Assembly: GCF_000186245.1 (NCBI RefSeq)
Contig: NC_014935.1
Span: 1,178,001 to 1,242,000 of the forward strand
Direction of reading: 5' to 3'
Source: Nitratifractor salsuginis DSM 16511
Lineage (GTDB): Bacteria; Campylobacterota; Campylobacteria; Campylobacterales; Sulfurovaceae
Length of the DNA stretch: 64,000 nucleotides
The position numbers and the translations under genes are program-made. How positions within the stretch are numbered: the first letter of the stretch is position 1; each line of letters opens with the position of its first letter. Below, piece by piece: positions 1 to 64,000 of this stretch. A model generated the notes under the pieces. That model saw nothing but the letters and a program-made list of their open reading frames with translations. It ran no database searches and was not told the DNA's origin.

Positions 1-2257
1 AGTCATGGGGATCATCGTATGTGAGGGATATATTGTCACCATCAACAATCAATTTCCCAAACGCTAACGCTGCCGGGTCTTGCAATATCCCGTTACGGGA
101 AATGTGCAATGATACATACCCATCATGTGACGTATAATCTATTGTTTCACCGCGTGTGAATGCTTCGATTCTGCCTTCATCTGAGAAAATTTTGTCATAT
201 ATCTCGCGCAGAATATTGGTGGGGTTTTTGCTTTTATCCTCTGGTATCTGTGATCCGCCGCCATATCCGCCCCATCTGATATTGTTTATGTACGCAGTAG
301 CCAAGGCGTTCAAGATGTCCTTGATAATAGCCTTGTCCTCTGCCCTGATTGCGTGGGGGCAAGTAACATCTCCGTCCGACAACAATCCTTCTCTCAGCAT
401 ATCCGCCGCAATGGGGGATGGGTTAGACTCTGGTCCAGGACCCAATAGTCTGGCGCCCCTAACCGAAACATCCCTCAATGCCGTTCTCCACCCTTGGATA
501 CCGGAGCCAATTATCCCGGCGCTCACATCTGTGCCATCGTATGCCTTTTTGAAAGCACCAACCAGGAAAAGCGCCTCAGTGTTATCGTCCCTTTGATGGG
601 CGATTGTTAACCCATCTGTACTATCAATTGCTAGAGCGACTTCAGAAGATAAGCAGTTGAAGGATGTTTTCCCGGTGGAAATACAGTATCTTGCATATTG
701 TATTTCTGTCAATCGCGCATTTTCTGTGTCCGGGAGTGGTCCAACTTCTTCAATTCCGTTGATTGATACGGGGATACTGGGATCATCGATATTCCACAAA
801 TATGCCCCATCTCCAGTACTGGGGGACGGGATATGTATGTTTGATACCCGCGACATGATTGAGCCGTTTTTAAGAATAGCCGCTCCTTCTGGGCTGCTTA
901 TTGTCAGTGTCCCACCCGGCGAAATATCCCACCCCCCGCCGGATATTTCAATGTTGTCAGGCAAAATAGAGTAGTCGAATTGATACTGCCCTCTGGAATC
1001 GTTCACATAAAGATGAGTAATCCCGCCTGCAATTTTTTCAGGAATGTATAGATCACCGACTAGAGACAATGACGATAATTGCAATGGCGCACCACTTTGA
1101 AGCGCCAACGCGAACGCGCCCATAATAAACCTGACGTTTCCTAGGACCGTGAGATTTTCGGGAGTAGAATCATTGGCGGCTATCGTATCTGGCTTGTATA
1201 CTGCGGCCCCGCCATTGATTCTCAATACGCGTGCTTCACCATACGCTCTGAAAAATTGCACAATCATTTCCGCAACTGTTTCTATTGGTGTAACCCCAGC
1301 GTCATAATTCAGGTCAACGTATGGCATTTCTGCGTCAAAGGCTGGATTATCGAGACTGCCGTCCATTGTTGCCCCAGCCTTGCTTGTGACGACGATGCGA
1401 TGAAGTATATCTCCGTTCTGGATGTGCTTTCCAAGGAGTGTATGAATCCCACCATCGCTCATCCCCCTTATTACTCCAAGAGGAACTGGATTCAGTATTG
1501 CACCCATCCCGCCGGAAAAAGAAAAATGGTTGTCAATCAAGTATCTTTCAATCGCCGATACATCCTTTGGAGTATCATCAGAATCAAGCTGTATCTTCCC
1601 GGCTGATTCCACGTCAATATGAATATACCCGTCGTTCCCATATCCGGTGATTGAGAATCTTTCTCCTCCCACCATAGACGAGAACCCTGACAAAATCTCT
1701 GTCGTATCTATAGCAGAGTTGAGAAATTTGCTTATCTCGCTTTTGGGGACCACTTGAATATTCTCGGCGATTGCGCTCTTGACTGCATTCCCATCTAGCA
1801 CAGAATCGAATTTTCCGCTCCTTATTTTCCCGGCGGCGATTGTCGCAAGGCTATCTAGCGAAAGCCCTCCACTGACATATTTTTCGAGCTCTCCCCTTAT
1901 GTCGATAGCAATGCCACCATAGGGGGAAATAAGGCGCTCCATATTCTCTGACGCAATAGGCCCCTCTAGTGCAAGATCGCTGGGGTTATGACTCATATAT
2001 CGTACGACAAGCCCATCGACTGAATCGACAACGGCCCTGTTCCCATCTCTAAAGAGCACGCCGTAGCTTTCAAACTCTTGTGCCTCGCACCAGAATACCC
2101 CAGGCCCGATTGTCCTTAAAAACTCTTCGTGCCAAACGTTCTCCACGATGAGCTTCCCGTTGTCGATATAGGCGTTTATTTCTGGGTATTCATCCAAGAT
2201 GCCTTGAGAGACAACTACCGATCCGTCAGCTTTTATCTCGATGTACTTGTTTGCCAT
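1..2257 (-). CDS. Large phage tail-fibre/virion-like protein, 3' part cut by window edge
   Basis: An open frame reads leftward from ATG at 2257 without a stop to base 1, giving about 752 visible residues. It starts 6 bp after the stop of the preceding gene. The protein begins MANKYIEIKADGS and is rich in Gly, Ser, Asn and short beta-like segments, with no enzyme motif, signal peptide or membrane segment that I can see. Size, composition and position at the distal end of the virion operon fit a tail fibre or other host-contact protein; that is inference from context. Codons such as ATA and AGA are frequent here, unlike the GC-rich capsid genes upstream, suggesting a separately acquired module. 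The C-terminus lies outside the window. Confidence 0.75.
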   Translation of the reverse strand, partial: MANKYIEIKADGSVVVSQGILDEYPEINAYIDNGKLIVENVWHEEFLRTIGPGVFWCEAQEFESYGVLFRDGNRAVVDSVDGLVVRYMSHNPSDLALEGPIASENMERLISPYGGIAIDIRGELEKYVSGGLSLDSLATIAAGKIRSGKFDSVLDGNAVKSAIAENIQVVPKSEISKFLNSAIDTTEILSGFSSMVGGERFSITGYGNDGYIHIDVESAGKIQLDSDDTPKDVSAIERYLIDNHFSFSGGMGAILNPVPLGVIRGMSDGGIHTLLGKHIQNGDILHRIVVTSKAGATMDGSLDNPAFDAEMPYVDLNYDAGVTPIETVAEMIVQFFRAYGEARVLRINGGAAVYKPDTIAANDSTPENLTVLGNVRFIMGAFALALQSGAPLQLSSLSLVGDLYIPEKIAGGITHLYVNDSRGQYQFDYSILPDNIEISGGGWDISPGGTLTISSPEGAAILKNGSIMSRVSNIHIPSPSTGDGAYLWNIDDPSIPVSINGIEEVGPLPDTENARLTEIQYARYCISTGKTSFNCLSSEVALAIDSTDGLTIAHQRDDNTEALFLVGAFKKAYDGTDVSAGIIGSGIQGWRTALRDVSVRGARLLGPGPESNPSPIAADMLREGLLSDGDVTCPHAIRAEDKAIIKDILNALATAYINNIRWGGYGGGSQIPEDKSKNPTNILREIYDKIFSDEGRIEAFTRGETIDYTSHDGYVSLHISRNGILQDPAALAFGKLIVDGDNISLTYDDPHD

Positions 2258-2263
2258 CTTAAA

Positions 2264-2728
2264 TCACCCCACAGCCGAAAATTTCAGCCTATACCCGGTA
2301 GCGACCAGATCATCCGGGACTGTTACCTCAAAGGTGTTGTTTCCTGTCTGGGTGATTGTGGCCCCTGCGACTTCTTCACCATCTGCATTCACGATGCTTG
2401 GTTGGAGAATTGTGGGGGCCCTTGATTGCAAATCGGCTATCGCTTGTTTAATATCATCGGTAACACCGGAAAATTTTGCAGATTCGGTTTTCGACGTTAA
2501 AACGATATCACCAGTTTCAGGATAGAGCAAAAGCCCTACCTGCTGTTCCGAAATGAGCCCTTTTACCGTGTCAAGTGGGGACGGGCCATTATCCTTCCCA
2601 TCTGAAACAAAGAACCTCATTGAGACGCCGGAGATTCCATCAGGGAGGAACCCTGCGCTATCTCCCTCTACATACCCGCTTTGGCTATACCCAGGTTCAA
2701 TATGCTCCGCCTGCTCGTATCTCCCCAT
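2264..2728 (-). CDS. Hypothetical phage virion-associated protein, 154 aa
   Basis: I do not recognise the family. The start at 2728 follows an AAGGAGG-type ribosome-binding site. The protein has no membrane segment; its middle is mixed helix/strand. Near the C-terminus it carries TGNNTFEVTVPD, which resembles TGNNNVTVSVPD at the end of the gene just upstream (2756-3238). The two may share a small beta module used for assembly or for carrying a fibre. It sits between the coiled-coil genes and the large fibre-like gene, so a baseplate, fibre-connector or decoration role is plausible but unproven. Confidence 0.65.
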   Translation of the reverse strand: MGRYEQAEHIEPGYSQSGYVEGDSAGFLPDGISGVSMRFFVSDGKDNGPSPLDTVKGLISEQQVGLLLYPETGDIVLTSKTESAKFSGVTDDIKQAIADLQSRAPTILQPSIVNADGEEVAGATITQTGNNTFEVTVPDDLVATGYRLKFSAVG

Positions 2729-2755
2729 TGTGCACCTCCTTTCTGAGTTACTTAG

Positions 2756-3238
2756 TTAGGATGCGCTGGCGTCAGGAACGGATACTGTTACGTTGTTGTT
2801 GCCTGTTGCTACCACCAAAACAAAGTCGTCCCCACTGCAAGACACAGACTGCCCAGAGAATTTTCTGGCCGTCTCATAGCCAGGGGAGTAGAACCATCCA
2901 GAGACGTCCTCGCTAAAATTCAGTGTCCCGGAAAAACTTGAGCCACCACCAAGCGGATCATTTAAGAGAATAGCTGCATACCCCATAATCGGGGTGAGAG
3001 CAACCTCCTCGCCATCATTAGGTGGCATCTGTGCATTGTTGATTGCGGGGAGTTCAAGCAGGCTATCGTGGGCAAGCTCCTTGAACACCATTGCGACAAG
3101 GCAGCTCTCCATATTTGCGTCAAGCTGCTCATAAGTGAGCGGAGCGTCCTCCCTTGATCGCGGGGTGAATCCGAAAACCATAGCAAGCATTTCATTCATA
3201 TCTCTTGTGGCTGTTTGCCCCGGTGTAGGTGTATGCAT
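2756..3238 (-). CDS. Hypothetical phage virion-associated protein, 160 aa
   Basis: Unrecognised. The N-terminal half (to about residue 85) looks helical; the C-terminal half is Gly/Ser-rich and strand-forming and ends with the TGNNNVTVSVPD segment that resembles the end of the next gene. A ribosome-binding site (AAGGAGAAAG) precedes ATG at 3238. The stop is 28 bp before the next start. Base composition is AT-richer than the capsid genes. Structural role inferred only from position in the leftward virion operon. Confidence 0.65.
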   Translation of the reverse strand: MHTPTPGQTATRDMNEMLAMVFGFTPRSREDAPLTYEQLDANMESCLVAMVFKELAHDSLLELPAINNAQMPPNDGEEVALTPIMGYAAILLNDPLGGGSSFSGTLNFSEDVSGWFYSPGYETARKFSGQSVSCSGDDFVLVVATGNNNVTVSVPDASAS

Positions 3239-3257
3239 TTTTCTTTCTCCTTATTTG

Positions 3258-3683
3258 TTAGATTACTGTTGCTTCCACTTCGTCGTTGGAAGTGTTCTCA
3301 AGTGCTTCGATGCGCACCTCGTGATTTTCGATCTGGTTACTGTTCTCGGTTACGGTTTGCTCGACTGCTTCGATGCGTGCGTTCACGCCGTCAAGGTCTG
3401 CCGTGATGAACTCGATCCGTCCCGTATTGGGATCGGGGGTCATTGAATACTTCTGCTCGCAAGGCGGCGCGAAGATCAGCCAAATCTGTCCGCCGTTTGT
3501 CGCGTGCCCCTTGGCGAACGTGACCGCCGCAAAAAAGTAGTCGATGTAATTCCCGTTCTCGTCTTTGTTTTCCGGCTTGTCCTGAAAGCTATTCATCAAC
3601 CAGTCTCGCGCGAAATTCATCGCCGCTTCAAAATCGGCCGAAGAATTGGGCCTTACCAGGACTTCCTTTTTATAGAGGGCCAT
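3258..3683 (-). CDS. Hypothetical phage protein with C-terminal coiled coil, 141 aa
   Basis: The first 95 residues form a compact mixed domain (begins MALYKKEVLVRP); residues about 98-132 read as a heptad coiled coil (IEAVEQTV, IENHEVRIEALEN). This arrangement is common in trimeric phage fibre or head-decoration subunits, but I do not recognise the N-terminal domain. It lies 10 bp downstream of the 332-residue coiled-coil protein and is probably co-translated with it. Function is unassigned; a virion appendage is the best guess. Confidence 0.65.
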   Translation of the reverse strand: MALYKKEVLVRPNSSADFEAAMNFARDWLMNSFQDKPENKDENGNYIDYFFAAVTFAKGHATNGGQIWLIFAPPCEQKYSMTPDPNTGRIEFITADLDGVNARIEAVEQTVTENSNQIENHEVRIEALENTSNDEVEATVI

Positions 3684-3693
3684 TCAGTCCCCC

Positions 3694-4692
3694 TTAGATG
3701 ACGGCGCCGTCACCACCATCGTCACCGCTGGCAGTCGCACAGTCACCCGTTCCGTTCAGAACATCGTCTTTGGGCTTGCCGTCGAAGCCACAGTCGAGTG
3801 CCTGGCGGAAGATGGAGGCCAGGGTAGCGGCGCTGATGTTGGCGATCTGCTGCTTGCTTACGAAGGTGGCATCGGCATAGGCTTGAGCATCTGCCACCGC
3901 GCTGTCGTGGGCGGCTTTGGCGGCTTTGGCTACGGAGCCTTCTACCGTCTCGTCACCATTGAGGGTATTGATGGCGGCTTCGTTGGCGTCGGCTTTTGCC
4001 TGAGCTGTGGCGGTCGCGTCGCTTGTGCTCTTGATGGCGGCATCCAGTTTGTCGTCAGCGTCTTTCAGGCTTGTGGCGTCGGCGATATAGTTGGCATCGG
4101 ATTTGGCCGTATAGCTTCCGTTGTCGTTCAAGCCAGCGCCGGTCTCGATTGCATCGACTTCACTCTGGACGGAAGCGATGGAGCCTTCAGCTCCGCCGGT
4201 CAGATCGTCGATCTGGGACTGGAGGTTGGCGTCAGCGCTTTGGCGTGCAGCCGCTTCGGAATCCACGGCGTCCTTGACCTTTTTGGCGACGGATCCTTCG
4301 ACGGTCTCATCGCCGTTCAGGGTCTCGATATCGGACTGAAGCCCGGCTTCAGTTGCGGTAGCACGATCACGCTCCTGTTTGACGGCGTAGGCTACGGAGC
4401 CGACGGTGGTCGCATCACCCTTGAGCGTCGCCATATCGCTTTCGAGGGAGGTGATACGCGCCAGATGGTCGCTCAGTTGGGTTACGATGTTCTGCCCTAC
4501 ATCGAACTCTTCGGTATCAGGGTCGGCGTCCAGGAGTTGCTGGATCGTCTGGATCGCGGCCTGAAGCTGGTCGATGTCCACATCTTGGGCGGAAACAACC
4601 GCGTTGATCTCCTGGCGAACCTTGTCACCGACTTCCCATCCCCAGTGTTTCCCGATCTGCTCGATCAGGGTTTGAACTACATTGTCTGCCAT
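3694..4692 (-). CDS. Repeat-rich coiled-coil phage structural protein
   Basis: This 332-residue protein is dominated by Ala/Asp/Gln-rich heptads. A motif TLNGDETVEGSVAK occurs at residues about 124-137 and again at 243-256, with a diverged copy (TLKGDATTVGSVA) near 89-101, each followed by coiled-coil helix. Such spaced repeats are typical of phage tail-fibre shafts and other long trimeric coiled coils. The tail is Gly/Asp-rich with two cysteines (residues 301 and 318). The ATG at 4692 has an AAAGGAT ribosome-binding site. It follows the neck-like gene across a 73-bp gap that holds a hairpin. Exact virion position unknown. Confidence 0.75.
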   Translation of the reverse strand: MADNVVQTLIEQIGKHWGWEVGDKVRQEINAVVSAQDVDIDQLQAAIQTIQQLLDADPDTEEFDVGQNIVTQLSDHLARITSLESDMATLKGDATTVGSVAYAVKQERDRATATEAGLQSDIETLNGDETVEGSVAKKVKDAVDSEAAARQSADANLQSQIDDLTGGAEGSIASVQSEVDAIETGAGLNDNGSYTAKSDANYIADATSLKDADDKLDAAIKSTSDATATAQAKADANEAAINTLNGDETVEGSVAKAAKAAHDSAVADAQAYADATFVSKQQIANISAATLASIFRQALDCGFDGKPKDDVLNGTGDCATASGDDGGDGAVI

Positions 4693-4734
4693 TTGTATAT
4701 CCTTTGGTTGTATGTTGGAGCGACACGCTCGCTA

Positions 4735-4754
4735 CGATATGCCGTGGCATATCG
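4735..4754 (-). promoter_or_regulatory. Perfect hairpin between neck-like and coiled-coil genes
   Basis: Arms CGATATGCC and GGCATATCG are perfectly complementary around a 2-nt spacer, in the 73-bp gap between two leftward virion genes. No U-run follows, so it is more likely an RNA stabiliser/processing stem or a weak attenuator than a full terminator. Confidence 0.4.
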
Positions 4755-4765
4755 GGGCCAGAGTG

Positions 4766-5176
4766 TCAGGCCGCCAATACGTTTGAGACGTAGAGACTGA
4801 CGGCTGCTGCCGCCTTTTTCTCATAGCGGTCGGTGTATTTCTTGCTCAGGTAGGAGCAGACGAAAAAGATCACCGCCATCGAAAGTTGCTCGTCGATGGG
4901 CATAGAGTCGGCGTCGTCGATGGCTTGCGACACCGGCGGCATCTTCACGTAGTGCTGAACCGTCTTGTATTCGCCGTCTCTCTCCACCTCTTCGGACGGG
5001 AGCAGGCGCAGCACGTCCGTTTCCGCCCCGGTGTATTCGGCCTTGAGCTTTTCGGGAACGCACAGCATCCCTACTTCGGTCATCGCCATTTTGAAATGAA
5101 GCGGCCTGATCTCAGGGTTTGAGTTATCCCCCAGCAGGAAGCCGGAGACAAACTCTTTGGCTTCCCCGTAGGTCAT
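4766..5176 (-). CDS. Putative head-tail connector/neck protein
   Basis: A 136-residue soluble, mostly helical protein encoded directly after the major capsid gene; its ATG overlaps the capsid stop (TAATG), indicating translational coupling. Position immediately 3' of the capsid gene is where phages usually encode head-completion or adaptor proteins, and length fits. The C-terminal half contains a hydrophobic helix (MAVIFFVCSYLSKKY) typical of packed helices in such adaptors, not clearly a membrane span. Assignment rests on synteny and size; I see no diagnostic motif. Confidence 0.55.
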   Translation of the reverse strand: MTYGEAKEFVSGFLLGDNSNPEIRPLHFKMAMTEVGMLCVPEKLKAEYTGAETDVLRLLPSEEVERDGEYKTVQHYVKMPPVSQAIDDADSMPIDEQLSMAVIFFVCSYLSKKYTDRYEKKAAAAVSLYVSNVLAA

Positions 5177-6102
5177 TACTTCAGTCCTTCGCCACAGGCG
5201 AAATAGTCGGGGTTTTTGACCTCAAGGGTCAGGTCGGTGTAGTAGCGCCCGAATTTGGCGGTCTTGTCCGTGGGGACTTCCGTGAACTCGGTCGAAGTCT
5301 GGAACATAATGCGGGCTTCGGAGAGCTTGCCCACCAGGATTTTGTCTCTCAGTTTCTCCTGGTTGAAGAGACGGTGAATTTTGACCTGAACCGTTCCAAA
5401 GTCGGTTTCCAGCTCAAAGAGGGTGGGGTCGAACTTCTCTTTACCGCTCACTTTGCGGAAGAACTGATCTCCGGCAAAACGGTTGATCGCCCGCTTGACG
5501 GAGGTACCACAGATCAACATGAAGCTCTCATCCTCGATACCGCCGCGTTCCCATACCGGCTCGATGATCTCGGAGAGGCTGTCGTAGGTCAGCACGGTGG
5601 GATTGCCGTTGGCGTCCTTGAGGTCCTTGCGGTGCTCGCTGGGGATGAAGTGGAAAATCCCGGCCATCCGCGCCTCGGTCGTGTCGCTTCCGGGGACATA
5701 GTTGTCGAACACGGAGTCGTTTTGCAGTCCCAGGAGGTTGAATTCAAGGTCCTTGGCGTGTTCCTTGCCGACTTTTCCGACGCGGTAGGGCCACTCTTTC
5801 TGTCCGTAACGGGCGGTACTCCGCTCTTTGCGGGAGAGCCCGAACTCGTTTTTCACGATCTGGGTCACATTGTCCAGCATCACCTTGGTGTCTTCGGTGT
5901 CCTCCTCCAGCCCGGTGATCTCCAGGTTGTAGTTGGGCTTGGGGTCACGCAGCCGGTCGGTGATCCAGGCGTGCTTGGGGGCGTTCACATCGCCTCGACC
6001 AAACCACTTGAGAAAGGGAACCTGGCTGGGCCCTTGCAGGATGATCGAATCGAGAACCGAAGGTTTCTGATTCACGGTGTTGTTGTAAGTGGTCAATGCC
6101 AT
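5176..6102 (-). CDS. Major capsid protein, SU10/DUF5309 type
   Basis: A 308-residue protein beginning MALTTYNNTVNQKPSVLDSI and continuing with a TPF-like segment (SQVPFLKWFGRGDV) and KHAWITDRL. This is the N-terminal pattern of the SU10-type (DUF5309) major head proteins, which adopt the HK97 fold. The centre contains a long helix region and the C-terminal third is strand-rich. It follows a scaffold-like gene and precedes a neck-like gene, the expected order. A stem-loop lies between scaffold and capsid genes and may let the capsid be expressed at a different level. The start at 6102 has an AAGGATT ribosome-binding site. Confidence 0.85.
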   Translation of the reverse strand: MALTTYNNTVNQKPSVLDSIILQGPSQVPFLKWFGRGDVNAPKHAWITDRLRDPKPNYNLEITGLEEDTEDTKVMLDNVTQIVKNEFGLSRKERSTARYGQKEWPYRVGKVGKEHAKDLEFNLLGLQNDSVFDNYVPGSDTTEARMAGIFHFIPSEHRKDLKDANGNPTVLTYDSLSEIIEPVWERGGIEDESFMLICGTSVKRAINRFAGDQFFRKVSGKEKFDPTLFELETDFGTVQVKIHRLFNQEKLRDKILVGKLSEARIMFQTSTEFTEVPTDKTAKFGRYYTDLTLEVKNPDYFACGEGLK

Positions 6103-6175
6103 TTCACAATCCTTATAGTTTGATGTATATCGTGCATTTTTTCAGGATTGTGGTGTATGGGGAAATAGAAAAGTG

Positions 6176-6198
6176 TCGGGGGAGTAGAAATCCCCCGA
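6176..6198 (-). terminator. Stem-loop between scaffold and capsid genes
   Basis: Perfect 8-bp stem (TCGGGGGA with TCCCCCGA, 7-nt loop) just after the scaffold stop codon. On the leftward transcript it is followed by CACTTTTCTATTT, only partly U-rich. It may be a leaky terminator or an RNA processing stem that sets scaffold-to-capsid ratio. Confidence 0.45.
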
Positions 6199-6201
6199 AT
6201 T

Positions 6202-6762
6202 TTACGCGCCGAGAATAAAGGATCCCAGATCAACCTCGTCGGCCTTGCCGGATTTGACCTTTTCGGCCAGGTCGTCCTTGCCTTCGTTCTCTCCCGTCTC
6301 GCTGCCTTTTGTCAGGTTGTCGGGTTTCTCGTTGGGCCTGATTGAGGCCAGGGCCGCCTTGTACGCCATTTCCATACCCTCGGGGGTCGTGCGCATCGCC
6401 TCGGCCAGCTGAGGGTTTACCGCCTCAAACTTTTTGATCTCCTCTTCCACCACGTCGTCCGGGACGTTGGGGAATTTGGCGTGCATTTGATCTTTGATGG
6501 CCTTGGCTTTGAGCTGCTTGAACTCCTGTTCCATCTGATCCACCTTGTCAAGCCCCAGGAGCTTTCTCGCCTGCTCGATCTCTTCGGGAGAGGGCTCGCC
6601 TTGGGGGGCGGCGGGGGCTGCCGGTGCGGGTTGGGCGGGAGGCTGCATCGTGCCGGGGTCCGTAGCAGGGGCTTGGGGCGGCACTCCTCCTTCGGGCTGC
6701 TGTCCTTGCTGCTGCATAAGCTCCGCGTACATTTCAGGGGTCATAGGGGGTGTCTCTTGCAT
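6202..6762 (-). CDS. Putative capsid scaffolding protein
   Basis: A 186-residue acidic protein encoded just upstream of the capsid gene. The first 60 residues are a Pro/Gln/Ala-rich disordered segment; about 60-150 are charged helices (EIEQARKLLGLDKVDQMEQ); the C-terminus is Lys/Glu-rich and ends GSFILGA. Low complexity, high charge, predicted helix and gene position are typical of phage scaffolds, which guide procapsid assembly and leave. No protease domain is seen. AAAGGAG precedes ATG at 6762. Confidence comes from composition and synteny. Confidence 0.7.
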   Translation of the reverse strand: MQETPPMTPEMYAELMQQQGQQPEGGVPPQAPATDPGTMQPPAQPAPAAPAAPQGEPSPEEIEQARKLLGLDKVDQMEQEFKQLKAKAIKDQMHAKFPNVPDDVVEEEIKKFEAVNPQLAEAMRTTPEGMEMAYKAALASIRPNEKPDNLTKGSETGENEGKDDLAEKVKSGKADEVDLGSFILGA

Positions 6763-6773
6763 CGTGTTCTCCT

Positions 6774-7169
6774 TTAGTCGATGATGATTTGCCAGTCTTT
6801 AGCCATTACGTCCACAATCGAAGGGGCGTAGGGGCTACCGCTCTTGCCGTTGGTCATAGTGGGGCGCGTTTCGCCCCGATAGATGGTGACGTAGTGGTGT
6901 TTCAGCTCTTTGGGCCATCCGGCACGCCGAACCTTTCTGGAGCGTCCGGCAGCTTCCAGAGCCTCCAGGATGTTCAGCCCTTCTGTTTTCTCGGTCGCTT
7001 CATCGGGTGTAGGTTCAGGAACCGGTACAGGGGTATCTTCAGCATTTTCAGGCGTCTTCTGTTTGGGATCTTCGATCTTCGCTTCTTCCTCTTTCACCTC
7101 CTCGGTTTTGGGTTTGGTCTCGTTTTGAGCGGGCTTGCTTGCTTCTGCTTTAGTGGGTCTTGGTGCCAT
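6774..7169 (-). CDS. Virion-operon protein with C-terminal Tad2/DUF2829-like domain
   Basis: 131 residues. The first 60 are Lys/Glu/Pro-rich and disordered. Residues about 65-131 resemble the DUF2829 fold: ALEA, then KVRRAGWP (compare KLARRGWNG in the clear family member at 19766-20254) and a C-terminal YAPSIVDVMAKDWQIID (compare WLASQADMLAEDWEVVE). In Thoeris anti-defence 2 proteins this fold binds the cyclic ADP-ribose-derived signal made by the defence system. Here the domain sits between portal and scaffold genes, so it may be carried in the virion or be a structural reuse of the fold. The similarity is by eye and the mid-region differs. Ribosome-binding site AAAAGGAG precedes the ATG. 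Confidence 0.6.
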   Translation of the reverse strand: MAPRPTKAEASKPAQNETKPKTEEVKEEEAKIEDPKQKTPENAEDTPVPVPEPTPDEATEKTEGLNILEALEAAGRSRKVRRAGWPKELKHHYVTIYRGETRPTMTNGKSGSPYAPSIVDVMAKDWQIIID

Positions 7170-7172
7170 TGT

Positions 7173-7487
7173 CTACTCCTTTTCCTCAAATTCAATAGCT
7201 TCGATCTCGCCCCTGATATCGTCGATCATCATAGGGACAAGGTTGATCGCATAGGCGACACCTCTTTGCTGCTCGATCTTCCGGCGCATAACGTGGTCGT
7301 CGATCTTGGGGTCGGTTACGGCGTCACGGTAGAGCTGGTTGTACTTCTCCGTCAGCCTCTCCAGGTACGCCTGGAACGCCGCCGAGTTGTGCAGCTCCGT
7401 CAGGGACTTCAGCTCCCCCTTGAGGGATTGAAGCTCCAGCTCCTCCGGTACCTCCGTCTGTTCCGTCTCCGGTGTCTCTTCGTTCAT
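7173..7487 (-). CDS. Small acidic helical phage protein overlapping portal gene
   Basis: A 104-residue acidic protein, Glu/Thr-rich at the N-terminus and then helical (LTELHNSAAFQAYLERL, DDIRGEIEAIEFEEKE). Its ATG at 7487 has an AAAGGAG site 9 nt upstream, both lying inside the end of the portal gene in a different frame. The stop is 3 bp from the next start. Unrecognised; position between portal and scaffold suggests a head-assembly accessory. Confidence 0.65.
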   Translation of the reverse strand: MNEETPETEQTEVPEELELQSLKGELKSLTELHNSAAFQAYLERLTEKYNQLYRDAVTDPKIDDHVMRRKIEQQRGVAYAINLVPMMIDDIRGEIEAIEFEEKE

Positions 7488-9009
7488 CGTCTGTTTCTCC
7501 TTTCAGTGTTGGGATGAGTGTTCTAAGCTTGAGCGCTTTCAACTTCTCTTTGAAAAGCTCGTCGAGTACGTCCATATACCGCTTGGCACGTTCCGCATCT
7601 TGAAGCTCGGCGGCAAGCTTGACGTTCTGGAGGGCGGCGCCCTCTGCCGCAGCGATGTTATTGAGTAGCAATTCGTTGTTTACCGCCCCTACTCCGGCGT
7701 TGATCGTGACGTAGAATCTCAGGTCTTTTGTCCGGTCAAGGCCGTAAAAAATGGGGCTCTCTCCATACTTGTAGATCAGCCGGACCATCCGCCGGATCGC
7801 GGGCTCGAAAAAGCTTTCGTTGAGCGCTCGAACGATGTCCGCGATCACGGCGTTGCCCTCTTCGGTCAGGATGGAGACGCCTGTGGCCGTCTGATTGAGG
7901 TTGTGCGGGTCGTTGAGGCCCTGGTTGTATTTGGTGATCCCGCTCACCTCCTGCATCTCACTATCTAGGCGGTCGATGCCGAAGATACTGGGGTCGATAC
8001 GCGGAGCCTGTAGCTCCTTGACCTCATTGAGACTTGAGACGCTGATCTTCGTGCGATTGCTCAAGAGGTCTTTCTCGTTCAGCCCGGAGGTCTTCGTCGC
8101 CAAAAATCGCTTACTAAGACTCTCGGCTATCGCGTCGATCTGCTGGTTGCGGGTGACGGTGTATTCCTCCTGGAGGGGAATCATCGGCTCGATGAAACTT
8201 CCACCGTAGGCTTCCACCGCGTTGCTCTCATCCAGGCGGACAAACTGAGGCTCGACGCTCCCGATGATGAAGGGAAGGCCGTCTTTCAGTGGCTCGTCAA
8301 GCCGCACGAACGCATCGCCCGGGAGAACGGTGGAGACATACCACTTCCCACTCTGATAGCGGTAAACGTCCCGGACTTCGATGCGGCTTGCATCCCCAAG
8401 GTCGGCACTTGAGAGGTAACTGGTACCGTCTTCGCTGTCGCCGATATAGTTTTTCCACTTGAACTTCCTCCCAAACTGCTGTCGCAGGTTGCCGATGGTC
8501 GTTGTGACCCGGTGGACACAATACTGGATGTCAAACACATTGGAGGCATTGGGGTCGAGATACATATTCTTCAGTTTCACGCGCTCGATACGGAGCTGCC
8601 CGTCGGCCCAGTAGATTTTCATAATCGGCGTGCCGTAGATCAATGCGTCCAATACTGAGGGTTTGAAGCGGGTGTAGAGATTGATCCGCTTTGTCGTCCA
8701 TTCATCCAAGGCTCTTTGGAGCTTCTGCACATCCTTGATGCTTTCCGGGGTCGGCACTTGCGGCGTCAACTTGGCAAACTCCTCGTTCTCGAAGTATGTT
8801 TTCATCACGGAGATTGCCACCTTGCGGACCTTGGCCTTGATGATCTTCGGAGTGATATGGCTTTTGCGACGCCTTCGCAGGGACTTCACCGTTTCCTCCG
8901 GCAGGAGGTTGAGGTATCCCGCTTCAAGGATTGAAAAGTCGTCCCGGTACAGGTCGAAACCTTTCTTTGCCTCGTCGATCATGCTGAGTATCAGCTCTTT
9001 TTTTGTCAT
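7324..9009 (-). CDS. Phage portal protein
   Basis: A 561-residue protein placed two genes after the terminase large subunit. It forms the dodecameric DNA entry ring in this role. Sequence features fitting large podovirus-type portals are the helical N-terminus with a basic stretch (SLRRRRKSHITP), a wing/clip region ending near YGGSFIEPMIPLQEEYTVTR, and a long helix around DSEMQEVSGITKYNQGLN followed by a Gln/Thr-rich segment. The last 50 residues are Gly/Pro/Asp-rich and read through 164 bp of the next gene in another frame. I chose ATG at 9009 because AGAGGAG precedes it and the ATGA overlap with the upstream stop indicates coupling; the frame is open further upstream. Confidence 0.82.
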   Translation of the reverse strand: MTKKELILSMIDEAKKGFDLYRDDFSILEAGYLNLLPEETVKSLRRRRKSHITPKIIKAKVRKVAISVMKTYFENEEFAKLTPQVPTPESIKDVQKLQRALDEWTTKRINLYTRFKPSVLDALIYGTPIMKIYWADGQLRIERVKLKNMYLDPNASNVFDIQYCVHRVTTTIGNLRQQFGRKFKWKNYIGDSEDGTSYLSSADLGDASRIEVRDVYRYQSGKWYVSTVLPGDAFVRLDEPLKDGLPFIIGSVEPQFVRLDESNAVEAYGGSFIEPMIPLQEEYTVTRNQQIDAIAESLSKRFLATKTSGLNEKDLLSNRTKISVSSLNEVKELQAPRIDPSIFGIDRLDSEMQEVSGITKYNQGLNDPHNLNQTATGVSILTEEGNAVIADIVRALNESFFEPAIRRMVRLIYKYGESPIFYGLDRTKDLRFYVTINAGVGAVNNELLLNNIAAAEGAALQNVKLAAELQDAERAKRYMDVLDELFKEKLKALKLRTLIPTLKGETDDERRDTGDGTDGGTGGAGASIPQGGAEVPDGAAQLGGVPGVPGEADGEVQPALP

Positions 9010-9473
9010 TCTTGCTCCTCTCTTATTTTTTTGACGATCCGCTGGACGCGCCGTTCCCCGAAGCCTGTCGCGGCGACAATCTGCCGCGTGGTCCATCCGG
9101 CGCGGGCCATATCCTCGATCAGCAGATACTCGACAAATTGGCGGGACACATATACCTCACATGCCCACTCCCGGCTTGCTTTTAGCGCCGATAGGGGGTT
9201 GCCAAATAGTTTTAGTGTTCTCTGGAACGCCTTTGGGGTTGGGCTGTTCTTTCTTAGACGCACAGCACGGGGCCGCATATCCAAAGCGGCGGCGATTTGC
9301 GTATCGGTTAGCCCGGCTTCCGCCATTGTCTTTATGAGATGTGTTATCGCCCATCGCCGGAAAATACTTATACGCATATCACCGTGACGCAGCACGGCTT
9401 TATAAAGCGCCAGCAGATTTCCCCGGCAAAGCTCGCGCACCTGGTGTCTTGAAATATCCAGGCTCGTTACCAC
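9006..9473 (-). CDS. Protein with two HTH-like segments, between terminase and portal
   Basis: 155 residues starting at GTG 9473 behind GGGAGG, overlapping the terminase stop. Two helix-turn-helix-like stretches are visible: MAEAGLTDTQIAAALDMRP near residue 50 and MARAGWTTRQIVAATGFGER near residue 122. Both have the hydrophobic spacing of DNA-binding HTHs and resemble each other (M-A-x-A-G-x-T-x-x-Q-I), hinting at internal duplication. It is basic overall. A second packaging-site binding protein or a late regulator are both possible. Not a recognised family. Confidence 0.65.
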   Translation of the reverse strand: MVTSLDISRHQVRELCRGNLLALYKAVLRHGDMRISIFRRWAITHLIKTMAEAGLTDTQIAAALDMRPRAVRLRKNSPTPKAFQRTLKLFGNPLSALKASREWACEVYVSRQFVEYLLIEDMARAGWTTRQIVAATGFGERRVQRIVKKIREEQE

Positions 9474-10855
9474 GCCGCACCTCCCAGCCCATAGGTTCCA
9501 CTCACATCCTCCATATCGGCTTCCGGGATGTCGTCGTTCTCCTCCTCGACATAGATCATCCGTTCACACGTCAGGGCGCAGGCGTCCGCTTTGTCCGGGG
9601 AGCGGCCCAGCTCTTTTTTGATCTCTTTCTTCTCTACTAGCTGGATCTTTCCGGTGGATGAGATTTGGTACTTCTGGGCCATAAGCTCTCCGACTAGCTC
9701 GTCGTCGTCGGGGATTTTCCCATCCTCCAGCAGGTCTTTGAGGTTGTAGTACCACTCTGCGCGCTTGTTGTGATATTTCTCGGAGTTAGAAGCGCTATTC
9801 GATCCTTTGACCCCAATCACAATGTCCAGGCCCTTCTCGAAGCAGACTGCCGGCAGAGAGGAGCCGATACCTATGGCATCCACGAAGATCACAGCGGGTT
9901 TACGCTTGGCCTGGTTGTATTCGTAGATCAGCCATCCGGCAAGATCGGGTAGGGTCAAGCCGCTTCTGGCGGTGATCTCGTGGAAGTGCTTGCCCTTTCG
10001 CTTCGCCAGGACCGATTTGTCGTCCCCAAAGTCGGCAACGTCCAAGCCCCATACTTCTGCCCCGCTGTCGTCCACGATCTCGCGCGTCGTCGCGTCGTCC
10101 ACCTCTTGCAGCGAAAAGACGGCGTTTGAGGATTGCCGGGGAAACTCCCCCTTGATACGGACGCGGTAAACGTCGCTATCCTCGCCGTATTGCCGCTTTT
10201 TCTCTTCAATCCACTCTTTTGATACGTTCTCGCTCTCTTCGGCGTTGAACTGGAAGCACTCCCATTGCCAGCGGTTCTTATGATGGCTGTCATAGAAGTA
10301 GCCCTCTGTCCGCGTCGGGTTGGCCGCCATAATGACAAGCGTGCTCTCCCCGGTCATTGCGCCCTCTGCCACCTCGAAGATCACCTGGGGGATACCGGAG
10401 GCTTCGTCGATGATAAACGCCAGATTGGTAGCGTGGAATCCCTGGAGTGCTTCGGGCTGATCTTTCCGGGCGGTACGCGGCACGGCGAAGTTTCCGTTGG
10501 CGAAGTCGATCTTTTCCGTCTTGACCTCGACTTCGTTCTGGTATTGCACGGGCATCTTTTCGCGCCATTTCCTGATCTCCGGCATCAGCAGGTCGTAAAG
10601 CTGGTGTCCGGTCGGTGCGGTCATAGGGATTTTCGCATCTTCCCTCCCCAGCCCCCACCATAGGACGATCCAGGCAAGTAGTGTCGTTTTCCCAGTCCCG
10701 TGACCTGAGCGTATGGAGATTTTCTTTTTGCCCTGGTCTATGGCCCTGATCGCCTTCATCTGCTGCTTTGTGGGTTTCGCTTTGAGTATGACGCGCACAA
10801 AGAACTCAAGGCTCTTGGCCCCGGCTTTGACGATCAGGATGTCCTCTTTGGTCAC
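9467..10855 (-). CDS. Terminase large subunit
   Basis: The packaging motor ATPase/nuclease. The N-terminal ATPase domain has Walker A SGHGTGKTT (near residue 50), Walker B LAFIIDEAS and coupling motif MAANPT. The C-terminal RNase H-like nuclease shows the acidic residues in GLDVADFGDDKS, VIFVDAIGIG and SPDKADA. Length of about 462 residues is normal. I prefer GTG at 10855: GGAGG lies 8 nt upstream and GTGA overlaps the previous stop. ATG at 10870 in the same frame would add five residues but has no ribosome-binding site in front. It follows the small subunit and a small HTH-like gene. Confidence 0.93.
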   Translation of the reverse strand: MTKEDILIVKAGAKSLEFFVRVILKAKPTKQQMKAIRAIDQGKKKISIRSGHGTGKTTLLAWIVLWWGLGREDAKIPMTAPTGHQLYDLLMPEIRKWREKMPVQYQNEVEVKTEKIDFANGNFAVPRTARKDQPEALQGFHATNLAFIIDEASGIPQVIFEVAEGAMTGESTLVIMAANPTRTEGYFYDSHHKNRWQWECFQFNAEESENVSKEWIEEKKRQYGEDSDVYRVRIKGEFPRQSSNAVFSLQEVDDATTREIVDDSGAEVWGLDVADFGDDKSVLAKRKGKHFHEITARSGLTLPDLAGWLIYEYNQAKRKPAVIFVDAIGIGSSLPAVCFEKGLDIVIGVKGSNSASNSEKYHNKRAEWYYNLKDLLEDGKIPDDDELVGELMAQKYQISSTGKIQLVEKKEIKKELGRSPDKADACALTCERMIYVEEENDDIPEADMEDVSGTYGLGGAAW

Positions 10856-11073
10856 GCCGATTTCCTCCATCCGTAGTATTCGTCGAAGCCGTCCACATAT
10901 TCCCTGAAGGCCATACAGAGGCGATAGCAGCTCTTATTCGATAGCTCGTGCTTCGCGACGGGGGGAATGGCAAGGCCGGCCTTGCGCGCCATTTTGGAGT
11001 AGCTGATCCCGCACTCGTGGCGCAGGTACTCCAAAAAGAGATAAGTCCTGGCCTGGAGCTCACTTGGATTCAT
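10852..11073 (-). CDS. Small HTH-like phage protein between terminase subunits
   Basis: 73 residues from ATG 11073, which is preceded by AGGAGG six bases upstream. The middle (ISYSKMARKAGLAIPPVAKHE) resembles a helix-turn-helix. Its start overlaps the small terminase stop by 14 nt and its stop overlaps the large subunit start, so all three are probably translated as a coupled set. A DNA-binding packaging accessory is possible; no family recognised. Confidence 0.6.
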   Translation of the reverse strand: MNPSELQARTYLFLEYLRHECGISYSKMARKAGLAIPPVAKHELSNKSCYRLCMAFREYVDGFDEYYGWRKSA

Positions 11074-11656
11074 CGCCACCCTCCTCTACCTCGGCTTCGA
11101 TGGCGTCGTCAGGCGCTCCCAGCATCTGCTTGATGAAGCCGTCCACTTCCTCGTCGGGGATCTCGGCGTTTCTGAGCTGATCGGTGATCGAAACATTGAC
11201 GTTCATATCGACCTTCTTGTTCAGCTTGCCCGCGAATTTGAGCGTCGTTTCAACCGCTTTGAGCTTGTCGGCCAGCGTGACCTGCACCACGGCCCCTGTC
11301 TCCGGGTCATACTTGATGCTCTTGATCGCATCGGCATAGGCGGGGTCAATGTCCTCTCTTATCTGCCCCGTTTGCAAGTCCAGGATGTCGGCGATATTCG
11401 TATTCTGGATGTTCACCAGCTTCTTCATCGCGGAATACGCGGCGTTTTCCATATCCGCTATCCCGTTATCGACGATCTCCTTCAGCTTCTTTTGCGCCAG
11501 GGGCTTCGCCATAATCTCGTCGTGGCGCTTCCTGGGGGTATATGGGCCGAACACTTCCCTCAACGCCTTACGCTCGTCCATAAGCTCCGCGAAGCGATGC
11601 AGGTACCGGATTTCCATTTTCGTCAGGTAGTTTTTGGCGGGGGGAGTTTTAGGCAT
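11060..11656 (-). CDS. Terminase small subunit
   Basis: 198 residues. The N-terminus (YLTKMEIRYLHRFAELMDERKALREVFG) reads as the HTH used to recognise the packaging site. The middle NIADILDLQTG followed by AIKSIKYDPETGAVVQVTLADKLKAVETTLKFAGKL matches the oligomerisation pattern of terminase-2-type small subunits, quoted here only in outline by its NIAD, IKSI and LADKLKA landmarks. The acidic C-terminus is typical. GGAGG precedes ATG 11656, and it overlaps the methyltransferase stop by 8 nt. It lies directly before the large subunit. Confidence 0.8.
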   Translation of the reverse strand: MPKTPPAKNYLTKMEIRYLHRFAELMDERKALREVFGPYTPRKRHDEIMAKPLAQKKLKEIVDNGIADMENAAYSAMKKLVNIQNTNIADILDLQTGQIREDIDPAYADAIKSIKYDPETGAVVQVTLADKLKAVETTLKFAGKLNKKVDMNVNVSITDQLRNAEIPDEEVDGFIKQMLGAPDDAIEAEVEEGGDESK

Positions 11657-12833
11657 AGGCCACCTCCTCTGACTTTATGCCCGTTGCAATAGCGATTGAG
11701 CGAAACAGTGCCTCGATCACCGGGACACTCATAGAGTTTCCAGCCTGCTTGTAGCGCTGCGTATCGCTTACTCCAGCGTCTTTGGCGGAATCGTGTGCCC
11801 AATCCGGGAAGCCTTGCAGTCGCCAGCACTCTTTCGGGGTGATCTTTCTGATATGTCCATTCTTATGAATCCTCGGACGGTTTCTGATGTCCGAATACAT
11901 GGAATTGGCTTTGATCGTTGGGGCAATAGTGTCCAAAACAGAACCTATTTTCGAGTTTGCCCAGCGCTCAATCATCGGCTCACCCGGTTCCACTATGTGG
12001 TTGTTATGCTCGAAATATGAGCTGTCCAATGTCGGGCATACCCCATCGAGGGCCTTCAGTCCTCCGGCGTTCTTCCCTCTGGGTCTTTGCAGCAGGACGG
12101 CATAGGGCAGTCCCTTGTGCATATTGGCGGGTACGGCACTGCCGATTTTTTTAGCCGTGTCGTAATGCAGCCCCTTATCCCAATTCGTCCGCCCGTCGCC
12201 GGTATCACGATTCATATACTCAAGAGCCTTGTCGGTCAGGTAGTATTTTTCATCCACCTTATTTTCAAGCACGTCTGAAAGGATGAGCTTCAGGGGGACT
12301 TTTTTCGGAAACCGGAACCGCTCCCCGGCGGTTTTGCTTTTGAAGCCGACAAGGAAATACCGTTCCCGGTTTTGAGGGAGGCCGTAATGTTTGGTATTCA
12401 GCACGGCGGAATGAACTGTGTATCCCAGTAAGCGGAAGGCCCGCTCAAACTCTTCGCGCGTCTGTCCCTTGTCGATACTCCTGAAGCCCTTGACGTTCTC
12501 GAATAGGAATACTTTGGGCCGTGCTTCGTCCACCACCCGGTAGAACTGATAGATCAGCGCTCCACGCGGATCATTGACGCCCTTGCGGATACCTGCCACA
12601 GAAAAGCTCTGGCAGGGGGAGCCGCCCACCAGCAGGTCGATATGACCTTGATAGAAGATCGCCGGGACATTATGCACATCGTGATAAAGAGGCTCTTCAC
12701 CGTAGATCGCGGCATAACTCTTTCGCGCGAACTTGTCGATTTCGCAGGAGAAGACGATCTCGTGACTTGGGAATATGTGACGTGCCGCCATTTCAGGAGC
12801 ACCGATACCGGAGAATAGTGTGGCTATCTTCAT
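11649..12833 (-). CDS. Phage DNA (cytosine-5)-methyltransferase
   Basis: 394 residues with the full motif order of C5 methyltransferases: motif I LFSGIGAPE, motif IV GGSPCQSFSVAG with catalytic Cys74, motif VI FENVKG, motif VIII QNRERYFLVGF, then a target-recognition region (about 190-310), motif IX RKITPKECWRLQGFP and motif X YKQAGNSMSVPVIEAL. It transfers a methyl group from S-adenosylmethionine to cytosine C5. No restriction enzyme gene is beside it, so it is probably an orphan anti-restriction or epigenetic enzyme. It is first in the leftward packaging operon, downstream of the 823-bp hub. Confidence 0.93.
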   Translation of the reverse strand: MKIATLFSGIGAPEMAARHIFPSHEIVFSCEIDKFARKSYAAIYGEEPLYHDVHNVPAIFYQGHIDLLVGGSPCQSFSVAGIRKGVNDPRGALIYQFYRVVDEARPKVFLFENVKGFRSIDKGQTREEFERAFRLLGYTVHSAVLNTKHYGLPQNRERYFLVGFKSKTAGERFRFPKKVPLKLILSDVLENKVDEKYYLTDKALEYMNRDTGDGRTNWDKGLHYDTAKKIGSAVPANMHKGLPYAVLLQRPRGKNAGGLKALDGVCPTLDSSYFEHNNHIVEPGEPMIERWANSKIGSVLDTIAPTIKANSMYSDIRNRPRIHKNGHIRKITPKECWRLQGFPDWAHDSAKDAGVSDTQRYKQAGNSMSVPVIEALFRSIAIATGIKSEEVAYA

Positions 12834-13616
12834 AGTGCGAACCTTTTTGCGGAGTTGATTGAAAAGCCAACTTGCTTAGAGCTTGAAAATTGGTGCGGGG
12901 TCGGTGTGGGGTGATATATATGACAAACGGCCACGCGCGGGGGGTGGGGGTGGGTTTTGCTTTGGAGTGCCTGGATCGTTGCCCTCTCTGCCGCCCTCGA
13001 TCCCCTCTTTTTCGGTGTCTCGGATAGGGCATCCGATGCAAAGCCCCGTAAAATGGGCACTCTTGCGCTAGTGTCGGCTAAACTGTCAGCTAATCCGGCC
13101 CTTTTTTGTGCCTCGATGGGCTCCAGGTGATCCGGTCTCGCGTGTGTGCGTGAGGCGTTGCATTTTCTCAGACCGGCCCCGCTCCTCCTCCCGCTCTCCC
13201 CACTTAACGCCAAACTCCTAACAACTGGCTCCACTCTTAACACTCCTTCCTTACCCGGTTGACTCAATAATCACCGGGCTACACTTTCCACGTTTAACAA
13301 CCTATTACACCGGTAACCAAGAGGGGAAAAGCAGAAACGCGGGGAACGATCCTAAACAACAGGAACGCATACTAACCCCCCTGATCCCCCCATATCTGAA
13401 AACCATTTTATCATAGTTGACCTATGAATTACAATTAAGCCGCCAAAAATAAGCCAAAACAGCCGCAGAAGGCCACCAGGAGCCAAGTTATAGCGCATTT
13501 CAACACCCTAATAAATCCCCATTTTATGGCTACTCTTAAACGAATTACGGGAAATTGACTGAAAACTCATCTGCTTTTATTTTTAATTAAGCTATATCGT
13601 GTCATACTTCGCTCAG
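12834..13616. other. Non-coding hub between leftward late genes and rightward small genes
   Basis: No convincing gene. A 145-codon leftward frame (12830-13267) is Arg/Pro/Ser-rich, lacks a ribosome-binding site and runs into the methyltransferase, so I reject it. The segment holds C-rich tracts near 12940, a near-direct repeat GTCGGCTAAACT/GTCAGCTAATCC at 13072-13097, several AAC-rich stretches (13200-13310) and an AT-rich end. On the leftward strand CATATATATCA (about 12915) could be a -10 for the late operon. Position beside the terminase genes also makes it a candidate packaging or replication site. Confidence 0.45.
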
Positions 13617-13632
13617 TTGATTAACAGGTCAA
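13617..13632. promoter_or_regulatory. Phage operator site, TTG-N10-CAA type
   Basis: TTGATTAACAGGTCAA fits the 16-bp pattern TTGWYYRWYARRYCAA defined by the two sites between cro- and cI-like genes. It lies just downstream of a CATACTTCG -10-like box (13603-13611) and 25 bp before the ribosome-binding region of the first small rightward gene, where a bound repressor would block transcription. Confidence 0.6.
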
Positions 13633-13656
13633 CTAATAAACTTTGGAGGCGTAAAG

Positions 13657-14169
13657 ATGGCAACACGAAGTATCATCACAATAGACGGCACGAGGATTTA
13701 TAGCCACTATGACGGATACCCGGAGGGAATGGCTTATAAGCTGCTGGAGGCTGTGAAGCTATTGCACCCGGAGCCACTGCGGTCCGCGCGACTGCTAAAC
13801 GCATTCATCGCGGCAAATTACACGAACTGCGACCTCGACGACGTGACCGGTGGCGAAGAATACAGATACACAATCAACACCCAGGAATTAACGATCATCG
13901 CGCAAGAGATCGAGATCGGGACCGACAACAAAGAGCTAATCTACAACGGGAAAATCTCCGACTTTATAAACCGAGAGATAGGGAAAGTCGTGATCCAGGA
14001 GATCGAAGGCAATCTTTACACCCGCCAGCAGGCCCGCGAGAAATACCTATACCACCTAGAGGATTCCGACCGTGAGCTTTGGACGGATGAAATGCGGGAA
14101 AAGTCCCTACAAAAGGCGCACACGTTCAAAACCGCACTCAGTCTTTACGAAAAGGAGGCGAGAAAATGA
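13657..14169 (+). CDS. Hypothetical phage protein, first of small-gene chain, 170 aa
   Basis: The N-terminus (MATRSIITIDGTRIYSHYDGYPEG) belongs to a pattern seen in many phage early proteins: a short strand pair followed by Y-x-H-x-D-G-Y-P-E. The rest is helical and charged. Biochemical function is not known to me. ATG has a strong GGAGGCGTAAAG leader. The gene follows a putative repressor-controlled promoter and its stop overlaps the next start (ATGA), so it heads a translationally coupled chain. Confidence 0.75.
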   Translation: MATRSIITIDGTRIYSHYDGYPEGMAYKLLEAVKLLHPEPLRSARLLNAFIAANYTNCDLDDVTGGEEYRYTINTQELTIIAQEIEIGTDNKELIYNGKISDFINREIGKVVIQEIEGNLYTRQQAREKYLYHLEDSDRELWTDEMREKSLQKAHTFKTALSLYEKEARK

Positions 14170-14270
14170 CCGCTGCACAACTCAAAACGGCCATAGCCGC
14201 CGGATGCAGGACAGCCGCACAGTTGGCCCGATTTTGGGCCAGGATCAGGAGAAACAAGGGGATCAGATGA
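14166..14270 (+). CDS. Tiny basic protein, 34 aa
   Basis: ATG overlaps the stop of the preceding gene (ATGA) and its own stop overlaps the next start. An AAGGAGG site lies just upstream in the previous gene. The peptide is short, Ala/Arg-rich and helical (LARFWARIRRNKGIR at its end). It is not recognised; support comes from the coupled start, ribosome-binding site and chain context. Confidence 0.5.
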   Translation: MTAAQLKTAIAAGCRTAAQLARFWARIRRNKGIR

Positions 14271-14380
14271 AAGCCGAAGTACTCCAAGCCGCTAAAGACG
14301 CGGCAGCCTGGGCGATCCGCTGGGCGCTGAGACTTTGGCACATCATCGCCGCCGCCGTGATCCTGCAAATGCTTTCATAG
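14267..14380 (+). CDS. Small hydrophobic/amphipathic protein, 37 aa
   Basis: ATG 14267 overlaps the previous stop; AAGGGGATC is the nearby ribosome-binding region. The peptide is helical with an amphipathic first half (KDAAAWAIRWALRLWH) and a hydrophobic end (IIAAAVILQML), consistent with one membrane-associated helix. A holin-like or exclusion role is conceivable, but no family evidence exists. Confidence 0.5.
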   Translation: MKAEVLQAAKDAAAWAIRWALRLWHIIAAAVILQMLS

Positions 14381-14388
14381 GCGAGCAG

Positions 14389-14658
14389 ATGCAGGAGATC
14401 ATCATAAGGGGGAGCCGCTACCGGATCAGGCAAGAGGAGCCCCCGGCAGGCTGGGAGCCGACCGCCCGCTATCTCCTGGAGAGTGTGAGTGCGATCCAGG
14501 AGAAAAAGCGCGGGAAGATCGAGGAGCGCGAGCAGGTGCGCCGCTTTCTTCGAGCAACCAGCCGGGAAGCGTGTATCCGGTATATAGCTCAAATCGAAAA
14601 AATGCCGCTCTTTTCGGTGAGAGCGGCTATAATTAACAAATCAAGCAAGGAGGCATAA
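14389..14658 (+). CDS. Hypothetical small phage protein, 89 aa
   Basis: Starts MQEIIIRGSRYRIRQEEPPAGW and continues as charged helices (IQEKKRGKIEEREQVRRFL). It lies 8 bp after the preceding tiny gene. The end overlaps a hairpin and a TATAAT box that probably drive the next gene. The frame remains open upstream of this ATG, but upstream codons overlap the tiny gene and no ribosome-binding site supports them. Confidence 0.6.
   Translation: MQEIIIRGSRYRIRQEEPPAGWEPTARYLLESVSAIQEKKRGKIEEREQVRRFLRATSREACIRYIAQIEKMPLFSVRAAIINKSSKEA
14604..14633 (+). promoter_or_regulatory. Internal promoter with adjoining hairpin
   Basis: GCCGCTC and GAGCGGC (14604-14627) form a perfect 7-bp stem immediately followed by TATAAT (14628-14633), 27 bp before ATG 14660. 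The -10 is consensus; no -35 is evident. The inverted repeat could be an operator. Confidence 0.5.
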
Positions 14659-14659
14659 A

Positions 14660-14923
14660 ATGGAAGCAATCAAAATTAGCAGAATAAAGGCCCTGGAAGG
14701 CGATTTAATCTTCCAGGATAAGGCAGTAAAGGAAGTCGATCTTGGTGATAACCCCAGCGGGCTAATCACGAAAAATGGCGATGTTCTGACATATGACAAT
14801 ATGGAAGTATTGGTAGGGATGGACCAAAGAGTATCTCTCTATGATGTAGAGGGGATAGAGTTTGAAGAACATACTATCCATGATCTCCTTGAATATTGGA
14901 ACACCTACGCTGAGGAGGTATGA
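14660..14923 (+). CDS. Hypothetical small phage protein, 87 aa
   Basis: An acidic 87-residue protein (MEAIKISRIKALEGDLIFQ), strand-rich, no membrane segment. It has the phage's standard leader AAGGAGGCATAAA before the ATG and a consensus -10 upstream. Its stop overlaps the next start (ATGA). No family recognised. Confidence 0.65.
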   Translation: MEAIKISRIKALEGDLIFQDKAVKEVDLGDNPSGLITKNGDVLTYDNMEVLVGMDQRVSLYDVEGIEFEEHTIHDLLEYWNTYAEEV

Positions 14924-15072
14924 AGCGCCCCTACCCGCTCAACCGCTACCCGTTCGCTCTCCTGCGGGATATGTGGGACGGATTGCGTTGGGTATTTGGC
15001 AAAATTATGGAGCTAACCCAAGACAGGTTAAGCAAGAATACGCAGCAAACTAAGGAGAAGATAGGTAAATAG
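14920..15072 (+). CDS. Small basic protein, 50 aa
   Basis: ATG at 14920 behind GAGGAGG overlaps the stop of the previous gene. The 50-residue product is basic with an amphipathic middle (LLRDMWDGLRWVFGKIMEL) and a Lys/Gln-rich end. It closes the rightward small-gene chain and converges on the membrane-protein gene. Function unknown. Confidence 0.55.
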   Translation: MKRPYPLNRYPFALLRDMWDGLRWVFGKIMELTQDRLSKNTQQTKEKIGK

Positions 15073-15075
15073 AAA

Positions 15076-15366
15076 TCACCATTCATCAACCGGCTGCCTT
15101 CTAAACAACACAACCAAAAGCAAGTAGATAGCCAGTATAGCATTAAGTACGATTGACATTACACTATACTCCGTCAAGTGCCCAACGGTAAAATATTCAA
15201 GCAGCGGATAAGCGATAAACGCCAAAACGATGTTTTGCGACAAGGCGGAAAGAACAAGCGCAGCGACGGCGGCAGCGATCACATTATGCCAGATATAGGT
15301 ATAGGTTCCTACCGCATAAACAATAAAGAGGGCCGCATTTATAATAAATGCCACAATCATAGCCAT
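15076..15366 (-). CDS. Small integral membrane protein, 96 aa
   Basis: Three hydrophobic segments are visible (about residues 3-24, 28-57 and 68-88), ending in a basic tail RRQPVDEW. GAAAGGAT lies before ATG 15366. It is divergent from the HTH regulator gene (51-bp gap) and convergent with the small-gene chain, so it may be expressed in the lysogen. Superinfection exclusion or a holin-like role are both possible; nothing in the sequence decides. Confidence 0.6.
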   Translation of the reverse strand: MAMIVAFIINAALFIVYAVGTYTYIWHNVIAAAVAALVLSALSQNIVLAFIAYPLLEYFTVGHLTEYSVMSIVLNAILAIYLLLVVLFRRQPVDEW

Positions 15367-15417
15367 AAGAAATCCTTTCTTTTAAGGCTATCAAATGTTT
15401 ACTGAAGGAGCAACAAA

Positions 15418-15624
15418 ATGAACGATTACAACCTGAAAGAAGAGATCAAAAGTCTCGGAATGACTCAGAAAGAGTTTGCCGCGAATATCGGGGTAGCAGA
15501 GAACACCGTAAGCCAATGGGTAAGAGGTGTTATTGATACCCCCCGATGGGTTCCGCGTATGATTGAACTCCTCCACAAGGAGAAAAAATATGAACAGGCA
15601 AAAAAAGCCTTCTGCAATAAATAG
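15418..15624 (+). CDS. XRE-family HTH regulator, 68 aa
   Basis: A small Cro-type DNA-binding protein: MTQKEFAANIGVAENTVSQWVRG is a classical helix-turn-helix with the T-Q-x-E-x-A and T-V-S-Q-W positions. Almost the whole protein is this domain. GAAGGAG precedes the ATG. A 25-bp perfect palindrome overlaps its stop codon just before the antirepressor promoter, a likely binding site for it. It may form a secondary immunity switch with the antirepressor gene. Confidence 0.8.
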   Translation: MNDYNLKEEIKSLGMTQKEFAANIGVAENTVSQWVRGVIDTPRWVPRMIELLHKEKKYEQAKKAFCNK

Positions 15625-15641
15625 CTAATTTAGCTATTTAT
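15617..15641. promoter_or_regulatory. 25-bp perfect palindrome, putative operator
   Basis: ATAAATAGCTAA and TTAGCTATTTAT surround a single central T, giving 12-bp perfect arms. It covers the end of the HTH gene and sits directly upstream of the TTGACA of the antirepressor promoter. It could also act as a weak terminator, but there is no U-run and few GC pairs. Confidence 0.6.
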
Positions 15642-15644
15642 ATC

Positions 15645-15674
15645 TTGACATAATAACTATCTTAGTGATATAAT
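15645..15674 (+). promoter_or_regulatory. Near-consensus sigma-70 promoter for antirepressor
   Basis: TTGACA (15645-15650) and TATAAT (15669-15674) separated by 18 bp, 101 bp upstream of the antirepressor ATG. Both hexamers are perfect. A second -10-like TATACTTCG lies nearer the gene at 15730-15738. Confidence 0.75.
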
Positions 15675-15774
15675 CCCTCCCGAAGCCACAATTTAGCAAT
15701 CGTTCTTTTTTTGACAAGTGCGACCGGCTATACTTCGAATGTCGGCTTCGACTATTAAACCACAAGGAGAGATT

Positions 15775-16491
15775 ATGTCACACCTTCAAACCGCGCTGAT
15801 TGACTTCCAAGGTGCAAATCTACTAACAGCGAAAGATGAAAAGACAGGCGTCATCTACGTTGCACTTAAACCTATTGTAGAAAGTATGGGGCTTTCTTGG
15901 GGGAGGCAATCGGAAAAGATAAAGAATGATACAAGGTATTCACTTATGTGTATCCCTTTTGTTACAAAGGGCGGAACGCAGGAGATGCTTAGCTTGGCGG
16001 TTGACCATCTCCCCGCGTTTCTCTACTCGATAAACCCTAACCGTGTGCGGAAGGATTTACGAGACCGTATTATAGCATTTCAGAGGGAAACCTTCGCCGT
16101 AATCAACGCCTATTGGCGCCAAAAGAGCAAAAAGTCCGCCCCCGACACCTTCGCCGCCGAGCGGATCGCCACGCTGGAGCAGCGGATTTACGCCCTTCAG
16201 CGGGAAAACACCGAACTCCGCCGCTCCATCAACCGGATCACCTACAACGACCGCCAGCTTCCCAAACTGGATGAAAAGCTGGCGAAGCTTTACATTAAAG
16301 GCGTCATTCCCGAATTGGGCCGGCGCATCAAGGAACTTCGGGACAAGATAGAAAAAGAGCTGGGAACCATTGGCCGCCCGTATGTCCGGGAACTGGAAGC
16401 ACTCTCCCGCTTCTTCGACGAAAAGCCCCAGGAGGGCGGAAACTTCATTGCGCTGGGAGATACGCTGTTTCCGCACGCTTTGATTAAGTGA
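15775..16491 (+). CDS. P22-type phage antirepressor (P22AR_N domain)
   Basis: 238 residues from ATG 15775 (AAGGAG upstream). Residues 1-125 match the P22 antirepressor N-terminal pattern: YVALKPIVESMGLSWGRQSEKI, then EMLSLAVDHLPAFLYSINP and RKDLRDRIIAFQRE, ending with a Y-W pair; only parts up to 20 residues are quoted. The C-terminal half is a long charged coiled coil (RIATLEQRIYALQREN). P22AR_N proteins bind and inactivate phage repressors. With its palindrome, neighbouring XRE regulator and strong promoter it forms an immunity-switch locus. A shorter start is favoured over an upstream in-frame ATG at 15718 lacking a ribosome-binding site. Confidence 0.85.
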   Translation: MSHLQTALIDFQGANLLTAKDEKTGVIYVALKPIVESMGLSWGRQSEKIKNDTRYSLMCIPFVTKGGTQEMLSLAVDHLPAFLYSINPNRVRKDLRDRIIAFQRETFAVINAYWRQKSKKSAPDTFAAERIATLEQRIYALQRENTELRRSINRITYNDRQLPKLDEKLAKLYIKGVIPELGRRIKELRDKIEKELGTIGRPYVRELEALSRFFDEKPQEGGNFIALGDTLFPHALIK

Positions 16492-16514
16492 ATTTGTTTG
16501 GAGGCATAAAGAGA

Positions 16515-16542
16515 GAAGCGACGGTTGGTTAGGCCGCCGCTC
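16515..16542. terminator. Convergent terminator hairpin after antirepressor and peptide A gene
   Basis: AAGCGACGG pairs with CCGCCGCT around a 9-nt loop, with short U-containing tails on both sides, between the convergent antirepressor and hydrophobic peptide A genes. The single mismatch on the rightward RNA becomes a G-U pair on the leftward RNA. Confidence 0.45.
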
Positions 16543-16553
16543 TTATCTACCCC

Positions 16554-16673
16554 TTAACCGTGAAAGGCAAGAAATAGATAAACGAGAACCATAATCAAGT
16601 AGCATAAAGCTACGATGATATAGGCGACTTGGTGGCTGGTTAAGCCGGTGAGTAGAAGTAATAATTGATGCAT
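16554..16673 (-). CDS. Hydrophobic 39-aa peptide A, candidate type I toxin
   Basis: ATG 16673 is preceded by GAGG six bases upstream. The 39-residue peptide is almost entirely hydrophobic: MHQLLLLLTG at the start, then a core containing SHQVAYIIVALCYL and a second hydrophobic stretch before a short FHG end. One long transmembrane helix is expected. The core H-x-V-A-Y-x-x-[IV]-A-x-x-Y-L recurs in peptide B (17001-17096). A terminator and a leader complementary to its ribosome-binding region and first codons lie upstream. Size, hydrophobicity and RNA arrangement resemble type I toxins of the Ldr/Fst kind or the small membrane toxins of Campylobacterota, but it matches none I know. Toxicity is inferred. 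Confidence 0.65.
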   Translation of the reverse strand: MHQLLLLLTGLTSHQVAYIIVALCYLIMVLVYLFLAFHG

Positions 16674-16808
16674 GTTGCACCTCATAAGATTGGGATACCA
16701 CCCCGCATCCCGGCAAAATCCAACCAAAAAAAAACCCCGACCATCCAAGGATGACCGGGGGAACCCATCTTATGAGGGACATGCTACTCACCGGTTGCCC
16801 AGCCACCA
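16630..16808. repeat. Interrupted long inverted repeat spanning peptide A start
   Basis: Left arm 16630-16694 and right arm 16764-16808 are complementary in three colinear blocks, for example CCTCATAAGAT with ATCTTATGAGG and GGTGGCTGG with CCAGCCACC. The left arm has one extra stretch of about 14 nt. The terminator lies in the spacer between the arms. Confidence 0.8.
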
Positions 16809-16885
16809 TACCTATACCGGGTAACCAGCCCGATATGATCCTCGTTTTCATCGAGGTTGGTGGTAGGTGTTCAAGGGCCACCTCT
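16726..16885 (-). ncRNA. Leader/antitoxin-like RNA A
   Basis: Leftward RNA of about 155-160 nt expected from a promoter near 16885-16911 (ATTAAGATT, then TTGCAGA near the start) to the U9 terminator. It contains three blocks that pair in order with the peptide A translation start: 16764-16777 with 16680-16693 (covers the ribosome-binding site), 16779-16784 with 16670-16675 (start codon) and 16784-16808 with 16630-16655 (codons about 7-15). An internal hairpin (CCTCG/CGAGG, about 16847-16863) adds structure. It could act in trans as an antitoxin or in cis when transcription reads through. Ends are estimated. Confidence 0.6.
16735..16760 (-). terminator. Terminator of leader RNA A
   Basis: On the leftward RNA a 10-bp stem (CCCCGGUCAU with AUGGUCGGGG) with two G-U pairs is followed by nine U (16726-16734). 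On the opposite strand the two G-U pairs would be A-C mismatches, which fixes the direction as leftward. Confidence 0.88.
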
Positions 16886-16964
16886 GCAAGTATGCTCTAT
16901 AAAATCTTAATTTCTAATTAATCCTTCACGCTGAAGGGCTTTATCTGCTGATTCAAATAAATAA

Positions 16965-16989
16965 CGCGGGGGGTGATGAGTCCCCCGCG
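16965..16989 (-). terminator. Terminator after peptide B gene
   Basis: GCGGGGG and CCCCCGC form a GC-only stem with a short loop, followed on the leftward strand by TTATTTATTT. It lies 12 bp after the peptide B stop and would end that transcript before module A begins. Confidence 0.75.
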
Positions 16990-17000
16990 CATCTCTTACC

Positions 17001-17096
17001 CTACCTGGAAGCCCAAGCAAGGTAGAGATAAATGATGGCTATGGCGACATATGCGACCCTGTGAGGTGTCACGACGCTGTGGATTAGCTCTATCAT
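17001..17096 (-). CDS. Hydrophobic 31-aa peptide B, candidate type I toxin
   Basis: ATG 17096 has AAGGGGG seven to eight bases upstream. The 31-residue peptide has a short polar start (MIELIHS) and a hydrophobic helix around HRVAYVAIAIIYLYLAW, ending ASR. The H-x-V-A-Y-x-x-[IV]-A-[LI]-x-Y-L core matches peptide A, so the two are paralogues despite different leaders. It is far too short for usual gene calling; support comes from paralogy, ribosome-binding site, the following terminator, and a 13-bp perfect complement of codons 3-7 in the upstream leader. One membrane helix is expected. Toxin function is inference. Confidence 0.65.
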   Translation of the reverse strand: MIELIHSVVTPHRVAYVAIAIIYLYLAWASR

Positions 17097-17143
17097 ACGA
17101 TCCCCCTTAACTGAGATCCCCACCCCTCAACCCAAAATTTTCC

Positions 17144-17292
17144 AAAAAAAAAGCCCCACCAGCCTCTTTTGAGACTAATGGGGCCTGCCACTCAATCAAG
17201 AGGGGGCTAATCCACAGCGCTGCACCTCATTCCGTCTCTCCAGCGGTAATCAGCCGCTTTTTCGGAGAGGCGGTTCAGGTAGCCGCCATCTG
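17144..17292 (-). ncRNA. Leader/antitoxin-like RNA B
   Basis: Leftward RNA of roughly 150 nt from a promoter near 17292-17316 (ATTAAGATT with AGTAATATGCAGA) to a U9 terminator. GCTAATCCACAGC (17206-17218, plus-strand reading) is a perfect complement of 17076-17088, inside the peptide B coding start; weaker complementarity extends over its AAGGGGG site and to CACCTCA further in. A strong compound hairpin (CTCTCC...AGCGG...CCGCT...GGAGAG, about 17234-17268) precedes the pairing block. Ends are estimated from promoter and terminator. Confidence 0.6.
17153..17184 (-). terminator. Terminator of leader RNA B
   Basis: On the leftward RNA GCCCCAUUAGUCUC pairs fully with GAGGCUGGUGGGGC (AAAA loop) using three G-U pairs, followed by nine U (17144-17152). 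The G-U pairs would be A-C mismatches on the other strand, so it works leftward only. Confidence 0.88.
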
Positions 17293-17359
17293 CATATTAC
17301 TAGTTGTAATCTTAATATTTTATTAAATTAGTTAATTTTTTAGCGCTAGAACGCATTAT

Positions 17360-18013
17360 TTACTGATTTAGATAAAACTTCTCCCGCGCCATATGCACCC
17401 ACTTACCGTTCAGCTTCCAATATACGTTCCACGTCTCCTCATTAGGCTTATTCAGGCACGAGAGGTTATCTCCGAGAATGATCGTCGAATTGCTCTTATT
17501 CAGCTTCTTCGGCGTGATGTCCGTCAATGTGCCGCCGCTCAGTTTCATATCGATCAGTCCACGCCGGTGCTGGCCCGTAAGAGTAGTATTTTGGAGCCCC
17601 CCATTGCCTTCTTTGTAAACAGCGACGGTATGGCTATCTATCTTCTCTGTCCTTCTGCCAAATTTCCGATTACCCTTGAAAGGACCCTTAGCAGCAATAG
17701 CCCAGTTTTTGGGAACGACATAACAGGGGATTTTTTGTCTGATTACTATTTTCCTTTTAGGTTCTCCCCCTCCTGTCATTTTGTAGAGATCATTTTTGTA
17801 GAGCCCCTGGTATATCACCATACTCTCCGCTTTTTGCATAGGGACTTTATTTGAATCCTTGATATTTTGATCTTTATCGACCCACTCCGCCCCCTTGTAT
17901 GGAAAATCCGAGAATCTGTATTTTTCTATCTCAGGCGGCGCCATATTCCCAGCATTTGCCCAGCCCGCCCCAAAAATCAAACCAACGGCGGCCACCTTTA
18001 AAAATCTTTTCAT
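17360..18013 (-). CDS. Secreted protein at end of phage early operon, 217 aa
   Basis: An N-terminal signal peptide is clear: MKRFLK, a hydrophobic core AAVGLIFGAGW, and an A-N-A cleavage-type end near residue 21. The mature part is about 195 residues, basic, Gly/Asn/Lys-rich, with two cysteines (in KIPCYVV and LSCLNKP). The start overlaps the RusA stop (ATGA), so it is the last gene of the leftward early operon. No family recognised. Export from the host cytoplasm suggests lysogenic conversion or surface exclusion rather than replication. Confidence 0.75.
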   Translation of the reverse strand: MKRFLKVAAVGLIFGAGWANAGNMAPPEIEKYRFSDFPYKGAEWVDKDQNIKDSNKVPMQKAESMVIYQGLYKNDLYKMTGGGEPKRKIVIRQKIPCYVVPKNWAIAAKGPFKGNRKFGRRTEKIDSHTVAVYKEGNGGLQNTTLTGQHRRGLIDMKLSGGTLTDITPKKLNKSNSTIILGDNLSCLNKPNEETWNVYWKLNGKWVHMAREKFYLNQ

Positions 18014-18453
18014 CTTCCTTCCTCCTTTGCATATTGATAAAACATTTCAGGACGCTCTTCGTCGCTCAAATCCTCCAATTCTACCACGATCCGGTTACAG
18101 TCGCCCCAGACCTTGTGTATCGACCCGCTCGCAACGGCCGAATCGTTACGGTACGCTATGCCTTCCAGCGCGTCTTTTATGGACTTCTCCAGATTGTCCT
18201 TGTCCGGCTTTTGCGTGTGCCAAAATGCCCGCTTCCGCTTCGCCTTGCTCCAGCTTTTGGGCTTCTTGAACTGAAACAAGATGTTCATTTTGACCGCTCC
18301 GGTAAAGGGGGCCTTGAGCTGCCGACGGGCAAGATAGCCGATGATCCGCTTGAAGTTACGGTAACTCTCCGGCATATACGCGCCGCTTTTCGTTACTCTC
18401 GGGCGCGGAGCCGGGACGGGGACGATGTCGAAAATCAAGATTTCTTTTCGCAT
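18010..18453 (-). CDS. rusA: RusA-like Holliday junction resolvase
   Basis: 147 residues from ATG 18453 (AGGAG upstream). The RusA pattern is visible: early strand IFDIVPVPAPRPRV, then KPDKDNLEKSIKDALEGI with the catalytic Asp pair, and a third acidic site in YRNDSAVASGSIHKVWG. These dimeric nucleases cut four-way junctions made in phage replication and recombination. It lies between a small unknown gene and the secreted-protein gene. I chose the internal ATG because the longer frame lacks a ribosome-binding site and overlaps the upstream gene. Confidence 0.87.
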   Translation of the reverse strand: MRKEILIFDIVPVPAPRPRVTKSGAYMPESYRNFKRIIGYLARRQLKAPFTGAVKMNILFQFKKPKSWSKAKRKRAFWHTQKPDKDNLEKSIKDALEGIAYRNDSAVASGSIHKVWGDCNRIVVELEDLSDEERPEMFYQYAKEEGR

Positions 18454-18461
18454 TTTCACTC

Positions 18462-18794
18462 CTAGATCAATCCGAGGGCCGGGACGATCTTCAGTCTGAC
18501 CACCCCGCCCTCGATAATGTTCTCCCAATCTTCCGCCACCAGGTCAATGAGCGGTGCGTCCTGCTTTTTGATTGTGCAGAAGACGACCTTTTTCTTCTTC
18601 AGCTCACCGACTGTCATTTTCGGCCCTCCCCGTACTTCAACCGCTTCGACTTTCTCGGAGTTTTCCAGCAAGTGCCAATCGCGCTCGTCCACCAGCACCA
18701 GAATCGGAGTGCTTGCCACTTCCTCGATCACCAGCTCATTGGCAATCTCCTGGGCGTCGGTGCTGAAAGATTCATATTCTTTGATCGTTTCCAT
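18462..18794 (-). CDS. Hypothetical small phage protein, 110 aa
   Basis: Starts METIKEYESFSTDAQEIANE at ATG 18794 with GAGG six bases upstream; a TTG at 18806 in the same frame overlaps the SSB stop and is less likely. The protein is acidic and mixed alpha/beta with no membrane segment. It sits between SSB and RusA in the early operon, so a role in DNA metabolism is possible, but there is no motif to support one. Confidence 0.65.
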   Translation of the reverse strand: METIKEYESFSTDAQEIANELVIEEVASTPILVLVDERDWHLLENSEKVEAVEVRGGPKMTVGELKKKKVVFCTIKKQDAPLIDLVAEDWENIIEGGVVRLKIVPALGLI

Positions 18795-18802
18795 TCCCAA
18801 CC

Positions 18803-19207
18803 TCAATACGGGATTTCATCATCTGGAATGTCGGCGTATTGACCACCCGGCGGTGTCTGTGGCTGTCGGGGGGACTGCCCGCCGCTTTTGCGGTCGACGA
18901 AGTCGAAGCCCAGAATGTTTATGACGACCCTACTGCGCTTGCCGCCGTCGTTTGTCGTCCAAGTTTGCTGCTCCAACTCCCCCTGAATGAGTATCCGGCT
19001 CCCCTTTTGAAAGTAGCGCTGGATCGTTTCGGCGCGGCCCCCGAAGGCGACACAATCGAAAAAGCTCACTTTCTCTTCCATCTGCCCGGAGGAGGCCTTA
19101 TATTTCTTGTTGTAAGCCAGAGAGAATTTCCCGATAGCGTTGCCGGACTTACTGAAACGCAGGTCCACATCGCTAGTCAATGTCCCCAACACGATAACGG
19201 TGTTCAC
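18803..19207 (-). CDS. ssb: Single-stranded DNA-binding protein
   Basis: 134 residues with the SSB OB-fold pattern: VNTVIVLGTLTSDVDLRF, FSLAYNKKY, VSFFDCVAFGGRAETI, GSRILIQGELEQQTW and VVINILGFDFV. A disordered Gln/Pro/Gly linker leads to an acidic tip DIPDDEIPY, close to the DDDIPF tail that docks partner proteins in host SSB. The start is GTG 19207, one base after the amidase stop, where the conserved N-terminus begins. Fits with helicase, RecT-like and RusA proteins in the same phage. Confidence 0.9.
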   Translation of the reverse strand: MNTVIVLGTLTSDVDLRFSKSGNAIGKFSLAYNKKYKASSGQMEEKVSFFDCVAFGGRAETIQRYFQKGSRILIQGELEQQTWTTNDGGKRSRVVINILGFDFVDRKSGGQSPRQPQTPPGGQYADIPDDEIPY

Positions 19208-19208
19208 G

Positions 19209-19769
19209 TCACACCTCTTTCGCCGTGCGGATGATCGCGTTTGCGTAGGCGTGCAGGAGCGCGTCGTAGCCGGGGGTACCGGGCATATACTCCTTCTGGT
19301 GCGCCGCAAAGAAGGGCTCCACCAGCACGCATACGCTCTTGCCGCGGCACAGGAAGCCCCCGCCGCGATCCTTGCGGGTCTTTTTCTTGATCTTCCGGTC
19401 TTTGTTTTTCAGGGAGTGGTCCAGCGCTTCATCGAAAATCTCGGCCACTTTGCGGCCCGTCTTGGAGCAGTAGAGGACTTCGTGGCCGTTCACGTCCTGC
19501 CGCCCCGCCGCGTTGAAGTGCATCGAGACCGAATAGTCGGCACCCCATTCGTCGATCCGTTTATGCAGCCGCTTCATTTTCTCGCCGTATCCGCCGGGCA
19601 GATCGTCCCGGAAGAAAATCTTTACCTCACCGCCAAAGCCAACCTGATCCAGCTTATCCTTGATGGCTTCGGCCAGATGGGAGTTATATTTGAACTCGCT
19701 CACCCCGGCATTTCCCCAGGCTCCCTGTGCGTTCTTTCGGTGTCCTACGACCAATGCGATCTTTTTCAT
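19209..19769 (-). CDS. N-acetylmuramoyl-L-alanine amidase (Amidase_3-like)
   Basis: 186 residues from ATG 19769 (ATGA overlap with the upstream stop). The zinc-amidase pattern is visible: KKIALVVGHRKNAQGAWG with first His, GVSEFKYNSHLAEAI with Glu, SVSMHFNAAGR with second His, and VLVEPFF with a late Glu. Such enzymes cut the peptide stem from muramic acid in peptidoglycan. No signal peptide or cell-wall-binding domain is seen, so as an endolysin it would need a holin. Unusually it is encoded within the replication operon rather than after the tail genes. Other uses, such as remodelling, are possible. Confidence 0.82.
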   Translation of the reverse strand: MKKIALVVGHRKNAQGAWGNAGVSEFKYNSHLAEAIKDKLDQVGFGGEVKIFFRDDLPGGYGEKMKRLHKRIDEWGADYSVSMHFNAAGRQDVNGHEVLYCSKTGRKVAEIFDEALDHSLKNKDRKIKKKTRKDRGGGFLCRGKSVCVLVEPFFAAHQKEYMPGTPGYDALLHAYANAIIRTAKEV

Positions 19770-20254
19770 TCGACCACCTCCCAATCTTCGGCCAGCATAT
19801 CTGCTTGGGATGCCAACCAGGGCACGATATAGCCTTGCGCAGTTTTCATGTCGATATGAGCGTGATATTGCACCTCTGTCCCCTCTGGATAAATCCCCAA
19901 GAGAGGGGAGCGATTCACCTTGAAGGTACTTCCGGGGACAAGGAATATGAACATCCCCTTGCCATTCCAACCTCTCCTAGCCAGCTTCTTGCCGTCCTTC
20001 AGATAAACAAGTGCGTCTCCAAAGGTCAGGTTCCCATTCAGGCGATATGCCCGTTCAAATACCTCCTTGGGCGACCAACTCACATAGCCCTTATACTCGG
20101 CAGTATTGGGCTCCCCGCCGTCGGTGTATTCAACCAAATACCCCTCCCGTGCGGGGTCTTCGTCTTTCGGAATTTCCCAGCCCCGAAAATTGTTGTATCC
20201 CCCCAAGGTCATAGGCTTTGCATTGATGATTTTTGTCCCGATATATTGCTTCAT
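19766..20254 (-). CDS. Two-domain protein with C-terminal Tad2 (DUF2829) anti-Thoeris domain
   Basis: 162 residues. Residues 1-72 form a phage-specific module (MKQYIGTKIINAKPMTLGGY, EGYLVEYTDGG, YVSWSPKEVFERAY). Residues about 77-162 are a textbook DUF2829 domain: LTFGDALVYLKDGKKLARRG, WNGKGMFIFLVPGS, HIDMKTAQGYIVPWLASQ, LAEDWEVVE. DUF2829 includes Tad2, which sequesters the cyclic ADP-ribose-type signal produced by Thoeris ThsB and so blocks activation of the effector. The gene is in the early operon, as expected for an anti-defence protein, coupled by ATGA overlaps on both sides. Domain call is firm; anti-Thoeris activity of this protein is inferred from the family. Confidence 0.85.
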   Translation of the reverse strand: MKQYIGTKIINAKPMTLGGYNNFRGWEIPKDEDPAREGYLVEYTDGGEPNTAEYKGYVSWSPKEVFERAYRLNGNLTFGDALVYLKDGKKLARRGWNGKGMFIFLVPGSTFKVNRSPLLGIYPEGTEVQYHAHIDMKTAQGYIVPWLASQADMLAEDWEVVE

Positions 20255-21294
20255 TCCAACTCCTCTCGTTGTCTTGTTATTGATTCAAATAGCGTGCCGT
20301 CGTCCCCCGGTTCAAAAACCACCTCTTCGTGGCGTGGGGAAGCGCGGGCCGCGCCACCACCGAAAATGTCGGCTTTTGTGATTTGCACTTTGAATAATCT
20401 GTCGTCTTGGCGGTTTTTGGCACAGACCAGAAACCGCCGGCTGTCGTCGGTTACGGGAGCCCCGATTTCGTCCTTCATCGGCTTGCCGGAGGTATCCTTT
20501 TTGGGGAGCTTGGCGACGAAGAAGATAAAGTCCGCGTCATATTCCGCGTCGTTGCCGTGCTTGATGGCCGCCCGGCCCTCGTGCTCCGAATTCTGGCTTA
20601 GCTGATTGATTACGAAAATGTTGATCTCAAGCGTACTCGTCAGCTCAGAAAGCCTGTCACTGACAAAGCTCGCCCGCTCGTAACCCTGGAGTCTGCCGGC
20701 CCTGATCTTCATTGCCGAGTCGATCACCACATTCCGGCAGCCGGACGCATATTGCATCTTGATCTCGTCGATGATGTCGTCGATCTCACGGGAGGCGTTG
20801 TAATACAGCAGATTCTCTTCGTCGTGGGGGAAGTCTTCGATCTTCTCGACCACCCGCGCTTCACCCATCTCGAAGTCCACCCACAGCACGGGCTCTCTTC
20901 TGGAGATATTCCCGTGAATTTTCATCATGATCGACGATTTCCCGCTGCCCCTGGCCCCGACGATCTGGATCAGGTTGCCCAAAGTGAATCCGCCGACGTT
21001 GTAGCCGTTGTACTCTTTGGCGGGGACAAGCTCCCGGTCAAGAACGTCAATCCCTGTGGCGTATCGCGGCTTCTTTGGCCGTTCTCTGACCCGGCGTTTA
21101 ACCTCAGCCAACGGCACGGCACGCTTTCGGCTCACCTCGCTTGAGATTTCGTCGATAACGCGCCGCCGCAGGTTGAGATATTCGCGCTCCAGCCCGATGG
21201 CTTTATGGGTGTCACCCAGCTCATACAGCTTGGAGTATTCAGCCCGCAGCCGGTTGGCCTTGTCCGCCAGCTCTTTGATCTGTTTTGGTGTCAC
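20251..21294 (-). CDS. RecA/DnaB-type replicative ATPase (helicase motor)
   Basis: 347 residues. A helical N-terminus (1-80) is followed by TGIDVLDRELV, Walker A GARGSGKSS (about 113-121), a Walker-B-like NVVIDSA, and INIFVINQLSQNSE, the H3 pattern of DnaB/RadA-type motors that ends in a Gln-containing motif. The C-terminus has FLVCAKNRQDDRLFKVQI, matching the last conserved strand and Arg-containing motif of DnaB-like helicases. The DnaB N-terminal domain is absent but appears as the neighbouring upstream gene with an ATGA overlap. It probably unwinds DNA at the fork with the initiator-like protein. A RadA-like recombination role is less likely. Confidence 0.8.
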   Translation of the reverse strand: MTPKQIKELADKANRLRAEYSKLYELGDTHKAIGLEREYLNLRRRVIDEISSEVSRKRAVPLAEVKRRVRERPKKPRYATGIDVLDRELVPAKEYNGYNVGGFTLGNLIQIVGARGSGKSSIMMKIHGNISRREPVLWVDFEMGEARVVEKIEDFPHDEENLLYYNASREIDDIIDEIKMQYASGCRNVVIDSAMKIRAGRLQGYERASFVSDRLSELTSTLEINIFVINQLSQNSEHEGRAAIKHGNDAEYDADFIFFVAKLPKKDTSGKPMKDEIGAPVTDDSRRFLVCAKNRQDDRLFKVQITKADIFGGGAARASPRHEEVVFEPGDDGTLFESITRQREELE

Positions 21295-21620
21295 AGCAGC
21301 CCCCTTGCCGCTTCAAGCTTTCTCGCTCTTACGATCTCGTCGTAGATACGCTTCGACGACTTGAGGTCAAACGGAGAGGCCCCCAGTATCTCGATCATGT
21401 CGTGCTCGTATTTGGTCCCGTCCACCGACTCCTCCAGGATCGTGGAGAGCACCTGATAGGCCCTGTCCCCCGCAGTTTCTTCGTTGATGCGCTCAGCGAC
21501 GCGACGACGGAACGGAGTGGAGAACATCGAAGGCTCAAGCTCGTAGGCGTAACGCTCTCCGTCCTCCCCGGCGAACAGGAATGACGACAATACGGCCAGC
21601 TCAAGATTGTCGGTCAGCAT
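21291..21620 (-). CDS. DnaB N-terminal-domain-like protein
   Basis: 109 residues from ATG 21620 (GGAG upstream; 7-nt overlap with the initiator stop). The sequence pattern LELAVLSSFLFA, YELEPSMFSTPFRRRVAERI and then a helical hairpin resembles the DnaB N-terminal domain, which mediates hexamer collar formation and primase contact. It lies directly before the RecA-like motor gene, so helicase collar and motor seem encoded separately. The similarity is by pattern only and the domain is diverged. Confidence 0.55.
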   Translation of the reverse strand: MLTDNLELAVLSSFLFAGEDGERYAYELEPSMFSTPFRRRVAERINEETAGDRAYQVLSTILEESVDGTKYEHDMIEILGASPFDLKSSKRIYDEIVRARKLEAARGLL

Positions 21621-22276
21621 AGGATCAACTCCGGCTGGGTTTCTTGTTTTGGCCGGCGTTTCGGCGGAAATATGCCTTTCCAGCCGCTCATTATCGCCGT
21701 ATCGACCATTTCCTGCTGCTCTTCGTATGTGAACTTCGACAGCAGATTTATTGCCTTGGTCTTGGATACTCCCTTGTAGCCTTTGCCCTTGTAGGCGATC
21801 CACTCCGCCCACGCCTTCTTGTTCACCGAAGGAGGCAGGCTCTCCCCTTCAGTCTTACTTGATAATTCAGTCTTACTGGATATATCAGTCTTACTATGTG
21901 TTCGGGTTTCCCGAATGTTCGGTCCAACCGAATTTTCGGGTTCACCCGTATTTTCGGCTTCCCCGACTTTTCGGCAAACGTCGAAAATCGTATAGATGTA
22001 TGTGCCGTTGTTGCACCCGTATTTCTTGGCAAGGTTGGGCGTAGCCTTGCTCCGGGTTATCCACCCTGCATCGATGAGACACTTCAACGCTTTAGCTACC
22101 GCTTCGTTTGTTTTGATGCCTACCTGCTTCTTGATGTCGTCACGGTAGAAATTCCACCGATCCGGCTTGCTCATCATGTAGCAATAGATGCGAAGTGCCT
22201 TGTCGGTCACATTGGGGTCTGTAATGATCTCGTTCGGGATATGGGTGTAGTCGCTTCTTAGTTTTTTGATTATCAT
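21614..22276 (-). CDS. Phage replication initiator/helicase-loader-like protein
   Basis: 220 residues. Residues 1-90 form a winged-helix domain common in phage replication proteins: DYTHIPNEIITDPNVTDKAL, WNFYRDDIKKQVGI and ALKCLIDAGWITRSKA. A Ser/Thr/Lys linker with repeated SKTE follows. The C-terminus (AWAEWIAYKGKGYKG, QQEMVDTAIMSGWKGIFPP) matches the DnaT/replisome-organiser end that binds single-stranded DNA or helicase. It is first in the early operon with GGAGG before the ATG, immediately upstream of the split helicase genes. It likely marks the phage origin and recruits the helicase. Confidence 0.78.
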   Translation of the reverse strand: MIIKKLRSDYTHIPNEIITDPNVTDKALRIYCYMMSKPDRWNFYRDDIKKQVGIKTNEAVAKALKCLIDAGWITRSKATPNLAKKYGCNNGTYIYTIFDVCRKVGEAENTGEPENSVGPNIRETRTHSKTDISSKTELSSKTEGESLPPSVNKKAWAEWIAYKGKGYKGVSKTKAINLLSKFTYEEQQEMVDTAIMSGWKGIFPPKRRPKQETQPELILC

Positions 22277-22291
22277 CTTCTGCCTCCAGTC

Positions 22292-22320
22292 TTGACACTC
22301 GACACCGGGCGTGTTATAAT
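22292..22320 (+). promoter_or_regulatory. Perfect-consensus sigma-70 promoter, antisense to cro-like gene
   Basis: TTGACA (22292-22297), 17-bp spacer, TATAAT (22315-22320). It points rightward into a region where all genes are leftward, so its transcript would be antisense to the operon leader and the Cro-like gene. A GGGC-TTCG-GCCC hairpin (about 22369-22380) follows some 50 nt downstream but lacks a U-run. Confidence 0.7.
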
Positions 22321-22381
22321 TGCCACGTGTTTATCTTTATGCCTCCAACGTAAAGTGACACATCTTCGGGCTTCGGCCCAT

Positions 22382-22648
22382 TCACCCTTCAACATTTTTA
22401 GCCCCTTTACTGTTTGTTCCAATAAAAACATCGTGTTTGAGATAAACTTTTCCTAAATGAATCTGCTGTGCGGCCCTCGACAGGAAAATATCCATCGGCA
22501 GTCCCGTTTTGTCAGAAATGTATTTTGCAATGCGAAGTGAAGGGGTCTTTTCTCCGCTGAGATATCTGCTGATAGTTGACTTATCAATCCCAGTCTTCTC
22601 TACAATATCAAGCTGCTTTATACGCTTTTTCTTTTTCTCTTGTGCCAT
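22382..22648 (-). CDS. Cro-like HTH regulator
   Basis: 88 residues. The N-terminus is very basic (MAQEKKKKRIKQLDI) and is followed by an XRE helix-turn-helix: IVEKTGIDKSTISRYLSGEK, then TPSLRIAKYISDKTGLP. The C-terminus is short with no cleavage domain. AAGGAGG precedes ATG 22648. It is divergent from the CI-like gene across about 150 bp carrying three copies of the operator motif, the standard lambdoid arrangement, and is followed by the replication operon. Confidence 0.82.
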   Translation of the reverse strand: MAQEKKKKRIKQLDIVEKTGIDKSTISRYLSGEKTPSLRIAKYISDKTGLPMDIFLSRAAQQIHLGKVYLKHDVFIGTNSKGAKNVEG

Positions 22649-22664
22649 ACTTCTGCCTCCTTCT

Positions 22665-22680
22665 TTGATTCAGAGGTCAA
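22665..22680. promoter_or_regulatory. Operator O1 (TTG-N10-CAA)
   Basis: TTGATTCAGAGGTCAA matches 14 of 16 positions of TTGWYYRWYARRYCAA. It lies between the probable -10 of the cro-like gene and its ribosome-binding site, where binding would block leftward transcription. Confidence 0.6.
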
Positions 22681-22716
22681 TTATCTCACACATATACTTA
22701 ATTAATTATTAATTGG

Positions 22717-22732
22717 TTGTCCGATAAATCAA
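22717..22732. promoter_or_regulatory. Operator O2 (TTG-N10-CAA)
   Basis: TTGTCCGATAAATCAA, full match to the pattern and 13 of 16 identical with O3, 38 bp away. It lies in the middle of the cro/cI divergent region, near the expected -35 of the leftward promoter. Confidence 0.7.
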
Positions 22733-22754
22733 TCCTTACATTATTATTGTTTAA

Positions 22755-22770
22755 TTGACCGATAAGCCAA
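22755..22770. promoter_or_regulatory. Operator O3 (TTG-N10-CAA)
   Basis: TTGACCGATAAGCCAA, an imperfect palindrome, lies just upstream of the CI-like gene's AAGGAGG. It overlaps the position where the repressor's own transcript would start, suggesting autoregulation. Confidence 0.7.
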
Positions 22771-22802
22771 TTCCAGTTAAAGTGATGTGGAAGGAGGACA
22801 TA

Positions 22803-23405
22803 ATGAAAACACACGAAAAGCTAAAAATGCTCTTGAGAGAAAAAGGGCGCGGTGCTCAGACAAAGCTCGCTGAAATGCTGAATGAGGACAAGGGCTTTGT
22901 CAGTAGATGGGTGAGCGGGAAACAGGAAATTCCGAAATCGAAGTTAAAAGCTGTAGCCAATTACCTCAATGTAACAGTTGACTATCTGCTCGACGAAACG
23001 CAGGAGATACCTCTAAATAGATATATCCCTCTGATCGGCGAAGCATCTTGCGGCGTGCCTACGGGGGCCTTCTATGAATCGGATGAATACATAGCCGTCC
23101 CCCCTGGCGTCGATGCATCAAGTTCCTACGCAGTAAAGGCATCAGGAGATAGTATGTGGCCCACAATAGCCGATGGTGAGATCGTGGTATGCGATACAAA
23201 AAGGCCACCCTCAGATAATTCGGTAGTCCACTATACTTTCGATGGAGAAAGCGGAATCAAACGGGTAAAGAGGCAAAGCGACGGTTCCGTGATCCTGTTG
23301 CCGGACAATACCTCTTGCGAAGGCTGTACCCCAATAGTCATCCCAAAAGATCGAGTTGCTGAACTCTATACGGCACGCTGCACCAAGGTATTCAAATCCC
23401 TCTAA
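22803..23405 (+). CDS. CI-like repressor with S24 (LexA-type) protease domain
   Basis: 200 residues from ATG 22803 behind AAGGAGG; an upstream in-frame TTG falls inside an operator and is not the start. Residues about 5-65 are an XRE HTH (AQTKLAEMLNEDKGFVSRWV). The C-terminal half is a peptidase S24 domain: GEASCGVPTG with a probable Cys83-Gly84 cleavage site, ASGDSMWPTI with catalytic Ser117, and GIKRVKR with the Lys general base near 153. It should hold lysogeny and self-cleave on RecA activation after DNA damage. A U-tailed hairpin terminates it. Confidence 0.92.
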   Translation: MKTHEKLKMLLREKGRGAQTKLAEMLNEDKGFVSRWVSGKQEIPKSKLKAVANYLNVTVDYLLDETQEIPLNRYIPLIGEASCGVPTGAFYESDEYIAVPPGVDASSSYAVKASGDSMWPTIADGEIVVCDTKRPPSDNSVVHYTFDGESGIKRVKRQSDGSVILLPDNTSCEGCTPIVIPKDRVAELYTARCTKVFKSL

Positions 23406-23407
23406 AG

Positions 23408-23431
23408 AAATAGGCAAAATGCCTATTTTTT
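23408..23431 (+). terminator. Rho-independent terminator of CI-like gene
   Basis: AAATAGGCA and TGCCTATTT form a perfect 9-bp stem with an AAA loop, followed by further T residues, three bases after the repressor stop codon. Confidence 0.85.
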
Positions 23432-23436
23432 ACTTT

Positions 23437-23452
23437 CTGACCTAAAAATCAA
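23437..23452. promoter_or_regulatory. Weaker operator-like site before recombination operon
   Basis: CTGACCTAAAAATCAA matches 13 of 16 positions of the operator pattern. It lies upstream of the CATACTTTCG -10-like box (about 23489-23498) of the RecE-like gene, so the repressor may also control the rightward operon. Confidence 0.4.
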
Positions 23453-23542
23453 CAAGATTTATTTTAATTTAAGTTTATCTGTGCCATACTTTCGGAGTGT
23501 AGAAGTTGATCTATACATCAAACATAAGGAGGCATAAAGATA

Positions 23543-24316
23543 ATGACAAACGCAGAATACCACGCCGCCGAAGGGATCAGCGCAAGCGACTTCCGGCTGC
23601 TGGAAAAATCCCCGCTCCATTACGAGCACAAAGAGCTTTTCAAGCTGGAGGGGCCGCAATTCAATCTCGGCACCCTGGTTCACAAAATGGTGCTGGAGCC
23701 CGACACTCTCGGTGACGAGTTCGTCAAAGAGGACTTCGAGGGCTGTGAGCTGAACAAAAACTCCAAAGCCTACAAGGAGGCCAACGCCCTCTTTCTGGAA
23801 GAGTGCCAAGGCAAGACCGTCGTCCCGGTGAATGTCTGGGAGCAGGCCGAAGCGATGGCCCGAAACGTTATGGCGATCGCCGGGGGCCTGCTGCAAGGCG
23901 GCAAGGCAGAGCAAAGTATCTTTGCTGACGACAAGCTTTATGAGGTGCGCCGCAAGTGCCGCCCGGACTATTACCGGCCCGATCTGGGGATCGTCATTGA
24001 TCTCAAGACTACGGCAGACGGAAGCGAGCGGGGTTTCGCAAAGAGCCTCTATCAATACCGTTACCACCGACAAGCCGCCTGGTATCTCGACACAATGCAA
24101 ATGGCCGGGCATAACGCAGAGACCTTCATCTTCATCACGGTCGAAACGTCCAAGCCCTATATGGTGGACATCTGGGAGATCGAGCCTCTTTCCATCGAAG
24201 CGGGACGGGAAAACTACAACACTCTGCTGGCGCAATATCACAATTACAAGACCAAAGGCGTGGCGAATATCGTCAAGCCCATTTCAATCCCCGACTGGGG
24301 ATTCAAGGAGGAATAG
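23543..24316 (+). CDS. RecE/exonuclease VIII-like PD-(D/E)XK nuclease
   Basis: 257 residues. The pattern is that of phage PDDEXK exonucleases next to RecT-type annealing proteins: start YHAAEGISASDFRLLEKSP, GTLVHKMVLEP, RPDYYRPDLGIVIDLKTT (active-site Asp then D-x-K), and YHRQAAWYLDTM with the following conserved Gln. Such enzymes degrade one strand from double-strand ends to expose single strands. AAGGAGGCATAAAG precedes the ATG. It heads the rightward recombination operon with a RecT-like gene two positions downstream. Confidence 0.82.
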   Translation: MTNAEYHAAEGISASDFRLLEKSPLHYEHKELFKLEGPQFNLGTLVHKMVLEPDTLGDEFVKEDFEGCELNKNSKAYKEANALFLEECQGKTVVPVNVWEQAEAMARNVMAIAGGLLQGGKAEQSIFADDKLYEVRRKCRPDYYRPDLGIVIDLKTTADGSERGFAKSLYQYRYHRQAAWYLDTMQMAGHNAETFIFITVETSKPYMVDIWEIEPLSIEAGRENYNTLLAQYHNYKTKGVANIVKPISIPDWGFKEE

Positions 24317-24428
24317 ATGCTCCGGGTTGTTGGGAAATCCCCCCCCCTTGCCGGGGATGCCTGGAGAGGTGCTTTACCACGTTGTATTCGGAAGAAAAAC
24401 CCAAAAACTCACAAAGGAGGAAATAAGA

Positions 24429-24641
24429 ATGAGAGAGAAAGCAATCGAAGAAGTCCTTGACTTCGCGGATGAATTGAAGATGGCGGCGCAAGCCATGGAG
24501 AGCGCGGCAAAGGCTGGATACGGGCAGAAGAGCGCTGCCAAAAGAGCCCGGCGGCGCTTGACTGAAATCAAGAAGCGGATTACGGAAATCAAGAGAGCCA
24601 CGATGGTGGCAAGCGGAGAAAATGAAGGAGGAAAGAAATGA
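24429..24641 (+). CDS. Small basic helical protein, 70 aa
   Basis: ATG 24429 has AAAGGAGG upstream. The protein is all-helical, Ala/Lys/Arg-rich (MAAQAMESAAKAGYGQKSAA, KKRITEIKRA) and resembles the histone-like or DNA-coating small proteins often encoded beside phage recombination genes. Its stop overlaps the RecT-like start (ATGA). The 112-bp gap before it contains no supported gene. Confidence 0.65.
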   Translation: MREKAIEEVLDFADELKMAAQAMESAAKAGYGQKSAAKRARRRLTEIKKRITEIKRATMVASGENEGGKK

Positions 24642-25813
24642 GCACGGCAATCGTAAGACAAATGGAAAGCACGGCAGACGCAATCGCAAAGCGCTTTGAA
24701 CTGGAACAGAGGATGGCGAAAGCCTACATCACATCGAATATCCTTCCCCAGAGATACAAGAACATCGGAGATATTCTGATCCTGAATGAAATGAGCCGGA
24801 GCCTCAATGTCCCTATGGTAATGCTGGCACAGCAGCTCTATGTCGTCAAGGGAACCCCCCAGCTCTCCGGCCAGGGAGCAATCGCCCTGATGAATCAGAG
24901 CGGCAAGTTTGACAAGCCCATTATGTTCGAGGAGCGCGAAAAGCCCTGGGGAGTTCGGGCTTATACCTACATCGACGGCGAGAAGATCGATGGCCCCTGG
25001 ATCGACGACGCCCTGATCCAGGCGGAGGGATGGCTGAGTAACCCGAAATGGAAAACAATGAAAGGTCAAATGGCACGCTACCGCGCCGCCGCCTGGTTCG
25101 CCCGCCTCTATGCCCCTGACGTGCTGATGGGGATGAAGGTCGAGGGAGAGGTCGAGGATATTGAGGCCGAGCCCATCCCCGCCGAGCCGCAGAATGTGAA
25201 CGACATCAATGCCGCCCTGATCCAAGGGGCTTCAAAAAAAGCAGAACAGCCCATCCAGGAGGCCGAGCCCGTCCCTGAAGAGCCCAAAGAGCAAGTGCAG
25301 CCAGCTCCAGTGGAAGAGAAGCCCAAGCGCTCCCGTATGCCCCGGTATATCTCCAAGCACTATCCCCGCTTGGAAGAGCTGGGGGTGCAAAAGAAAGACC
25401 TCCGCGACTTCGCGGAACATATGGACTTCACCGCAATGCAGGAGGCCGAAGTAGAGAAGTTCTTTACCCAGACCGACGCGGAGATCAAACGCTATATCAA
25501 TGACTACTACGGCATCGAGGAGAATGAAGAGCCGGAGTTCACCGAGGCAGAGGTAGAAGAGCAGCCGGAGCCCGCACCGGAACCCGAAGCGGCTCCCGCT
25601 CCCGCACCTGATCCCAAGCTGGCGTTCGCCCGGTATCGCGGAATGTTCGTAGCCAGGGGGTTGAACATTGACGACGTGGATGCCTTCATCGCCTGGGCCG
25701 GGCTGACCCCCGAAAACGTCCGAGAGTTCTTTGCCGACGACGGAGCGGCACGCGCCCTGATCGAGCAATTCAATGAGGAGGCCGGATATGCAGGCGAAGA
25801 GATCCCCGTCTGA
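24638..25813 (+). CDS. RecT-like single-strand annealing protein with long C-terminal extension
   Basis: 391 residues. Residues 1-175 show the pattern of a RecT-type family found beside PDDEXK exonucleases: AKAYITSNILPQRYKNIGDI, MLAQQLYVVKGTPQLSGQG, AIALMNQSGKFD, and WKTMKGQMARYRAAAWFARL. The next 200 residues are unusual: Glu/Pro-rich linkers separate two small helical units (about 235-300 and 335-385). Annealing of complementary single strands after RecE-type resection is the likely role. The extension could bind partners such as SSB. The core call is from pattern and synteny. Confidence 0.7.
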   Translation: MSTAIVRQMESTADAIAKRFELEQRMAKAYITSNILPQRYKNIGDILILNEMSRSLNVPMVMLAQQLYVVKGTPQLSGQGAIALMNQSGKFDKPIMFEEREKPWGVRAYTYIDGEKIDGPWIDDALIQAEGWLSNPKWKTMKGQMARYRAAAWFARLYAPDVLMGMKVEGEVEDIEAEPIPAEPQNVNDINAALIQGASKKAEQPIQEAEPVPEEPKEQVQPAPVEEKPKRSRMPRYISKHYPRLEELGVQKKDLRDFAEHMDFTAMQEAEVEKFFTQTDAEIKRYINDYYGIEENEEPEFTEAEVEEQPEPAPEPEAAPAPAPDPKLAFARYRGMFVARGLNIDDVDAFIAWAGLTPENVREFFADDGAARALIEQFNEEAGYAGEEIPV

Positions 25814-25991
25814 TTCTCCCCTGCTCCCGCCCCCGGAAGTTGGGGAGCGCTACAAGAGGCGCTTCGGTGATGGCGGGATTGTGGAGGTCAAGGCCCTCTC
25901 CCCTGACGGCTTCGTAAAGATCAGGGACCGGGGCGTGATGCACTTCGTCCTGGTAGGCACGTTCCACGAGTTTTTCGAGAAGGCAGGATAA
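25788..25991 (+). CDS. Hypothetical small phage protein, 67 aa
   Basis: ATG 25788 has AGGAGG upstream and overlaps the end of the RecT-like gene. The product is basic and strand-rich (ERYKRRFGDGGIVEVKAL, KIRDRGVMHFVLVGTFHEFF), possibly a small SH3-like or OB-like barrel. An in-frame ATG at 25773 is possible but worse placed. Function unknown. Confidence 0.6.
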   Translation: MQAKRSPSDSPLLPPPEVGERYKRRFGDGGIVEVKALSPDGFVKIRDRGVMHFVLVGTFHEFFEKAG

Positions 25992-25997
25992 GGCACG

Positions 25998-26453
25998 ATG
26001 GAAATAGACGTCACGGAGTTCGAGAGCGAGATCGTTTACAACGCCCGCCCGGGGCCGCAGACACTCAAGATCATCGAGATGCTTGAGAAGGTGGACGAGC
26101 GAGGCGACGAGTTCCTTGATGTGAAATTCGTCAATCAATGGGAAGAGTATCACATCGAGAAATTCTATCCCCGGCATTTCCGCAGACTCCACCAGATCGC
26201 CGCAGCCATTGGCGAAGAGTGTTACGTCAGGGAAGCCGGAGGCAGAGTGATCCTGAATACAGACAATATGATCGGCGGCTATTTCCGTGCCACCCTTGAG
26301 CACTCGGAAAGACATAACGGAGAAATGACGAGAGGCGTCTATATCCGTGACATACGGGCCACGACACGACGGAAGGACCTGAGCGGGTCCCGGCACTTCA
26401 AGAGGCCGAGAATGAGGAGAAAGAAATGGCAAAAGGCTGGATCATCGGACTAG
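25998..26453 (+). CDS. Hypothetical phage protein, 151 aa
   Basis: An N-terminal acidic strand region (MEIDVTEFESEIVYN) precedes LDVKFVNQWEEYHIEKFYPR, and a basic tail (RHFKRPRMRRKKWQ). It resembles phage early proteins with an OB-like or DUF669-like single-strand-binding core, but the match is too vague to assign. The position between the RecT-like gene and small genes suggests recombination or DNA metabolism. The next small gene overlaps its end by 28 nt. Confidence 0.6.
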   Translation: MEIDVTEFESEIVYNARPGPQTLKIIEMLEKVDERGDEFLDVKFVNQWEEYHIEKFYPRHFRRLHQIAAAIGEECYVREAGGRVILNTDNMIGGYFRATLEHSERHNGEMTRGVYIRDIRATTRRKDLSGSRHFKRPRMRRKKWQKAGSSD

Positions 26454-26563
26454 CAGTGGACGACAAGGTTTACGCCATCCAAAAGGACGGTAGCAAGAGA
26501 GTTGTCGCCAGATACAGTGGCAGCAAAAAGGTATGGGATGAAAAGCAAAGGAGGCATAGATGA
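26426..26563 (+). CDS. Tiny basic protein, 45 aa
   Basis: ATG 26426 has GAGGAGAAAGAA upstream, inside the end of the previous gene, and its stop overlaps the next start. The product is strand-forming and basic (MAKGWIIGLAVDDKVYAIQK). Unknown function; accepted because of ribosome-binding site and overlap structure. Confidence 0.5.
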   Translation: MAKGWIIGLAVDDKVYAIQKDGSKRVVARYSGSKKVWDEKQRRHR

Positions 26564-26847
26564 ATATATATCTACTTTCACAGGACGAGAACACCGGGTA
26601 CGACACCTACGATTCGATGGTGGTCTATGCCGAAGACGAAGATCAGGCCAGGAAGATATCTCCTGATGGAGCATATGCCTGGGTGAATAATGGGTGGTGT
26701 TTCCTTCCCCATAAACAAAAATGCGCAGAGCCGGAGGAAAGAGGTGATTGGGCCAATAAGCTGGAGAATATCAAAGTAAAGTTTTTGGGGACTACAGATA
26801 GAGACGTGAAGCCTGGCGTCATCTGTGCGTCATTCAATGCCGGATAA
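26560..26847 (+). CDS. Hypothetical small phage protein, 95 aa
   Basis: Starts MNIYLLSQDENTGYDTYDSM, a pattern I associate with a widespread phage early-gene family of unknown role: aspartate-rich front, EDEDQARKISPDG, and a closing GVICASFNAG. No enzyme motif. AAGGAGGCATAG leader. Likely soluble. Confidence 0.7.
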   Translation: MNIYLLSQDENTGYDTYDSMVVYAEDEDQARKISPDGAYAWVNNGWCFLPHKQKCAEPEERGDWANKLENIKVKFLGTTDRDVKPGVICASFNAG

Positions 26848-26859
26848 GGAGGCAGAAAG

Positions 26860-27213
26860 ATGAGCACTAAGACAAGGGCGCACAAGGGGATGCAGGAGTA
26901 TGCGATAGGTCGGTTTTTTCAAGCCGCCCAAGGGATAAACAACTATTTGACGTGCTATGACAGTATTGCGATTCGTGATGCGCTTGATGACGCGTTTTGC
27001 GCGCTTATCGACAATGACGTATATCAGAAATATAGAGAACAGAGGGGGATAAAGGGTTTTAACATTTCTCCATTTTTCGGTGGGTGCGAAGAAAAGATAT
27101 TGCCGCTATGCGAAAACTGCAAGCACTACAACAAAAATAGCCCTGCTTGCGGTATGTGCAAGTGGTTTTACAGTGATAAATTTGAACCTAAACGGGGGGA
27201 TGCACAAAAATGA
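26860..27213 (+). CDS. Phage protein with C-terminal cysteine motif, 117 aa
   Basis: Helical N-terminal two-thirds, then LCENCKHYNKNSPACGMCKW: four cysteines spaced C-x2-C-x8-C-x2-C, a plausible zinc knuckle. AAGGAGGCAGAAAG leader. Its stop overlaps the next start. Function unknown; zinc binding is inferred. Confidence 0.65.
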   Translation: MSTKTRAHKGMQEYAIGRFFQAAQGINNYLTCYDSIAIRDALDDAFCALIDNDVYQKYREQRGIKGFNISPFFGGCEEKILPLCENCKHYNKNSPACGMCKWFYSDKFEPKRGDAQK

Positions 27214-27437
27214 ACACTAAACCCAAATACCTCAAAACATCACAAATGGCAGAGTTCCTTGGCCGCTCCGTCCGCTGGATCAAGAAGAACAAGGACGTAA
27301 TCTTCATCAAGGGCAAGCACTACCACCAGCCGCCCACAGAGAGAGAGCCGTTCTGGGACGTAGCGGCGATGGAAGCCTGGGTGCGCTCCGAAGAACGCGA
27401 CGAGCGGACAGAAGACATTCTGAAAAAGGTGTCTTAA
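27210..27437 (+). CDS. Excisionase-like HTH protein, 75 aa
   Basis: A winged-helix excisionase pattern: YLKTSQMAEFLGRSVRWIKK for the HTH, GKHYHQPPTEREPFWDVAAM for the wing and the conserved Trp, then an acidic tail. The gene lies directly before integrase. Xis-type proteins bend att DNA and turn integration into excision. Small MerR-like regulators look similar, so the role rests on neighbourhood. Confidence 0.72.
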   Translation: MNTKPKYLKTSQMAEFLGRSVRWIKKNKDVIFIKGKHYHQPPTEREPFWDVAAMEAWVRSEERDERTEDILKKVS

Positions 27438-27448
27438 AAGACAACTGT

Positions 27449-27473
27449 TATAATGAATAGCCGGTTTTCGGCT
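27449..27473 (+). promoter_or_regulatory. Integrase promoter -10 and leader hairpin
   Basis: TATAAT at 27449-27454 is followed by AGCCG-GTTTT-CGGCT (27459-27473), a small hairpin near the transcript start, then AAGGAT before the integrase ATG. It would allow integrase expression without the rightward operon. Confidence 0.6.
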
Positions 27474-27490
27474 GACCAGAAGGATATAAA

Positions 27491-28588
27491 ATGGTCAGTA
27501 TTTACAAACGTGGTTCACGGCTATACTTGCAATATACCGTGAACGGGAAAAGAAAACAGAAGAGCACGGGGCTGGATGATACCCCGGCAAATAGGAAGTA
27601 TCTCAGGGAGCGGGTGATCCCGGAGCTTGAGCGTCGCATCGAAAGTGGCGCACTTGCAGAAGAAGCACGCCGCGACGAGATACCGAAAGCTCTTTCACAT
27701 TATGCCGCAAAATACCTGGAGAGCAAAGAGCACCTGAAGACCTATTGGGAACTCTTGCAGATGGTTAAGCGGGTGGAAGCCGAGTTCAAATCAACCGACG
27801 TGGACAAGATCACACGCGGGATGGTAAGAGACTGGGCAATGGGGCTACTGAAAACGATAAGCCCCACTACTACCCGCAAATATGTAAACGTCCTTGGCGG
27901 CATCCTGGAGATGGCGAAGGACTATGAAGCAATCCAGGTCAATCCGGCCACAGGGATCAAGCTGCCCGGTAAGACGGCCCCTACCAGGAACCGCACGCCA
28001 TTCAGCACCGAAGAGGTGGCCCTGATCCTGGAGAGTGCTGCCGGGTGGTTTAGAAACTACCTGGCCGTCGCCTTCTACACCGGCGCACGACCTGGGGAAA
28101 TCCTGGCGATCAAGCCGGAGGACATCGACCTGAAGCGCCGGGTTATCCGCATCGAGCGGAACATCCGGCACGGCAAGGTGACGACGCCAAAGACGGCCTA
28201 CTCCGTGCGCTCCGTGCCGATCCTTGATCCGCTGCTGCCCTACCTCCGGGGCCAGCTTATGCAGGCGGGGGAATGGCTATTCGAGTCACCGAGGGGAGGC
28301 CACTACAACGGGGCGCGAAAAGTGATGTATCACTGGCAAAACCTGATGGAGAGGCTGGGAATAGAATACCGCGATCTCTATACGACGCGGCACACGTTCA
28401 TCACCCACATGTTAATGAGTGGAGAATTGTCGGTTCTGGAATTGGCGCAGATCGTCGGGCACAAAAACGCCCAACAGATCATGCAGAGTTACGCGCGGTT
28501 CATCAATGAGCAGCACCTCAAGATCAGCCGCGAAATTGACCCATTCAACAAAAAAGCTACTGACAAAGTAGCCGACACCCTGGGTTGA
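27491..28588 (+). CDS. int: Tyrosine recombinase, phage integrase
   Basis: 365 residues. Residues 1-30 form a short arm-binding-like strand region (MVSIYKRGSRLYLQYTVNGK); about 65-160 is the core-binding SAM-like domain; about 165-345 the catalytic domain. Visible active-site residues: Arg200 in YTGARPGEIL, Arg300 in LYTTRHTFITH (the usual His of H-x-x-R is Tyr297), His324 in VGHKN and nucleophile Tyr334 in MQSYARF. It inserts the prophage at attB. It is the last phage gene before the chromosome, with excisionase-like gene upstream and its own -10 box. Confidence 0.95.
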   Translation: MVSIYKRGSRLYLQYTVNGKRKQKSTGLDDTPANRKYLRERVIPELERRIESGALAEEARRDEIPKALSHYAAKYLESKEHLKTYWELLQMVKRVEAEFKSTDVDKITRGMVRDWAMGLLKTISPTTTRKYVNVLGGILEMAKDYEAIQVNPATGIKLPGKTAPTRNRTPFSTEEVALILESAAGWFRNYLAVAFYTGARPGEILAIKPEDIDLKRRVIRIERNIRHGKVTTPKTAYSVRSVPILDPLLPYLRGQLMQAGEWLFESPRGGHYNGARKVMYHWQNLMERLGIEYRDLYTTRHTFITHMLMSGELSVLELAQIVGHKNAQQIMQSYARFINEQHLKISREIDPFNKKATDKVADTLG

Positions 28589-28783
28589 GCGCCCATATTT
28601 TGGGAATTGTAATCGCTCCAGCATCCGGAGCCATCACTTCAAACATTCTTTTAATAATAAAATTACACATTTTTCAATTGACCTATTCATTTTATAGCAT
28701 AGCTGCATTCCGAGTTCCCACCCTTTTTCATTCCAGAAGATCGAAACTTCACTCTCTTACGCTGTTTCCTATATTATCTCAGG
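28589..28783. other. Prophage right end / probable attR region
   Basis: Between integrase and the MATE gene. It contains a hairpin (CGCTCC/GGAGC, about 28614-28631), an AT-rich stretch and pyrimidine-rich DNA up to the MATE stop. The att core cannot be picked out because its partner lies beyond the left edge. No tRNA gene is seen here. Confidence 0.5.
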
Positions 28784-30076
28784 CTACTTCAGCTCCCATC
28801 CTTTGCGCCGAAACATCCACCACTGCAATACCCCACGATAAAAGAAAAATCCCAAGAAAGAGATCCAAAGCGCCCACTCCAGAGGTAAAAAGCTCTTGAG
28901 GAGGTAATAACTCCCCAGGTAGATCGCCGTGGCGCTCAGGACGGCGTTGCGCATCGCTTTGACAGCGGTCATCCCGATGAAAATCCCATCGTAGATGAAG
29001 GCGGCGAAAGCCAACAGAGGCAGCAGCGAAGCCAGAGGCAAGAGCCTCTCGGCCGCTTCGAGGACCGGAGGACTGTCGGTGAAGATCCTCAGGATCGCCC
29101 CGCCCCATAGGCCATAGGATACGGAAAAGAGAATCGCCAGGCCCCCTCCCCAGAGCAGGGAGTATTTGACCGCCGCGGCGAAAGATCGACGGTCCCCCGC
29201 TCCGTAGTATCGGCCCACCAGGCTCTCTGCGGCATTGGCGAAGCCATCGATGGCGAAGCTGCTCCAGATCAAAAATTGCAGCAGCAGGATCATCACCGAG
29301 AGGGTCACTTCGCCGCCCTTGGCCGCCTGGGCATAGAAAAAAGCCAAAGAAAAGGTCAGCGCCAGCGTCCGGATAAAGATATTGCGGTTGACGTGGAAGA
29401 ATCTCGAAAGCGCTTCCCAGCGCAGCAGCTCCCTGCGCCGAACCCTTTGTATGGAAGCGCGGTAACGCCCCAGCAGCCAAAAGGCGTAGGCCAATCCCGC
29501 ATATTGAGCCACCACCGTCCCCCAGGCCGCCCCGGCGATCCCCCACTCCAAAACCCGGACCAGAAAGATACTGAGCCCCACATTGACCAGATTGACCAGC
29601 ACGGTGACATAGAGGGGGTAGCGGGAATTCTGCATCCCGAAGAAAAAGCCGGTCAGAACGAACATCAACAGCACCGCGGGCGCCGTCCATATTCGTATGG
29701 AGAAATACTCCTGGGCCAAAGAGCGGTAGCTCGCCTCCACATTCATCCACTCAGCGGCGAGTCCAAAAATAATATTTTCAAATATGATCATAGGGAGCGC
29801 CAGGATCAATGCCAGGATCATCGCCCGATAGAGGGTCGCGCTGAGCGTGTGCCCGTCCCCAGCTCCGAAAGCCTGAGCCGTCATTCCCGTCGTGCCCATC
29901 CGGAGGAAACCGAAGCTGCTGTAGAGGAACATAAAGATCATCCCCCCGATCCCCAGCGCCGCCAGATGGGCTGCCGAGAGATGCCCCATAAGCGCCGTAT
30001 CGACGGAGCTGATGAGAGGAACGGAAATATTGGCCAGGATATTGGGAAGGGCCAGGCGGAGGATCTGCCGGTTCAT
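28784..30076 (-). CDS. MATE-family multidrug efflux transporter
   Basis: 430 residues with about 12 hydrophobic segments. Near the start ALPNILANISVPLISSVDTA and LMGHLSAAHLAALGIGG are typical of MATE proteins (the region after helix 1 with its V-D-T-A-x-x-G-H). These are Na+- or H+-coupled exporters of drugs and cations in the inner membrane. It ends near the prophage border, but its length is normal, so integration has not obviously truncated it. Ribosome-binding site AAAAGGAGC precedes ATG 30076. It is divergent from the mla operon. Confidence 0.9.
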   Translation of the reverse strand: MNRQILRLALPNILANISVPLISSVDTALMGHLSAAHLAALGIGGMIFMFLYSSFGFLRMGTTGMTAQAFGAGDGHTLSATLYRAMILALILALPMIIFENIIFGLAAEWMNVEASYRSLAQEYFSIRIWTAPAVLLMFVLTGFFFGMQNSRYPLYVTVLVNLVNVGLSIFLVRVLEWGIAGAAWGTVVAQYAGLAYAFWLLGRYRASIQRVRRRELLRWEALSRFFHVNRNIFIRTLALTFSLAFFYAQAAKGGEVTLSVMILLLQFLIWSSFAIDGFANAAESLVGRYYGAGDRRSFAAAVKYSLLWGGGLAILFSVSYGLWGGAILRIFTDSPPVLEAAERLLPLASLLPLLAFAAFIYDGIFIGMTAVKAMRNAVLSATAIYLGSYYLLKSFLPLEWALWISFLGFFFYRGVLQWWMFRRKGWELK

Positions 30077-30159
30077 ATTTGCTCCTTTTCGCTGCGTGAT
30101 TCTAGCCGATTTCCCCTATAGGCAAGCCCTGGAAATGAAGCCGATTAAAACTATGACGC

Positions 30160-30165
30160 TATAAT
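30160..30165 (+). promoter_or_regulatory. mlaE -10 box, possibly leaderless transcript
   Basis: TATAAT ends 6 bp before the mlaE ATG, so transcription would begin at or within a base of the start codon. No ribosome-binding site is present in the gap. Confidence 0.6.
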
Positions 30166-30171
30166 CTGCCT

Positions 30172-31287
30172 ATGAATCAAAGCCCGCTGAAACTCCGTAA
30201 AAACGGCGAAGAGACCCTTATCGAATGTCAGGGAGACTGGACTCTCGATCAGGCCCGACTCATCGAAAAGGAGCTCCGCCGCCTCCCCCTCCCCGAGACT
30301 CCACGCTGCCGGATCGATTTTGGAAAGGTGCAGCGTTTCGACAGCGCGGGAATCCTCCTGCTTCTAGAGCTGCGGGAGCGAATGAAAAAGGCGGGCAAAG
30401 CGTGCGAAATCACCGGTCTCGATGAGAAAAAAGAGAAAATGCTGCACCTCATCGAGCGGGGATACGGTGAAGAACCTCTGCCCAAACGGCGGGAAGGTTT
30501 GCTCTGGCGTATCGGCAAAGCCACCGTCGAAGAGCTCAAAGTCGTGCGCGACTTCTTTCATTTCCTGGGGGAACTCTCCGTCAGTTTCCTGCGCTTGCTT
30601 TTCAAGCCCTCCAACTTCCGTATGCGCGAAACCGTCTACCACATCCAGCACTCCGGCGTCAATGCCCTTTTCATCATCGGCCTGACCTCTTTTCTGGTGG
30701 GGCTGGTCATCGCCTACGAGAGTCTCGTGCAGCTGGTTCAGTTCGGGGCGGATATCTACGTCGTCGACGGGATCGGCATCGCCATTACCCGGGAGCTGGG
30801 GCCCATGATCACCGCCATCGTCATCGCGGGACGCAGCGCCTCCTCCTATGCCGCGGAGATCGGGACGATGAAGATCACCGAAGAGATCGCCGCCATGCAG
30901 ACTTTGGGCTTCGATCCCTTCTACTTCCTGGTCATTCCCCGGATTGTCGCCATGATGATCGCTTTGCCCCTGCTGATCTTCTTCTCCGATGTGATCGGAA
31001 TTTTGGGAGGAATGATCGCCACCAAGGTCCAGGTCGATCTCTCCTTCACCTTCTTTATCGAAAGACTGCAGGAAGTCCTGGCGGCCAAGCACTACATCCT
31101 GGGAATCGTCAAAGGGCCCTTCTTCGCCCTGATCATCGCCGCGACAGGGTGTTTTCACGGCTTTCGGGTGACCGGAGATACCGAAAGCATCGGGATCGAA
31201 ACCACCGCCAGTGTGGTTCACGCGATCTTTTTCGTCATTGCCTGCGACGCTCTTTTTGCCGTCATCTACACTCAGTTGGGATATTGA
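30172..31287 (+). CDS. mlaE: MlaE-type phospholipid ABC permease fused to STAS domain
   Basis: 371 residues. Residues 1-95 form a STAS/MlaB-like domain (FGKVQRFDSAGILLLLELRE), normally a separate subunit in enterics. The rest is the MlaE permease with about five hydrophobic segments and conserved TRELGPMITAIVIAGRSASS plus AAEIGTMKITEEIAAMQTLG. The complex moves phospholipids between inner and outer membrane and supports outer-membrane asymmetry. It starts an operon with mlaF, mlaD, an auxiliary lipoprotein and a FUN14 protein; the mlaF ATG follows 2 bp after its stop. Direction of transport is not evident from sequence. Confidence 0.92.
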   Translation: MNQSPLKLRKNGEETLIECQGDWTLDQARLIEKELRRLPLPETPRCRIDFGKVQRFDSAGILLLLELRERMKKAGKACEITGLDEKKEKMLHLIERGYGEEPLPKRREGLLWRIGKATVEELKVVRDFFHFLGELSVSFLRLLFKPSNFRMRETVYHIQHSGVNALFIIGLTSFLVGLVIAYESLVQLVQFGADIYVVDGIGIAITRELGPMITAIVIAGRSASSYAAEIGTMKITEEIAAMQTLGFDPFYFLVIPRIVAMMIALPLLIFFSDVIGILGGMIATKVQVDLSFTFFIERLQEVLAAKHYILGIVKGPFFALIIAATGCFHGFRVTGDTESIGIETTASVVHAIFFVIACDALFAVIYTQLGY

Positions 31288-31289
31288 GC

Positions 31290-32099
31290 ATGGCCGAACC
31301 GATCATCGAAATGCGCAACATCGTCACCCGTTTCGGCGACACAGTGATTCACGACGGGGTCAATTTGACGGTCTATCCGGGGGAAATCTACGGCATCCTC
31401 GGAGAGAGCGGCGCGGGAAAATCGGTCCTGGTCAAAGAGATCATTATGCTGCTACGGCCTACCTCCGGCACGATCAAAGTCCTGGGCAAGGAGCTCTCTC
31501 ATCTCAACTACGTCGAGCGGCATCAGCTGCGGCGAAGCTGGGGAGTGCTTTTTCAATTCGGGGCCCTCTTCACCTCCCTGACCGTCGCAGAGAACATCGC
31601 TCTGCCTTTGAAAGAGTACACCTCTATCCCAAAGGATTTGCGGGAGAAGATCGTCCGGGAAAAGCTGGAGATGGTGGGGCTCCATAGCCGGGCCGCGGCT
31701 CTCTACCCTTCCGAGCTCAGCGGTGGGATGATCAAGCGGGCTGCCCTCGCCCGGGCCCTGGCCATGGACCCCAAGCTCCTCTTCCTCGACGAGCCCACTT
31801 CGGGACTGGACCCCATCGGCGCCCGGGCCTTCGACCGGCTCATCGTCGATCTCAGGGATGCCCTGGACATCACCGTGGTGATGATCACCCACGACCTCGA
31901 CTCCATCTTCACCATTGTCGACCGTATGGCGGTCCTGGCCGACAAACACGTCGTCGCCGAGGGGACCCTCCAGGAAGTGATGGCGACAGATCATCCTTTT
32001 GTGCAACGCTTTTTCAAGAACGAATACATCTCCAAACGATTTATGGGTAAAATAGACGCAAAAGATTCAGCCGGGAGCGGAGCCAGCGATGTACAGTAA
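31290..32099 (+). CDS. mlaF: MlaF-type ABC transporter ATPase
   Basis: 269 residues from ATG 31290. Walker A GILGESGAGKSVLVK, signature LSGGMIKRAALARALA, Walker B KLLFLDEPTSGLDP, and switch His in MITHDLDSI. The N-terminal IEMRNIVTRFGDTVIHDGVN is typical of MlaF/Ttg2A. It powers the MlaE permease. The stop overlaps the mlaD start by 11 nt. The longer open frame upstream overlaps mlaE and is not used. Confidence 0.93.
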   Translation: MAEPIIEMRNIVTRFGDTVIHDGVNLTVYPGEIYGILGESGAGKSVLVKEIIMLLRPTSGTIKVLGKELSHLNYVERHQLRRSWGVLFQFGALFTSLTVAENIALPLKEYTSIPKDLREKIVREKLEMVGLHSRAAALYPSELSGGMIKRAALARALAMDPKLLFLDEPTSGLDPIGARAFDRLIVDLRDALDITVVMITHDLDSIFTIVDRMAVLADKHVVAEGTLQEVMATDHPFVQRFFKNEYISKRFMGKIDAKDSAGSGASDVQ

Positions 32100-33021
32100 G
32101 ATTAATTATACTCTTGTCGGTCTCTTTGTGCTGCTCTTTACCATCCTGGCGTTCGCCTTCGCCTTTTGGCTCGCCAAATACGGCTTTGAGGAAAAATACG
32201 ACTACTATTATCTCTATTTCACCGAACCTGTTGACGGGCTCACGATGGACTCCACCGTCAAACTCAAGGGGGTCGATGTGGGCAAGGTCAGCCGCATCGA
32301 AATTGATCCCACCAATGTCGAGCGGATCCGGGTCAAGATCCGCCTCAAAGCGGGAACCCCCATCGTCAAAGGGATGTACGCCCTGCTCAAGCTCCAGGGG
32401 ATCACCGGCCTCTCCTATGTCCAGATCGAAGGGGGCAAAAAGGGGGCACCTCGCTTGACGGCACCCGAGGGACAGATCCCGGTCATCCCAACCCACCCGT
32501 CACTTCTGCACCGGCTTAGCGAAAGCGCTCCGAAATTTCTCGACAAACTCCAGCACACTGCCGATGGCCTCAACAAACTTTTCAGTCAACATAATCAACA
32601 GCAATTGACGAAGATTCTCAACAATACGGCCGAAGCTACCGGCAAAGCGGTCGCCGTAGAGAATCGACTCATCACTCTCTCCGATGAATTCAACCGTACC
32701 CTGGCCCATTTCGATCGACGCAGCGCCCAATTGGTAGATTCCGTCGACCAGGTGACCGATACACTGCAAAAGAAGCTCCCGCCCCTTATGGATCATGTGG
32801 ATGAAGCGGGCCGTAATATCGCCGACCTTGCCAGAGGGATTGACCGTCGTCTGAAACGGGGCGAATACGATCTGCGCAAAATGATCCGTCCCATACAGAT
32901 CGACATCAAAGAGCTCAGCTACAGTTACCAGGAGCTCGCTGAAGATTTGAAAAACCTGAGCCGGCATCCCAGCTCCCTGATCTTCGGTGCGGGAAGCCCA
33001 CCCAAAGGACCCGGTGAATGA
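32089..33021 (+). CDS. mlaD: MlaD/MCE-domain lipid transport protein
   Basis: 310 residues. A single N-terminal membrane anchor (about 7-28) leads to an MCE domain (about 38-118: VDGLTMDSTVKLKGVDVGKV, LKLQGITGLSYVQIEGG). The rest is a long helical region (150-290) with HTADGLNKLF and similar heptads, consistent with the helical barrel or needle of larger MCE proteins. MlaD forms a hexamer on the permease and binds lipid in the periplasm. It overlaps mlaF and the lipoprotein gene. Confidence 0.92.
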   Translation: MYSKINYTLVGLFVLLFTILAFAFAFWLAKYGFEEKYDYYYLYFTEPVDGLTMDSTVKLKGVDVGKVSRIEIDPTNVERIRVKIRLKAGTPIVKGMYALLKLQGITGLSYVQIEGGKKGAPRLTAPEGQIPVIPTHPSLLHRLSESAPKFLDKLQHTADGLNKLFSQHNQQQLTKILNNTAEATGKAVAVENRLITLSDEFNRTLAHFDRRSAQLVDSVDQVTDTLQKKLPPLMDHVDEAGRNIADLARGIDRRLKRGEYDLRKMIRPIQIDIKELSYSYQELAEDLKNLSRHPSSLIFGAGSPPKGPGE

Positions 33022-33605
33022 AAAATCTACTCTCTCTGCTTATTGCGGGCGCTCTCTTCTTTCTGCTCGGCGGATGCAGCGGCAAAACGATCCATATGTA
33101 TACCCTCGACGCAGCGGGAAATCTTCCCAGAGTCCATCCCCGTTTCAGTGCCATTCGTGTCGATTACCCCAAGGGGATCGAGGATACGATGGGGACCCGT
33201 ATCTATTTCAGCCGGAGTGACCTGACCCAATCCTACTACGGCTACAGCCAGTGGAGCAAATCCCTCAACCGGATCCTGATGGCCAACCTCATCGAAGCCC
33301 TTCAACGCAGCGGCATCGCGCGCAATGTCCTCGACTACGCGTCCCAGGCCGATGCCCCCTATGAACTCGAATGCACCGTCTACCGTTTCGAACACCAGAT
33401 CACCCCCCAGGGCTCCACGGCCGAAATCTCCATCGGACTGCGACTGATCCGTACCGAGGACAAGAAGCTGATCGCTTCGAAAATCTTCAACTACAGCATC
33501 CCCTGCACCCAGACCGACGCCCGGGGATTCGTCGAAGCGGCCAACCGGGCCATTTTCCGGCTCTCGACTGATATGATCCGCTGGCTGAGCAGTGTGAGGA
33601 GATAA
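33018..33605 (+). CDS. ABC-transport auxiliary lipoprotein (PqiC-like)
   Basis: 195 residues with a lipoprotein signal: hydrophobic LLIAGALFFLLGGCSGK, lipobox Leu-Gly-Gly-Cys with Cys20 to be acylated. The mature part has the alternating strand/helix pattern of the ABC_trans_aux family (IHMYTLDAAG, LMANLIEALQRSG, YELECTVYRFEHQ). These lipoproteins accompany MCE systems and probably link them to the outer membrane. ATGA overlap with mlaD shows coupling. Confidence 0.85.
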   Translation: MKNLLSLLIAGALFFLLGGCSGKTIHMYTLDAAGNLPRVHPRFSAIRVDYPKGIEDTMGTRIYFSRSDLTQSYYGYSQWSKSLNRILMANLIEALQRSGIARNVLDYASQADAPYELECTVYRFEHQITPQGSTAEISIGLRLIRTEDKKLIASKIFNYSIPCTQTDARGFVEAANRAIFRLSTDMIRWLSSVRR

Positions 33606-33608
33606 GCG

Positions 33609-33950
33609 ATGGATGAGAATCTGACCCGTGTCATTCAGGAGCATCTGCCGGGGCTTCCCTGGCTGCAGATGGGGAGCGGTTTCCTCATCGGCCTCTCCGT
33701 CGGCTATGTAATCAAAAAGAGCTTCAAAATCCTGCTCTTTTTCGGAGGACTGGCGGTAGCGTTGCTTTTCATCCTGGAGCATCAGCACCTCATCACCCTC
33801 AATGAAGAGGGCCTCACCCAAACCGTCTCCGAGGGCTCGACCCTCTTCCAACATTTCGCCCTCTTCCTCAAAGAGCGCCTCTCCCGCCTCGGAGTCGCAG
33901 GAGGCACCTCCTCCGTCGCCGGCTTCTTCGCCGGGCTCAAGATGGGATAA
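33609..33950 (+). CDS. FUN14-family membrane protein
   Basis: 113 residues, with GSGFLIGLSVGYVIKKSFKI followed by LLFFGGLAVALLFILE, the Gly-rich helix pair of FUN14 proteins, and a third short hydrophobic segment at the C-terminus (GGTSSVAGFFAGLKMG). In eukaryotes the family is mitochondrial; bacterial role is unknown. It lies 3 bp after the lipoprotein gene, so it is probably part of the lipid-transport operon. Confidence 0.8.
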   Translation: MDENLTRVIQEHLPGLPWLQMGSGFLIGLSVGYVIKKSFKILLFFGGLAVALLFILEHQHLITLNEEGLTQTVSEGSTLFQHFALFLKERLSRLGVAGGTSSVAGFFAGLKMG

Positions 33951-34092
33951 CACTAATAACTAGTAACCGAGTAATGAGTAACTGAGCAACCGAATAAGGC
34001 TGACAATGAAAGATCGAATAACTCCAATAAAGGTGTCGCAAAGCGACACAGACCGAAATTCCTCATTCCTCATTCCTCATTCCTCATTCCAT
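33951..34092. repeat. Heptanucleotide-repeat intergenic element 1
   Basis: GAGTAA/CCGAGTAA-type units, then four CCTCATT-type units (34060-34090), around a TGTCGC-AAA-GCGACA hairpin (34034-34048). Similar 7-bp arrays occur at 48698-48750 and 50281-50455. It separates the mla operon from queH. Confidence 0.75.
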
Positions 34093-34115
34093 AATTTTTC
34101 CCAAAAGGAAAAATT

Positions 34116-35204
34116 ATGCTAGTCCACATCTGCTGCGCCGTCGACAGCCACTATTTCCTCCAAAAACTCAGAGAGGATTTCCCCGAAGAGAAGCTCATCG
34201 GTTTTTTCTATGACCCGAACATTCATCCCTATAGTGAATATCGTTTACGACTACTGGAAGTCGAGCGCAGCTGCCGTCAACTCGGGATCGAGCTGATCGA
34301 GGGCCCTTACGATTTCGAAAGCTGGATGGAAGCGGTGCGCGGCCTGGAGAATGAACCGGAGAAGGGGCGGCGCTGCGCCGTCTGTTTCGACCGCCGCTTT
34401 GAAGTGACTGCCGCCAAAGCAGCCGAATTGGGTGAGCGGCGCTTCACCTCCACCCTGCTGACCTCTCCCAAAAAATCCCTCAAGCAACTCCGCGAAGAGG
34501 GAGAACGCCTGGCCCGACGTTACGGCCTGGAGTTCATCGCCCCCGATTACCGCAAGGCGTCAGGGACCCAGGAGCAAAACATTATGGCCAAAGAGGCCCA
34601 GCTCTACCGACAGGATTACTGCGGGTGCCTCTTCGGCTTGACCATCCAGCGCCAACAGCAGGAGAAGTTGGCCGATGAGCTGATGGTACCGATCTCGGGG
34701 CAGATCCAACCCGAATCGATCGAAGAGCGTCTGGAGCTCTACACCCGGCGTCTCGAACTCGAAGCGCAGGGGCTCGAATACCGCATCGTCAGAGAGCGTT
34801 TCCTCAACTGGCGGCTGCTCTCCGGGCTGCTCAGGGTGCGAAAAAGTCCCGTCCCCGCCCATATCCTCCCCTATTCCACCCTCAAACGCTCCTATACCCG
34901 GGGACGGATCGAAGAGCTAATCGGCGAAGTGGCCATAATGAACCGGGATGAAGTCAAATTCATTACCCTGGAGAGCTACAACCGCCTCAGCGGCCGCAAC
35001 TATCGTGATGTCACCGAACTGATCTTCCATCCTCCCACCTTCGAGGAGGAACTCGAGCTGCGGCACCAGCTCCTCCCCGGCCCCTACGATCTCAGCGCCC
35101 TGCTCGTCGTGGAGTCGATCCCCGAGAACAAGGTCGAATTGACCCTCCAGACCCGCCTCTTCGAGGATGTCCGGGAACGGCTGATCTTTCCCTTCGAAAG
35201 ATAA
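34116..35204 (+). CDS. queH: Epoxyqueuosine reductase QueH with C-terminal extension
   Basis: 362 residues. The first 200 hold the QueH pattern: [15 protein letters not shown] (adjacent cysteines), [37 protein letters not shown] and DYCGCLFGL; the Cys pairs bind iron-sulfur and metal centres. It reduces epoxyqueuosine to queuosine at tRNA wobble position 34. Residues 200-362 add a domain absent from minimal QueH, possibly a lineage-specific tRNA-binding extension. AAAAGGAAAAATT precedes the ATG. Confidence 0.88.
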
Positions 35205-35289
35205 ACGGCTTCTTTACCTATTTTCGATAAAATATTGCTCATTATGCTCCGACGGTGTTCCGGAGCAGATTCCCACCGAAAGGTCATCC

Positions 35290-35748
35290 GTGTCAGCAAC
35301 GCTCTACAACGTCATCGAGATTCAGAAGATCCTCCCCCACCGCTTCCCCTTCCTGCTGGTGGACCGCATTACGGCCCTGGAGCCGGGACGCTCGGTCGAA
35401 GGGTACAAAAACGTCTCCATCTCCGAACCGGTCTTTCAGGGCCATTTCCCCGATCACCCCATCTATCCGGGCGTTATGATCATCGAAGGAATGGCCCAGG
35501 CCGGCGGAGTGCTCGCGTTTAAAAGTATGGACAGCCAGGGGCAGGAAGCGACCCAGGACAAGGTGGTCTACTTTATGAGTATCGACAAAGCCAAGTTCCG
35601 TGCTCCCGTCACACCGGGAGACAAGCTCGTCTACCGTCTGGAGGTCGTCAAAAACAAAGGCGCCGTCTGGTTCCTCGACGGTAAAGCCTACGTCGATGAG
35701 AAACTGGTGGCGGAAGCCCAGCTCAAAGCGATGATCGTGGACAAGTGA
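35290..35748 (+). CDS. fabZ: 3-hydroxyacyl-ACP dehydratase FabZ
   Basis: 152 residues, hot-dog fold. [19 protein letters not shown] holds the catalytic His, and [20 protein letters not shown] the catalytic Glu segment. It dehydrates beta-hydroxyacyl-ACP in fatty acid elongation. Start GTG 35290, where the family N-terminus begins. The stop overlaps the lpxA start (TGATG), linking fatty acid and lipid A synthesis as in many proteobacteria. Confidence 0.95.
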
Positions 35749-36536
35749 TGTCAGCAAACTCTATCCATCCTACCGCACTGATCGATCCGAAAGCCCGAAT
35801 CGGTGAAGAGGTCAGCATCGGAGCCTACACCGTGATCGGACCGGAAGTCAGCATCGGCGACGGGACCGAGATCGGCAGTCATACTCTTATCGAGGGAGCG
35901 ACCCGCATCGGTAAAAAGAACCGGATCTTTTCCCACGCCGTGATCGGGTCGATCCCCCAGGATCTGAAATACCACGGAGAAAAGGTACGCCTGGAGATCG
36001 GGGATGAGAACATCATCCGGGAATTCACCCTCATCAACCCGGGGACCGAAGGGGGCGGCGGAGTCACCCGTATCGGCAACGGGAATCTCCTGATGGGCTA
36101 TGTCCACATCGCCCACGATGTCCGGATCGGCGACCGCTGCATCCTCGCCAATGCGGCAACCCTGGCCGGGCATGTGGAGCTGGGAGACCATGTGGTTGTC
36201 GGCGGGATGACGCCGATCCACCAGTTCGTCCGGATCGGCGACTATGCGATGATCGCCGGGGCCAGTGCCCTGAGCCAGGATATCCCTCCTTATTGCCTGG
36301 CCGAGGGCAACCGGGCCCACCTGCGGGGCCTCAACCTCACCGGCCTGCGCCGCAAAATGGAGCGGGAAACCATCGACGCACTCAAGCAGGCCTACCGGGA
36401 ACTTTTCGAAAGCGGCAAGCCGCTCAAAGAGACGGCCCAATCCCTACGGAAGTCGACGGAGCATCCCGCCGTCGCCAATCTCTGCCGCTTCATTCTGGAA
36501 TCCCAACGCGGGATTCCCTTTAAAAGGAAACAATAA
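35748..36536 (+). CDS. lpxA: UDP-N-acetylglucosamine O-acyltransferase LpxA
   Basis: 262 residues. Hexapeptide repeats ([20 protein letters not shown] and following) form a left-handed beta helix; the active-site region shows [20 protein letters not shown] with the catalytic His125-like residue, and the C-terminal helical part has NLTGLRRK. It starts lipid A synthesis by acylating UDP-GlcNAc. I take ATG 35748 overlapping the fabZ stop; GTG 35745 is one codon upstream. Confidence 0.95.
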
Positions 36537-37753
36537 TGTCACCAAAAAAATGCAGCTTCTGCGGAAGCCTCGAACGGGAAGAGAATCCCCTCATTGCGGG
36601 CAACAATGCCTACATCTGCTCCAACTGTGTCATCTCCGCCTACAAAATCCTCTTCGGCGATGAAGAGGAACAGCAGCCGGCAAGGGAATTCAACCCCAAA
36701 CTCCTGACCCCCAAAGAACTCAAACACTTTCTCGACGAATACGTCATCGGTCAGGAGGAAGCGAAAAAGACCCTCTCCGTCGCCGTCTACAACCATTACA
36801 AGCGCCTCTTCAAGCATATTGAAGACGACGATACCGAGATCTCCAAATCCAACATCCTGCTCATCGGCCCCACCGGAAGCGGGAAAACCCTCCTGGCCCA
36901 GAGTATCGCCCGCTTCCTCGATGTGCCCATCGCCATTGCCGATGCGACAAACCTCACCGAAGCCGGTTATGTAGGCGAAGATGTGGAGAACATCCTTACC
37001 AAACTCCTAATGGCCGCCGACGGAGACGTGGACAAAGCCGAAAAGGGAATCGTCTTCATCGACGAGATCGACAAAATCGCCCGCCTGGGTGAGAACCGTT
37101 CCATCACCCGGGATGTCTCCGGTGAAGGGGTCCAGCAGGCCCTGCTGAAGATCATCGAAGGCTCCGTCGTCAACATCCCGCCCAAGGGAGGACGCAAACA
37201 CCCCAACCAGGATTTCATCCAGATCGATACGTCCAACATCCTCTTTATCTGCGGGGGAGCTTTTGACGGACTCAATGAAATGATCAAACGTCGCCTGGGT
37301 GGAAACATTATGGGCTTCGGGCAAAAGCAGCACAGCAAGAACGAGGAGGAGAACCTCCTGCGTTTCGTGGAGCCCGACGACCTGGTCAACTACGGCCTGA
37401 TCCCCGAGCTCATAGGCCGTCTGCACGTCATTGCCACCCTCAACCCTATCACGGTGGAGGATATGGTCCGCATTCTCACCGAGCCGAAAAACGCTCTGGT
37501 CAAGCAGTATCAGAAGCTTTTCGAGCTCGACGGGGTCCAGTTGACCTTCCAGCCCGAAGCCCTGGAGAAGATCGCTCAAAAAGCCATCGAGCGCAAAACA
37601 GGGGCCAGGGGTCTACGCTCCATTCTCGAGGAGATCCTGCTGGATATCATGTACGAACTACCTGAGCTGGAAGGGTACGAAGTGGTCATCACCCCTGATG
37701 TCGTGGAGAAGAAAGCACAGCCTCTCTATCTCAAACAGAAAAAAAGCGCATAA
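36536..37753 (+). CDS. clpX: ClpX, ATPase subunit of ClpXP protease
   Basis: 405 residues. An N-terminal zinc finger (CSFCGS... ICSNC) precedes the AAA+ domain: Walker [12 protein letters not shown], Walker [13 protein letters not shown], pore loop GYVGED, sensor and arginine motifs ([24 protein letters not shown]). It unfolds substrates for ClpP. It overlaps the lpxA stop by one base and continues to mreB. Confidence 0.96.
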
Positions 37754-37762
37754 AGGATCAGC

Positions 37763-38806
37763 ATGTTCGGATTTGTCAAAAACATTTTCGGGGCCTTCTC
37801 CAAAGACTTGGCCATCGACCTCGGGACAGCCAACACCCTGGTCCTGGTCAAAGGCCAGGGGATCAGCATCAACGAACCCTCCGTCGTCGCCATCCAGGTG
37901 GACAAGCACGGCCAGGAGCACATCCTCGCCGTCGGCCAGGAAGCCAAAAACATGGTCGGTAAAACCCCGGGGAACATCAAAGCGATCCGCCCGATGAAAG
38001 ACGGCGTCATCGCCGATTTCCACGTCACCGAGATGATGATCGAATACTTCATCCGCAAAGTTCATGGGCGAAAAAGCTTCTCCTCTCCCCGGGTCGTCAT
38101 CTGCGTTCCCTACGGTTTGACCCAGGTTGAACGCAAAGCGGTCAAAGAGTCCGCCCTCAATGCCGGCGCCCGCTATGTCTACCTGATCGAAGAGCCTATG
38201 GCCGCCGCCATCGGGGCCGGCCTGCCGGTCAAAGATCCCCAGGGGAACCTCGTCGTCGACATCGGGGGCGGAACCACCGAGATCGGCGTCATCTCCCTGG
38301 GCGGCCTGGTCATCAGCAAATCGATCCGAGTCGCCGGGGACAAACTCGACGCTTCCATCGTCGATTATGTCAAAAAGAAATTCAACCTCCTGATCGGGGA
38401 TCGGGTCGCCGAAGAGCTCAAGATCAAGATCGGGACCGCCATCAAACTCGATGAGGAGCTCATCACCACTGTGCGGGGTCGTGACCAGGTGGAGGGGACC
38501 CTAACGTCCGTAGAGATCACCAGTGAGCATATCCGTGAAGCGATGGCTGAACAGCTCAAGCAGATCGCCGAAGCCCTCAAGAGCGTCCTGGAGCAAACTC
38601 CTCCCGACCTGGCCGGAGATATCGTGGAAAACGGAGTGGTCCTCACCGGCGGCGGGGCCCTGATCCGCGGCCTGGACAAATACCTCTCCGATATCGTCAA
38701 GCTTCCGGTTTACATCGCCGAAGACCCGCTTCTGGCGGTCGCCAAAGGTACCGGCAAAGCCCTGGATGAGCTGGATCTTCTCCAGCAGGCCGCTTTCGAC
38801 GATTGA
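37763..38806 (+). CDS. mreB: Rod-shape protein MreB
   Basis: 347 residues, actin fold. IDLGTANTLVLVKGQGI is phosphate loop 1, DIGGGTTEIGVISLGG loop 2, and VLTGGGALIRGLDKYLS the adenosine motif. It polymerises under the membrane and directs lateral wall synthesis. It lies 9 bp after clpX and 20 bp before mreC. Confidence 0.96.
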   Translation: MFGFVKNIFGAFSKDLAIDLGTANTLVLVKGQGISINEPSVVAIQVDKHGQEHILAVGQEAKNMVGKTPGNIKAIRPMKDGVIADFHVTEMMIEYFIRKVHGRKSFSSPRVVICVPYGLTQVERKAVKESALNAGARYVYLIEEPMAAAIGAGLPVKDPQGNLVVDIGGGTTEIGVISLGGLVISKSIRVAGDKLDASIVDYVKKKFNLLIGDRVAEELKIKIGTAIKLDEELITTVRGRDQVEGTLTSVEITSEHIREAMAEQLKQIAEALKSVLEQTPPDLAGDIVENGVVLTGGGALIRGLDKYLSDIVKLPVYIAEDPLLAVAKGTGKALDELDLLQQAAFDD

Positions 38807-38826
38807 TCGTCGTTTTCCGATACTGA

Positions 38827-39975
38827 ATGAAGTCCCGTCTCCTTCTCCTCCTGCTCCTGGCGACGATCCTCTTTGTGCTCCTGGGTCAAAACAGGCAGGG
38901 AATCCGAAGCAGCCTTATCGGTTTCATCAATCCCATCAAAACGGGATACAAAAACATCCTTCGCAATCTCAGTGACAAGAGCCACAGCTACCTGATGCAA
39001 AAAGAGCAGATCGAGAAGCTCACCCGGGAAAATCGGGTCCTGAGAAAATACCTCCTCGACCAAACCCATTACCTGCGGCAGATCGCCAGTATTTATAACA
39101 AGCTTCCCTCTTTGCAGAAGCTTCCCTACAGAAACATCACCCTTGTCGATACCGTCTCCTATGTCAAGCTCAACAAATTCGACGAAATCCTCCTCAGCCT
39201 TCCCAAAAAGACCCCCCTCGAAGAGGGCAAGGTCTATGGCTTGATCCAGGATGAAGTGGTCGCCGGAACCGCCCAACTCAAAAAGGGGATCCTCTACGGC
39301 TATCTAATCACCAATCCCAAAAGCCGTTTCAGCGTCTATACCGGGCCCAAACGCTACCCGGGAATCGCTATGGGAACCGGCGACAAGCTCATCGCCGTCA
39401 AATACATCCCAAAATGGGCTAAAATCCGACCGGGTGACCGGGTCGAGACCAGCGGGCTCGACGGGATCTTCTTCGCCTATGTCCCCGTGGGAGAAGTGGT
39501 CCGCGTCGCCATCGAGGGGAGTTACAAAACCGCCTACGTCCGCCCTTATGCCGATACGATGCACCCGAGGCTCTTCTTCCTGATCACCGATGCCAAGCCC
39601 TATCTGGCCTCTTCCTACGATCAGAACCGTTCCTTCCCCGGGCAAGAGTATCCCTATGCCCACCAGGCACCCCGCCAGGCCGATCACAATATCAGCAGTA
39701 TTCCCGAAGCGGTCCAGACCAAAGAGTTGGAGATCAATCCCGCGGAGTTTGAGATCCCCCAGGAACCCGAACCCAAACCCGTGAGGATCAACAAACCCAA
39801 AAAACACCCCAAAAGCTCTACCCTGCCGAAAGCCAAGACCCTGCCGACCCAACAACAGACGCTCCCGAAAGAGAATATGGGACCGCTCCAACAGCAACCC
39901 ATCCCGGAGAAAAAAGCACCCCGAAAACGCCATCATCCCTCCCCCTTCGACATCCTAAACGAAACCCGCCCCTGA
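38827..39975 (+). CDS. mreC: Rod-shape protein MreC with extended C-terminus
   Basis: 382 residues. One N-terminal membrane helix (about 4-21), a coiled coil (about 55-80: EKLTRENRVLRKYLLDQ), then the beta-rich MreC core (TLVDTVSYVKLNKFDEILLS; GVD-like RVETSGLDGIFFAYVPVG). The last 120 residues are a Pro/Gln/Lys-rich low-complexity tail, longer than usual. It scaffolds the elongasome in the periplasm beside MreB. Confidence 0.9.
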   Translation: MKSRLLLLLLLATILFVLLGQNRQGIRSSLIGFINPIKTGYKNILRNLSDKSHSYLMQKEQIEKLTRENRVLRKYLLDQTHYLRQIASIYNKLPSLQKLPYRNITLVDTVSYVKLNKFDEILLSLPKKTPLEEGKVYGLIQDEVVAGTAQLKKGILYGYLITNPKSRFSVYTGPKRYPGIAMGTGDKLIAVKYIPKWAKIRPGDRVETSGLDGIFFAYVPVGEVVRVAIEGSYKTAYVRPYADTMHPRLFFLITDAKPYLASSYDQNRSFPGQEYPYAHQAPRQADHNISSIPEAVQTKELEINPAEFEIPQEPEPKPVRINKPKKHPKSSTLPKAKTLPTQQQTLPKENMGPLQQQPIPEKKAPRKRHHPSPFDILNETRP

Positions 39976-40150
39976 GTGGGATGGAAGATAGAAGATTGAA
40001 GATTATGGATTTGGGATTCGGAAGTCAATGGCACCAATCTTCTCAGCGCTCAACGCTCAGCTCTCAACTCTCAGCTCTCTGAAAATAACTAATACGCTTC
40101 TATGGGACTTTCGAGTATAATATCCAACTAAAACCGAAGGGGTGCTCTCT
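39976..40150. repeat. mreC-carB gap: heptanucleotide repeats and carB promoter
   Basis: CTCAACG/CTCAGCT/CTCAACT-type 7-bp units (about 40045-40080) of the dispersed repeat class, followed by a TATAAT box near 40116-40121 for carB. No gene is seen. Confidence 0.65.
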
Positions 40151-43100
40151 ATGCCCAAGCGCGAAGATATCCAAACCATTTTACTGATCGGCTCCGGCCC
40201 CATCGTCATCGGCCAAGCCTGTGAATTCGACTACTCCGGTACCCAGGCCGCCAAGACCCTCAAGGAGCTCGGCTACCGGGTCGTCCTGATCAACTCCAAC
40301 CCGGCGACCATTATGACCGATCCCGAGTTTGCCCACCGCACCTATATCGAACCCATCGAACCCGAGATCATCGCCCGCATCATCGAAAAAGAGAAGGTCG
40401 ATGCCATCCTCCCCACGATGGGAGGCCAAACCGCCCTCAACGTCGCGATGGAGATGTATGAGCGGGGGATGCTCGACGGGGTCGAATTCCTTGGCGCCAA
40501 TCCCGAGGCGATCAAAAAAGGCGAAGACCGCCAAGCCTTCAAAGAGGCGATGCAAAAGATCGGGATGGACCTTCCCATCTCCAAATACGCCTACAATATG
40601 GATGAAGCGATCGCCGCCGCCAAAGAGATCGGCTTTCCCCTGATCATCCGCGCCTCCTATACCCTCGCCGGCGGGGGTTCCGGCGTCGCCTACAATATGG
40701 ACGAGTTCAAAGAGATCGCCAAAGGTGGGCTTGAAGCCAGCCCCATCAATGAAATCCTTATCGAAGAGTCGCTCCTGGGATGGAAAGAGTATGAGATGGA
40801 GGTCATCCGCGACCGCGCCGACAACTGCATCATCGTCTGCTCCATCGAAAACCTGGATCCTATGGGCGTCCATACCGGCGACTCCATCACCGTCGCACCG
40901 GCCCTGACCCTGACCGACAAAGAGTATCAGCGTATGCGGGACGCCAGTTTCGCCATTTTGCGGGAGATCGGCGTCGATACCGGCGGCTCGAATGTCCAAT
41001 TCTCCGTCAATCCCGAGACGGGACGTATGATTGTCATTGAGATGAACCCCAGGGTCTCCCGCTCCTCGGCCCTGGCTTCCAAGGCCACCGGCTACCCCAT
41101 CGCCAAGGTCGCCACTCTCCTGGCCGTGGGCTACACCCTCGATGAGATCAGTAACGACATCACCGGTACCCCCGCCAGTTTCGAGCCGGTCATCGACTAC
41201 ATCGTCACCAAGATCCCCCGCTTCACTTTCGAAAAATTCCCCATGGCCGACAGTACCCTCACCACCGCAATGAAATCGGTGGGCGAAGTGATGAGCATCG
41301 GGCGGACTTTCAAAGAGTCTTTCCAAAAGGCCCTGGTCTCCCTGGAGACGGGGCTCATCGGTTTCGACCCCGTCGATTGCGACGAAGAGACCCTGGTGCG
41401 GGAGATCCGCCGCCCCAATGCCGAGCGCTTCCGCTACGTTTTCGAAGCCCTGCGCCGGGGCAAGAGTGTCGAAGAGATCCACGAGCTCTGCCGCATCGAC
41501 CCCTGGTTCCTCTATCAGTTTGAAGAGTTAGCCGCCGCTGAAGCCGCCGTCACCCTGGAGACCCTCCACGACGCCGAACAGCTCCACCGCCTCAAATGCG
41601 ACGGCTTCAGCGATGCGATGATCGCGGCGGTCCTCAACCGAAAAGAGGGGCTCAGCCTCACCGAAAACGATATCTACACCGCCCGCAAAAAGCTGGGCGT
41701 TGAGCAGCAATACAACGAGGTGGACACCTGTGCCGCCGAGTTCGAAGCCCTCACCCCCTACCTCTACTCCACCACCAACATCACCCCCCTCCCCGACGCG
41801 GGCCGCAAACCCGAAGCGGGCAAAAAGAAGGTCCTCGTCATCGGCGGAGGCCCCAACCGGATCGGCCAGGGAATCGAATTTGACTACTGCTGCGTCCACG
41901 CCGCCTTCGCCCTGCAGGATATGAAGATCGACTCCCTGATGTACAACTGCAACCCCGAGACGGTTTCCACCGATTACGATACCAGCGACGTGCTCTACTT
42001 CGAGCCCATCGACTTCGAGCATGTCCGTAAAGTGATCGAAACCGAGGAACCTGATGGGGTCATCGTCCACTTCGGAGGCCAAACACCCCTGAAACTGGCC
42101 AAAAACCTCACCGCCATCGGCGCCAAGATCATAGGAACCCCCGCCCGGGTCATCGACCTGGCCGAAGACCGGGAGAAGTTCAGCGCCTTCATCGAAAAAC
42201 TGGGCCTCAAGCAGCCAGCCAACGGCACCGCCTTCGCCAAAGAGGAAGCCATCGCCATCGCCAACCGCATTGGCTATCCGGTCCTGGTGCGCCCCAGCTT
42301 CGTCCTGGGAGGACGGGCGATGCGCACGGTCTACAACGACGCCGAACTGCGGGAGTATATGGACGAGGCGGTCCAGGTCTCCAACGACTCTCCCGTCCTG
42401 ATCGACAAATTCCTCGACAATGCCGTCGAACTCGACGTCGATGCCATCAGTGACGGCAAAGAGGTTTACATCGGCTCGGTGATGCAGCACATCGAAGAGG
42501 CGGGGATCCACTCGGGAGATAGCGCCTGCTCCCTCCCCCCGGTCTCCGTGGATGCCGAACTCCTCGAAGAGGTGAAGCGCCAAACGATGGAGATTGCCCT
42601 GGGGCTCGGAGTCGTGGGCCTGCTTAATATCCAGTACGCCATCCACCGGGGTGAAATCTACCTGATCGAAGTCAATCCCCGCGCCTCCCGGACCGTCCCC
42701 TTCGTCTCCAAAGCCACTGGAGTCCCCCTGGCCAAGGTCGCTACCCGGGTCATGGTGAGGGGCGACCTGCGCGAAGCCCTGGAGTTCTACGACACGTTTA
42801 AAGTGGTCAACTACGACACCGTGCCGATGGAGCCGAGACTCAAAAACCACATAGCCGTCAAAGAGGCGGTCTTCCCCTTCAACAAGCTCCCCGGCTCCGA
42901 CCTGATCCTCGGGCCCGAGATGAAATCGACGGGCGAAGTGATGGGGATCAGCGGCACCTTCGGGATGAGCTTCGCCAAGAGCCAGTTCGCCTCGAAGAAC
43001 CTGATCCCTCTGGAGGGCAAAGTCTTCCTCTCCCTGACGGAGACCGACAAGCCCTACGCCGGGGAGATCGGCCTGATGTTCACAGAGCTGGGCTTCGAGA

Positions 43101-43420
43101 TCGTCGCCACTTCCGGGACCCACGCCGCCCTGGAAGCCGCCGGAGTCCCCAGCACCAAGGTGCTCAAGATCAGCGAAGGCCGCCCCAATGTCGACGATAT
43201 GATCCGCAACGAAGAGATCGCTCTTGCCATCAACACCTCCGACAACAAAGCGGCCAAAGAGGACGCCAAGAAGATCCGCCAGTCGGTCCTGGCCAACCAT
43301 GTCGCCTATTTCACCACCCTGGCGGCGGCCAAAGCGGCGGCCCTGGCGATTAGGGAGTTGAAAAAGAGTTCCGGCGCCATCGAACCCAAGGCCCTGCAGG
43401 ACTACCTTTCCCAGGCATGA
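40151..43420 (+). CDS. carB: Carbamoyl-phosphate synthase large subunit
   Basis: 1089 residues with duplicated ATP-grasp halves: [20 protein letters not shown] in the first and [20 protein letters not shown] in the second, each followed by an ATP-binding signature ([31 protein letters not shown]) and [20 protein letters not shown] or [18 protein letters not shown]. The C-terminal 140 residues are the MGS allosteric domain. It makes carbamoyl phosphate for arginine and pyrimidines with CarA, which is not in the window. ATG 40151 fits the family; GTG three codons upstream is less likely. Confidence 0.97.
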
Positions 43421-43872
43421 AACTCCCGCAGGCGCCTCTGGGAAAACTGGTTTTTCTCAGCGATACCGATACGACGGTGGGTTTCCTCAGCCAGGACACT
43501 TCCCGCCTCGACCGGATCAAGGGGCGCCCCGGGCATAAACGCTACATTCACGCTCTAGACTCTCTGCATACCCTCCGCCGTCTGGGCCGTGTTCCGGCAA
43601 AACACCGTCGCCTCGTCCGGCGCCGTAAACGGACGACCTTCATCCTCCCCAACGGGAACTCTTTTCGCCTGATCCGCGATCCCCGTCATCTCCTCTTGCT
43701 TGCGCGACTGGGGGGATGGGCGTACACCACCTCGGCCAACCGAGCCGGAGCCCCTTATGACGAAAACTTCGCCCGCCAAAACGCCGACGTGGTCGTCGAA
43801 CCCCTCGGAACCCCCGCTCCCCCCTCGCCGATTCTGCGCCTAGGCAAGGAGCGGATCCGGCGGATCCGTTAA
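43417..43872 (+). CDS. Short Sua5/YciO/YrdC-type protein
   Basis: 151 residues. The YrdC-like pattern is visible: [45 protein letters not shown] and [13 protein letters not shown]. Full-length TsaC/Sua5 makes threonylcarbamoyl-AMP for tRNA t6A; this one is shorter and diverged, so catalytic activity is uncertain. The last residues are Arg-rich. The start overlaps the carB stop (ATGA). A second, canonical TsaC elsewhere would suggest a different role for this protein. Confidence 0.8.
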
Positions 43873-43932
43873 TACTCCGCGGTAAACGGAACTAGGGTAT
43901 AATTCCAAAAAATTTCTCCAAAGGTAAGCCAA

Positions 43933-44673
43933 ATGGGACGAGCTTTTGAATACCGCAAAGCAGCCAAACTCAAGCGCTGGGGGCAAATGTCGCGCATCTT
44001 CCCCAAACTGGGGCGTATGATCACCATCGCCGCCAAAGAAGGGGGCTCTCCCGACCCGGAGATGAACGCCAAACTCCGCACCGCCATCGCCAACGCCAAA
44101 GCCCAGAATATGCCCAAAGAGAATATCGAAGCGGCGATCAAGCGGGCGTTTAACAAGGATGCGGCCGATATCAAGGAGATCGCCTACGAAGCCAAGGGGC
44201 CCCACGGCACCCTGATGTATATCGAGTGCGCCACCGACAACCCCACCCGTACCGTCGCCAATGTCAAAGCGATCCTGGTGCGCAACGGTGGGGAGCTGCT
44301 CACCAGCGGTTCTCTTGATTTTATGTTCAGCCGCAAAGCGGTCTTCGAATTCGACAAAAAGCCCGATCTGGACCTCGAAGAGTTGGAGCTGGATCTCATC
44401 GATTACGGTCTGGAAGAGATCGAAGAGGACAAAATTCCCCAGGAGAACGGCGAAGACAAAGAGATCATCCGTCTCTACGGAGATTACAAAGATTTCGGCA
44501 GCCTCTCCAAGGCCCTCGAAGAGCGGGGGATCGAAGTGACCAAAGCCCAGCTCCAGCGTATCCCCAGCACGCCTCTGGAGCTCAGCGACGAAGAGATGGA
44601 CGATGTAACCAACCTGGTGGACAAACTCGAAGATGACGACGATGTCCAGGTGGTCTACACCAATCTGGCCTAA
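43933..44673 (+). CDS. yebC: YebC/PmpR-family protein
   Basis: 246 residues, begins [20 protein letters not shown], with ARVFSK-like [33 protein letters not shown] and [20 protein letters not shown]. The family has been described as a transcriptional regulator and more recently as a ribosome-associated factor easing proline stalling. A TATAAT box lies at about 43895. AAAGGTAAGCC precedes the ATG. Confidence 0.93.
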
Positions 44674-44710
44674 GCGCCCCCCTTTCCCTCCAAAACGCTA
44701 TAATCCCCCT

Positions 44711-45820
44711 ATGAATCATACCTATGCCGGGGATTTTGCCCCTTTTTCCTTTCGTTTTTTCCAAAGTGTTGAGCGTTTTTATGTCGAAGAGATCCCTCTT
44801 GCTCCCGCTACCGGACGGGGAGAGTACCTGCTGCTCAAACTCCGCAAACAGGATCTGAGCACTTCCCGCTTGCTCAACATTCTCAGCGCCGCCACCGGGG
44901 CCAGTGAGCGGGAGATCGGCTACGCCGGCCTCAAAGACAAGGCCGCCACCACCATCCAGTATTTCACCCTCCCCATCCGTTATGAAAAGGGGCTCAAAAA
45001 TCTCAAGACGGAACGGGTGGAGCTTTTGCAGAAGCAACGCACCCGCCATCCCCTCAAGACCGGGGCCCTGCTCGGCAACCGTTTCAGGATCTTTCTGGAT
45101 CGGATCGACGAAAAGGAGGCCGCACGTCTGCTCGATGAGGCTCGAAAAATGGAGGAATTCGGCCTCCCCAACTACTTCGGCTACCAGCGTTTTGGAGAAG
45201 ACGGCCTGGCCTGGGAACAGGGACGCGCCATCGCCCACTCGGGCAAACGGCTCAAGGGAAGCCGGGAGCGCCTCCTCGTCGCCGCGTGGCAAAGCCGGCT
45301 TTTCAACCAGTGGCTCAGCCGCCGTGTCGCCGCTAGCCGACTTATCCGGGAACGCTCCATCCGTGATGCCTCCCACAAGCTCCAATGGCCCCTAGAGCTT
45401 GTCGAAGCGTTGAAAAAACAACCTCAATTCTTCAAACTCTTCGGCGGCGATCTCCTTCGGGACCGGAAGACCCAAAAGCTCTTTAGCTGCAAAGACCCGC
45501 TGGCCTCCTCCCGGCCCTTCAAAGAGAAGAGAGTGACTGTCACCGGGCTCCTCCCCGGAGCGAAAGTCTGGCGGGCCCGGCAGGATGCCCGGCACCTGGA
45601 GGCGCCCTACGACGACGAAGAGCTCACCGCCCTGCCCGGCGACCGCAGAGATGCCTGGATCTGGCCCGGGGATGTCGGCGGCGAATACGACAAAAAGCGC
45701 CGCGGGCTTTGGCTGGAATTCACCCTGCCTCCCGGTGCCTATGCCACCACCCTGCTCGAAGAGCTGGCCCAGCACCCTCTGGCACCCGAACCTTCACACT
45801 CCAGGAAGCGCAAAGGATGA
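44711..45820 (+). CDS. truD: tRNA pseudouridine(13) synthase TruD
   Basis: 369 residues from ATG 44711. FYVEEIPLAPATGRGEYLLL opens the catalytic domain; REIGYAGLKDKAATTIQYF holds the catalytic Asp and conserved GLKD; LPNYFGYQRFGEDG is the N-Y-F-G-x-Q-R-F-G motif. It forms pseudouridine in tRNA-Glu. A TATAAT ends 6 bp before the ATG with no ribosome-binding site, so the mRNA may be leaderless. The downstream hydrolase overlaps its stop (ATGA). Confidence 0.93.
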   Translation: MNHTYAGDFAPFSFRFFQSVERFYVEEIPLAPATGRGEYLLLKLRKQDLSTSRLLNILSAATGASEREIGYAGLKDKAATTIQYFTLPIRYEKGLKNLKTERVELLQKQRTRHPLKTGALLGNRFRIFLDRIDEKEAARLLDEARKMEEFGLPNYFGYQRFGEDGLAWEQGRAIAHSGKRLKGSRERLLVAAWQSRLFNQWLSRRVAASRLIRERSIRDASHKLQWPLELVEALKKQPQFFKLFGGDLLRDRKTQKLFSCKDPLASSRPFKEKRVTVTGLLPGAKVWRARQDARHLEAPYDDEELTALPGDRRDAWIWPGDVGGEYDKKRRGLWLEFTLPPGAYATTLLEELAQHPLAPEPSHSRKRKG

Positions 45821-46593
45821 GAGCGGCGGGCCTCCTGGCACTCTTCCTGCTTGCACTCTATCTCGGCGGAATGCTCTGGCTCTATCTCTTTCAGCGAAGG
45901 ATCCTCTTCCACCCCACCCGTGAAACCCGACCCCAAAAGGGGTTCTTCCTCCGCCTCCCCGGTGGAAAAGTCTGGGTCGAAGTCCGCCATTCGGGCCGGG
46001 AAAAGGCTCTGCTCTATTTCCCCGGCAACTCCGAGCACTGGTGGGATGATCCCGACACTATCGCCGCACACCTGCCCGACCTTACCCTCTATTTTCTCCA
46101 CTACCCCGGCTACGGGGCCAGTGAGGGCGCTCCCTCCCAGGAGACTATCTACCAAGCCGCACTGGCCCTCTATGACCACATAGCTTCCCGTCACAGCCTC
46201 GTCGACGTCGTCGGACGGAGCCTTGGCAGCGGCGTCGCCCTCCATCTGGCGGCAAATAGACCAATTCATCGACTGGTGCTGATCACCCCCTACGACTCCA
46301 TCGCCGCACTGGGTCAGAGGCGTTACCCCCTCTTTCCCGTCCGATGGCTCAGCAAGGACCCCTTCGAAGCGATCCGGGAAGCCCCCGACGTTTATGCCCC
46401 TACTCTAATCCTTCTGGCTGAGCACGATTCGATCATCCCCCCAAAGCATAGCCGCCGCCTGATCCGGGCATTGAGAGGGGCAAAGGTCTTCGTCGAAACC
46501 CTTCCGGGCACTACCCACGGCGATATCGTCGATTCACCCCGATTCTGGCCGTTGCTTCGGGACTTTTTGAGCGATACACCCGAAAAAAGCTGA
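45817..46593 (+). CDS. Membrane-anchored alpha/beta hydrolase
   Basis: 258 residues with an N-terminal membrane anchor (about 3-24). The hydrolase pattern is LYFPGNSEHW, YFLHYPGYGASEGAPS, then VGRSLGSGVALHL with the nucleophile Ser in G-x-S-x-G, LLAEHDSIIPPKHS with Asp, and TTHGDI with His. It resembles the Bem46/YfhR group of unknown substrate. Coupled to truD by the ATGA overlap. A lipid or peptide ester substrate would be guesswork. Confidence 0.85.
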   Translation: MRAAGLLALFLLALYLGGMLWLYLFQRRILFHPTRETRPQKGFFLRLPGGKVWVEVRHSGREKALLYFPGNSEHWWDDPDTIAAHLPDLTLYFLHYPGYGASEGAPSQETIYQAALALYDHIASRHSLVDVVGRSLGSGVALHLAANRPIHRLVLITPYDSIAALGQRRYPLFPVRWLSKDPFEAIREAPDVYAPTLILLAEHDSIIPPKHSRRLIRALRGAKVFVETLPGTTHGDIVDSPRFWPLLRDFLSDTPEKS

Positions 46594-46659
46594 CGCTTTA
46601 TTTGTGCTACAATTCGCTCAATCATCCATACGCATAAAATTATAAAGAATGGAAGAATT

Positions 46660-48615
46660 ATGTTTCAAACTTTTACGCTGAAAGATCAGGAACTCAACGA
46701 TTTTCCCCAGCGCCTCGAAGAGCTGCTCAAACGCCACAAAGAGGCCATCAATACCCTGGCGGCCTCCGAGAGCGACGGCTACGAAGCGGTCCTCAAGCCG
46801 ATGGAGGATCTGGATGAGGAGCGGAGCCTCTTTTTTACCCCCCTCTCGCATCTCAACAGTGTCCTCAACTCCGAAGCGACCCAGAAGGCTTACGAAGCCT
46901 CTCTCCCCCTGCTGAGCCGGTTCCACAGCGAAATTGCCCAGAACGAAGCCCTCTATACCAAGCTCAAGCGGCTGCAGGCCCGCACGCCTGAGCAGCGAAA
47001 GGTCCTGGAAAACGAGATCAGGGACTTTCGCCTCAGCGGTGCCGAGCTTCCTCTGGATAAGAAAAAGGAGCTCGAAAGCATCGACCTGGAGCTGAGTGAA
47101 CTCTCCAACCGCTTCAGCCAAAACCTGCTCGATGCCACCAAGGCTTATGAGCTCATCATCGAAGATCCCGAGGATGTAGCCGGGATCCCCGAGAGCGATC
47201 TGGCCGCCGCCCGTTTCGAAGAGGATGGCAAGGTCCAGTGGCGCTTCACGCTCCAGATCCCCAGCTATCTGGCCTATATGACCTACGGCCCCAATCGTCA
47301 GTTGAGAGAAGAGCTCTATCGTGCCTACACCACCCGGGCCCCTGAGAATGCCCAGGTGATCGACCGGATCCTGGAGCTGCGGCAGCAGAAAGCCAAGTTA
47401 CTGGGCTTTGACAACTATGCCGAGTATGCCCTGCAAACGCGGGACGCCCGGGATGAGTGGGAAGTGACCGACTTTTTGGAAAAACTCACCGAGCTCTCCC
47501 TCCCCCAGGGGCGTGCCGAGCTCGAGGAGCTGCGGCGTTTTGCCCGGGAACTCGACGGGATCGAAGACCTGGCCAGCTACGATGTCGCCTACTACGGCGA
47601 AAAGCTCAAAAAGCACCTCTACGACTTCGACGAGAGTGAAACCAAACCCTATCTCGAACAGCAAGCCGTCCTGAACGGGCTTCTGCAGATCGTCAGCGAA
47701 CTCTTCGGGATGCGCTTCGAAGCGATGGAGGTCCCCCGCTGGCACCCCAGCGTCAAAGCCTACGATATTTACCGCGCCGAAGAGCTCTCCGGGCGTATCT
47801 ACTTCGACCTGGAAGCCCGCAAAGAGAAGCGTGGCGGCGCGTGGATGCACGACTGGGAGACCCGTTTCATAGACAGCCGGGGGGAGGACCATCTCCCCAG
47901 CGCCTTCGTCGTGGCCAACTTCCCACCCGCAAGCGAGGATCAGCCCAGCCTTCTGCGCCACGACGATGTGGTGACCCTCTTTCACGAGATGGGACACGCC
48001 ATCCATCATCTCTTCAGCCGGGTTCCCGAGCGCTCCGTCAGCGGGATCAACGGCGTCGCCTGGGATGTGGTGGAGTTCCCCAGCCAGTTTTTGGAGAATT
48101 TTGCCTACGAAGCGCCGATCCTGCGCCGCTTCGCCCGCCACTATCAAACGGGTGAAGCGATGCCCGAGGAGCTCCTGGCCAAGATCAAAGCCGCCAAGAA
48201 TTTCCAGGCGGCACTGGGGATGCTGCGCCAGCTGGAGTTCGCCCTCTTCGATTTCAAGCTTCACCAGCGCCTCTATCAGGGAGATGAAGTCCAGGAGCTC
48301 CTCGACTGGGTCCGGGAGAAAACGGCGCTGCTGAAGCCCCCCGCCTACAACCGCTTCCAGCACGGATTCGCCCACATCTTCGCCGGAGGCTACGCCGCGG
48401 GCTACTACAGCTACAAATGGGCCGAAGTCCTCAGCGCCGACGCCTTTTTCGCCTGCCTCGACCCGGAGGGGAATTTCGACCGGAAAATGGCCCAGGGCTA
48501 CTACGAGCATATTCTCAGCCGCGGCGGCAGCGAAGAGATGAGCAGCCTCTACCAGCAATGGCTCGGCCGCAAAGCCAGGCTCGAATCCCTGATCCGCCTC
48601 TACGGGATGGAGTGA
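46660..48615 (+). CDS. M3-family oligopeptidase (OpdA/PrlC type)
   Basis: 651 residues, cytoplasmic, mostly helical. The zinc site is VTLFHEMGHAIHHLFSR (H-E-x-x-H) with the third ligand Glu in NGVAWDVVEFPSQFLENF. The C-terminal YNRFQHGFAHIFAGGYAAGYYSYKW carries the substrate Tyr/His motif; only its Y-x-x-G-Y-Y-S-Y-x-W core is diagnostic. It degrades short peptides, including signal peptide fragments. A TACAAT box near 46610 and GGAAG before ATG are visible. Confidence 0.93.
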   Translation: MFQTFTLKDQELNDFPQRLEELLKRHKEAINTLAASESDGYEAVLKPMEDLDEERSLFFTPLSHLNSVLNSEATQKAYEASLPLLSRFHSEIAQNEALYTKLKRLQARTPEQRKVLENEIRDFRLSGAELPLDKKKELESIDLELSELSNRFSQNLLDATKAYELIIEDPEDVAGIPESDLAAARFEEDGKVQWRFTLQIPSYLAYMTYGPNRQLREELYRAYTTRAPENAQVIDRILELRQQKAKLLGFDNYAEYALQTRDARDEWEVTDFLEKLTELSLPQGRAELEELRRFARELDGIEDLASYDVAYYGEKLKKHLYDFDESETKPYLEQQAVLNGLLQIVSELFGMRFEAMEVPRWHPSVKAYDIYRAEELSGRIYFDLEARKEKRGGAWMHDWETRFIDSRGEDHLPSAFVVANFPPASEDQPSLLRHDDVVTLFHEMGHAIHHLFSRVPERSVSGINGVAWDVVEFPSQFLENFAYEAPILRRFARHYQTGEAMPEELLAKIKAAKNFQAALGMLRQLEFALFDFKLHQRLYQGDEVQELLDWVREKTALLKPPAYNRFQHGFAHIFAGGYAAGYYSYKWAEVLSADAFFACLDPEGNFDRKMAQGYYEHILSRGGSEEMSSLYQQWLGRKARLESLIRLYGME

Positions 48616-48697
48616 TGGAATTCAGTCGCACGTCGCAAGCACGGGGCTTCGCCCCTCAAGTCGCAAGTAGAATCATAAATCCAGAATTCTCAATTCT

Positions 48698-48750
48698 CTC
48701 ATCGTTCGGTTACTCGGTTACTCATTACTCATTACTCATTCCTCATTCCT
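48698..48750. repeat. Heptanucleotide-repeat intergenic element 2
   Basis: Units GGTTACT, then ACTCATT three times and CCTCATT, with a GGGGCTTCGCCCC hairpin upstream (48638-48653) flanked by GTCGCA repeats. Same class as the arrays at 33951-34092 and 50281-50455. Confidence 0.75.
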
Positions 48751-48765
48751 TCCCCAGGTTTTCCT

Positions 48766-49290
48766 ATGAATAAAAAAGAGTCTCTCTATTTCATCCTCGC
48801 CGTCGTCGCCGCCTTTTTCCTCCTGCTCGCCGGTGCGTGGACCAGCCCCACCTTCGCCGAAGAGCAGAGCTATATCGAAGCGATCGTGATGTTCGGGGCT
48901 CTGCTTTTCGTCTTTTCGGTCGTCGTGGTCGTCGCGGCCCTCGGTTTTCACTCCTTTGCCCTCTTTATGGCCCTCTTTTTGGCCATCGCCGTTTCGATCT
49001 ACGGGGTCGAAGCCGGCGTCATCGTCATCGTGATGACCTACCTGGTCTGGGGCCTGGTCTTCGCCATCCAGATGCTCCTCTACCACAACCGGGTCGAGAG
49101 CGCCGTGCGCTGGTTCAGGGAACGCTACACCTTCAAAGCCTTTAGCCGGGAGTACAAAGTCTTCTACCCCATGATCTGGGCCTTCTATTTTCTCTTCGAA
49201 TATATCCCCAACCGCTTGACCGGAGAGAGCATCGCCCAGTTCAACCCCAAAGAGCTCTACGAGCGTATGCGCCACGACCTGCGCCCCTGA
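48766..49290 (+). CDS. Small integral membrane protein, 174 aa
   Basis: Four hydrophobic segments are visible (about 7-27, 40-60, 62-80 and 84-104) and a partly amphipathic C-terminal region (FYPMIWAFYFLFEYIPNRL). No known motif. It lies alone after the peptidase with a poor ribosome-binding site. Function unknown. Confidence 0.75.
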   Translation: MNKKESLYFILAVVAAFFLLLAGAWTSPTFAEEQSYIEAIVMFGALLFVFSVVVVVAALGFHSFALFMALFLAIAVSIYGVEAGVIVIVMTYLVWGLVFAIQMLLYHNRVESAVRWFRERYTFKAFSREYKVFYPMIWAFYFLFEYIPNRLTGESIAQFNPKELYERMRHDLRP

Positions 49291-49359
49291 GCCTCTCCAC
49301 GATCGACCCACAATCCTTTGGCTATAATCCCTTGAAATAGAGAAATTCCGGAGTTTGAT

Positions 49360-49578
49360 ATGTATGAATATAAAGCTGTACTCTATCAAGAGAGTATGCT
49401 CGGTTCCCTCCTGCTGGGACAGTCCAAGATCGATCCGGTGCGTTTCAGCGCCTTTCTCAACGCCAATGCCGAGGACGGGTGGGAAGTGGTGACGATGGAA
49501 AAGGATATACGCAGGATGCTCCTTTTTTGGAGTCGTGAAGGGTATGTCGTCATTATGAAAAGGGAGAAACGCTCGTGA
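49360..49578 (+). CDS. DUF4177-like small protein
   Basis: 72 residues. MYEYKAVLYQESMLG at the start, FSAFLNANAEDGWEVVTMEK and a closing GYVVIMKRE match the DUF4177 pattern: strand, helix ending N-x-x-x-x-D/G-W-E-V-V, strand. Function is unknown for the family. It has a TATAAT near 49323-49328 and GGAG before the ATG. The next gene overlaps its stop. Confidence 0.82.
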   Translation: MYEYKAVLYQESMLGSLLLGQSKIDPVRFSAFLNANAEDGWEVVTMEKDIRRMLLFWSREGYVVIMKREKRS

Positions 49579-49796
49579 AGATTATGCAAATCGCCGGATA
49601 CCTGGTCGCTCTGATCATCGGGCTCTACGCCATTTTACTGGTAGGGCAGATCTGGGACGAGTGGCTGGAGTGGAAGCTCTTTTTCAAAATCAGCGTCACT
49701 GCGGCCGTGGCGGTCGTCGCCATCGGGATCGTCGCAATGATCCTCAAAGAGATCTTCAAAGAAAAAGAGCTCAAAAAGGAGAAGTATCTCGACTGA
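49575..49796 (+). CDS. Small membrane protein, 73 aa
   Basis: Start overlaps the DUF4177-like stop. It has two hydrophobic segments (about 4-25 and 36-60) and ends with Lys/Glu repeats (KEKELKKEKYLD). Probably a partner of the preceding gene. Not recognised. Confidence 0.7.
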   Translation: MKIMQIAGYLVALIIGLYAILLVGQIWDEWLEWKLFFKISVTAAVAVVAIGIVAMILKEIFKEKELKKEKYLD

Positions 49797-49805
49797 GGGA
49801 TTCGA

Positions 49806-50264
49806 CTAGAGAATATCCCGTAGCACGATGGCGTAGTGCATGACGAAAAGATTGAGGAAGAAGATAAGCATCGAGGAACCACGGGAAAAGAAATGCTGCC
49901 ATTTCGTCCGCTCTTTACCGTTGGTGCGGTAGGCGATGACGAAATGGACCACCGTCGCCACCGTCAGGATCGCCACCAGGATCGCTTTTTTTACCAGAGC
50001 TTGCGAAACTTCACTTCCATTGGGATGGAGCAGCAAACTGAAAAGGTGGTATTGGTATCCCAGAATGAACCCGGTCGCCAGTAGGATGATCAGCGATCCC
50101 ACTTCGAACCAACCAAAGATCGGGCCCACATAGGGATAGACCGACTGCTGTGCCTTTTTATCCCTCAGGGTAACTCCGAGGATGAACATAAAGACCGATC
50201 CCCCAATCCAGGAGATCGCCATGAGCAGATGAAGGTGAAAAGCCCACTCGGTCAGCCAATTCAT
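49806..50264 (-). CDS. Four-helix membrane protein, CopD/DUF2269-like
   Basis: 152 residues with four membrane segments. HLHLLMAISWIGGSVFMFIL places an early His in helix 1 and VVHFVIAYRTNGKERTKWQ another His in helix 3, a pattern of small membrane proteins that bind haem or metals. The similarity to CopD-like or DUF2269 proteins is weak. AAAGGAGGAAAACG-like purines precede the ATG. Convergent with the DUF4177 pair. Confidence 0.65.
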   Translation of the reverse strand: MNWLTEWAFHLHLLMAISWIGGSVFMFILGVTLRDKKAQQSVYPYVGPIFGWFEVGSLIILLATGFILGYQYHLFSLLLHPNGSEVSQALVKKAILVAILTVATVVHFVIAYRTNGKERTKWQHFFSRGSSMLIFFLNLFVMHYAIVLRDIL

Positions 50265-50280
50265 CGTTTTCCTCCGGAAA

Positions 50281-50455
50281 GCGATGAATTGAATGAGGAA
50301 TGAGGAATGAGGAACGAATAATTAGGAATGAGTAATGAGTAACCGAGTAACCGAGCAACCGAATAGTGGAGAAATAGAGAATGAACAAGTCGACATTTGT
50401 TTTTCGAGAATCTCCAATCACCAATGACTAATGACCAATGACTAATGACCAACAT
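50281..50455. repeat. Heptanucleotide-repeat intergenic element 3
   Basis: Reverse-strand form of the repeat class: AATGAGG units three to four times, AATGAGT, AACCGAGT-type units, then a second array GACTAAT/GACCAAT (50417-50455). It lies between lepA and the membrane protein. Confidence 0.75.
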
Positions 50456-50460
50456 GCTAA

Positions 50461-52275
50461 TTAATCCTCATCGATTTTCAATACGGCCATAAAGGCCTCC
50501 TGGGGCACATTGACCTTTCCGATCGCCTTCATCCGCTTCTTACCGGCTTTCTGCTTCTCCAGGAGCTTTCGCTTCCGGGTAATATCGCCGCCGTAGCATT
50601 TGGCGGTGACGTTTTTGCCCATCGATTTGACGTTGGAGCGGGCGATGACGGTGTTGCCGATGCTCGCCTGGATCGCCACTTCGAAGAGTTGTCGGGGGAT
50701 CAGCTCTTTGAGCTTCTCCACGAAGGCCAGGCCCCGGCTGCGTGCCTTGTCCCTGGGGACGATGATCGAGAGGGCATCGACCACTTCACCGGCGACACGG
50801 ATATCCAGCTTCACCAGGTCTCCCGGCCGGAAGCCGATGGGCTCGTAGTCGAAACTGGCGTAGCCTTTGGTAACCGTTTTTAGCCGGTCGTAAAAGTCCA
50901 TCACGATCTCGTTCATCGGAATATCGTACTCCATCAACACCCGGTTCTCATTGAGATAATCCATCTTGACCTGAATCCCCCGGCGGTCGTTGAGGAGCTT
51001 GATCAGGTTGCCCACATAGTCGTTGGGCGTCAGAATCGTCGCTTTGACGTAGGGTTCGTAGATGGTGTCGATCTTGGAAGCGTCGGGCATCTCGGAGGGG
51101 TTCTGGATCGTGATCTCCTCGCCGTTGGTGAGCTTGACCTTATAGACGACGCTGGGAGCGGTGGCGATGAGCTCCAGGCCGAACTCCCGCTCCAGCCGCT
51201 CTTTGACCACTTCCATATGGAGCATCCCCAGGAAACCGACCCGGAATCCCGACCCCAGGGCCGCGGAGGATTCGGGCTCGAAGGTCAATGCGGCGTCGTT
51301 GAGCTTGAGCTTGTTCAGCGCGTCGCGCAGGTCTTCGAATTTGTCGGTCTCGATGGGGTAGATCCCGGCGAAAACAAAGGGTTTGGCGGGTTCGAAGCCT
51401 CCGATCGGCTCAGCGGTGGGGTTCTTGGCATCGGTGATGGTATCCCCCACCTGCAGGGCTTCGACGGTCTTGAGGCCCGTGACCACGATCCCAACCTCTC
51501 CGGCAGAGAGGCTCTGGGTCTTGATCGGCTTGATGGGGTGGGGATACATCAGATCCAGCACCTGATGTTCTTCGCCGGTACCCATGATCCGGACCTTCTG
51601 GCCCTTCTCGATGGTCCCGTCGAAGACCCGGACCAGCGCCAGGGCCCCCAGGTAATTGTCGAACCAGCTGTCGTAGATCAGCGCCTTGGCCGAGGCCTCT
51701 TCATCCCCCGCGGGAGCGGGGATCTTCTCCACGATCATATCAATGAGCTCTTTGACCCCCTGGCCCGTCTTGGCGGAGACCAGGGCATGCTCCGTGGCGT
51801 CGATGCCGATCGCCTCTTCCAATTCCGTCAAGACCCGGTCGGGATCGGCGGCAGGGAGGTCGATCTTGTTGACGACGGGGATCAGCTCCAGGTCGTTCTC
51901 TATGGCGATGTAGACGTTGGCGATAGTCTGAGCCTCAACTCCCTGGGCGGCATCGACGACCAGCAGAGCCCCTTCGCAGGAGGCCAGGGAGCGGCTCACT
52001 TCGTAGGAGAAGTCCACGTGGCCCGGAGTATCGATAAGGTTGAGAACATAATGCTCCCCGTCTTTGACATAGTCCAGGCGCACCGACTGGGCCTTGATAG
52101 TAATCCCCCGCTCCCGCTCGATATCCATCGTATCCATCAGCTGGGCACTCATCTCCCGATCGGTGACAGCACCGCACTCCTGGATGATTCGGTCGGCCAG
52201 GGTCGATTTGCCGTGGTCGATATGGGCGATGATGGAGAAGTTACGGATATGGGACTGGGGAACTTTGGCGGCCAA
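50461..52275 (-). CDS. lepA: Elongation factor 4 (LepA)
   Basis: 604 residues. GTPase motifs: [14 protein letters not shown] (G1), [17 protein letters not shown] (G2), [10 protein letters not shown] (G3) and [10 protein letters not shown] (G4). The distinctive C-terminus contains [20 protein letters not shown] and [20 protein letters not shown]. It back-translocates or aids ribosome assembly. Length is normal. Followed by the repeat element and preceded by its own short leader. Confidence 0.96.
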
Positions 52276-52356
52276 GAGCGCTCCTTTGTGAGCAGAAAAT
52301 CGTGGCGGTATTTTAGCGTAAATATGTAAACCTTCAGACTCTACGCCATCACGTTT

Positions 52357-54600
52357 TTACCATAGATTTTCCAAAGAGTGTTCTAATATCATTTGCTGAA
52401 TCTTCTCAGGAGGTATAGGGGGAGAAAAGAGATGTCCCTGCATTTCATCACAGCCCATCTCACGCAGAATCTCCAACTGCTCTCGTGTCTCAACCCCCTC
52501 AGCGATAACCTTCAGGCCCAGGCTGTGAGCCAAATTAACCGAGGCTTCGGTAATGGCTCGATCCGATTCGTTTTTTGCTATGTCCGACACGAAAGAACGA
52601 TCAACCTTGAGCTTGTCGACATTGAAATGTTTCAGATTGGCCAAAGAAGAGTAGCCTGTGCCGAAATCATCGATGGCAATCAAAAAACCCATTTCTTGCA
52701 AACGGGAGATCACTTGACAATTTGATTCACTCATCTGTGAGAAGATTGTCTCGGTGATCTCCAATTCAAAGTGGCAGGGTTCAAGATCGTATCCTGCAAT
52801 AATTTCAGTCAATCTTTCAGGGAAATACTCATCCAAAAGTCGACGTCGGGAGAGGTTGATTGCCACCAAAGGTGCCGTACCCGACTCATCGAGCCAATGC
52901 CTCACTTGGCGGCAAGATTCGTGAAAGACCCACTCACCGATCCGATTGATCAGTTCACTCTCCTCAGCAATTGGGATAAATTCTGACGGATTAAAATCGA
53001 GAGCGATGTACTCGTCAACCCTCAAAAGTGCCTCGACCCCAACAATCTTCCCCGATGCAATATCTACTTGAGGCTGATAGATCAGATAGAAACCCTCTGA
53101 GTTGAGGGCCTCTTTCAATTGACGCTCGATCTGATGGTACTTTCTGATAGCTTGATCCATCTTTGTGGAATAGTAGCAAAATCGGTTTTTCCCCTCTTGT
53201 TTGGCACGGTACATTGCCATATCGGCAAAACGGATAAGCTCTTCTCTCTCCAAACTGTCTTTGGGGAAAACCGCAATACCGATGCTGGCGCTAATCTCAA
53301 ATCTCTCCCCTTCAAACTCCATCGGTTTGCGTATTTCCTCAAGTATTTTCTGTGCAAGATACATCGGCACATCATGATCCTTGATATTTTCAACGATCAA
53401 CAAAAATTCATCACCGCCGAGCCTACCGAAGATATCTTCCCTTCTTATAACACGCATAATGCGTTCGACACACTCAACCAAAACTTTATCTCCAACCGCA
53501 TGACCGACCGTATCGTTAATGATTTTGAAATTGTCCAAATCGATAAAAAAGAGTGCTCCCTCTGAACCGTTGCTCTGACTCTGATTTAATACCTCGTCCA
53601 ACCGCTCGAAGAGCAGAGCCCGGTTGGGAAGCCTCGTCAGTATATCGTGGGTGGCGGTGTAACGAAGTTTTTCTCTGGATCTCTGCAATTCGGAAATATC
53701 GGTCAACATCGCCACACGATATTCAACTTCTCCATATTCATTGTAAATCGTATCAATGGTCAACCAGATCAATTTATCATGCCCCGATTCATTGCGAATC
53801 TGTACCTCGCCGTGGAAAGATTTATCTATTTCCAGACTTTGAACTATATGCTGATAAGTCCGGGGATCTACCAGAGATTGGAAATCATCCAGTCTGATAC
53901 CGGGTAGAGCTTTGTCCTCCAGACCGAGGATGTGGTAAAAAGCTTCATTCGCCTCGACATAAGATCCGTCATAGGATGTGATAAAGATTCCTTCCGTCGC
54001 ATCTTCAAAAATCTTCTTGATTACATTGAGATAGTCTGTTGAGCGTTTGGATGCCGTCATATCACGTACAATGGCCACAACGGTCTTTTTACCCTCCTCT
54101 TTCAAATTAGTCGGCATAATTCGTGCTTCGAAGTATTGCTTTTCACCTTGAACCGGCATACTGTATTCGATGATTTGAAGGGTATTACTTTGGATCGCTT
54201 CCCGGATGGCGTTCATAAAAAAAACAGCATAGCCTTGAGGAAAAATTTCCGAAATTTTTCTTCCGATAATCTGTTCTCTAGGAAGATAGAGAAAACTATC
54301 ATTATTTCTTGAGAGGATATCAAGGTATCTTCCGTCTTCCGCCACGTAAAAGATCAAGTCGGGTATGGCACTGACTAATGCAGTGATCCGCTGCCGGGAA
54401 TCCTCCTTCGAGCGAGCGATAAGCTCCTGCATCTCCTGAGAAGAAATCTCCAGGGAGCGTTCCAGGAGATAACGGTCTTCATCAGCGCTGATGAAAAACC
54501 GTTCTATCTTTTTGAGAAAACTTCTCCATTTATCCGGATCGGGGGCACGCTCGGGACTAAGCCCCTCTTTTCTCAAAATTCGTTCAAGTAATCGATGCAT
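52357..54600 (-). CDS. PAS-PAS-GGDEF-EAL cyclic di-GMP enzyme
   Basis: 747 residues, no membrane segment. Two PAS-like domains (about 75-185 and 195-310: FYVAEDGRYLDILSRNN; ATEGIFITSYDGSYVEANEA), then GGDEF (about 320-480) with the intact GGDEF motif and RRED four residues before it as a candidate inhibitory site, then EAL (about 495-740) with VGVEALLRVDEY-type EAL, LEITETIF, AIDDFGTGYSS, LKVDRSF and VIAEGVET. Both activities could be catalytic. It is encoded one base after the FIST gene, so sensor and enzyme likely act together. Confidence 0.92.
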   Translation of the reverse strand: MHRLLERILRKEGLSPERAPDPDKWRSFLKKIERFFISADEDRYLLERSLEISSQEMQELIARSKEDSRQRITALVSAIPDLIFYVAEDGRYLDILSRNNDSFLYLPREQIIGRKISEIFPQGYAVFFMNAIREAIQSNTLQIIEYSMPVQGEKQYFEARIMPTNLKEEGKKTVVAIVRDMTASKRSTDYLNVIKKIFEDATEGIFITSYDGSYVEANEAFYHILGLEDKALPGIRLDDFQSLVDPRTYQHIVQSLEIDKSFHGEVQIRNESGHDKLIWLTIDTIYNEYGEVEYRVAMLTDISELQRSREKLRYTATHDILTRLPNRALLFERLDEVLNQSQSNGSEGALFFIDLDNFKIINDTVGHAVGDKVLVECVERIMRVIRREDIFGRLGGDEFLLIVENIKDHDVPMYLAQKILEEIRKPMEFEGERFEISASIGIAVFPKDSLEREELIRFADMAMYRAKQEGKNRFCYYSTKMDQAIRKYHQIERQLKEALNSEGFYLIYQPQVDIASGKIVGVEALLRVDEYIALDFNPSEFIPIAEESELINRIGEWVFHESCRQVRHWLDESGTAPLVAINLSRRRLLDEYFPERLTEIIAGYDLEPCHFELEITETIFSQMSESNCQVISRLQEMGFLIAIDDFGTGYSSLANLKHFNVDKLKVDRSFVSDIAKNESDRAITEASVNLAHSLGLKVIAEGVETREQLEILREMGCDEMQGHLFSPPIPPEKIQQMILEHSLENLW

Positions 54601-54601
54601 C

Positions 54602-55741
54602 TTACTCTTCCATAATCAATGATAACGTCATAGTTTGATTGTGCAAATCACAGCGCCCCGACTCGTTGGTAGAAATTTCTCCATAGGCATAAAAGCCTAT
54701 TTGATGCGCCCCTTCCGGCATCAGCTCCATAATCGCCTCGAGCTCCTCTTCAGTCCGTTGTTTCAAAAGAAGCTTCCTCCCGACACAACTTACAGCAATT
54801 AATAAAGCTTCTCCCTTATGCCTCGAAACGGGCAAAATATCTTCACCCGCCTCATAGGCTGCATCGATCAGACGTTCCACATTGGCTTTCATAAAGCTAG
54901 CATATCCTCCCTCAGGCAATTCCCCGGCAAAGGTAATGGACTGTTCTTTCTCATCAACACCGAGGATGGTCCGAACCTTAATCTCTTCGGAGTCCAGACT
55001 CTCCCGTATTCCCAGAGGGAAGAGAAGCCCACTGGCAGGGAGATCCTTGGAGTACTTTCCCAAATATTTTTTATAAACGGCTAGAGCCGGTTCATCATTG
55101 AGTGTATAGAGGACATTCTCCCGGGCCGAAGTAATCTCCCTCTCGATTCCGAATTTGTCCCATCCCCCCCGAAAGCTGGAAAGAAACTGTATCTCCTCCC
55201 CATAAAACCCGACGGCTGTAATCAGTTCCGGTGTCGGTCTGCCCCTCTCATCCAGGATAAAAGTGATTTCGAATCGCGCCCCGTCGGCGGCGAGGCCACC
55301 CGCAACCGTCACCTCTTCGGGTAATACATTGTTCAGGCCTCTGGTCAACTCCGTGGCATTGATCATCAAACCTTCTGAGAGAATCAACACCCCTTTCAAA
55401 CGAGAATCCAAAAGTTCCCGAGCGATCTTTTCTCCAATCTTACGGGAATCCTCCGGTGTATGAATCGGCTCTTCAACCTTGCGAATTTCAGTCTTCTCAA
55501 ACTTGGCAACCGCTACAACGAGACTATTCTCCAATAGTTCCTCTTCATAAATTTCACCGGCACTGGAACATCCGGCTATGACACTACGGGGAAAAGTATC
55601 TCGAAGCTCTTGCAAGGCGGTATCGATTTTATGATCCCTCCCCATCGCCCCAAAAGCAAGAATCAGGGTATTACACGAATCAAAATCCAAATTCAATGGG
55701 CGATTCCACGTTCCACGAAAAGTGTATAGTTCTGTTCTCAC
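54602..55741 (-). CDS. FIST-domain sensory protein
   Basis: 379 residues. FIST_N features: NTLILAFGAMGRDHKIDTAL, VIAGCSSAGEIYEEELLEN; FIST_C features: GKYSKDLPASGLLFPLGIRE, RTILGVDEKEQSITFAGELP, QIGFYAYGEIS. FIST proteins are predicted to bind small ligands, possibly amino acids, and feed signalling partners. It lies immediately before the PAS-GGDEF-EAL gene in one operon. AAGAGGAGAAAGAGTG precedes the start. Confidence 0.92.
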   Translation of the reverse strand: MRTELYTFRGTWNRPLNLDFDSCNTLILAFGAMGRDHKIDTALQELRDTFPRSVIAGCSSAGEIYEEELLENSLVVAVAKFEKTEIRKVEEPIHTPEDSRKIGEKIARELLDSRLKGVLILSEGLMINATELTRGLNNVLPEEVTVAGGLAADGARFEITFILDERGRPTPELITAVGFYGEEIQFLSSFRGGWDKFGIEREITSARENVLYTLNDEPALAVYKKYLGKYSKDLPASGLLFPLGIRESLDSEEIKVRTILGVDEKEQSITFAGELPEGGYASFMKANVERLIDAAYEAGEDILPVSRHKGEALLIAVSCVGRKLLLKQRTEEELEAIMELMPEGAHQIGFYAYGEISTNESGRCDLHNQTMTLSLIMEE

Positions 55742-55838
55742 TCTTTCTCCTCTTTACTGCGTCTCTAGCCTTTTAAGCTGATTCTATCATATTTATGAAG
55801 TGAAGAAAAAATTTTAAAGAGTAAATATTTTGATTGGG

Positions 55839-55861
55839 AAACCCCTGCCAGTCAGGGATTT
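55839..55861 (-). terminator. Hairpin after prs
   Basis: AAACCCCTG and CAGGGATTT pair in nine positions (one G-U on the leftward RNA), at the prs stop codon. AT-rich DNA follows but no immediate U-run, so termination strength is uncertain. Confidence 0.5.
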
Positions 55862-56795
55862 ATGTGGTGGCGAAGAGTGAATTGACACTTTCATTGTTTT
55901 GAACACGACGAATCACTTCACCGAGCATCTGAGCGGTAGAAAGCACTTTGATCTTCTTGCACTCAGCTTTAAGCGGAATCGTGTCAGAGACGACCAATTC
56001 ATCGAGAGCTCCATCGCGGATCCGGTCGATGGCAGGGCCGGAGAGGACGGGATGGGTGCAGCAGGCCATAACGCTGGTAGCCCCGGCTTCCTTGAGAGCG
56101 GCGGCCCCTTTGACCATCGTACCGGCAGTATCCACCATATCGTCAATCAAAATCACATCCCGTCCCCTGACGTCACCGATGATGTTCATTACCTCGGCGA
56201 CATTGGCCTTTTCCCGACGCTTGTCCACAATCACCATATCCATCCCCAGGCGCGAAGCGAAATAGCGGGCTCTAGCCACTCCGCCGATGTCGGGAGAAGC
56301 GATGATGGGATTGGCGAAATTCTTGGAACGAATGTAATCAATGAAAAGAATCGATCCGTAGAGATTGTCGACAGGAATATCAAAAAATCCCTGGATTTGG
56401 GAAGCGTGCAGATCGACGGTGACGACTCGGGTGATCCCCGCTTTTTCCATCATATCGGCCACGAGCTTGGCAGTGATAGGAACCCGGGGAGCCGCTTTGC
56501 GATCCTGACGGGCATAACCGTAATAGGGCACGACGGCCGTAATCGATTTGGCAGAAGAGCGCTTGAGGGCATCGGTCATAATCAGCAGCTCCATCAGATT
56601 CGCATTGGCGGGAGCACAGGTCGGTTGAATGATGAAAACATCCTTCCCGCGGACACTTTCAGCAATTTGAACATTGATCTCCCCATCGGAGAAACGGTTG
56701 ATGGTGGCTCCGGAGAGAGGCATCTCGAGATAATCGGCGATGGCTTGGCTAAGCGGAGGATTGGCAGTGCCGGAGAAGAGCATATAGTTACTCAT
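55860..56795 (-). CDS. prs: Ribose-phosphate pyrophosphokinase
   Basis: 311 residues. [40 protein letters not shown] (ATP-binding flexible loop), [20 protein letters not shown] and the PRPP-binding loop [15 protein letters not shown] are all present. It makes PRPP from ribose 5-phosphate and ATP for nucleotide, histidine and tryptophan synthesis. Single gene with its own promoter region. Confidence 0.96.
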
Positions 56796-57010
56796 GATTT
56801 CGATCCCTTGGCGAGTGTAATTTGAGGGTATATTTTACTCCAAGAATAAATAAAAGAGCCTTGGATATCCGAGACAGGCCTGATGCCATAGAGGTTATTG
56901 AGGTTTTCTAGAATTTGCCTAGATCAAGAACGAAAAACACTCCCATCACCATCGAGATGCGCGCCGGTGCTTTGGTGCGATAATAAATACTTTTTGATAC
57001 AATCATCTTT

Positions 57011-59350
57011 ATGAAAAAAGGTCCCTCTCAGCGAAATATCAAAAATGCCTTATGCAAATTTCTTCCCATATGTCAGAAGGAAATTCTCCCTTTTGTGGTG
57101 CTGCAACTCTTTACCCATGCCTGTCGGAGTCTATGGTTTTTATTACTCTCGACCCTAAGCCTGGCCATCGTCCTCTTCTCGGCTGGATCAGTACCGGCTC
57201 TACCGCTCTTACTATGGGCGGGAAGTATCCTGATCGTGATTATTTTACGGATTGTCTATGTCAAGCAGTCCCTGAAAAAGATGGACAGGCAAAGGAACGA
57301 TCAGGCACAAAACCAACGTAAATATCTTCTCTTTTTCCTGAGTGCCGTTGTAACTTCCATTCTACTCGGAATGGTCATTCCGCTCTTCATCCCTTATATT
57401 CATAATGTTTTCCTCCATTTCGTGCTCATTATTTTCATCATCGGTATCGCTGCCGGTGCTACTGCCGCACTCTTCCCCAGTACCCTGCTCGCAGTTACTT
57501 ACACCCTTTTCATTACGCTCCCTCTCATAAGTTATTTTTTGACATTGCCGGATACCTACGCTTTCATAAGCGCACTAGCCATATTTATGCTGGTCGTGGT
57601 ACTGACCTCGATTGCTCAAGTAACGCAAAGTTATATGCTGGAGGTTTATCAACAACGTAAACAGCTCCAAATGAAAGAAGAAGAACTCGATGCACTTTTT
57701 ACACAGACTCCCACACCGATTTTCTACTTTGACAAGGAATTGAAGATCAAAAAATATAATGAAGCATTTCAGGATTTTTTTGAAATATCATCCGAAACCA
57801 CATTGGATGGCTTTGATCTCACGCAACTTAAATCCCAGGAAGCGGTTGAAATGATGCGTGAGGTTCTCAAACGTGGTGAACCGAGAGAATATGACGGCCC
57901 CTATTTCTCCACTTTTACATCTAAGGATTATTGGCTCCGGGCAAAAATTGCTCCGCTCTTTAATGACGAAGGAGAATTAATCGGGGGGATCGCCAGTTTC
58001 CAGGACAGGACACTGGAGATCAAAAGTATCGAATACCTTGAAGAGTTGGCCACACTCGACCCTCTGACCGAGCTGGGCAATCGTCGGAGTTTTCTTCAGC
58101 ACCTTGAGCATCTCGTCGATGAACAAAAGAAGGGAGATCTCCTCTCCCTTCTTTTTTATCTAGATCTCAACCACTTTAAACCTATCAACGATACCCTGGG
58201 CCACCATTTTGGAGACCTGGTACTCAAAGAGGTTTCTCGTCTGTTGAAATCCCTGGTTCCGGATGAAGCAATGGTCTTTCGTCTTGGCGGAGATGAATTT
58301 GTCATCCTCCATCCCAAATGCTGTCCGACAGAAGAAGAGGCTCGGAAACGGGGGGCTGTTTTTGCCCGAAAAATCAACAAAACCCTTTCCAAAAAGTTAA
58401 TCATCGGGGATTATCGTCTCTCGATACACGCCAGTATCGGGATCATCGTCATCACTCCCCAAATGCATAACAGTGACGAAATTATTCGCCGGGCCGATAT
58501 CTCTATGTACCAGGCCAAGAGCCGGCATCTCGAATATGCTTTTTATGACAGTAGTATGGATGAAAACCAGAGAAAAAATTTCTTTATACATCAGGAGATG
58601 GCCCGTAACGATTTTCTCAATCAACTGGTGCTCTATTTCCAACCCCTCCATGCACTCGGTTGCAGCAAGCTTGTCGGAGCCGAAGCCCTGATTCGCTGGC
58701 ACCATCCCACTTTGGGTCTTTTGACGCCTGCCGAGTTCATCTCTCTGGCAATTGAAAGCGGCGAAATTCAAAAAATCGGTCACTGGATTAGAGAAGAAAC
58801 TTGTAAAGCCTTCATCTATTTTCGGGAAAACGGGTGTCCGTTGGAGTTCATCTCTACCAATGTAGATGCACGAGAATTGGGATACAACAACTTTACAAAA
58901 GAAATATTGGATCTTTTGGAGAAATACGATCTCGATCCATCCAACCTGGTCCTGGAAATTACCGAAAATTCATTGATCGACAATTTTGAGCGCTATCACA
59001 TAATTTTCGAAACATTGAAAAAAGCAGGCGTTCGATGGGCCATCGATGACTTCGGGATCGGGTACTCCTCCCTCTCCTATCTCGAACGGCTCTCCTTCTC
59101 CATTCTGAAAATTGATCAAAGTTTCATTACCTCGATGGTAACAAGCAGTAACGCGGCCTTTTTGATAGGCCATATCGTCGATATCGCTGCCAAACTCGGT
59201 TACCAGGTCGTCGCTGAAGGCATCGAGAGCAGAGCTCAAATGCAAAAACTCCTTGAAATCAGCCCAAATATCATGTGTCAAGGATATTATTTCGGCCACC
59301 CTCTTCCCCGAGAAGAGTTTTGTAAATTATTGCCGGCCAAGGAGGCTTGA
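57011..59350 (+). CDS. Membrane GGDEF-EAL protein with PAS domain
   Basis: 779 residues. The N-terminus (about 35-205) has six to seven hydrophobic segments, a MASE-like sensor; about 215-335 is PAS (LDALFTQTPTPIFYFDKEL). GGDEF (about 345-505) keeps FRLGGDEFVIL but shows no R-x-x-D inhibitory site at the usual position. EAL (about 520-775) has VGAEALIRWHHP, LEITENSL, AIDDFGIGYSS, LKIDQSF and VVAEGIES. TACAAT ends about 7 bp before the ATG, so the mRNA may be leaderless. corA follows one base after. Confidence 0.9.
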   Translation: MKKGPSQRNIKNALCKFLPICQKEILPFVVLQLFTHACRSLWFLLLSTLSLAIVLFSAGSVPALPLLLWAGSILIVIILRIVYVKQSLKKMDRQRNDQAQNQRKYLLFFLSAVVTSILLGMVIPLFIPYIHNVFLHFVLIIFIIGIAAGATAALFPSTLLAVTYTLFITLPLISYFLTLPDTYAFISALAIFMLVVVLTSIAQVTQSYMLEVYQQRKQLQMKEEELDALFTQTPTPIFYFDKELKIKKYNEAFQDFFEISSETTLDGFDLTQLKSQEAVEMMREVLKRGEPREYDGPYFSTFTSKDYWLRAKIAPLFNDEGELIGGIASFQDRTLEIKSIEYLEELATLDPLTELGNRRSFLQHLEHLVDEQKKGDLLSLLFYLDLNHFKPINDTLGHHFGDLVLKEVSRLLKSLVPDEAMVFRLGGDEFVILHPKCCPTEEEARKRGAVFARKINKTLSKKLIIGDYRLSIHASIGIIVITPQMHNSDEIIRRADISMYQAKSRHLEYAFYDSSMDENQRKNFFIHQEMARNDFLNQLVLYFQPLHALGCSKLVGAEALIRWHHPTLGLLTPAEFISLAIESGEIQKIGHWIREETCKAFIYFRENGCPLEFISTNVDARELGYNNFTKEILDLLEKYDLDPSNLVLEITENSLIDNFERYHIIFETLKKAGVRWAIDDFGIGYSSLSYLERLSFSILKIDQSFITSMVTSSNAAFLIGHIVDIAAKLGYQVVAEGIESRAQMQKLLEISPNIMCQGYYFGHPLPREEFCKLLPAKEA

Positions 59351-59351
59351 T

Positions 59352-60287
59352 ATGTATCTCTTTTCCGATCGTCTCTACCGAAAAGACGAAATCGTCCTCG
59401 ACGATTCCAAAAAACAGGTGATCTTCACCACCATCAACAACCAAACCATCCTCGACTGGCTGCGTGAACACGATTTCCCCGAAAGTTTTATCGAGGATAT
59501 CCGCAGTGAGGAACAGAGTATCACCTACGAAGAACACGAGCGTTTCAAGCTCATCATTCTCAAATATTTCATCCGGGATGAGGAGGATGAGCTCCACTAC
59601 CAGGATGAGAATGTCGTCATTATCGTCACGGAAAACACCTTCATCTTCCTGGCTCGCAGTGAAAAGGTGATCAAAGCCATCACCGCCAAACTCTATCGGC
59701 GCTACAGGCAGAGCGACAGCCTTCCATATATCACCTATACCGTAATCGATATTATGGTCGACCACACGATGTGGATCATCGACCGGATCGACGATACGCT
59801 TGAGGAAATCGAGGATCGGATCTTCGCCGACGATTTGGATGAGCAGGAGGTCCAGAAGCACCTCTACTTCGCCCGGCGCACCCTCAACCGTATTTCCAAA
59901 CTCTCGGTACAGTCCACCGACGTCATCAACAAAATCTACAATCACCTTCCCGTCGATGTGCGCAAAAAACTCAAATATGAATTCATCGACCTCAAGGAGC
60001 ACCTCTCCTACACCATCAACGAATCCAAAAGTTACCTCGACCGCACAGGCTACCTGCAGAACCTGCTTATGGGTTTTATGAGCAATAGAATGAACCAGGC
60101 GATGCAGCGCCTGGCGGCCATCAGCCTCATCTTCCTCCCTCTGACCTTTATCGTCGGCAACTATGGAATGAATTTCAAATACATGCCCGAACTCGACTGG
60201 AAATATGGCTACCTGGCCGTCTGGATCGTCAACATTCTCATCGCCTGGCTCATTTTCCGCTGGCTCAAGAAACAGAAGTGGATCTAA
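59352..60287 (+). CDS. corA: CorA-type magnesium/cobalt transporter
   Basis: 311 residues from ATG 59352 (GGAGG upstream). A long helical cytoplasmic domain is followed by two C-terminal membrane helices; the first ends with the selectivity loop VGNYGMNFKYMPE containing the G-M-N motif. It forms a pentameric Mg2+ channel. The start lies one base after the GGDEF-EAL stop, so they share an operon, though a functional link is unclear. Confidence 0.92.
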   Translation: MYLFSDRLYRKDEIVLDDSKKQVIFTTINNQTILDWLREHDFPESFIEDIRSEEQSITYEEHERFKLIILKYFIRDEEDELHYQDENVVIIVTENTFIFLARSEKVIKAITAKLYRRYRQSDSLPYITYTVIDIMVDHTMWIIDRIDDTLEEIEDRIFADDLDEQEVQKHLYFARRTLNRISKLSVQSTDVINKIYNHLPVDVRKKLKYEFIDLKEHLSYTINESKSYLDRTGYLQNLLMGFMSNRMNQAMQRLAAISLIFLPLTFIVGNYGMNFKYMPELDWKYGYLAVWIVNILIAWLIFRWLKKQKWI

Positions 60288-60291
60288 GCCG

Positions 60292-60840
60292 GTGAAAATC
60301 TCCACCACCCCCTCGGTCGTTATCCGCATCCTGCTTTGGCTTGTGATGCTCCTTGGCGGAGCCTACATTTCCATCACGAATGACCTGCACCGTTTCCCCA
60401 AACTTTTTGGCAGTATTCCTTTTCATTTGCTGACTCTCCTTGCCGGGCTCCTGCTCCTGCGCCTCTCTTTCCGCGCCGCAGCAGCCGGAGGGCGGGAGCT
60501 GGCTAGAAGCGGCCGAGAGGGCGATCTACCGAGGCTGGAGACCAACCGGTTGGTCACTGGCGGCATCTACGCCTGCACCCGCCATCCGATGCTCTTCGGA
60601 TTGATGGCCCTGCCAATGGCCGTGGCCCTCCTTTTGGGCTCGCCGACTTTTATCCTTTTCGTCGCTCCGGCGGAGGCGCTTTTCATTCTCATTATGATTT
60701 TGACCCTCGAAGAGCGGGAAGCGATCGCCAAATTCGGTGACGATTACCGCCGCTATCGCAGCCGCACTCCTCTGATCCCCCGTTCCCGGGAGTGCTGGCG
60801 CAAACTCTTCGGCAGAGCGGAGGAGCGCGAACGCCGATGA
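60292..60840 (+). CDS. Isoprenylcysteine/PE-type membrane methyltransferase
   Basis: 182 residues from GTG 60292, four bases after the corA stop. Four hydrophobic segments surround LVTGGIYACTRHPMLFGLMA and a C-terminal LEEREAIAKFGDDYRRYRSR, the R-H-P and E-E-x-x-x-x-x-Y-x-x-Y motifs that bind S-adenosylmethionine in the ICMT/PEMT family. The substrate (lipid or small molecule) is not predictable. The stop overlaps the hrpB start. Confidence 0.82.
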   Translation: MKISTTPSVVIRILLWLVMLLGGAYISITNDLHRFPKLFGSIPFHLLTLLAGLLLLRLSFRAAAAGGRELARSGREGDLPRLETNRLVTGGIYACTRHPMLFGLMALPMAVALLLGSPTFILFVAPAEALFILIMILTLEEREAIAKFGDDYRRYRSRTPLIPRSRECWRKLFGRAEERERR

Positions 60841-63317
60841 AGCCCCTGCTCCCCATTTACGGGGTACTGCCCGAGCTAAAAAGAGCGCTGAAAGCACACA
60901 ATCGCGTCATCCTCCAGGCCGATCCCGGCGCGGGCAAGAGCACCATCGTACCCCTGGAGCTCCTGGATGAACCCTGGTTGGCGGGGAAAAAGATCCTGAT
61001 GCTCGAACCCCGCCGCCTGGCGGCCAGGGCCGTGGCGACCCGTATGGCGGAGACGCTGAATGAAAAGGCAGGGCAGCGGGTGGGCTACCGAATGCGGGGA
61101 GAATCTTGCACCGGGCCCCGGACCAGCATCGAAGTGGTCACCGAGGGGATGCTTGTTCGCCTGATGCAAGAGGATCCGGCGCTCGAAGCGGTGGGGCTGC
61201 TGATCTTCGACGAGTTTCACGAGCGCTCCCTCAGCGCCGATCTGGGGCTGGCCCTGGCTCTGCAAAGCCAAGAACTCCTGCGGGAGGATCTGCGGATCTT
61301 GATCATGTCGGCCACCCTTCAGAGCGAAGAACTCCTCCATCTGCTCGGCCCCGAGACCCCCCTGGTCCGAAGCGAAGGGCGAAGCCACGAAGTGAGCCTG
61401 CATTACCTCGACGCTACCGCCCCCCTCGTCACCCCCGAGACCCTTCCCCGGCTTACCGCTGACACCGTCAAAAAAGCTCTGAGGAAGTATAAAGGCTCCC
61501 TCCTGACCTTTCTGCCGGGAGCCGGTGAGATCCACCGCTGTGCCCGGGCGCTGGAATCCCTCCCTGATGCGGTCGAAGTCTGCCCTCTCTACGGGGGGCT
61601 GAGCCCTGAACAACAACGCCAGGCGCTCCGGCCCGCCGCCGAGGGCCGACGCAAAGTGATCCTCGCTACCAACATCGCGGAGACCAGCCTCACCATCGAC
61701 GGGATCCGCATCGTCGTCGACGGCGGCTATCGCCGGGAAGTCTTCTACGATACGACTCTGGGAATGGAGCGGATGCGCACCCGGCCCATCGCCGCCGATT
61801 CGGCCCGGCAGCGGGCGGGACGGGCGGGACGCACCGCTCCCGGTGTCTGCTACCGCCTCTGGCACCGACACAGAACCCTCCCGCCCCGCAGCACACCGGA
61901 GATCCTCCAGGCCGACTTGACCCCTCTATGCCTGGAGCTGGCCCGCTGGGGAGCCGAGGCGGAGGAGCTGGCCTGGATCGACTCCCCTTCGCCGGAACGT
62001 CTTGCGGAAGCGAACGCCCTGCTTCGCAGACTGGAGATGCTCGATGAAGAGGGGCGCATCACACCCCTCGGGGAGCGGGCCCTGAAGCTGGGGGAACACC
62101 CCCGCATCGCCCATATGCTCCTGCGGGCCGTAGAACTAGGCTTTGGGTATGAGGGGATCTTACTGACCCTCCTCTTGACGGAGCGCCCTTCTCTGGGCAA
62201 AGGCACGGATTTGCGCGAAACACTCGAAGCCCTCGACACGCTGCTCAGACGCGAAAGAAGCAGCCTGCTCCGGCGCCGCTACGAGAGTCTACTGCGGCTT
62301 CTGGACATCGAAGCCAAAGAGGCTCCCGATCTTGAGGCCACTGGAACCCTCTGCGCCCTGGCTTATCCAGAGCGGGTGGCTGCACGTCGGGAAGAGGGTG
62401 CGGGGGAGTATCTCAGCGCCGCGGGCCGGGGCCTGCGCCTCGATCCTGGTGATCCCCTGGCGCGCCATCCTCTCCTGGGATTAGCCGAAAGCAGCACAGT
62501 TGGGAAAAGCGGACGGATCCTCCGTGCGGCTCCCCTGAGCCTGGAGGAGCTGAAAACCCTCTACCCCGAAACCCTCAAGTGGGAAGAGGAACTCCGACTC
62601 GACGAAGCGAGCGGCCGTATCGAAGCGTGGGAGCGGCTGCGTTTCGGACGATTGGTCCTCGAAGAGAAACGCCTTCCCAAACCCGAATCCGAAAAAGCGG
62701 CGCCTCTTCTACTCCAGGAGATCCGGCGGCAAGGCATCTTAGCTCTCGCCCCGAGCCCCAAAGCCCGCCGGCTCATCGAGCGAGTCCGCTGTGCCGGGGA
62801 GCAATTGGGGGAAGCCTTCCCCGACTGGAGCGAAGAGGCGCTGCTGGACAATCTGGAAGAGTGGCTGCTGCCCTGGATGGAGGGGGTCACTTCTCTCGAT
62901 GAGCTGAAAGCCTTGGATCTGAACGCCGCGTTGAAAGGCTATCTGGGCTGGGAACGGTTCCAGGAGCTGGAGAAGCTTTTGCCGGAATTTTGGACCCTTC
63001 CCACCGGCACCCGGGCCCCCGTCGACTACAGCGAGCCCAAGGCCCCCGCCCTGGAAGCGCGACTGCAGGAGCTGCTGGGAGAGACACAGACCCCACGAAT
63101 CCTGGAGGGGAGTCTCCCCCTGACATTGCGGCTCCTCTCCCCCGCCGGGCGTCCCCTGGCCGTGACCCGGGATCTGGTCAACTTTTGGCAAGCGATCTAT
63201 CCCGAAGTGCGCAAAGAGATGCGGGGGCGCTATCCCAAACACTACTGGCCCGAAGATCCCCTCAGCGCCCGGCCCACCCAAAAGAGCAAAAAGGCGATGG
63301 ACCGCCAGGGGCTATAG
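60837..63317 (+). CDS. hrpB: ATP-dependent RNA helicase HrpB
   Basis: 826 residues from ATG 60837 (ATGA overlap). DEAH-type motifs: ADPGAGKSTIVPLELL (I), FDEFHERSLSADLGLAL (II, D-E-F-H), MSATLQ (III), ATNIAETSLTIDGI (V) and RQRAGRAGRTAPGVCYRL (VI). The C-terminal HrpB domain (about 560-826) ends with YPEVRKEMRGRYPKHYWPED. Family length is about 820, as here. Substrate RNA unknown. Confidence 0.93.
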   Translation: MKPLLPIYGVLPELKRALKAHNRVILQADPGAGKSTIVPLELLDEPWLAGKKILMLEPRRLAARAVATRMAETLNEKAGQRVGYRMRGESCTGPRTSIEVVTEGMLVRLMQEDPALEAVGLLIFDEFHERSLSADLGLALALQSQELLREDLRILIMSATLQSEELLHLLGPETPLVRSEGRSHEVSLHYLDATAPLVTPETLPRLTADTVKKALRKYKGSLLTFLPGAGEIHRCARALESLPDAVEVCPLYGGLSPEQQRQALRPAAEGRRKVILATNIAETSLTIDGIRIVVDGGYRREVFYDTTLGMERMRTRPIAADSARQRAGRAGRTAPGVCYRLWHRHRTLPPRSTPEILQADLTPLCLELARWGAEAEELAWIDSPSPERLAEANALLRRLEMLDEEGRITPLGERALKLGEHPRIAHMLLRAVELGFGYEGILLTLLLTERPSLGKGTDLRETLEALDTLLRRERSSLLRRRYESLLRLLDIEAKEAPDLEATGTLCALAYPERVAARREEGAGEYLSAAGRGLRLDPGDPLARHPLLGLAESSTVGKSGRILRAAPLSLEELKTLYPETLKWEEELRLDEASGRIEAWERLRFGRLVLEEKRLPKPESEKAAPLLLQEIRRQGILALAPSPKARRLIERVRCAGEQLGEAFPDWSEEALLDNLEEWLLPWMEGVTSLDELKALDLNAALKGYLGWERFQELEKLLPEFWTLPTGTRAPVDYSEPKAPALEARLQELLGETQTPRILEGSLPLTLRLLSPAGRPLAVTRDLVNFWQAIYPEVRKEMRGRYPKHYWPEDPLSARPTQKSKKAMDRQGL

Positions 63318-64000
63318 CTCCACCACCGCCCCCACACCGCCGCGCAGACAATCCTCACCGAAGGCTTCCCTGAACATCGCCGTCGCCCGCTCGCCGGTGC
63401 AGTGAGTCGGACAGACCTGCCTCACCCCCAGGGCGATCAACCCTTCGATCACTTCGGCGATCTCCTCCTCGTCGCTGCGAAAGAGGTGAAAACCACCCAT
63501 CAGTAAGGCCAGCGGCTCTTTGCAAAGCTCCGTCGCCCGCGCCACGATCTCCACGATCCCCGGATGGGCACAGCCGGTGAGAACCACGGGGCCTTTGTCG
63601 CTGTGGATGATCGCCGCCTGCTCTCCCACTTCTGACATAATGCCCGTCGATACCACGCCGTCGAAAAGCGGCTGAGGCTCTTCCCCCACCACCGTCACTC
63701 CGCCGCTCATCTTTTCCAAATCTTCGATCCAGTGTTTCGAGAGGCTCTCGGGCAGATAGAGGTGCAAGCCGGAATTGATCTCCAGGACCGAATCGATCCC
63801 GCCCACGTGATCCCAGTGGGGATGGGAGATCACCAGCGCCGCGGCACGGCTCAGATCGGCTCCCGCTTTTTGGGCGTTGGCCAGCAGCACCCGGCCGTTG
63901 CTCCCGGTATCGAAGAGCCAGGGAGCCTTCCCCTCATCCTCCACCCAACAGGCAAAGCCCCAGAGCGGCTGCATATCTTCCCGGAAAGGGACATTGTCGA
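63312..64000 (-). CDS. Metallo-beta-lactamase-fold hydrolase, 5' end cut by window edge
   Basis: At least 229 codons; the frame is still open at base 64000 upstream of an internal ATG at 63974, and the residues before it (DNVPFRED) fit the family N-terminus, so the gene starts outside. Metal motif VISHPHWDHVGGIDS (H-x-H-x-D-H), then TGCAHPGIVEI and MGGFHLF, ending CPTHCTGERA. This matches the archaeal/bacterial group annotated as dihydropterin ribofuranosylaminobenzene 5'-phosphate synthase-like. Its 3' end overlaps the hrpB 3' end by 6 bp, convergently. Confidence 0.85.
   Translation of the reverse strand, partial: DNVPFREDMQPLWGFACWVEDEGKAPWLFDTGSNGRVLLANAQKAGADLSRAAALVISHPHWDHVGGIDSVLEINSGLHLYLPESLSKHWIEDLEKMSGGVTVVGEEPQPLFDGVVSTGIMSEVGEQAAIIHSDKGPVVLTGCAHPGIVEIVARATELCKEPLALLMGGFHLFRSDEEEIAEVIEGLIALGVRQVCPTHCTGERATAMFREAFGEDCLRGGVGAVVEL

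Follow-up and report, generated by a model that had tools for sequence, protein, structure and literature searches.

What does a short leader RNA do when it is complementary to the start of the small gene directly downstream of it on the same strand? The question arose in the window (the whole 64,000-nucleotide stretch analysed here, NC_014935.1, positions 1,178,001 to 1,242,000) of Nitratifractor salsuginis DSM 16511, where a 39-codon gene for a hydrophobic peptide had been noticed behind such a leader. The sequence, its homologues and the pairing between leader and peptide mRNA were analysed computationally, and we consider it likely that the locus belongs to a set of antisense-RNA (type I) toxin-antitoxin pairs that work like par/Fst and have the gene order of type III systems.

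Two tandem modules in a prophage

Direct reading of the sequence placed the module, designated A, at 16514-16921 on the minus strand. A second module, B, lies directly upstream at 16963-17326 on the minus strand, with an identical order of elements, and the two differ in their peptides and leader loops. Module A consists of an AT-rich box, leader, terminator with T9, 52-nt UTR (G-rich at its start), GAGG, ORF and post-stop hairpin. The 5’ end of its leader RNA would lie at about 16889. The features of both modules are listed below.

16896-16921, minus strand: AT-rich promoter-like box of A, 84% shared with B; TATAGA at 16901-16896
16726-16889, minus strand: leader of A, the proposed antitoxin RNA of about 160 nt, based on its terminator end, complementarity to the toxin gene and fold
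16812-16838, minus strand: leader hairpin of A; loop CUGGUUA (16828-16822) matches the post-stop hairpin loop and has a covarying partner in homologues
16784-16808, minus strand: leader block of A complementary to codons 7-15 (16630-16655)
16764-16784, minus strand: leader blocks of A complementary to the ribosome-binding site (16680-16693) and start codon (16670-16675)
16726-16760, minus strand: intrinsic terminator of the A leader, stem 16760-16735 then T9; hairpin and T-run kept in homologues
16692-16725, minus strand: G-rich, C-poor conserved element at the 5’ end of the toxin 5’ UTR of A
16680-16683, minus strand: Shine-Dalgarno GAGG of A, from the sequence
16554-16673, minus strand: A peptide (proposed toxin), 39 aa, MHQLLLLLTGLTSHQVAYIIVALCYLIMVLVYLFLAFHG, single hydrophobic helix, from the ORF and family alignments
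16514-16544, minus strand: post-stop hairpin of A; loop CCUAACCAA (16533-16525) complements the leader loop
17300-17326, minus strand: AT-rich promoter-like box of B, 84% shared with A
17144-17290, minus strand: leader of B (5’ end approximate), with hairpin 17257-17243 (loop CUGAUUA) and terminator 17186-17151 plus T9
17206-17219, minus strand: leader block of B, 14 nt, perfect complement of 17075-17088 within the peptide gene
17001-17096, minus strand: B peptide, 31 aa, MIELIHSVVTPHRVAYVAIAIIYLYLAWASR, homologous to the A peptide
16963-16993, minus strand: post-stop hairpin of B; loop GACUCAUCA (16982-16974), of which 5/6 positions pair with the B leader loop

The original prediction had described the 39-codon ORF, the leader terminator (16760-16735 plus T9) and the complementary blocks, all of which were found where it had placed them: 16764-16777 is complementary to 16680-16693 (14 nt, 93%), 16784-16808 to 16630-16655 (88% self-match), and the start-codon block lies between these two. 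The extent it gave for the module, 16554-16911, was too short, as the post-stop hairpin at 16544-16514 is part of the unit.

Both modules lie in a prophage of a host whose genome is one contig of 2,101,285 bases. Neighbouring genes encode a P22-type antirepressor domain (15748-16491), RusA (18010-18450), a terminase, a cytosine (DNA) methylase and an amidase, and 14,381 bases of the IMG/VR record UViG_649633076 are identical to this region. Adjoining the two modules, at 17360-18013, is a gene for a 217-aa protein whose N terminus is signal-like and which matches nothing in Pfam; this protein was also seen near the homologous modules L007 and L018, the latter lying near a similar antirepressor gene as well, which suggests a prophage neighbourhood common to several species.

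Homologous modules in Campylobacterales

DNA, pattern and peptide-profile searches yielded 25 modules in total, namely A, B and 23 others (L004-L007, L015, L016, L018, L042-L046, L050, L058, L064-L068, L079, L082, L084 and L089), all in Campylobacterales genomes. The named relatives that carry a module are recorded as Campylobacteraceae MAGs. Common to all 25 is a layout of leader, terminator with T-run, G-rich element, ribosome-binding site, 24-39-codon single-helix peptide and post-stop hairpin, and in nearly all of them the hairpin falls at stop +2 to +18. The unusual arrangement noted at the outset, an RNA upstream on the same strand and set off by a terminator, thus holds in A and in every homologous module.

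The peptide profile outperformed an RNA model built from the T9/G-rich sequence alone in finding modules; the RNA model added few members because just 15 candidates per genome were scored. A genome pattern scan returned 12 matches, of which just L030, L033 and L035 (the same as L007, L004 and L005) were true modules, and the remainder were rejected since the layout was absent. Another group of candidates (L008-L010, L020, L023, L047-L049, L053, L069, L070 and L087) was read and likewise rejected.

A search of the phage collection found no DNA match to the module, and tblastn of the phage and plasmid collections with one family peptide gave no match. Rfam, Pfam, NCBIfam and PADLOC returned nothing above the curated threshold for either RNA or peptide, the family peptide profile matched no chain in the PDB, and PHROGs gave weak matches only.

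Seven modules (L042, L045, L046, L065, L079, L082 and L084) adjoin a transketolase-like gene, identified by reading its sequence; with this neighbour recurring in several genomes, the group appears to have a stable chromosomal position and not to be mobile. L064 (about 250-1600) was seen beside apparent phage structural genes, in the manner of an independently transcribed add-on gene.

A conserved single-helix peptide

The peptides are 24-39 aa long and contain a strongly hydrophobic stretch and the core [AGV]Y..hA..Y, the Y, A and Y columns being invariant in the family alignments (A7 and A8, which leave out A and L006). L006 is the most divergent module, and its family membership rests on layout and pairing and not on the peptide. 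Between close pairs, dN/dS values of 0.07-0.33 indicated purifying selection. The original prediction had been staked on conservation of the peptide frame, and across the 25 modules the frame is indeed conserved, with the Y/A/Y columns invariant in these alignments and dN/dS <1. Database searches matched the peptides to no known toxin family. The family peptide is most likely toxic when overproduced. In L082 (peptide start at about 1501), a TAA after 17 residues breaks the toxin frame; the leader, loops and terminator are kept.

Leader complementarity to the translation start

Each leader is complementary, in antiparallel orientation, to the ribosome-binding site, start codon and early codons of its own peptide gene. 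Summed over all modules, cognate start-site complementarity scored 1965, compared with 1277 ± 50 (maximum 1540) when leaders were reassigned, and 0/100,000 reassignments reached the cognate value. The cognate leader ranked first in 15 of the 25 columns; in most others a close relative scored better. The blocks in A chain into one antiparallel duplex that reaches about codon 32, with a complementarity score of 85; 100 dinucleotide-shuffled leaders scored 37.8 ± 6.2. Complementarity in A, L007 and L018 exceeds 100 nt and spans nearly the whole ORF.

A second, predicted contact between hairpin loops

A further contact, absent from the original prediction, would join a leader hairpin loop to the complementary loop of the post-stop hairpin in the same module. 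The matched sequences are CUGGUUA with UAACCA in A, L007, L018 and L067 (the L067 loop was assigned by hand, the automatic loop rule having chosen another hairpin), UUGCAG with CUGCAA in L004 and the reverse in L005, CGCCCAA with UUGGGCG in L015, and GGUAAA with UUUACC in L006. The B leader loop, CUGAUUA, differs from CUGGUUA of A at one position, where the partner loop of B is changed to match. Weaker matches were obtained for L043 (5 nt), L068 (4 nt) and B (one mismatch). The leader loop sequence CUGG/CUGA fits a YUNR U-turn in A, B, L007, L018 and L067; the transketolase-linked loops do not fit it.

Single loop matches are often non-significant (p = 0.19 for A, p = 0.74 for B), the signal lying in the set: the cognate loop sum was 139, against a maximum of 121 in 100,000 reassignments. 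With one module per close group and leader hairpin loops only, the cognate sum was 65 and the maximum 62, and 0/100,000 reassignments reached it.

Compensatory change and matched paralogues

Covariation was analysed in 10 modules that align over their full length, most of them beside the transketolase-like gene. At 18 leader/toxin pairs, standard base pairs occupy 96.1% of cells, and 8 of the pairs have changed on both sides. There were 27 compensatory cells, compared with 8.8 ± 2.8 in shuffles, and slid versions of the pairing were 30-56% paired. The six loop pairs were 100% paired, with three positions covarying. The sequences surrounding the loop are almost the same in L082 and L058, which differ at three positions of the loop itself, each of which is matched in the partner loop. 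The leader/toxin pairing is conserved with compensatory change; together with the conserved frame, this supports the original prediction's proposal of type I logic in which the leader covers the translation start.

One genome, G475, carries three modules (L044, L058 and L089) with the leader loops UUGUUG, UUACUG and UUGCUG, matched by CAACAA, CAGUAA and CAGCAA, respectively. The different matched loops of these paralogues suggest a need to avoid cross-talk in trans. Separate RNAs that have to recognise their own partner and avoid that of a paralogue would be expected to show this pattern; cis pairing would give the same pair counts.

Promoters, UTRs and predicted folds

The promoter-like box of the original prediction was borne out in part. 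Module A has no sigma-70 match at 9/12, just TATAGA at 16901-16896; the box is nevertheless largely shared by A and B, and an exact TATAAT occurs 93-119 nt before the T-run in 14/25 modules. No -10-like hexamer better than 4/6 was found in the toxin UTRs. With leader promoters that mostly look strong and a toxin UTR at or below 4/6, the leader RNA should be in excess. The toxin UTR is 47-53 nt long in 19 of the 21 modules compared. This fixed length favours a local toxin start, whereas the missing -10 favours read-through.

The conserved element between the terminator and the ribosome-binding site is rich in G, poor in C and contains four or more GG tracts; it is a candidate promoter, standby site or quadruplex. 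The GG tracts may reflect a G-quadruplex or composition. A sigma-54 promoter in this element was considered and dropped on inspection, as the GG-GC spacing in A is 9 and not 10 and B, L006 and L015 lack the motif.

Consensus folding of the toxin UTR revealed no covarying pair. Single folds are predicted to hide the Shine-Dalgarno sequence in a local hairpin in several modules, and the A toxin mRNA is more structured than its shuffles (z -4.1). The read-through RNA of A, proposed earlier to silence itself, is predicted to fold on itself with a z of -8.3.

Proposed mechanism and alternative explanations

In the proposed mechanism, the leader promoter would produce a short structured RNA that stops at its own terminator, and the neighbouring gene on the same strand would encode a small single-helix membrane peptide. 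The leader would recognise its own mRNA through a kissing contact with the post-stop hairpin loop, and leader and mRNA would form an interrupted duplex that covers the ribosome-binding site, the start codon and the early codons, blocking translation and probably exposing the start-site duplex to RNase. Paralogous modules in one cell would be insulated from each other since loop and start-site sequences are matched within each module and particular to it. The toxin mRNA may originate from a weak promoter overlapping the T9/G-rich element, or from terminator read-through followed by processing. The architecture, the conserved peptide, the cognate pairing and its covariation come directly from the computations; we infer in addition that two separate RNA molecules meet in trans, that translation is stopped and that the peptide is harmful to the cell.

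A rival on the RNA side is a switch acting solely in cis, in which one long transcript is made and, upon read-through, the leader folds onto the peptide start, with no free antitoxin in trans. The very stable fold of the A read-through RNA and the lack of a good promoter between terminator and peptide would suit such a switch, and covariation cannot tell cis from trans. We nevertheless regard it as quite improbable. A conserved strong terminator separates leader from toxin, so that most transcripts should stop short of the toxin; paralogues in the same genome carry different matched loops; and the toxin UTR is held to a nearly constant length. Chance ORFs in a meaningless inverted repeat left by an inverted duplication might account for complementarity over nearly the whole ORF in A, L007 and L018, but the covariation in diverged modules and the conserved peptide, promoter and terminator reduce this explanation to a negligible probability. 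Covariation refutes an inverted duplication as the whole story; as the origin of the antitoxin it may still apply, and from the long complementarity in these three modules we hypothesise that the toxin gene, copied in inverted orientation, gave rise to the antitoxin.

The peptide might also be under RNA control without being a toxin, for example as a regulator of a membrane enzyme or as a prophage exclusion factor. Type I-like RNA control is by itself no proof of toxicity, the peptides match no known toxin, and the stable site beside the transketolase-like gene in several genomes would fit a housekeeping role. This seems unlikely to us, since double silencing of so short a single-helix peptide is the usual picture of a toxin-antitoxin system, as are several copies per genome, an occurrence both in prophages and on chromosomes, and a leader retained next to a toxin gene with a nonsense mutation (L082). 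We therefore favour the toxin-antitoxin reading, and its assignment as a type I variant would stand once toxicity is proven.

If true, this reading adds a family of RNA-controlled membrane peptides in Campylobacterales with a gene order that two reviews (PMC4147584, PMC7472228) do not list for type I. Searches confined to the strand opposite a small ORF, the approach described in PMC12390103, would miss tandem systems of this kind. Since the pairing sites do not overlap in the DNA, the modules would offer natural sets of orthogonal loop codes that reveal specificity change, and a clean test of the origin of antisense antitoxins. More tentatively, and without yet leaning towards it, we propose a separate RNA toxin-antitoxin lineage, in which inverted duplication of the toxin gene would have given rise to the antitoxin, set upstream in tandem, and selection would keep the antisense pairing between the two non-overlapping genes. 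The post-stop loop and start region would form a changeable two-part address that insulates paralogues, and the terminator would set the antitoxin:toxin ratio as in type III systems.

Comparison with known toxin-antitoxin systems

In aapA/IsoA of Helicobacter pylori, a type I system from the same order, a short hydrophobic peptide is likewise combined with an antisense RNA. IsoA is a cis-antisense RNA that overlaps aapA, and this overlap sets the system apart, by description, from the tandem upstream RNA found here.

In its RNA logic the family follows par/Fst (RNA I/RNA II) of the Enterococcus plasmid pAD1, a type I system in which kissing of the 3’ hairpin loop is followed by start-site pairing and the Shine-Dalgarno is sequestered (PMC7472228). 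The modules described here share with it a single-helix peptide, loop complementarity at the post-stop hairpin and start-site complementarity, with physical contact predicted, as well as a Shine-Dalgarno in a local hairpin, predicted in several modules. The par genes converge and share a bidirectional terminator and direct repeats, whereas the present modules are tandem on one strand and their pairing sites are separate inverted copies. Complementarity in par is automatic because the genes overlap; here, with separate sites, it must be selected at two places. Fst also has a PXXXG motif, and inspection of the family peptide alignment revealed no conserved PXXXG. With its tandem genes and without this motif, the family is not a member of par/Fst.

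In the non-overlapping type I systems tisB/istR-1, shoB/ohsC, zor/orz and dinQ/agrB, the antitoxin RNA pairs with a part of the 5’ UTR at some distance from the start site (PMC4147584). As in these systems, the antitoxin RNA gene lies beside and not opposite the toxin gene. They are divergent, whereas the present modules lie on the same strand in all cases and have the start site and post-stop loop paired. In type III (ToxIN) systems, antitoxin RNA, terminator and toxin follow one another on a single strand (PMC4147584), an order shared by the present modules. The toxins of type III are RNases bound by RNAs made of tandem short repeats, whereas the gene product here is a 24-39-aa peptide whose mRNA is complementary to the antisense RNA; no tandem-repeat array was found in the leader. 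The type I arrangements that have been reviewed are opposite-strand, convergent and divergent, and tandem is not among them (PMC4147584, PMC7472228). The combination of par-like RNA logic with a type III-like order, and a tandem order outside the reviewed type I list, argues for a putative new type I variant.
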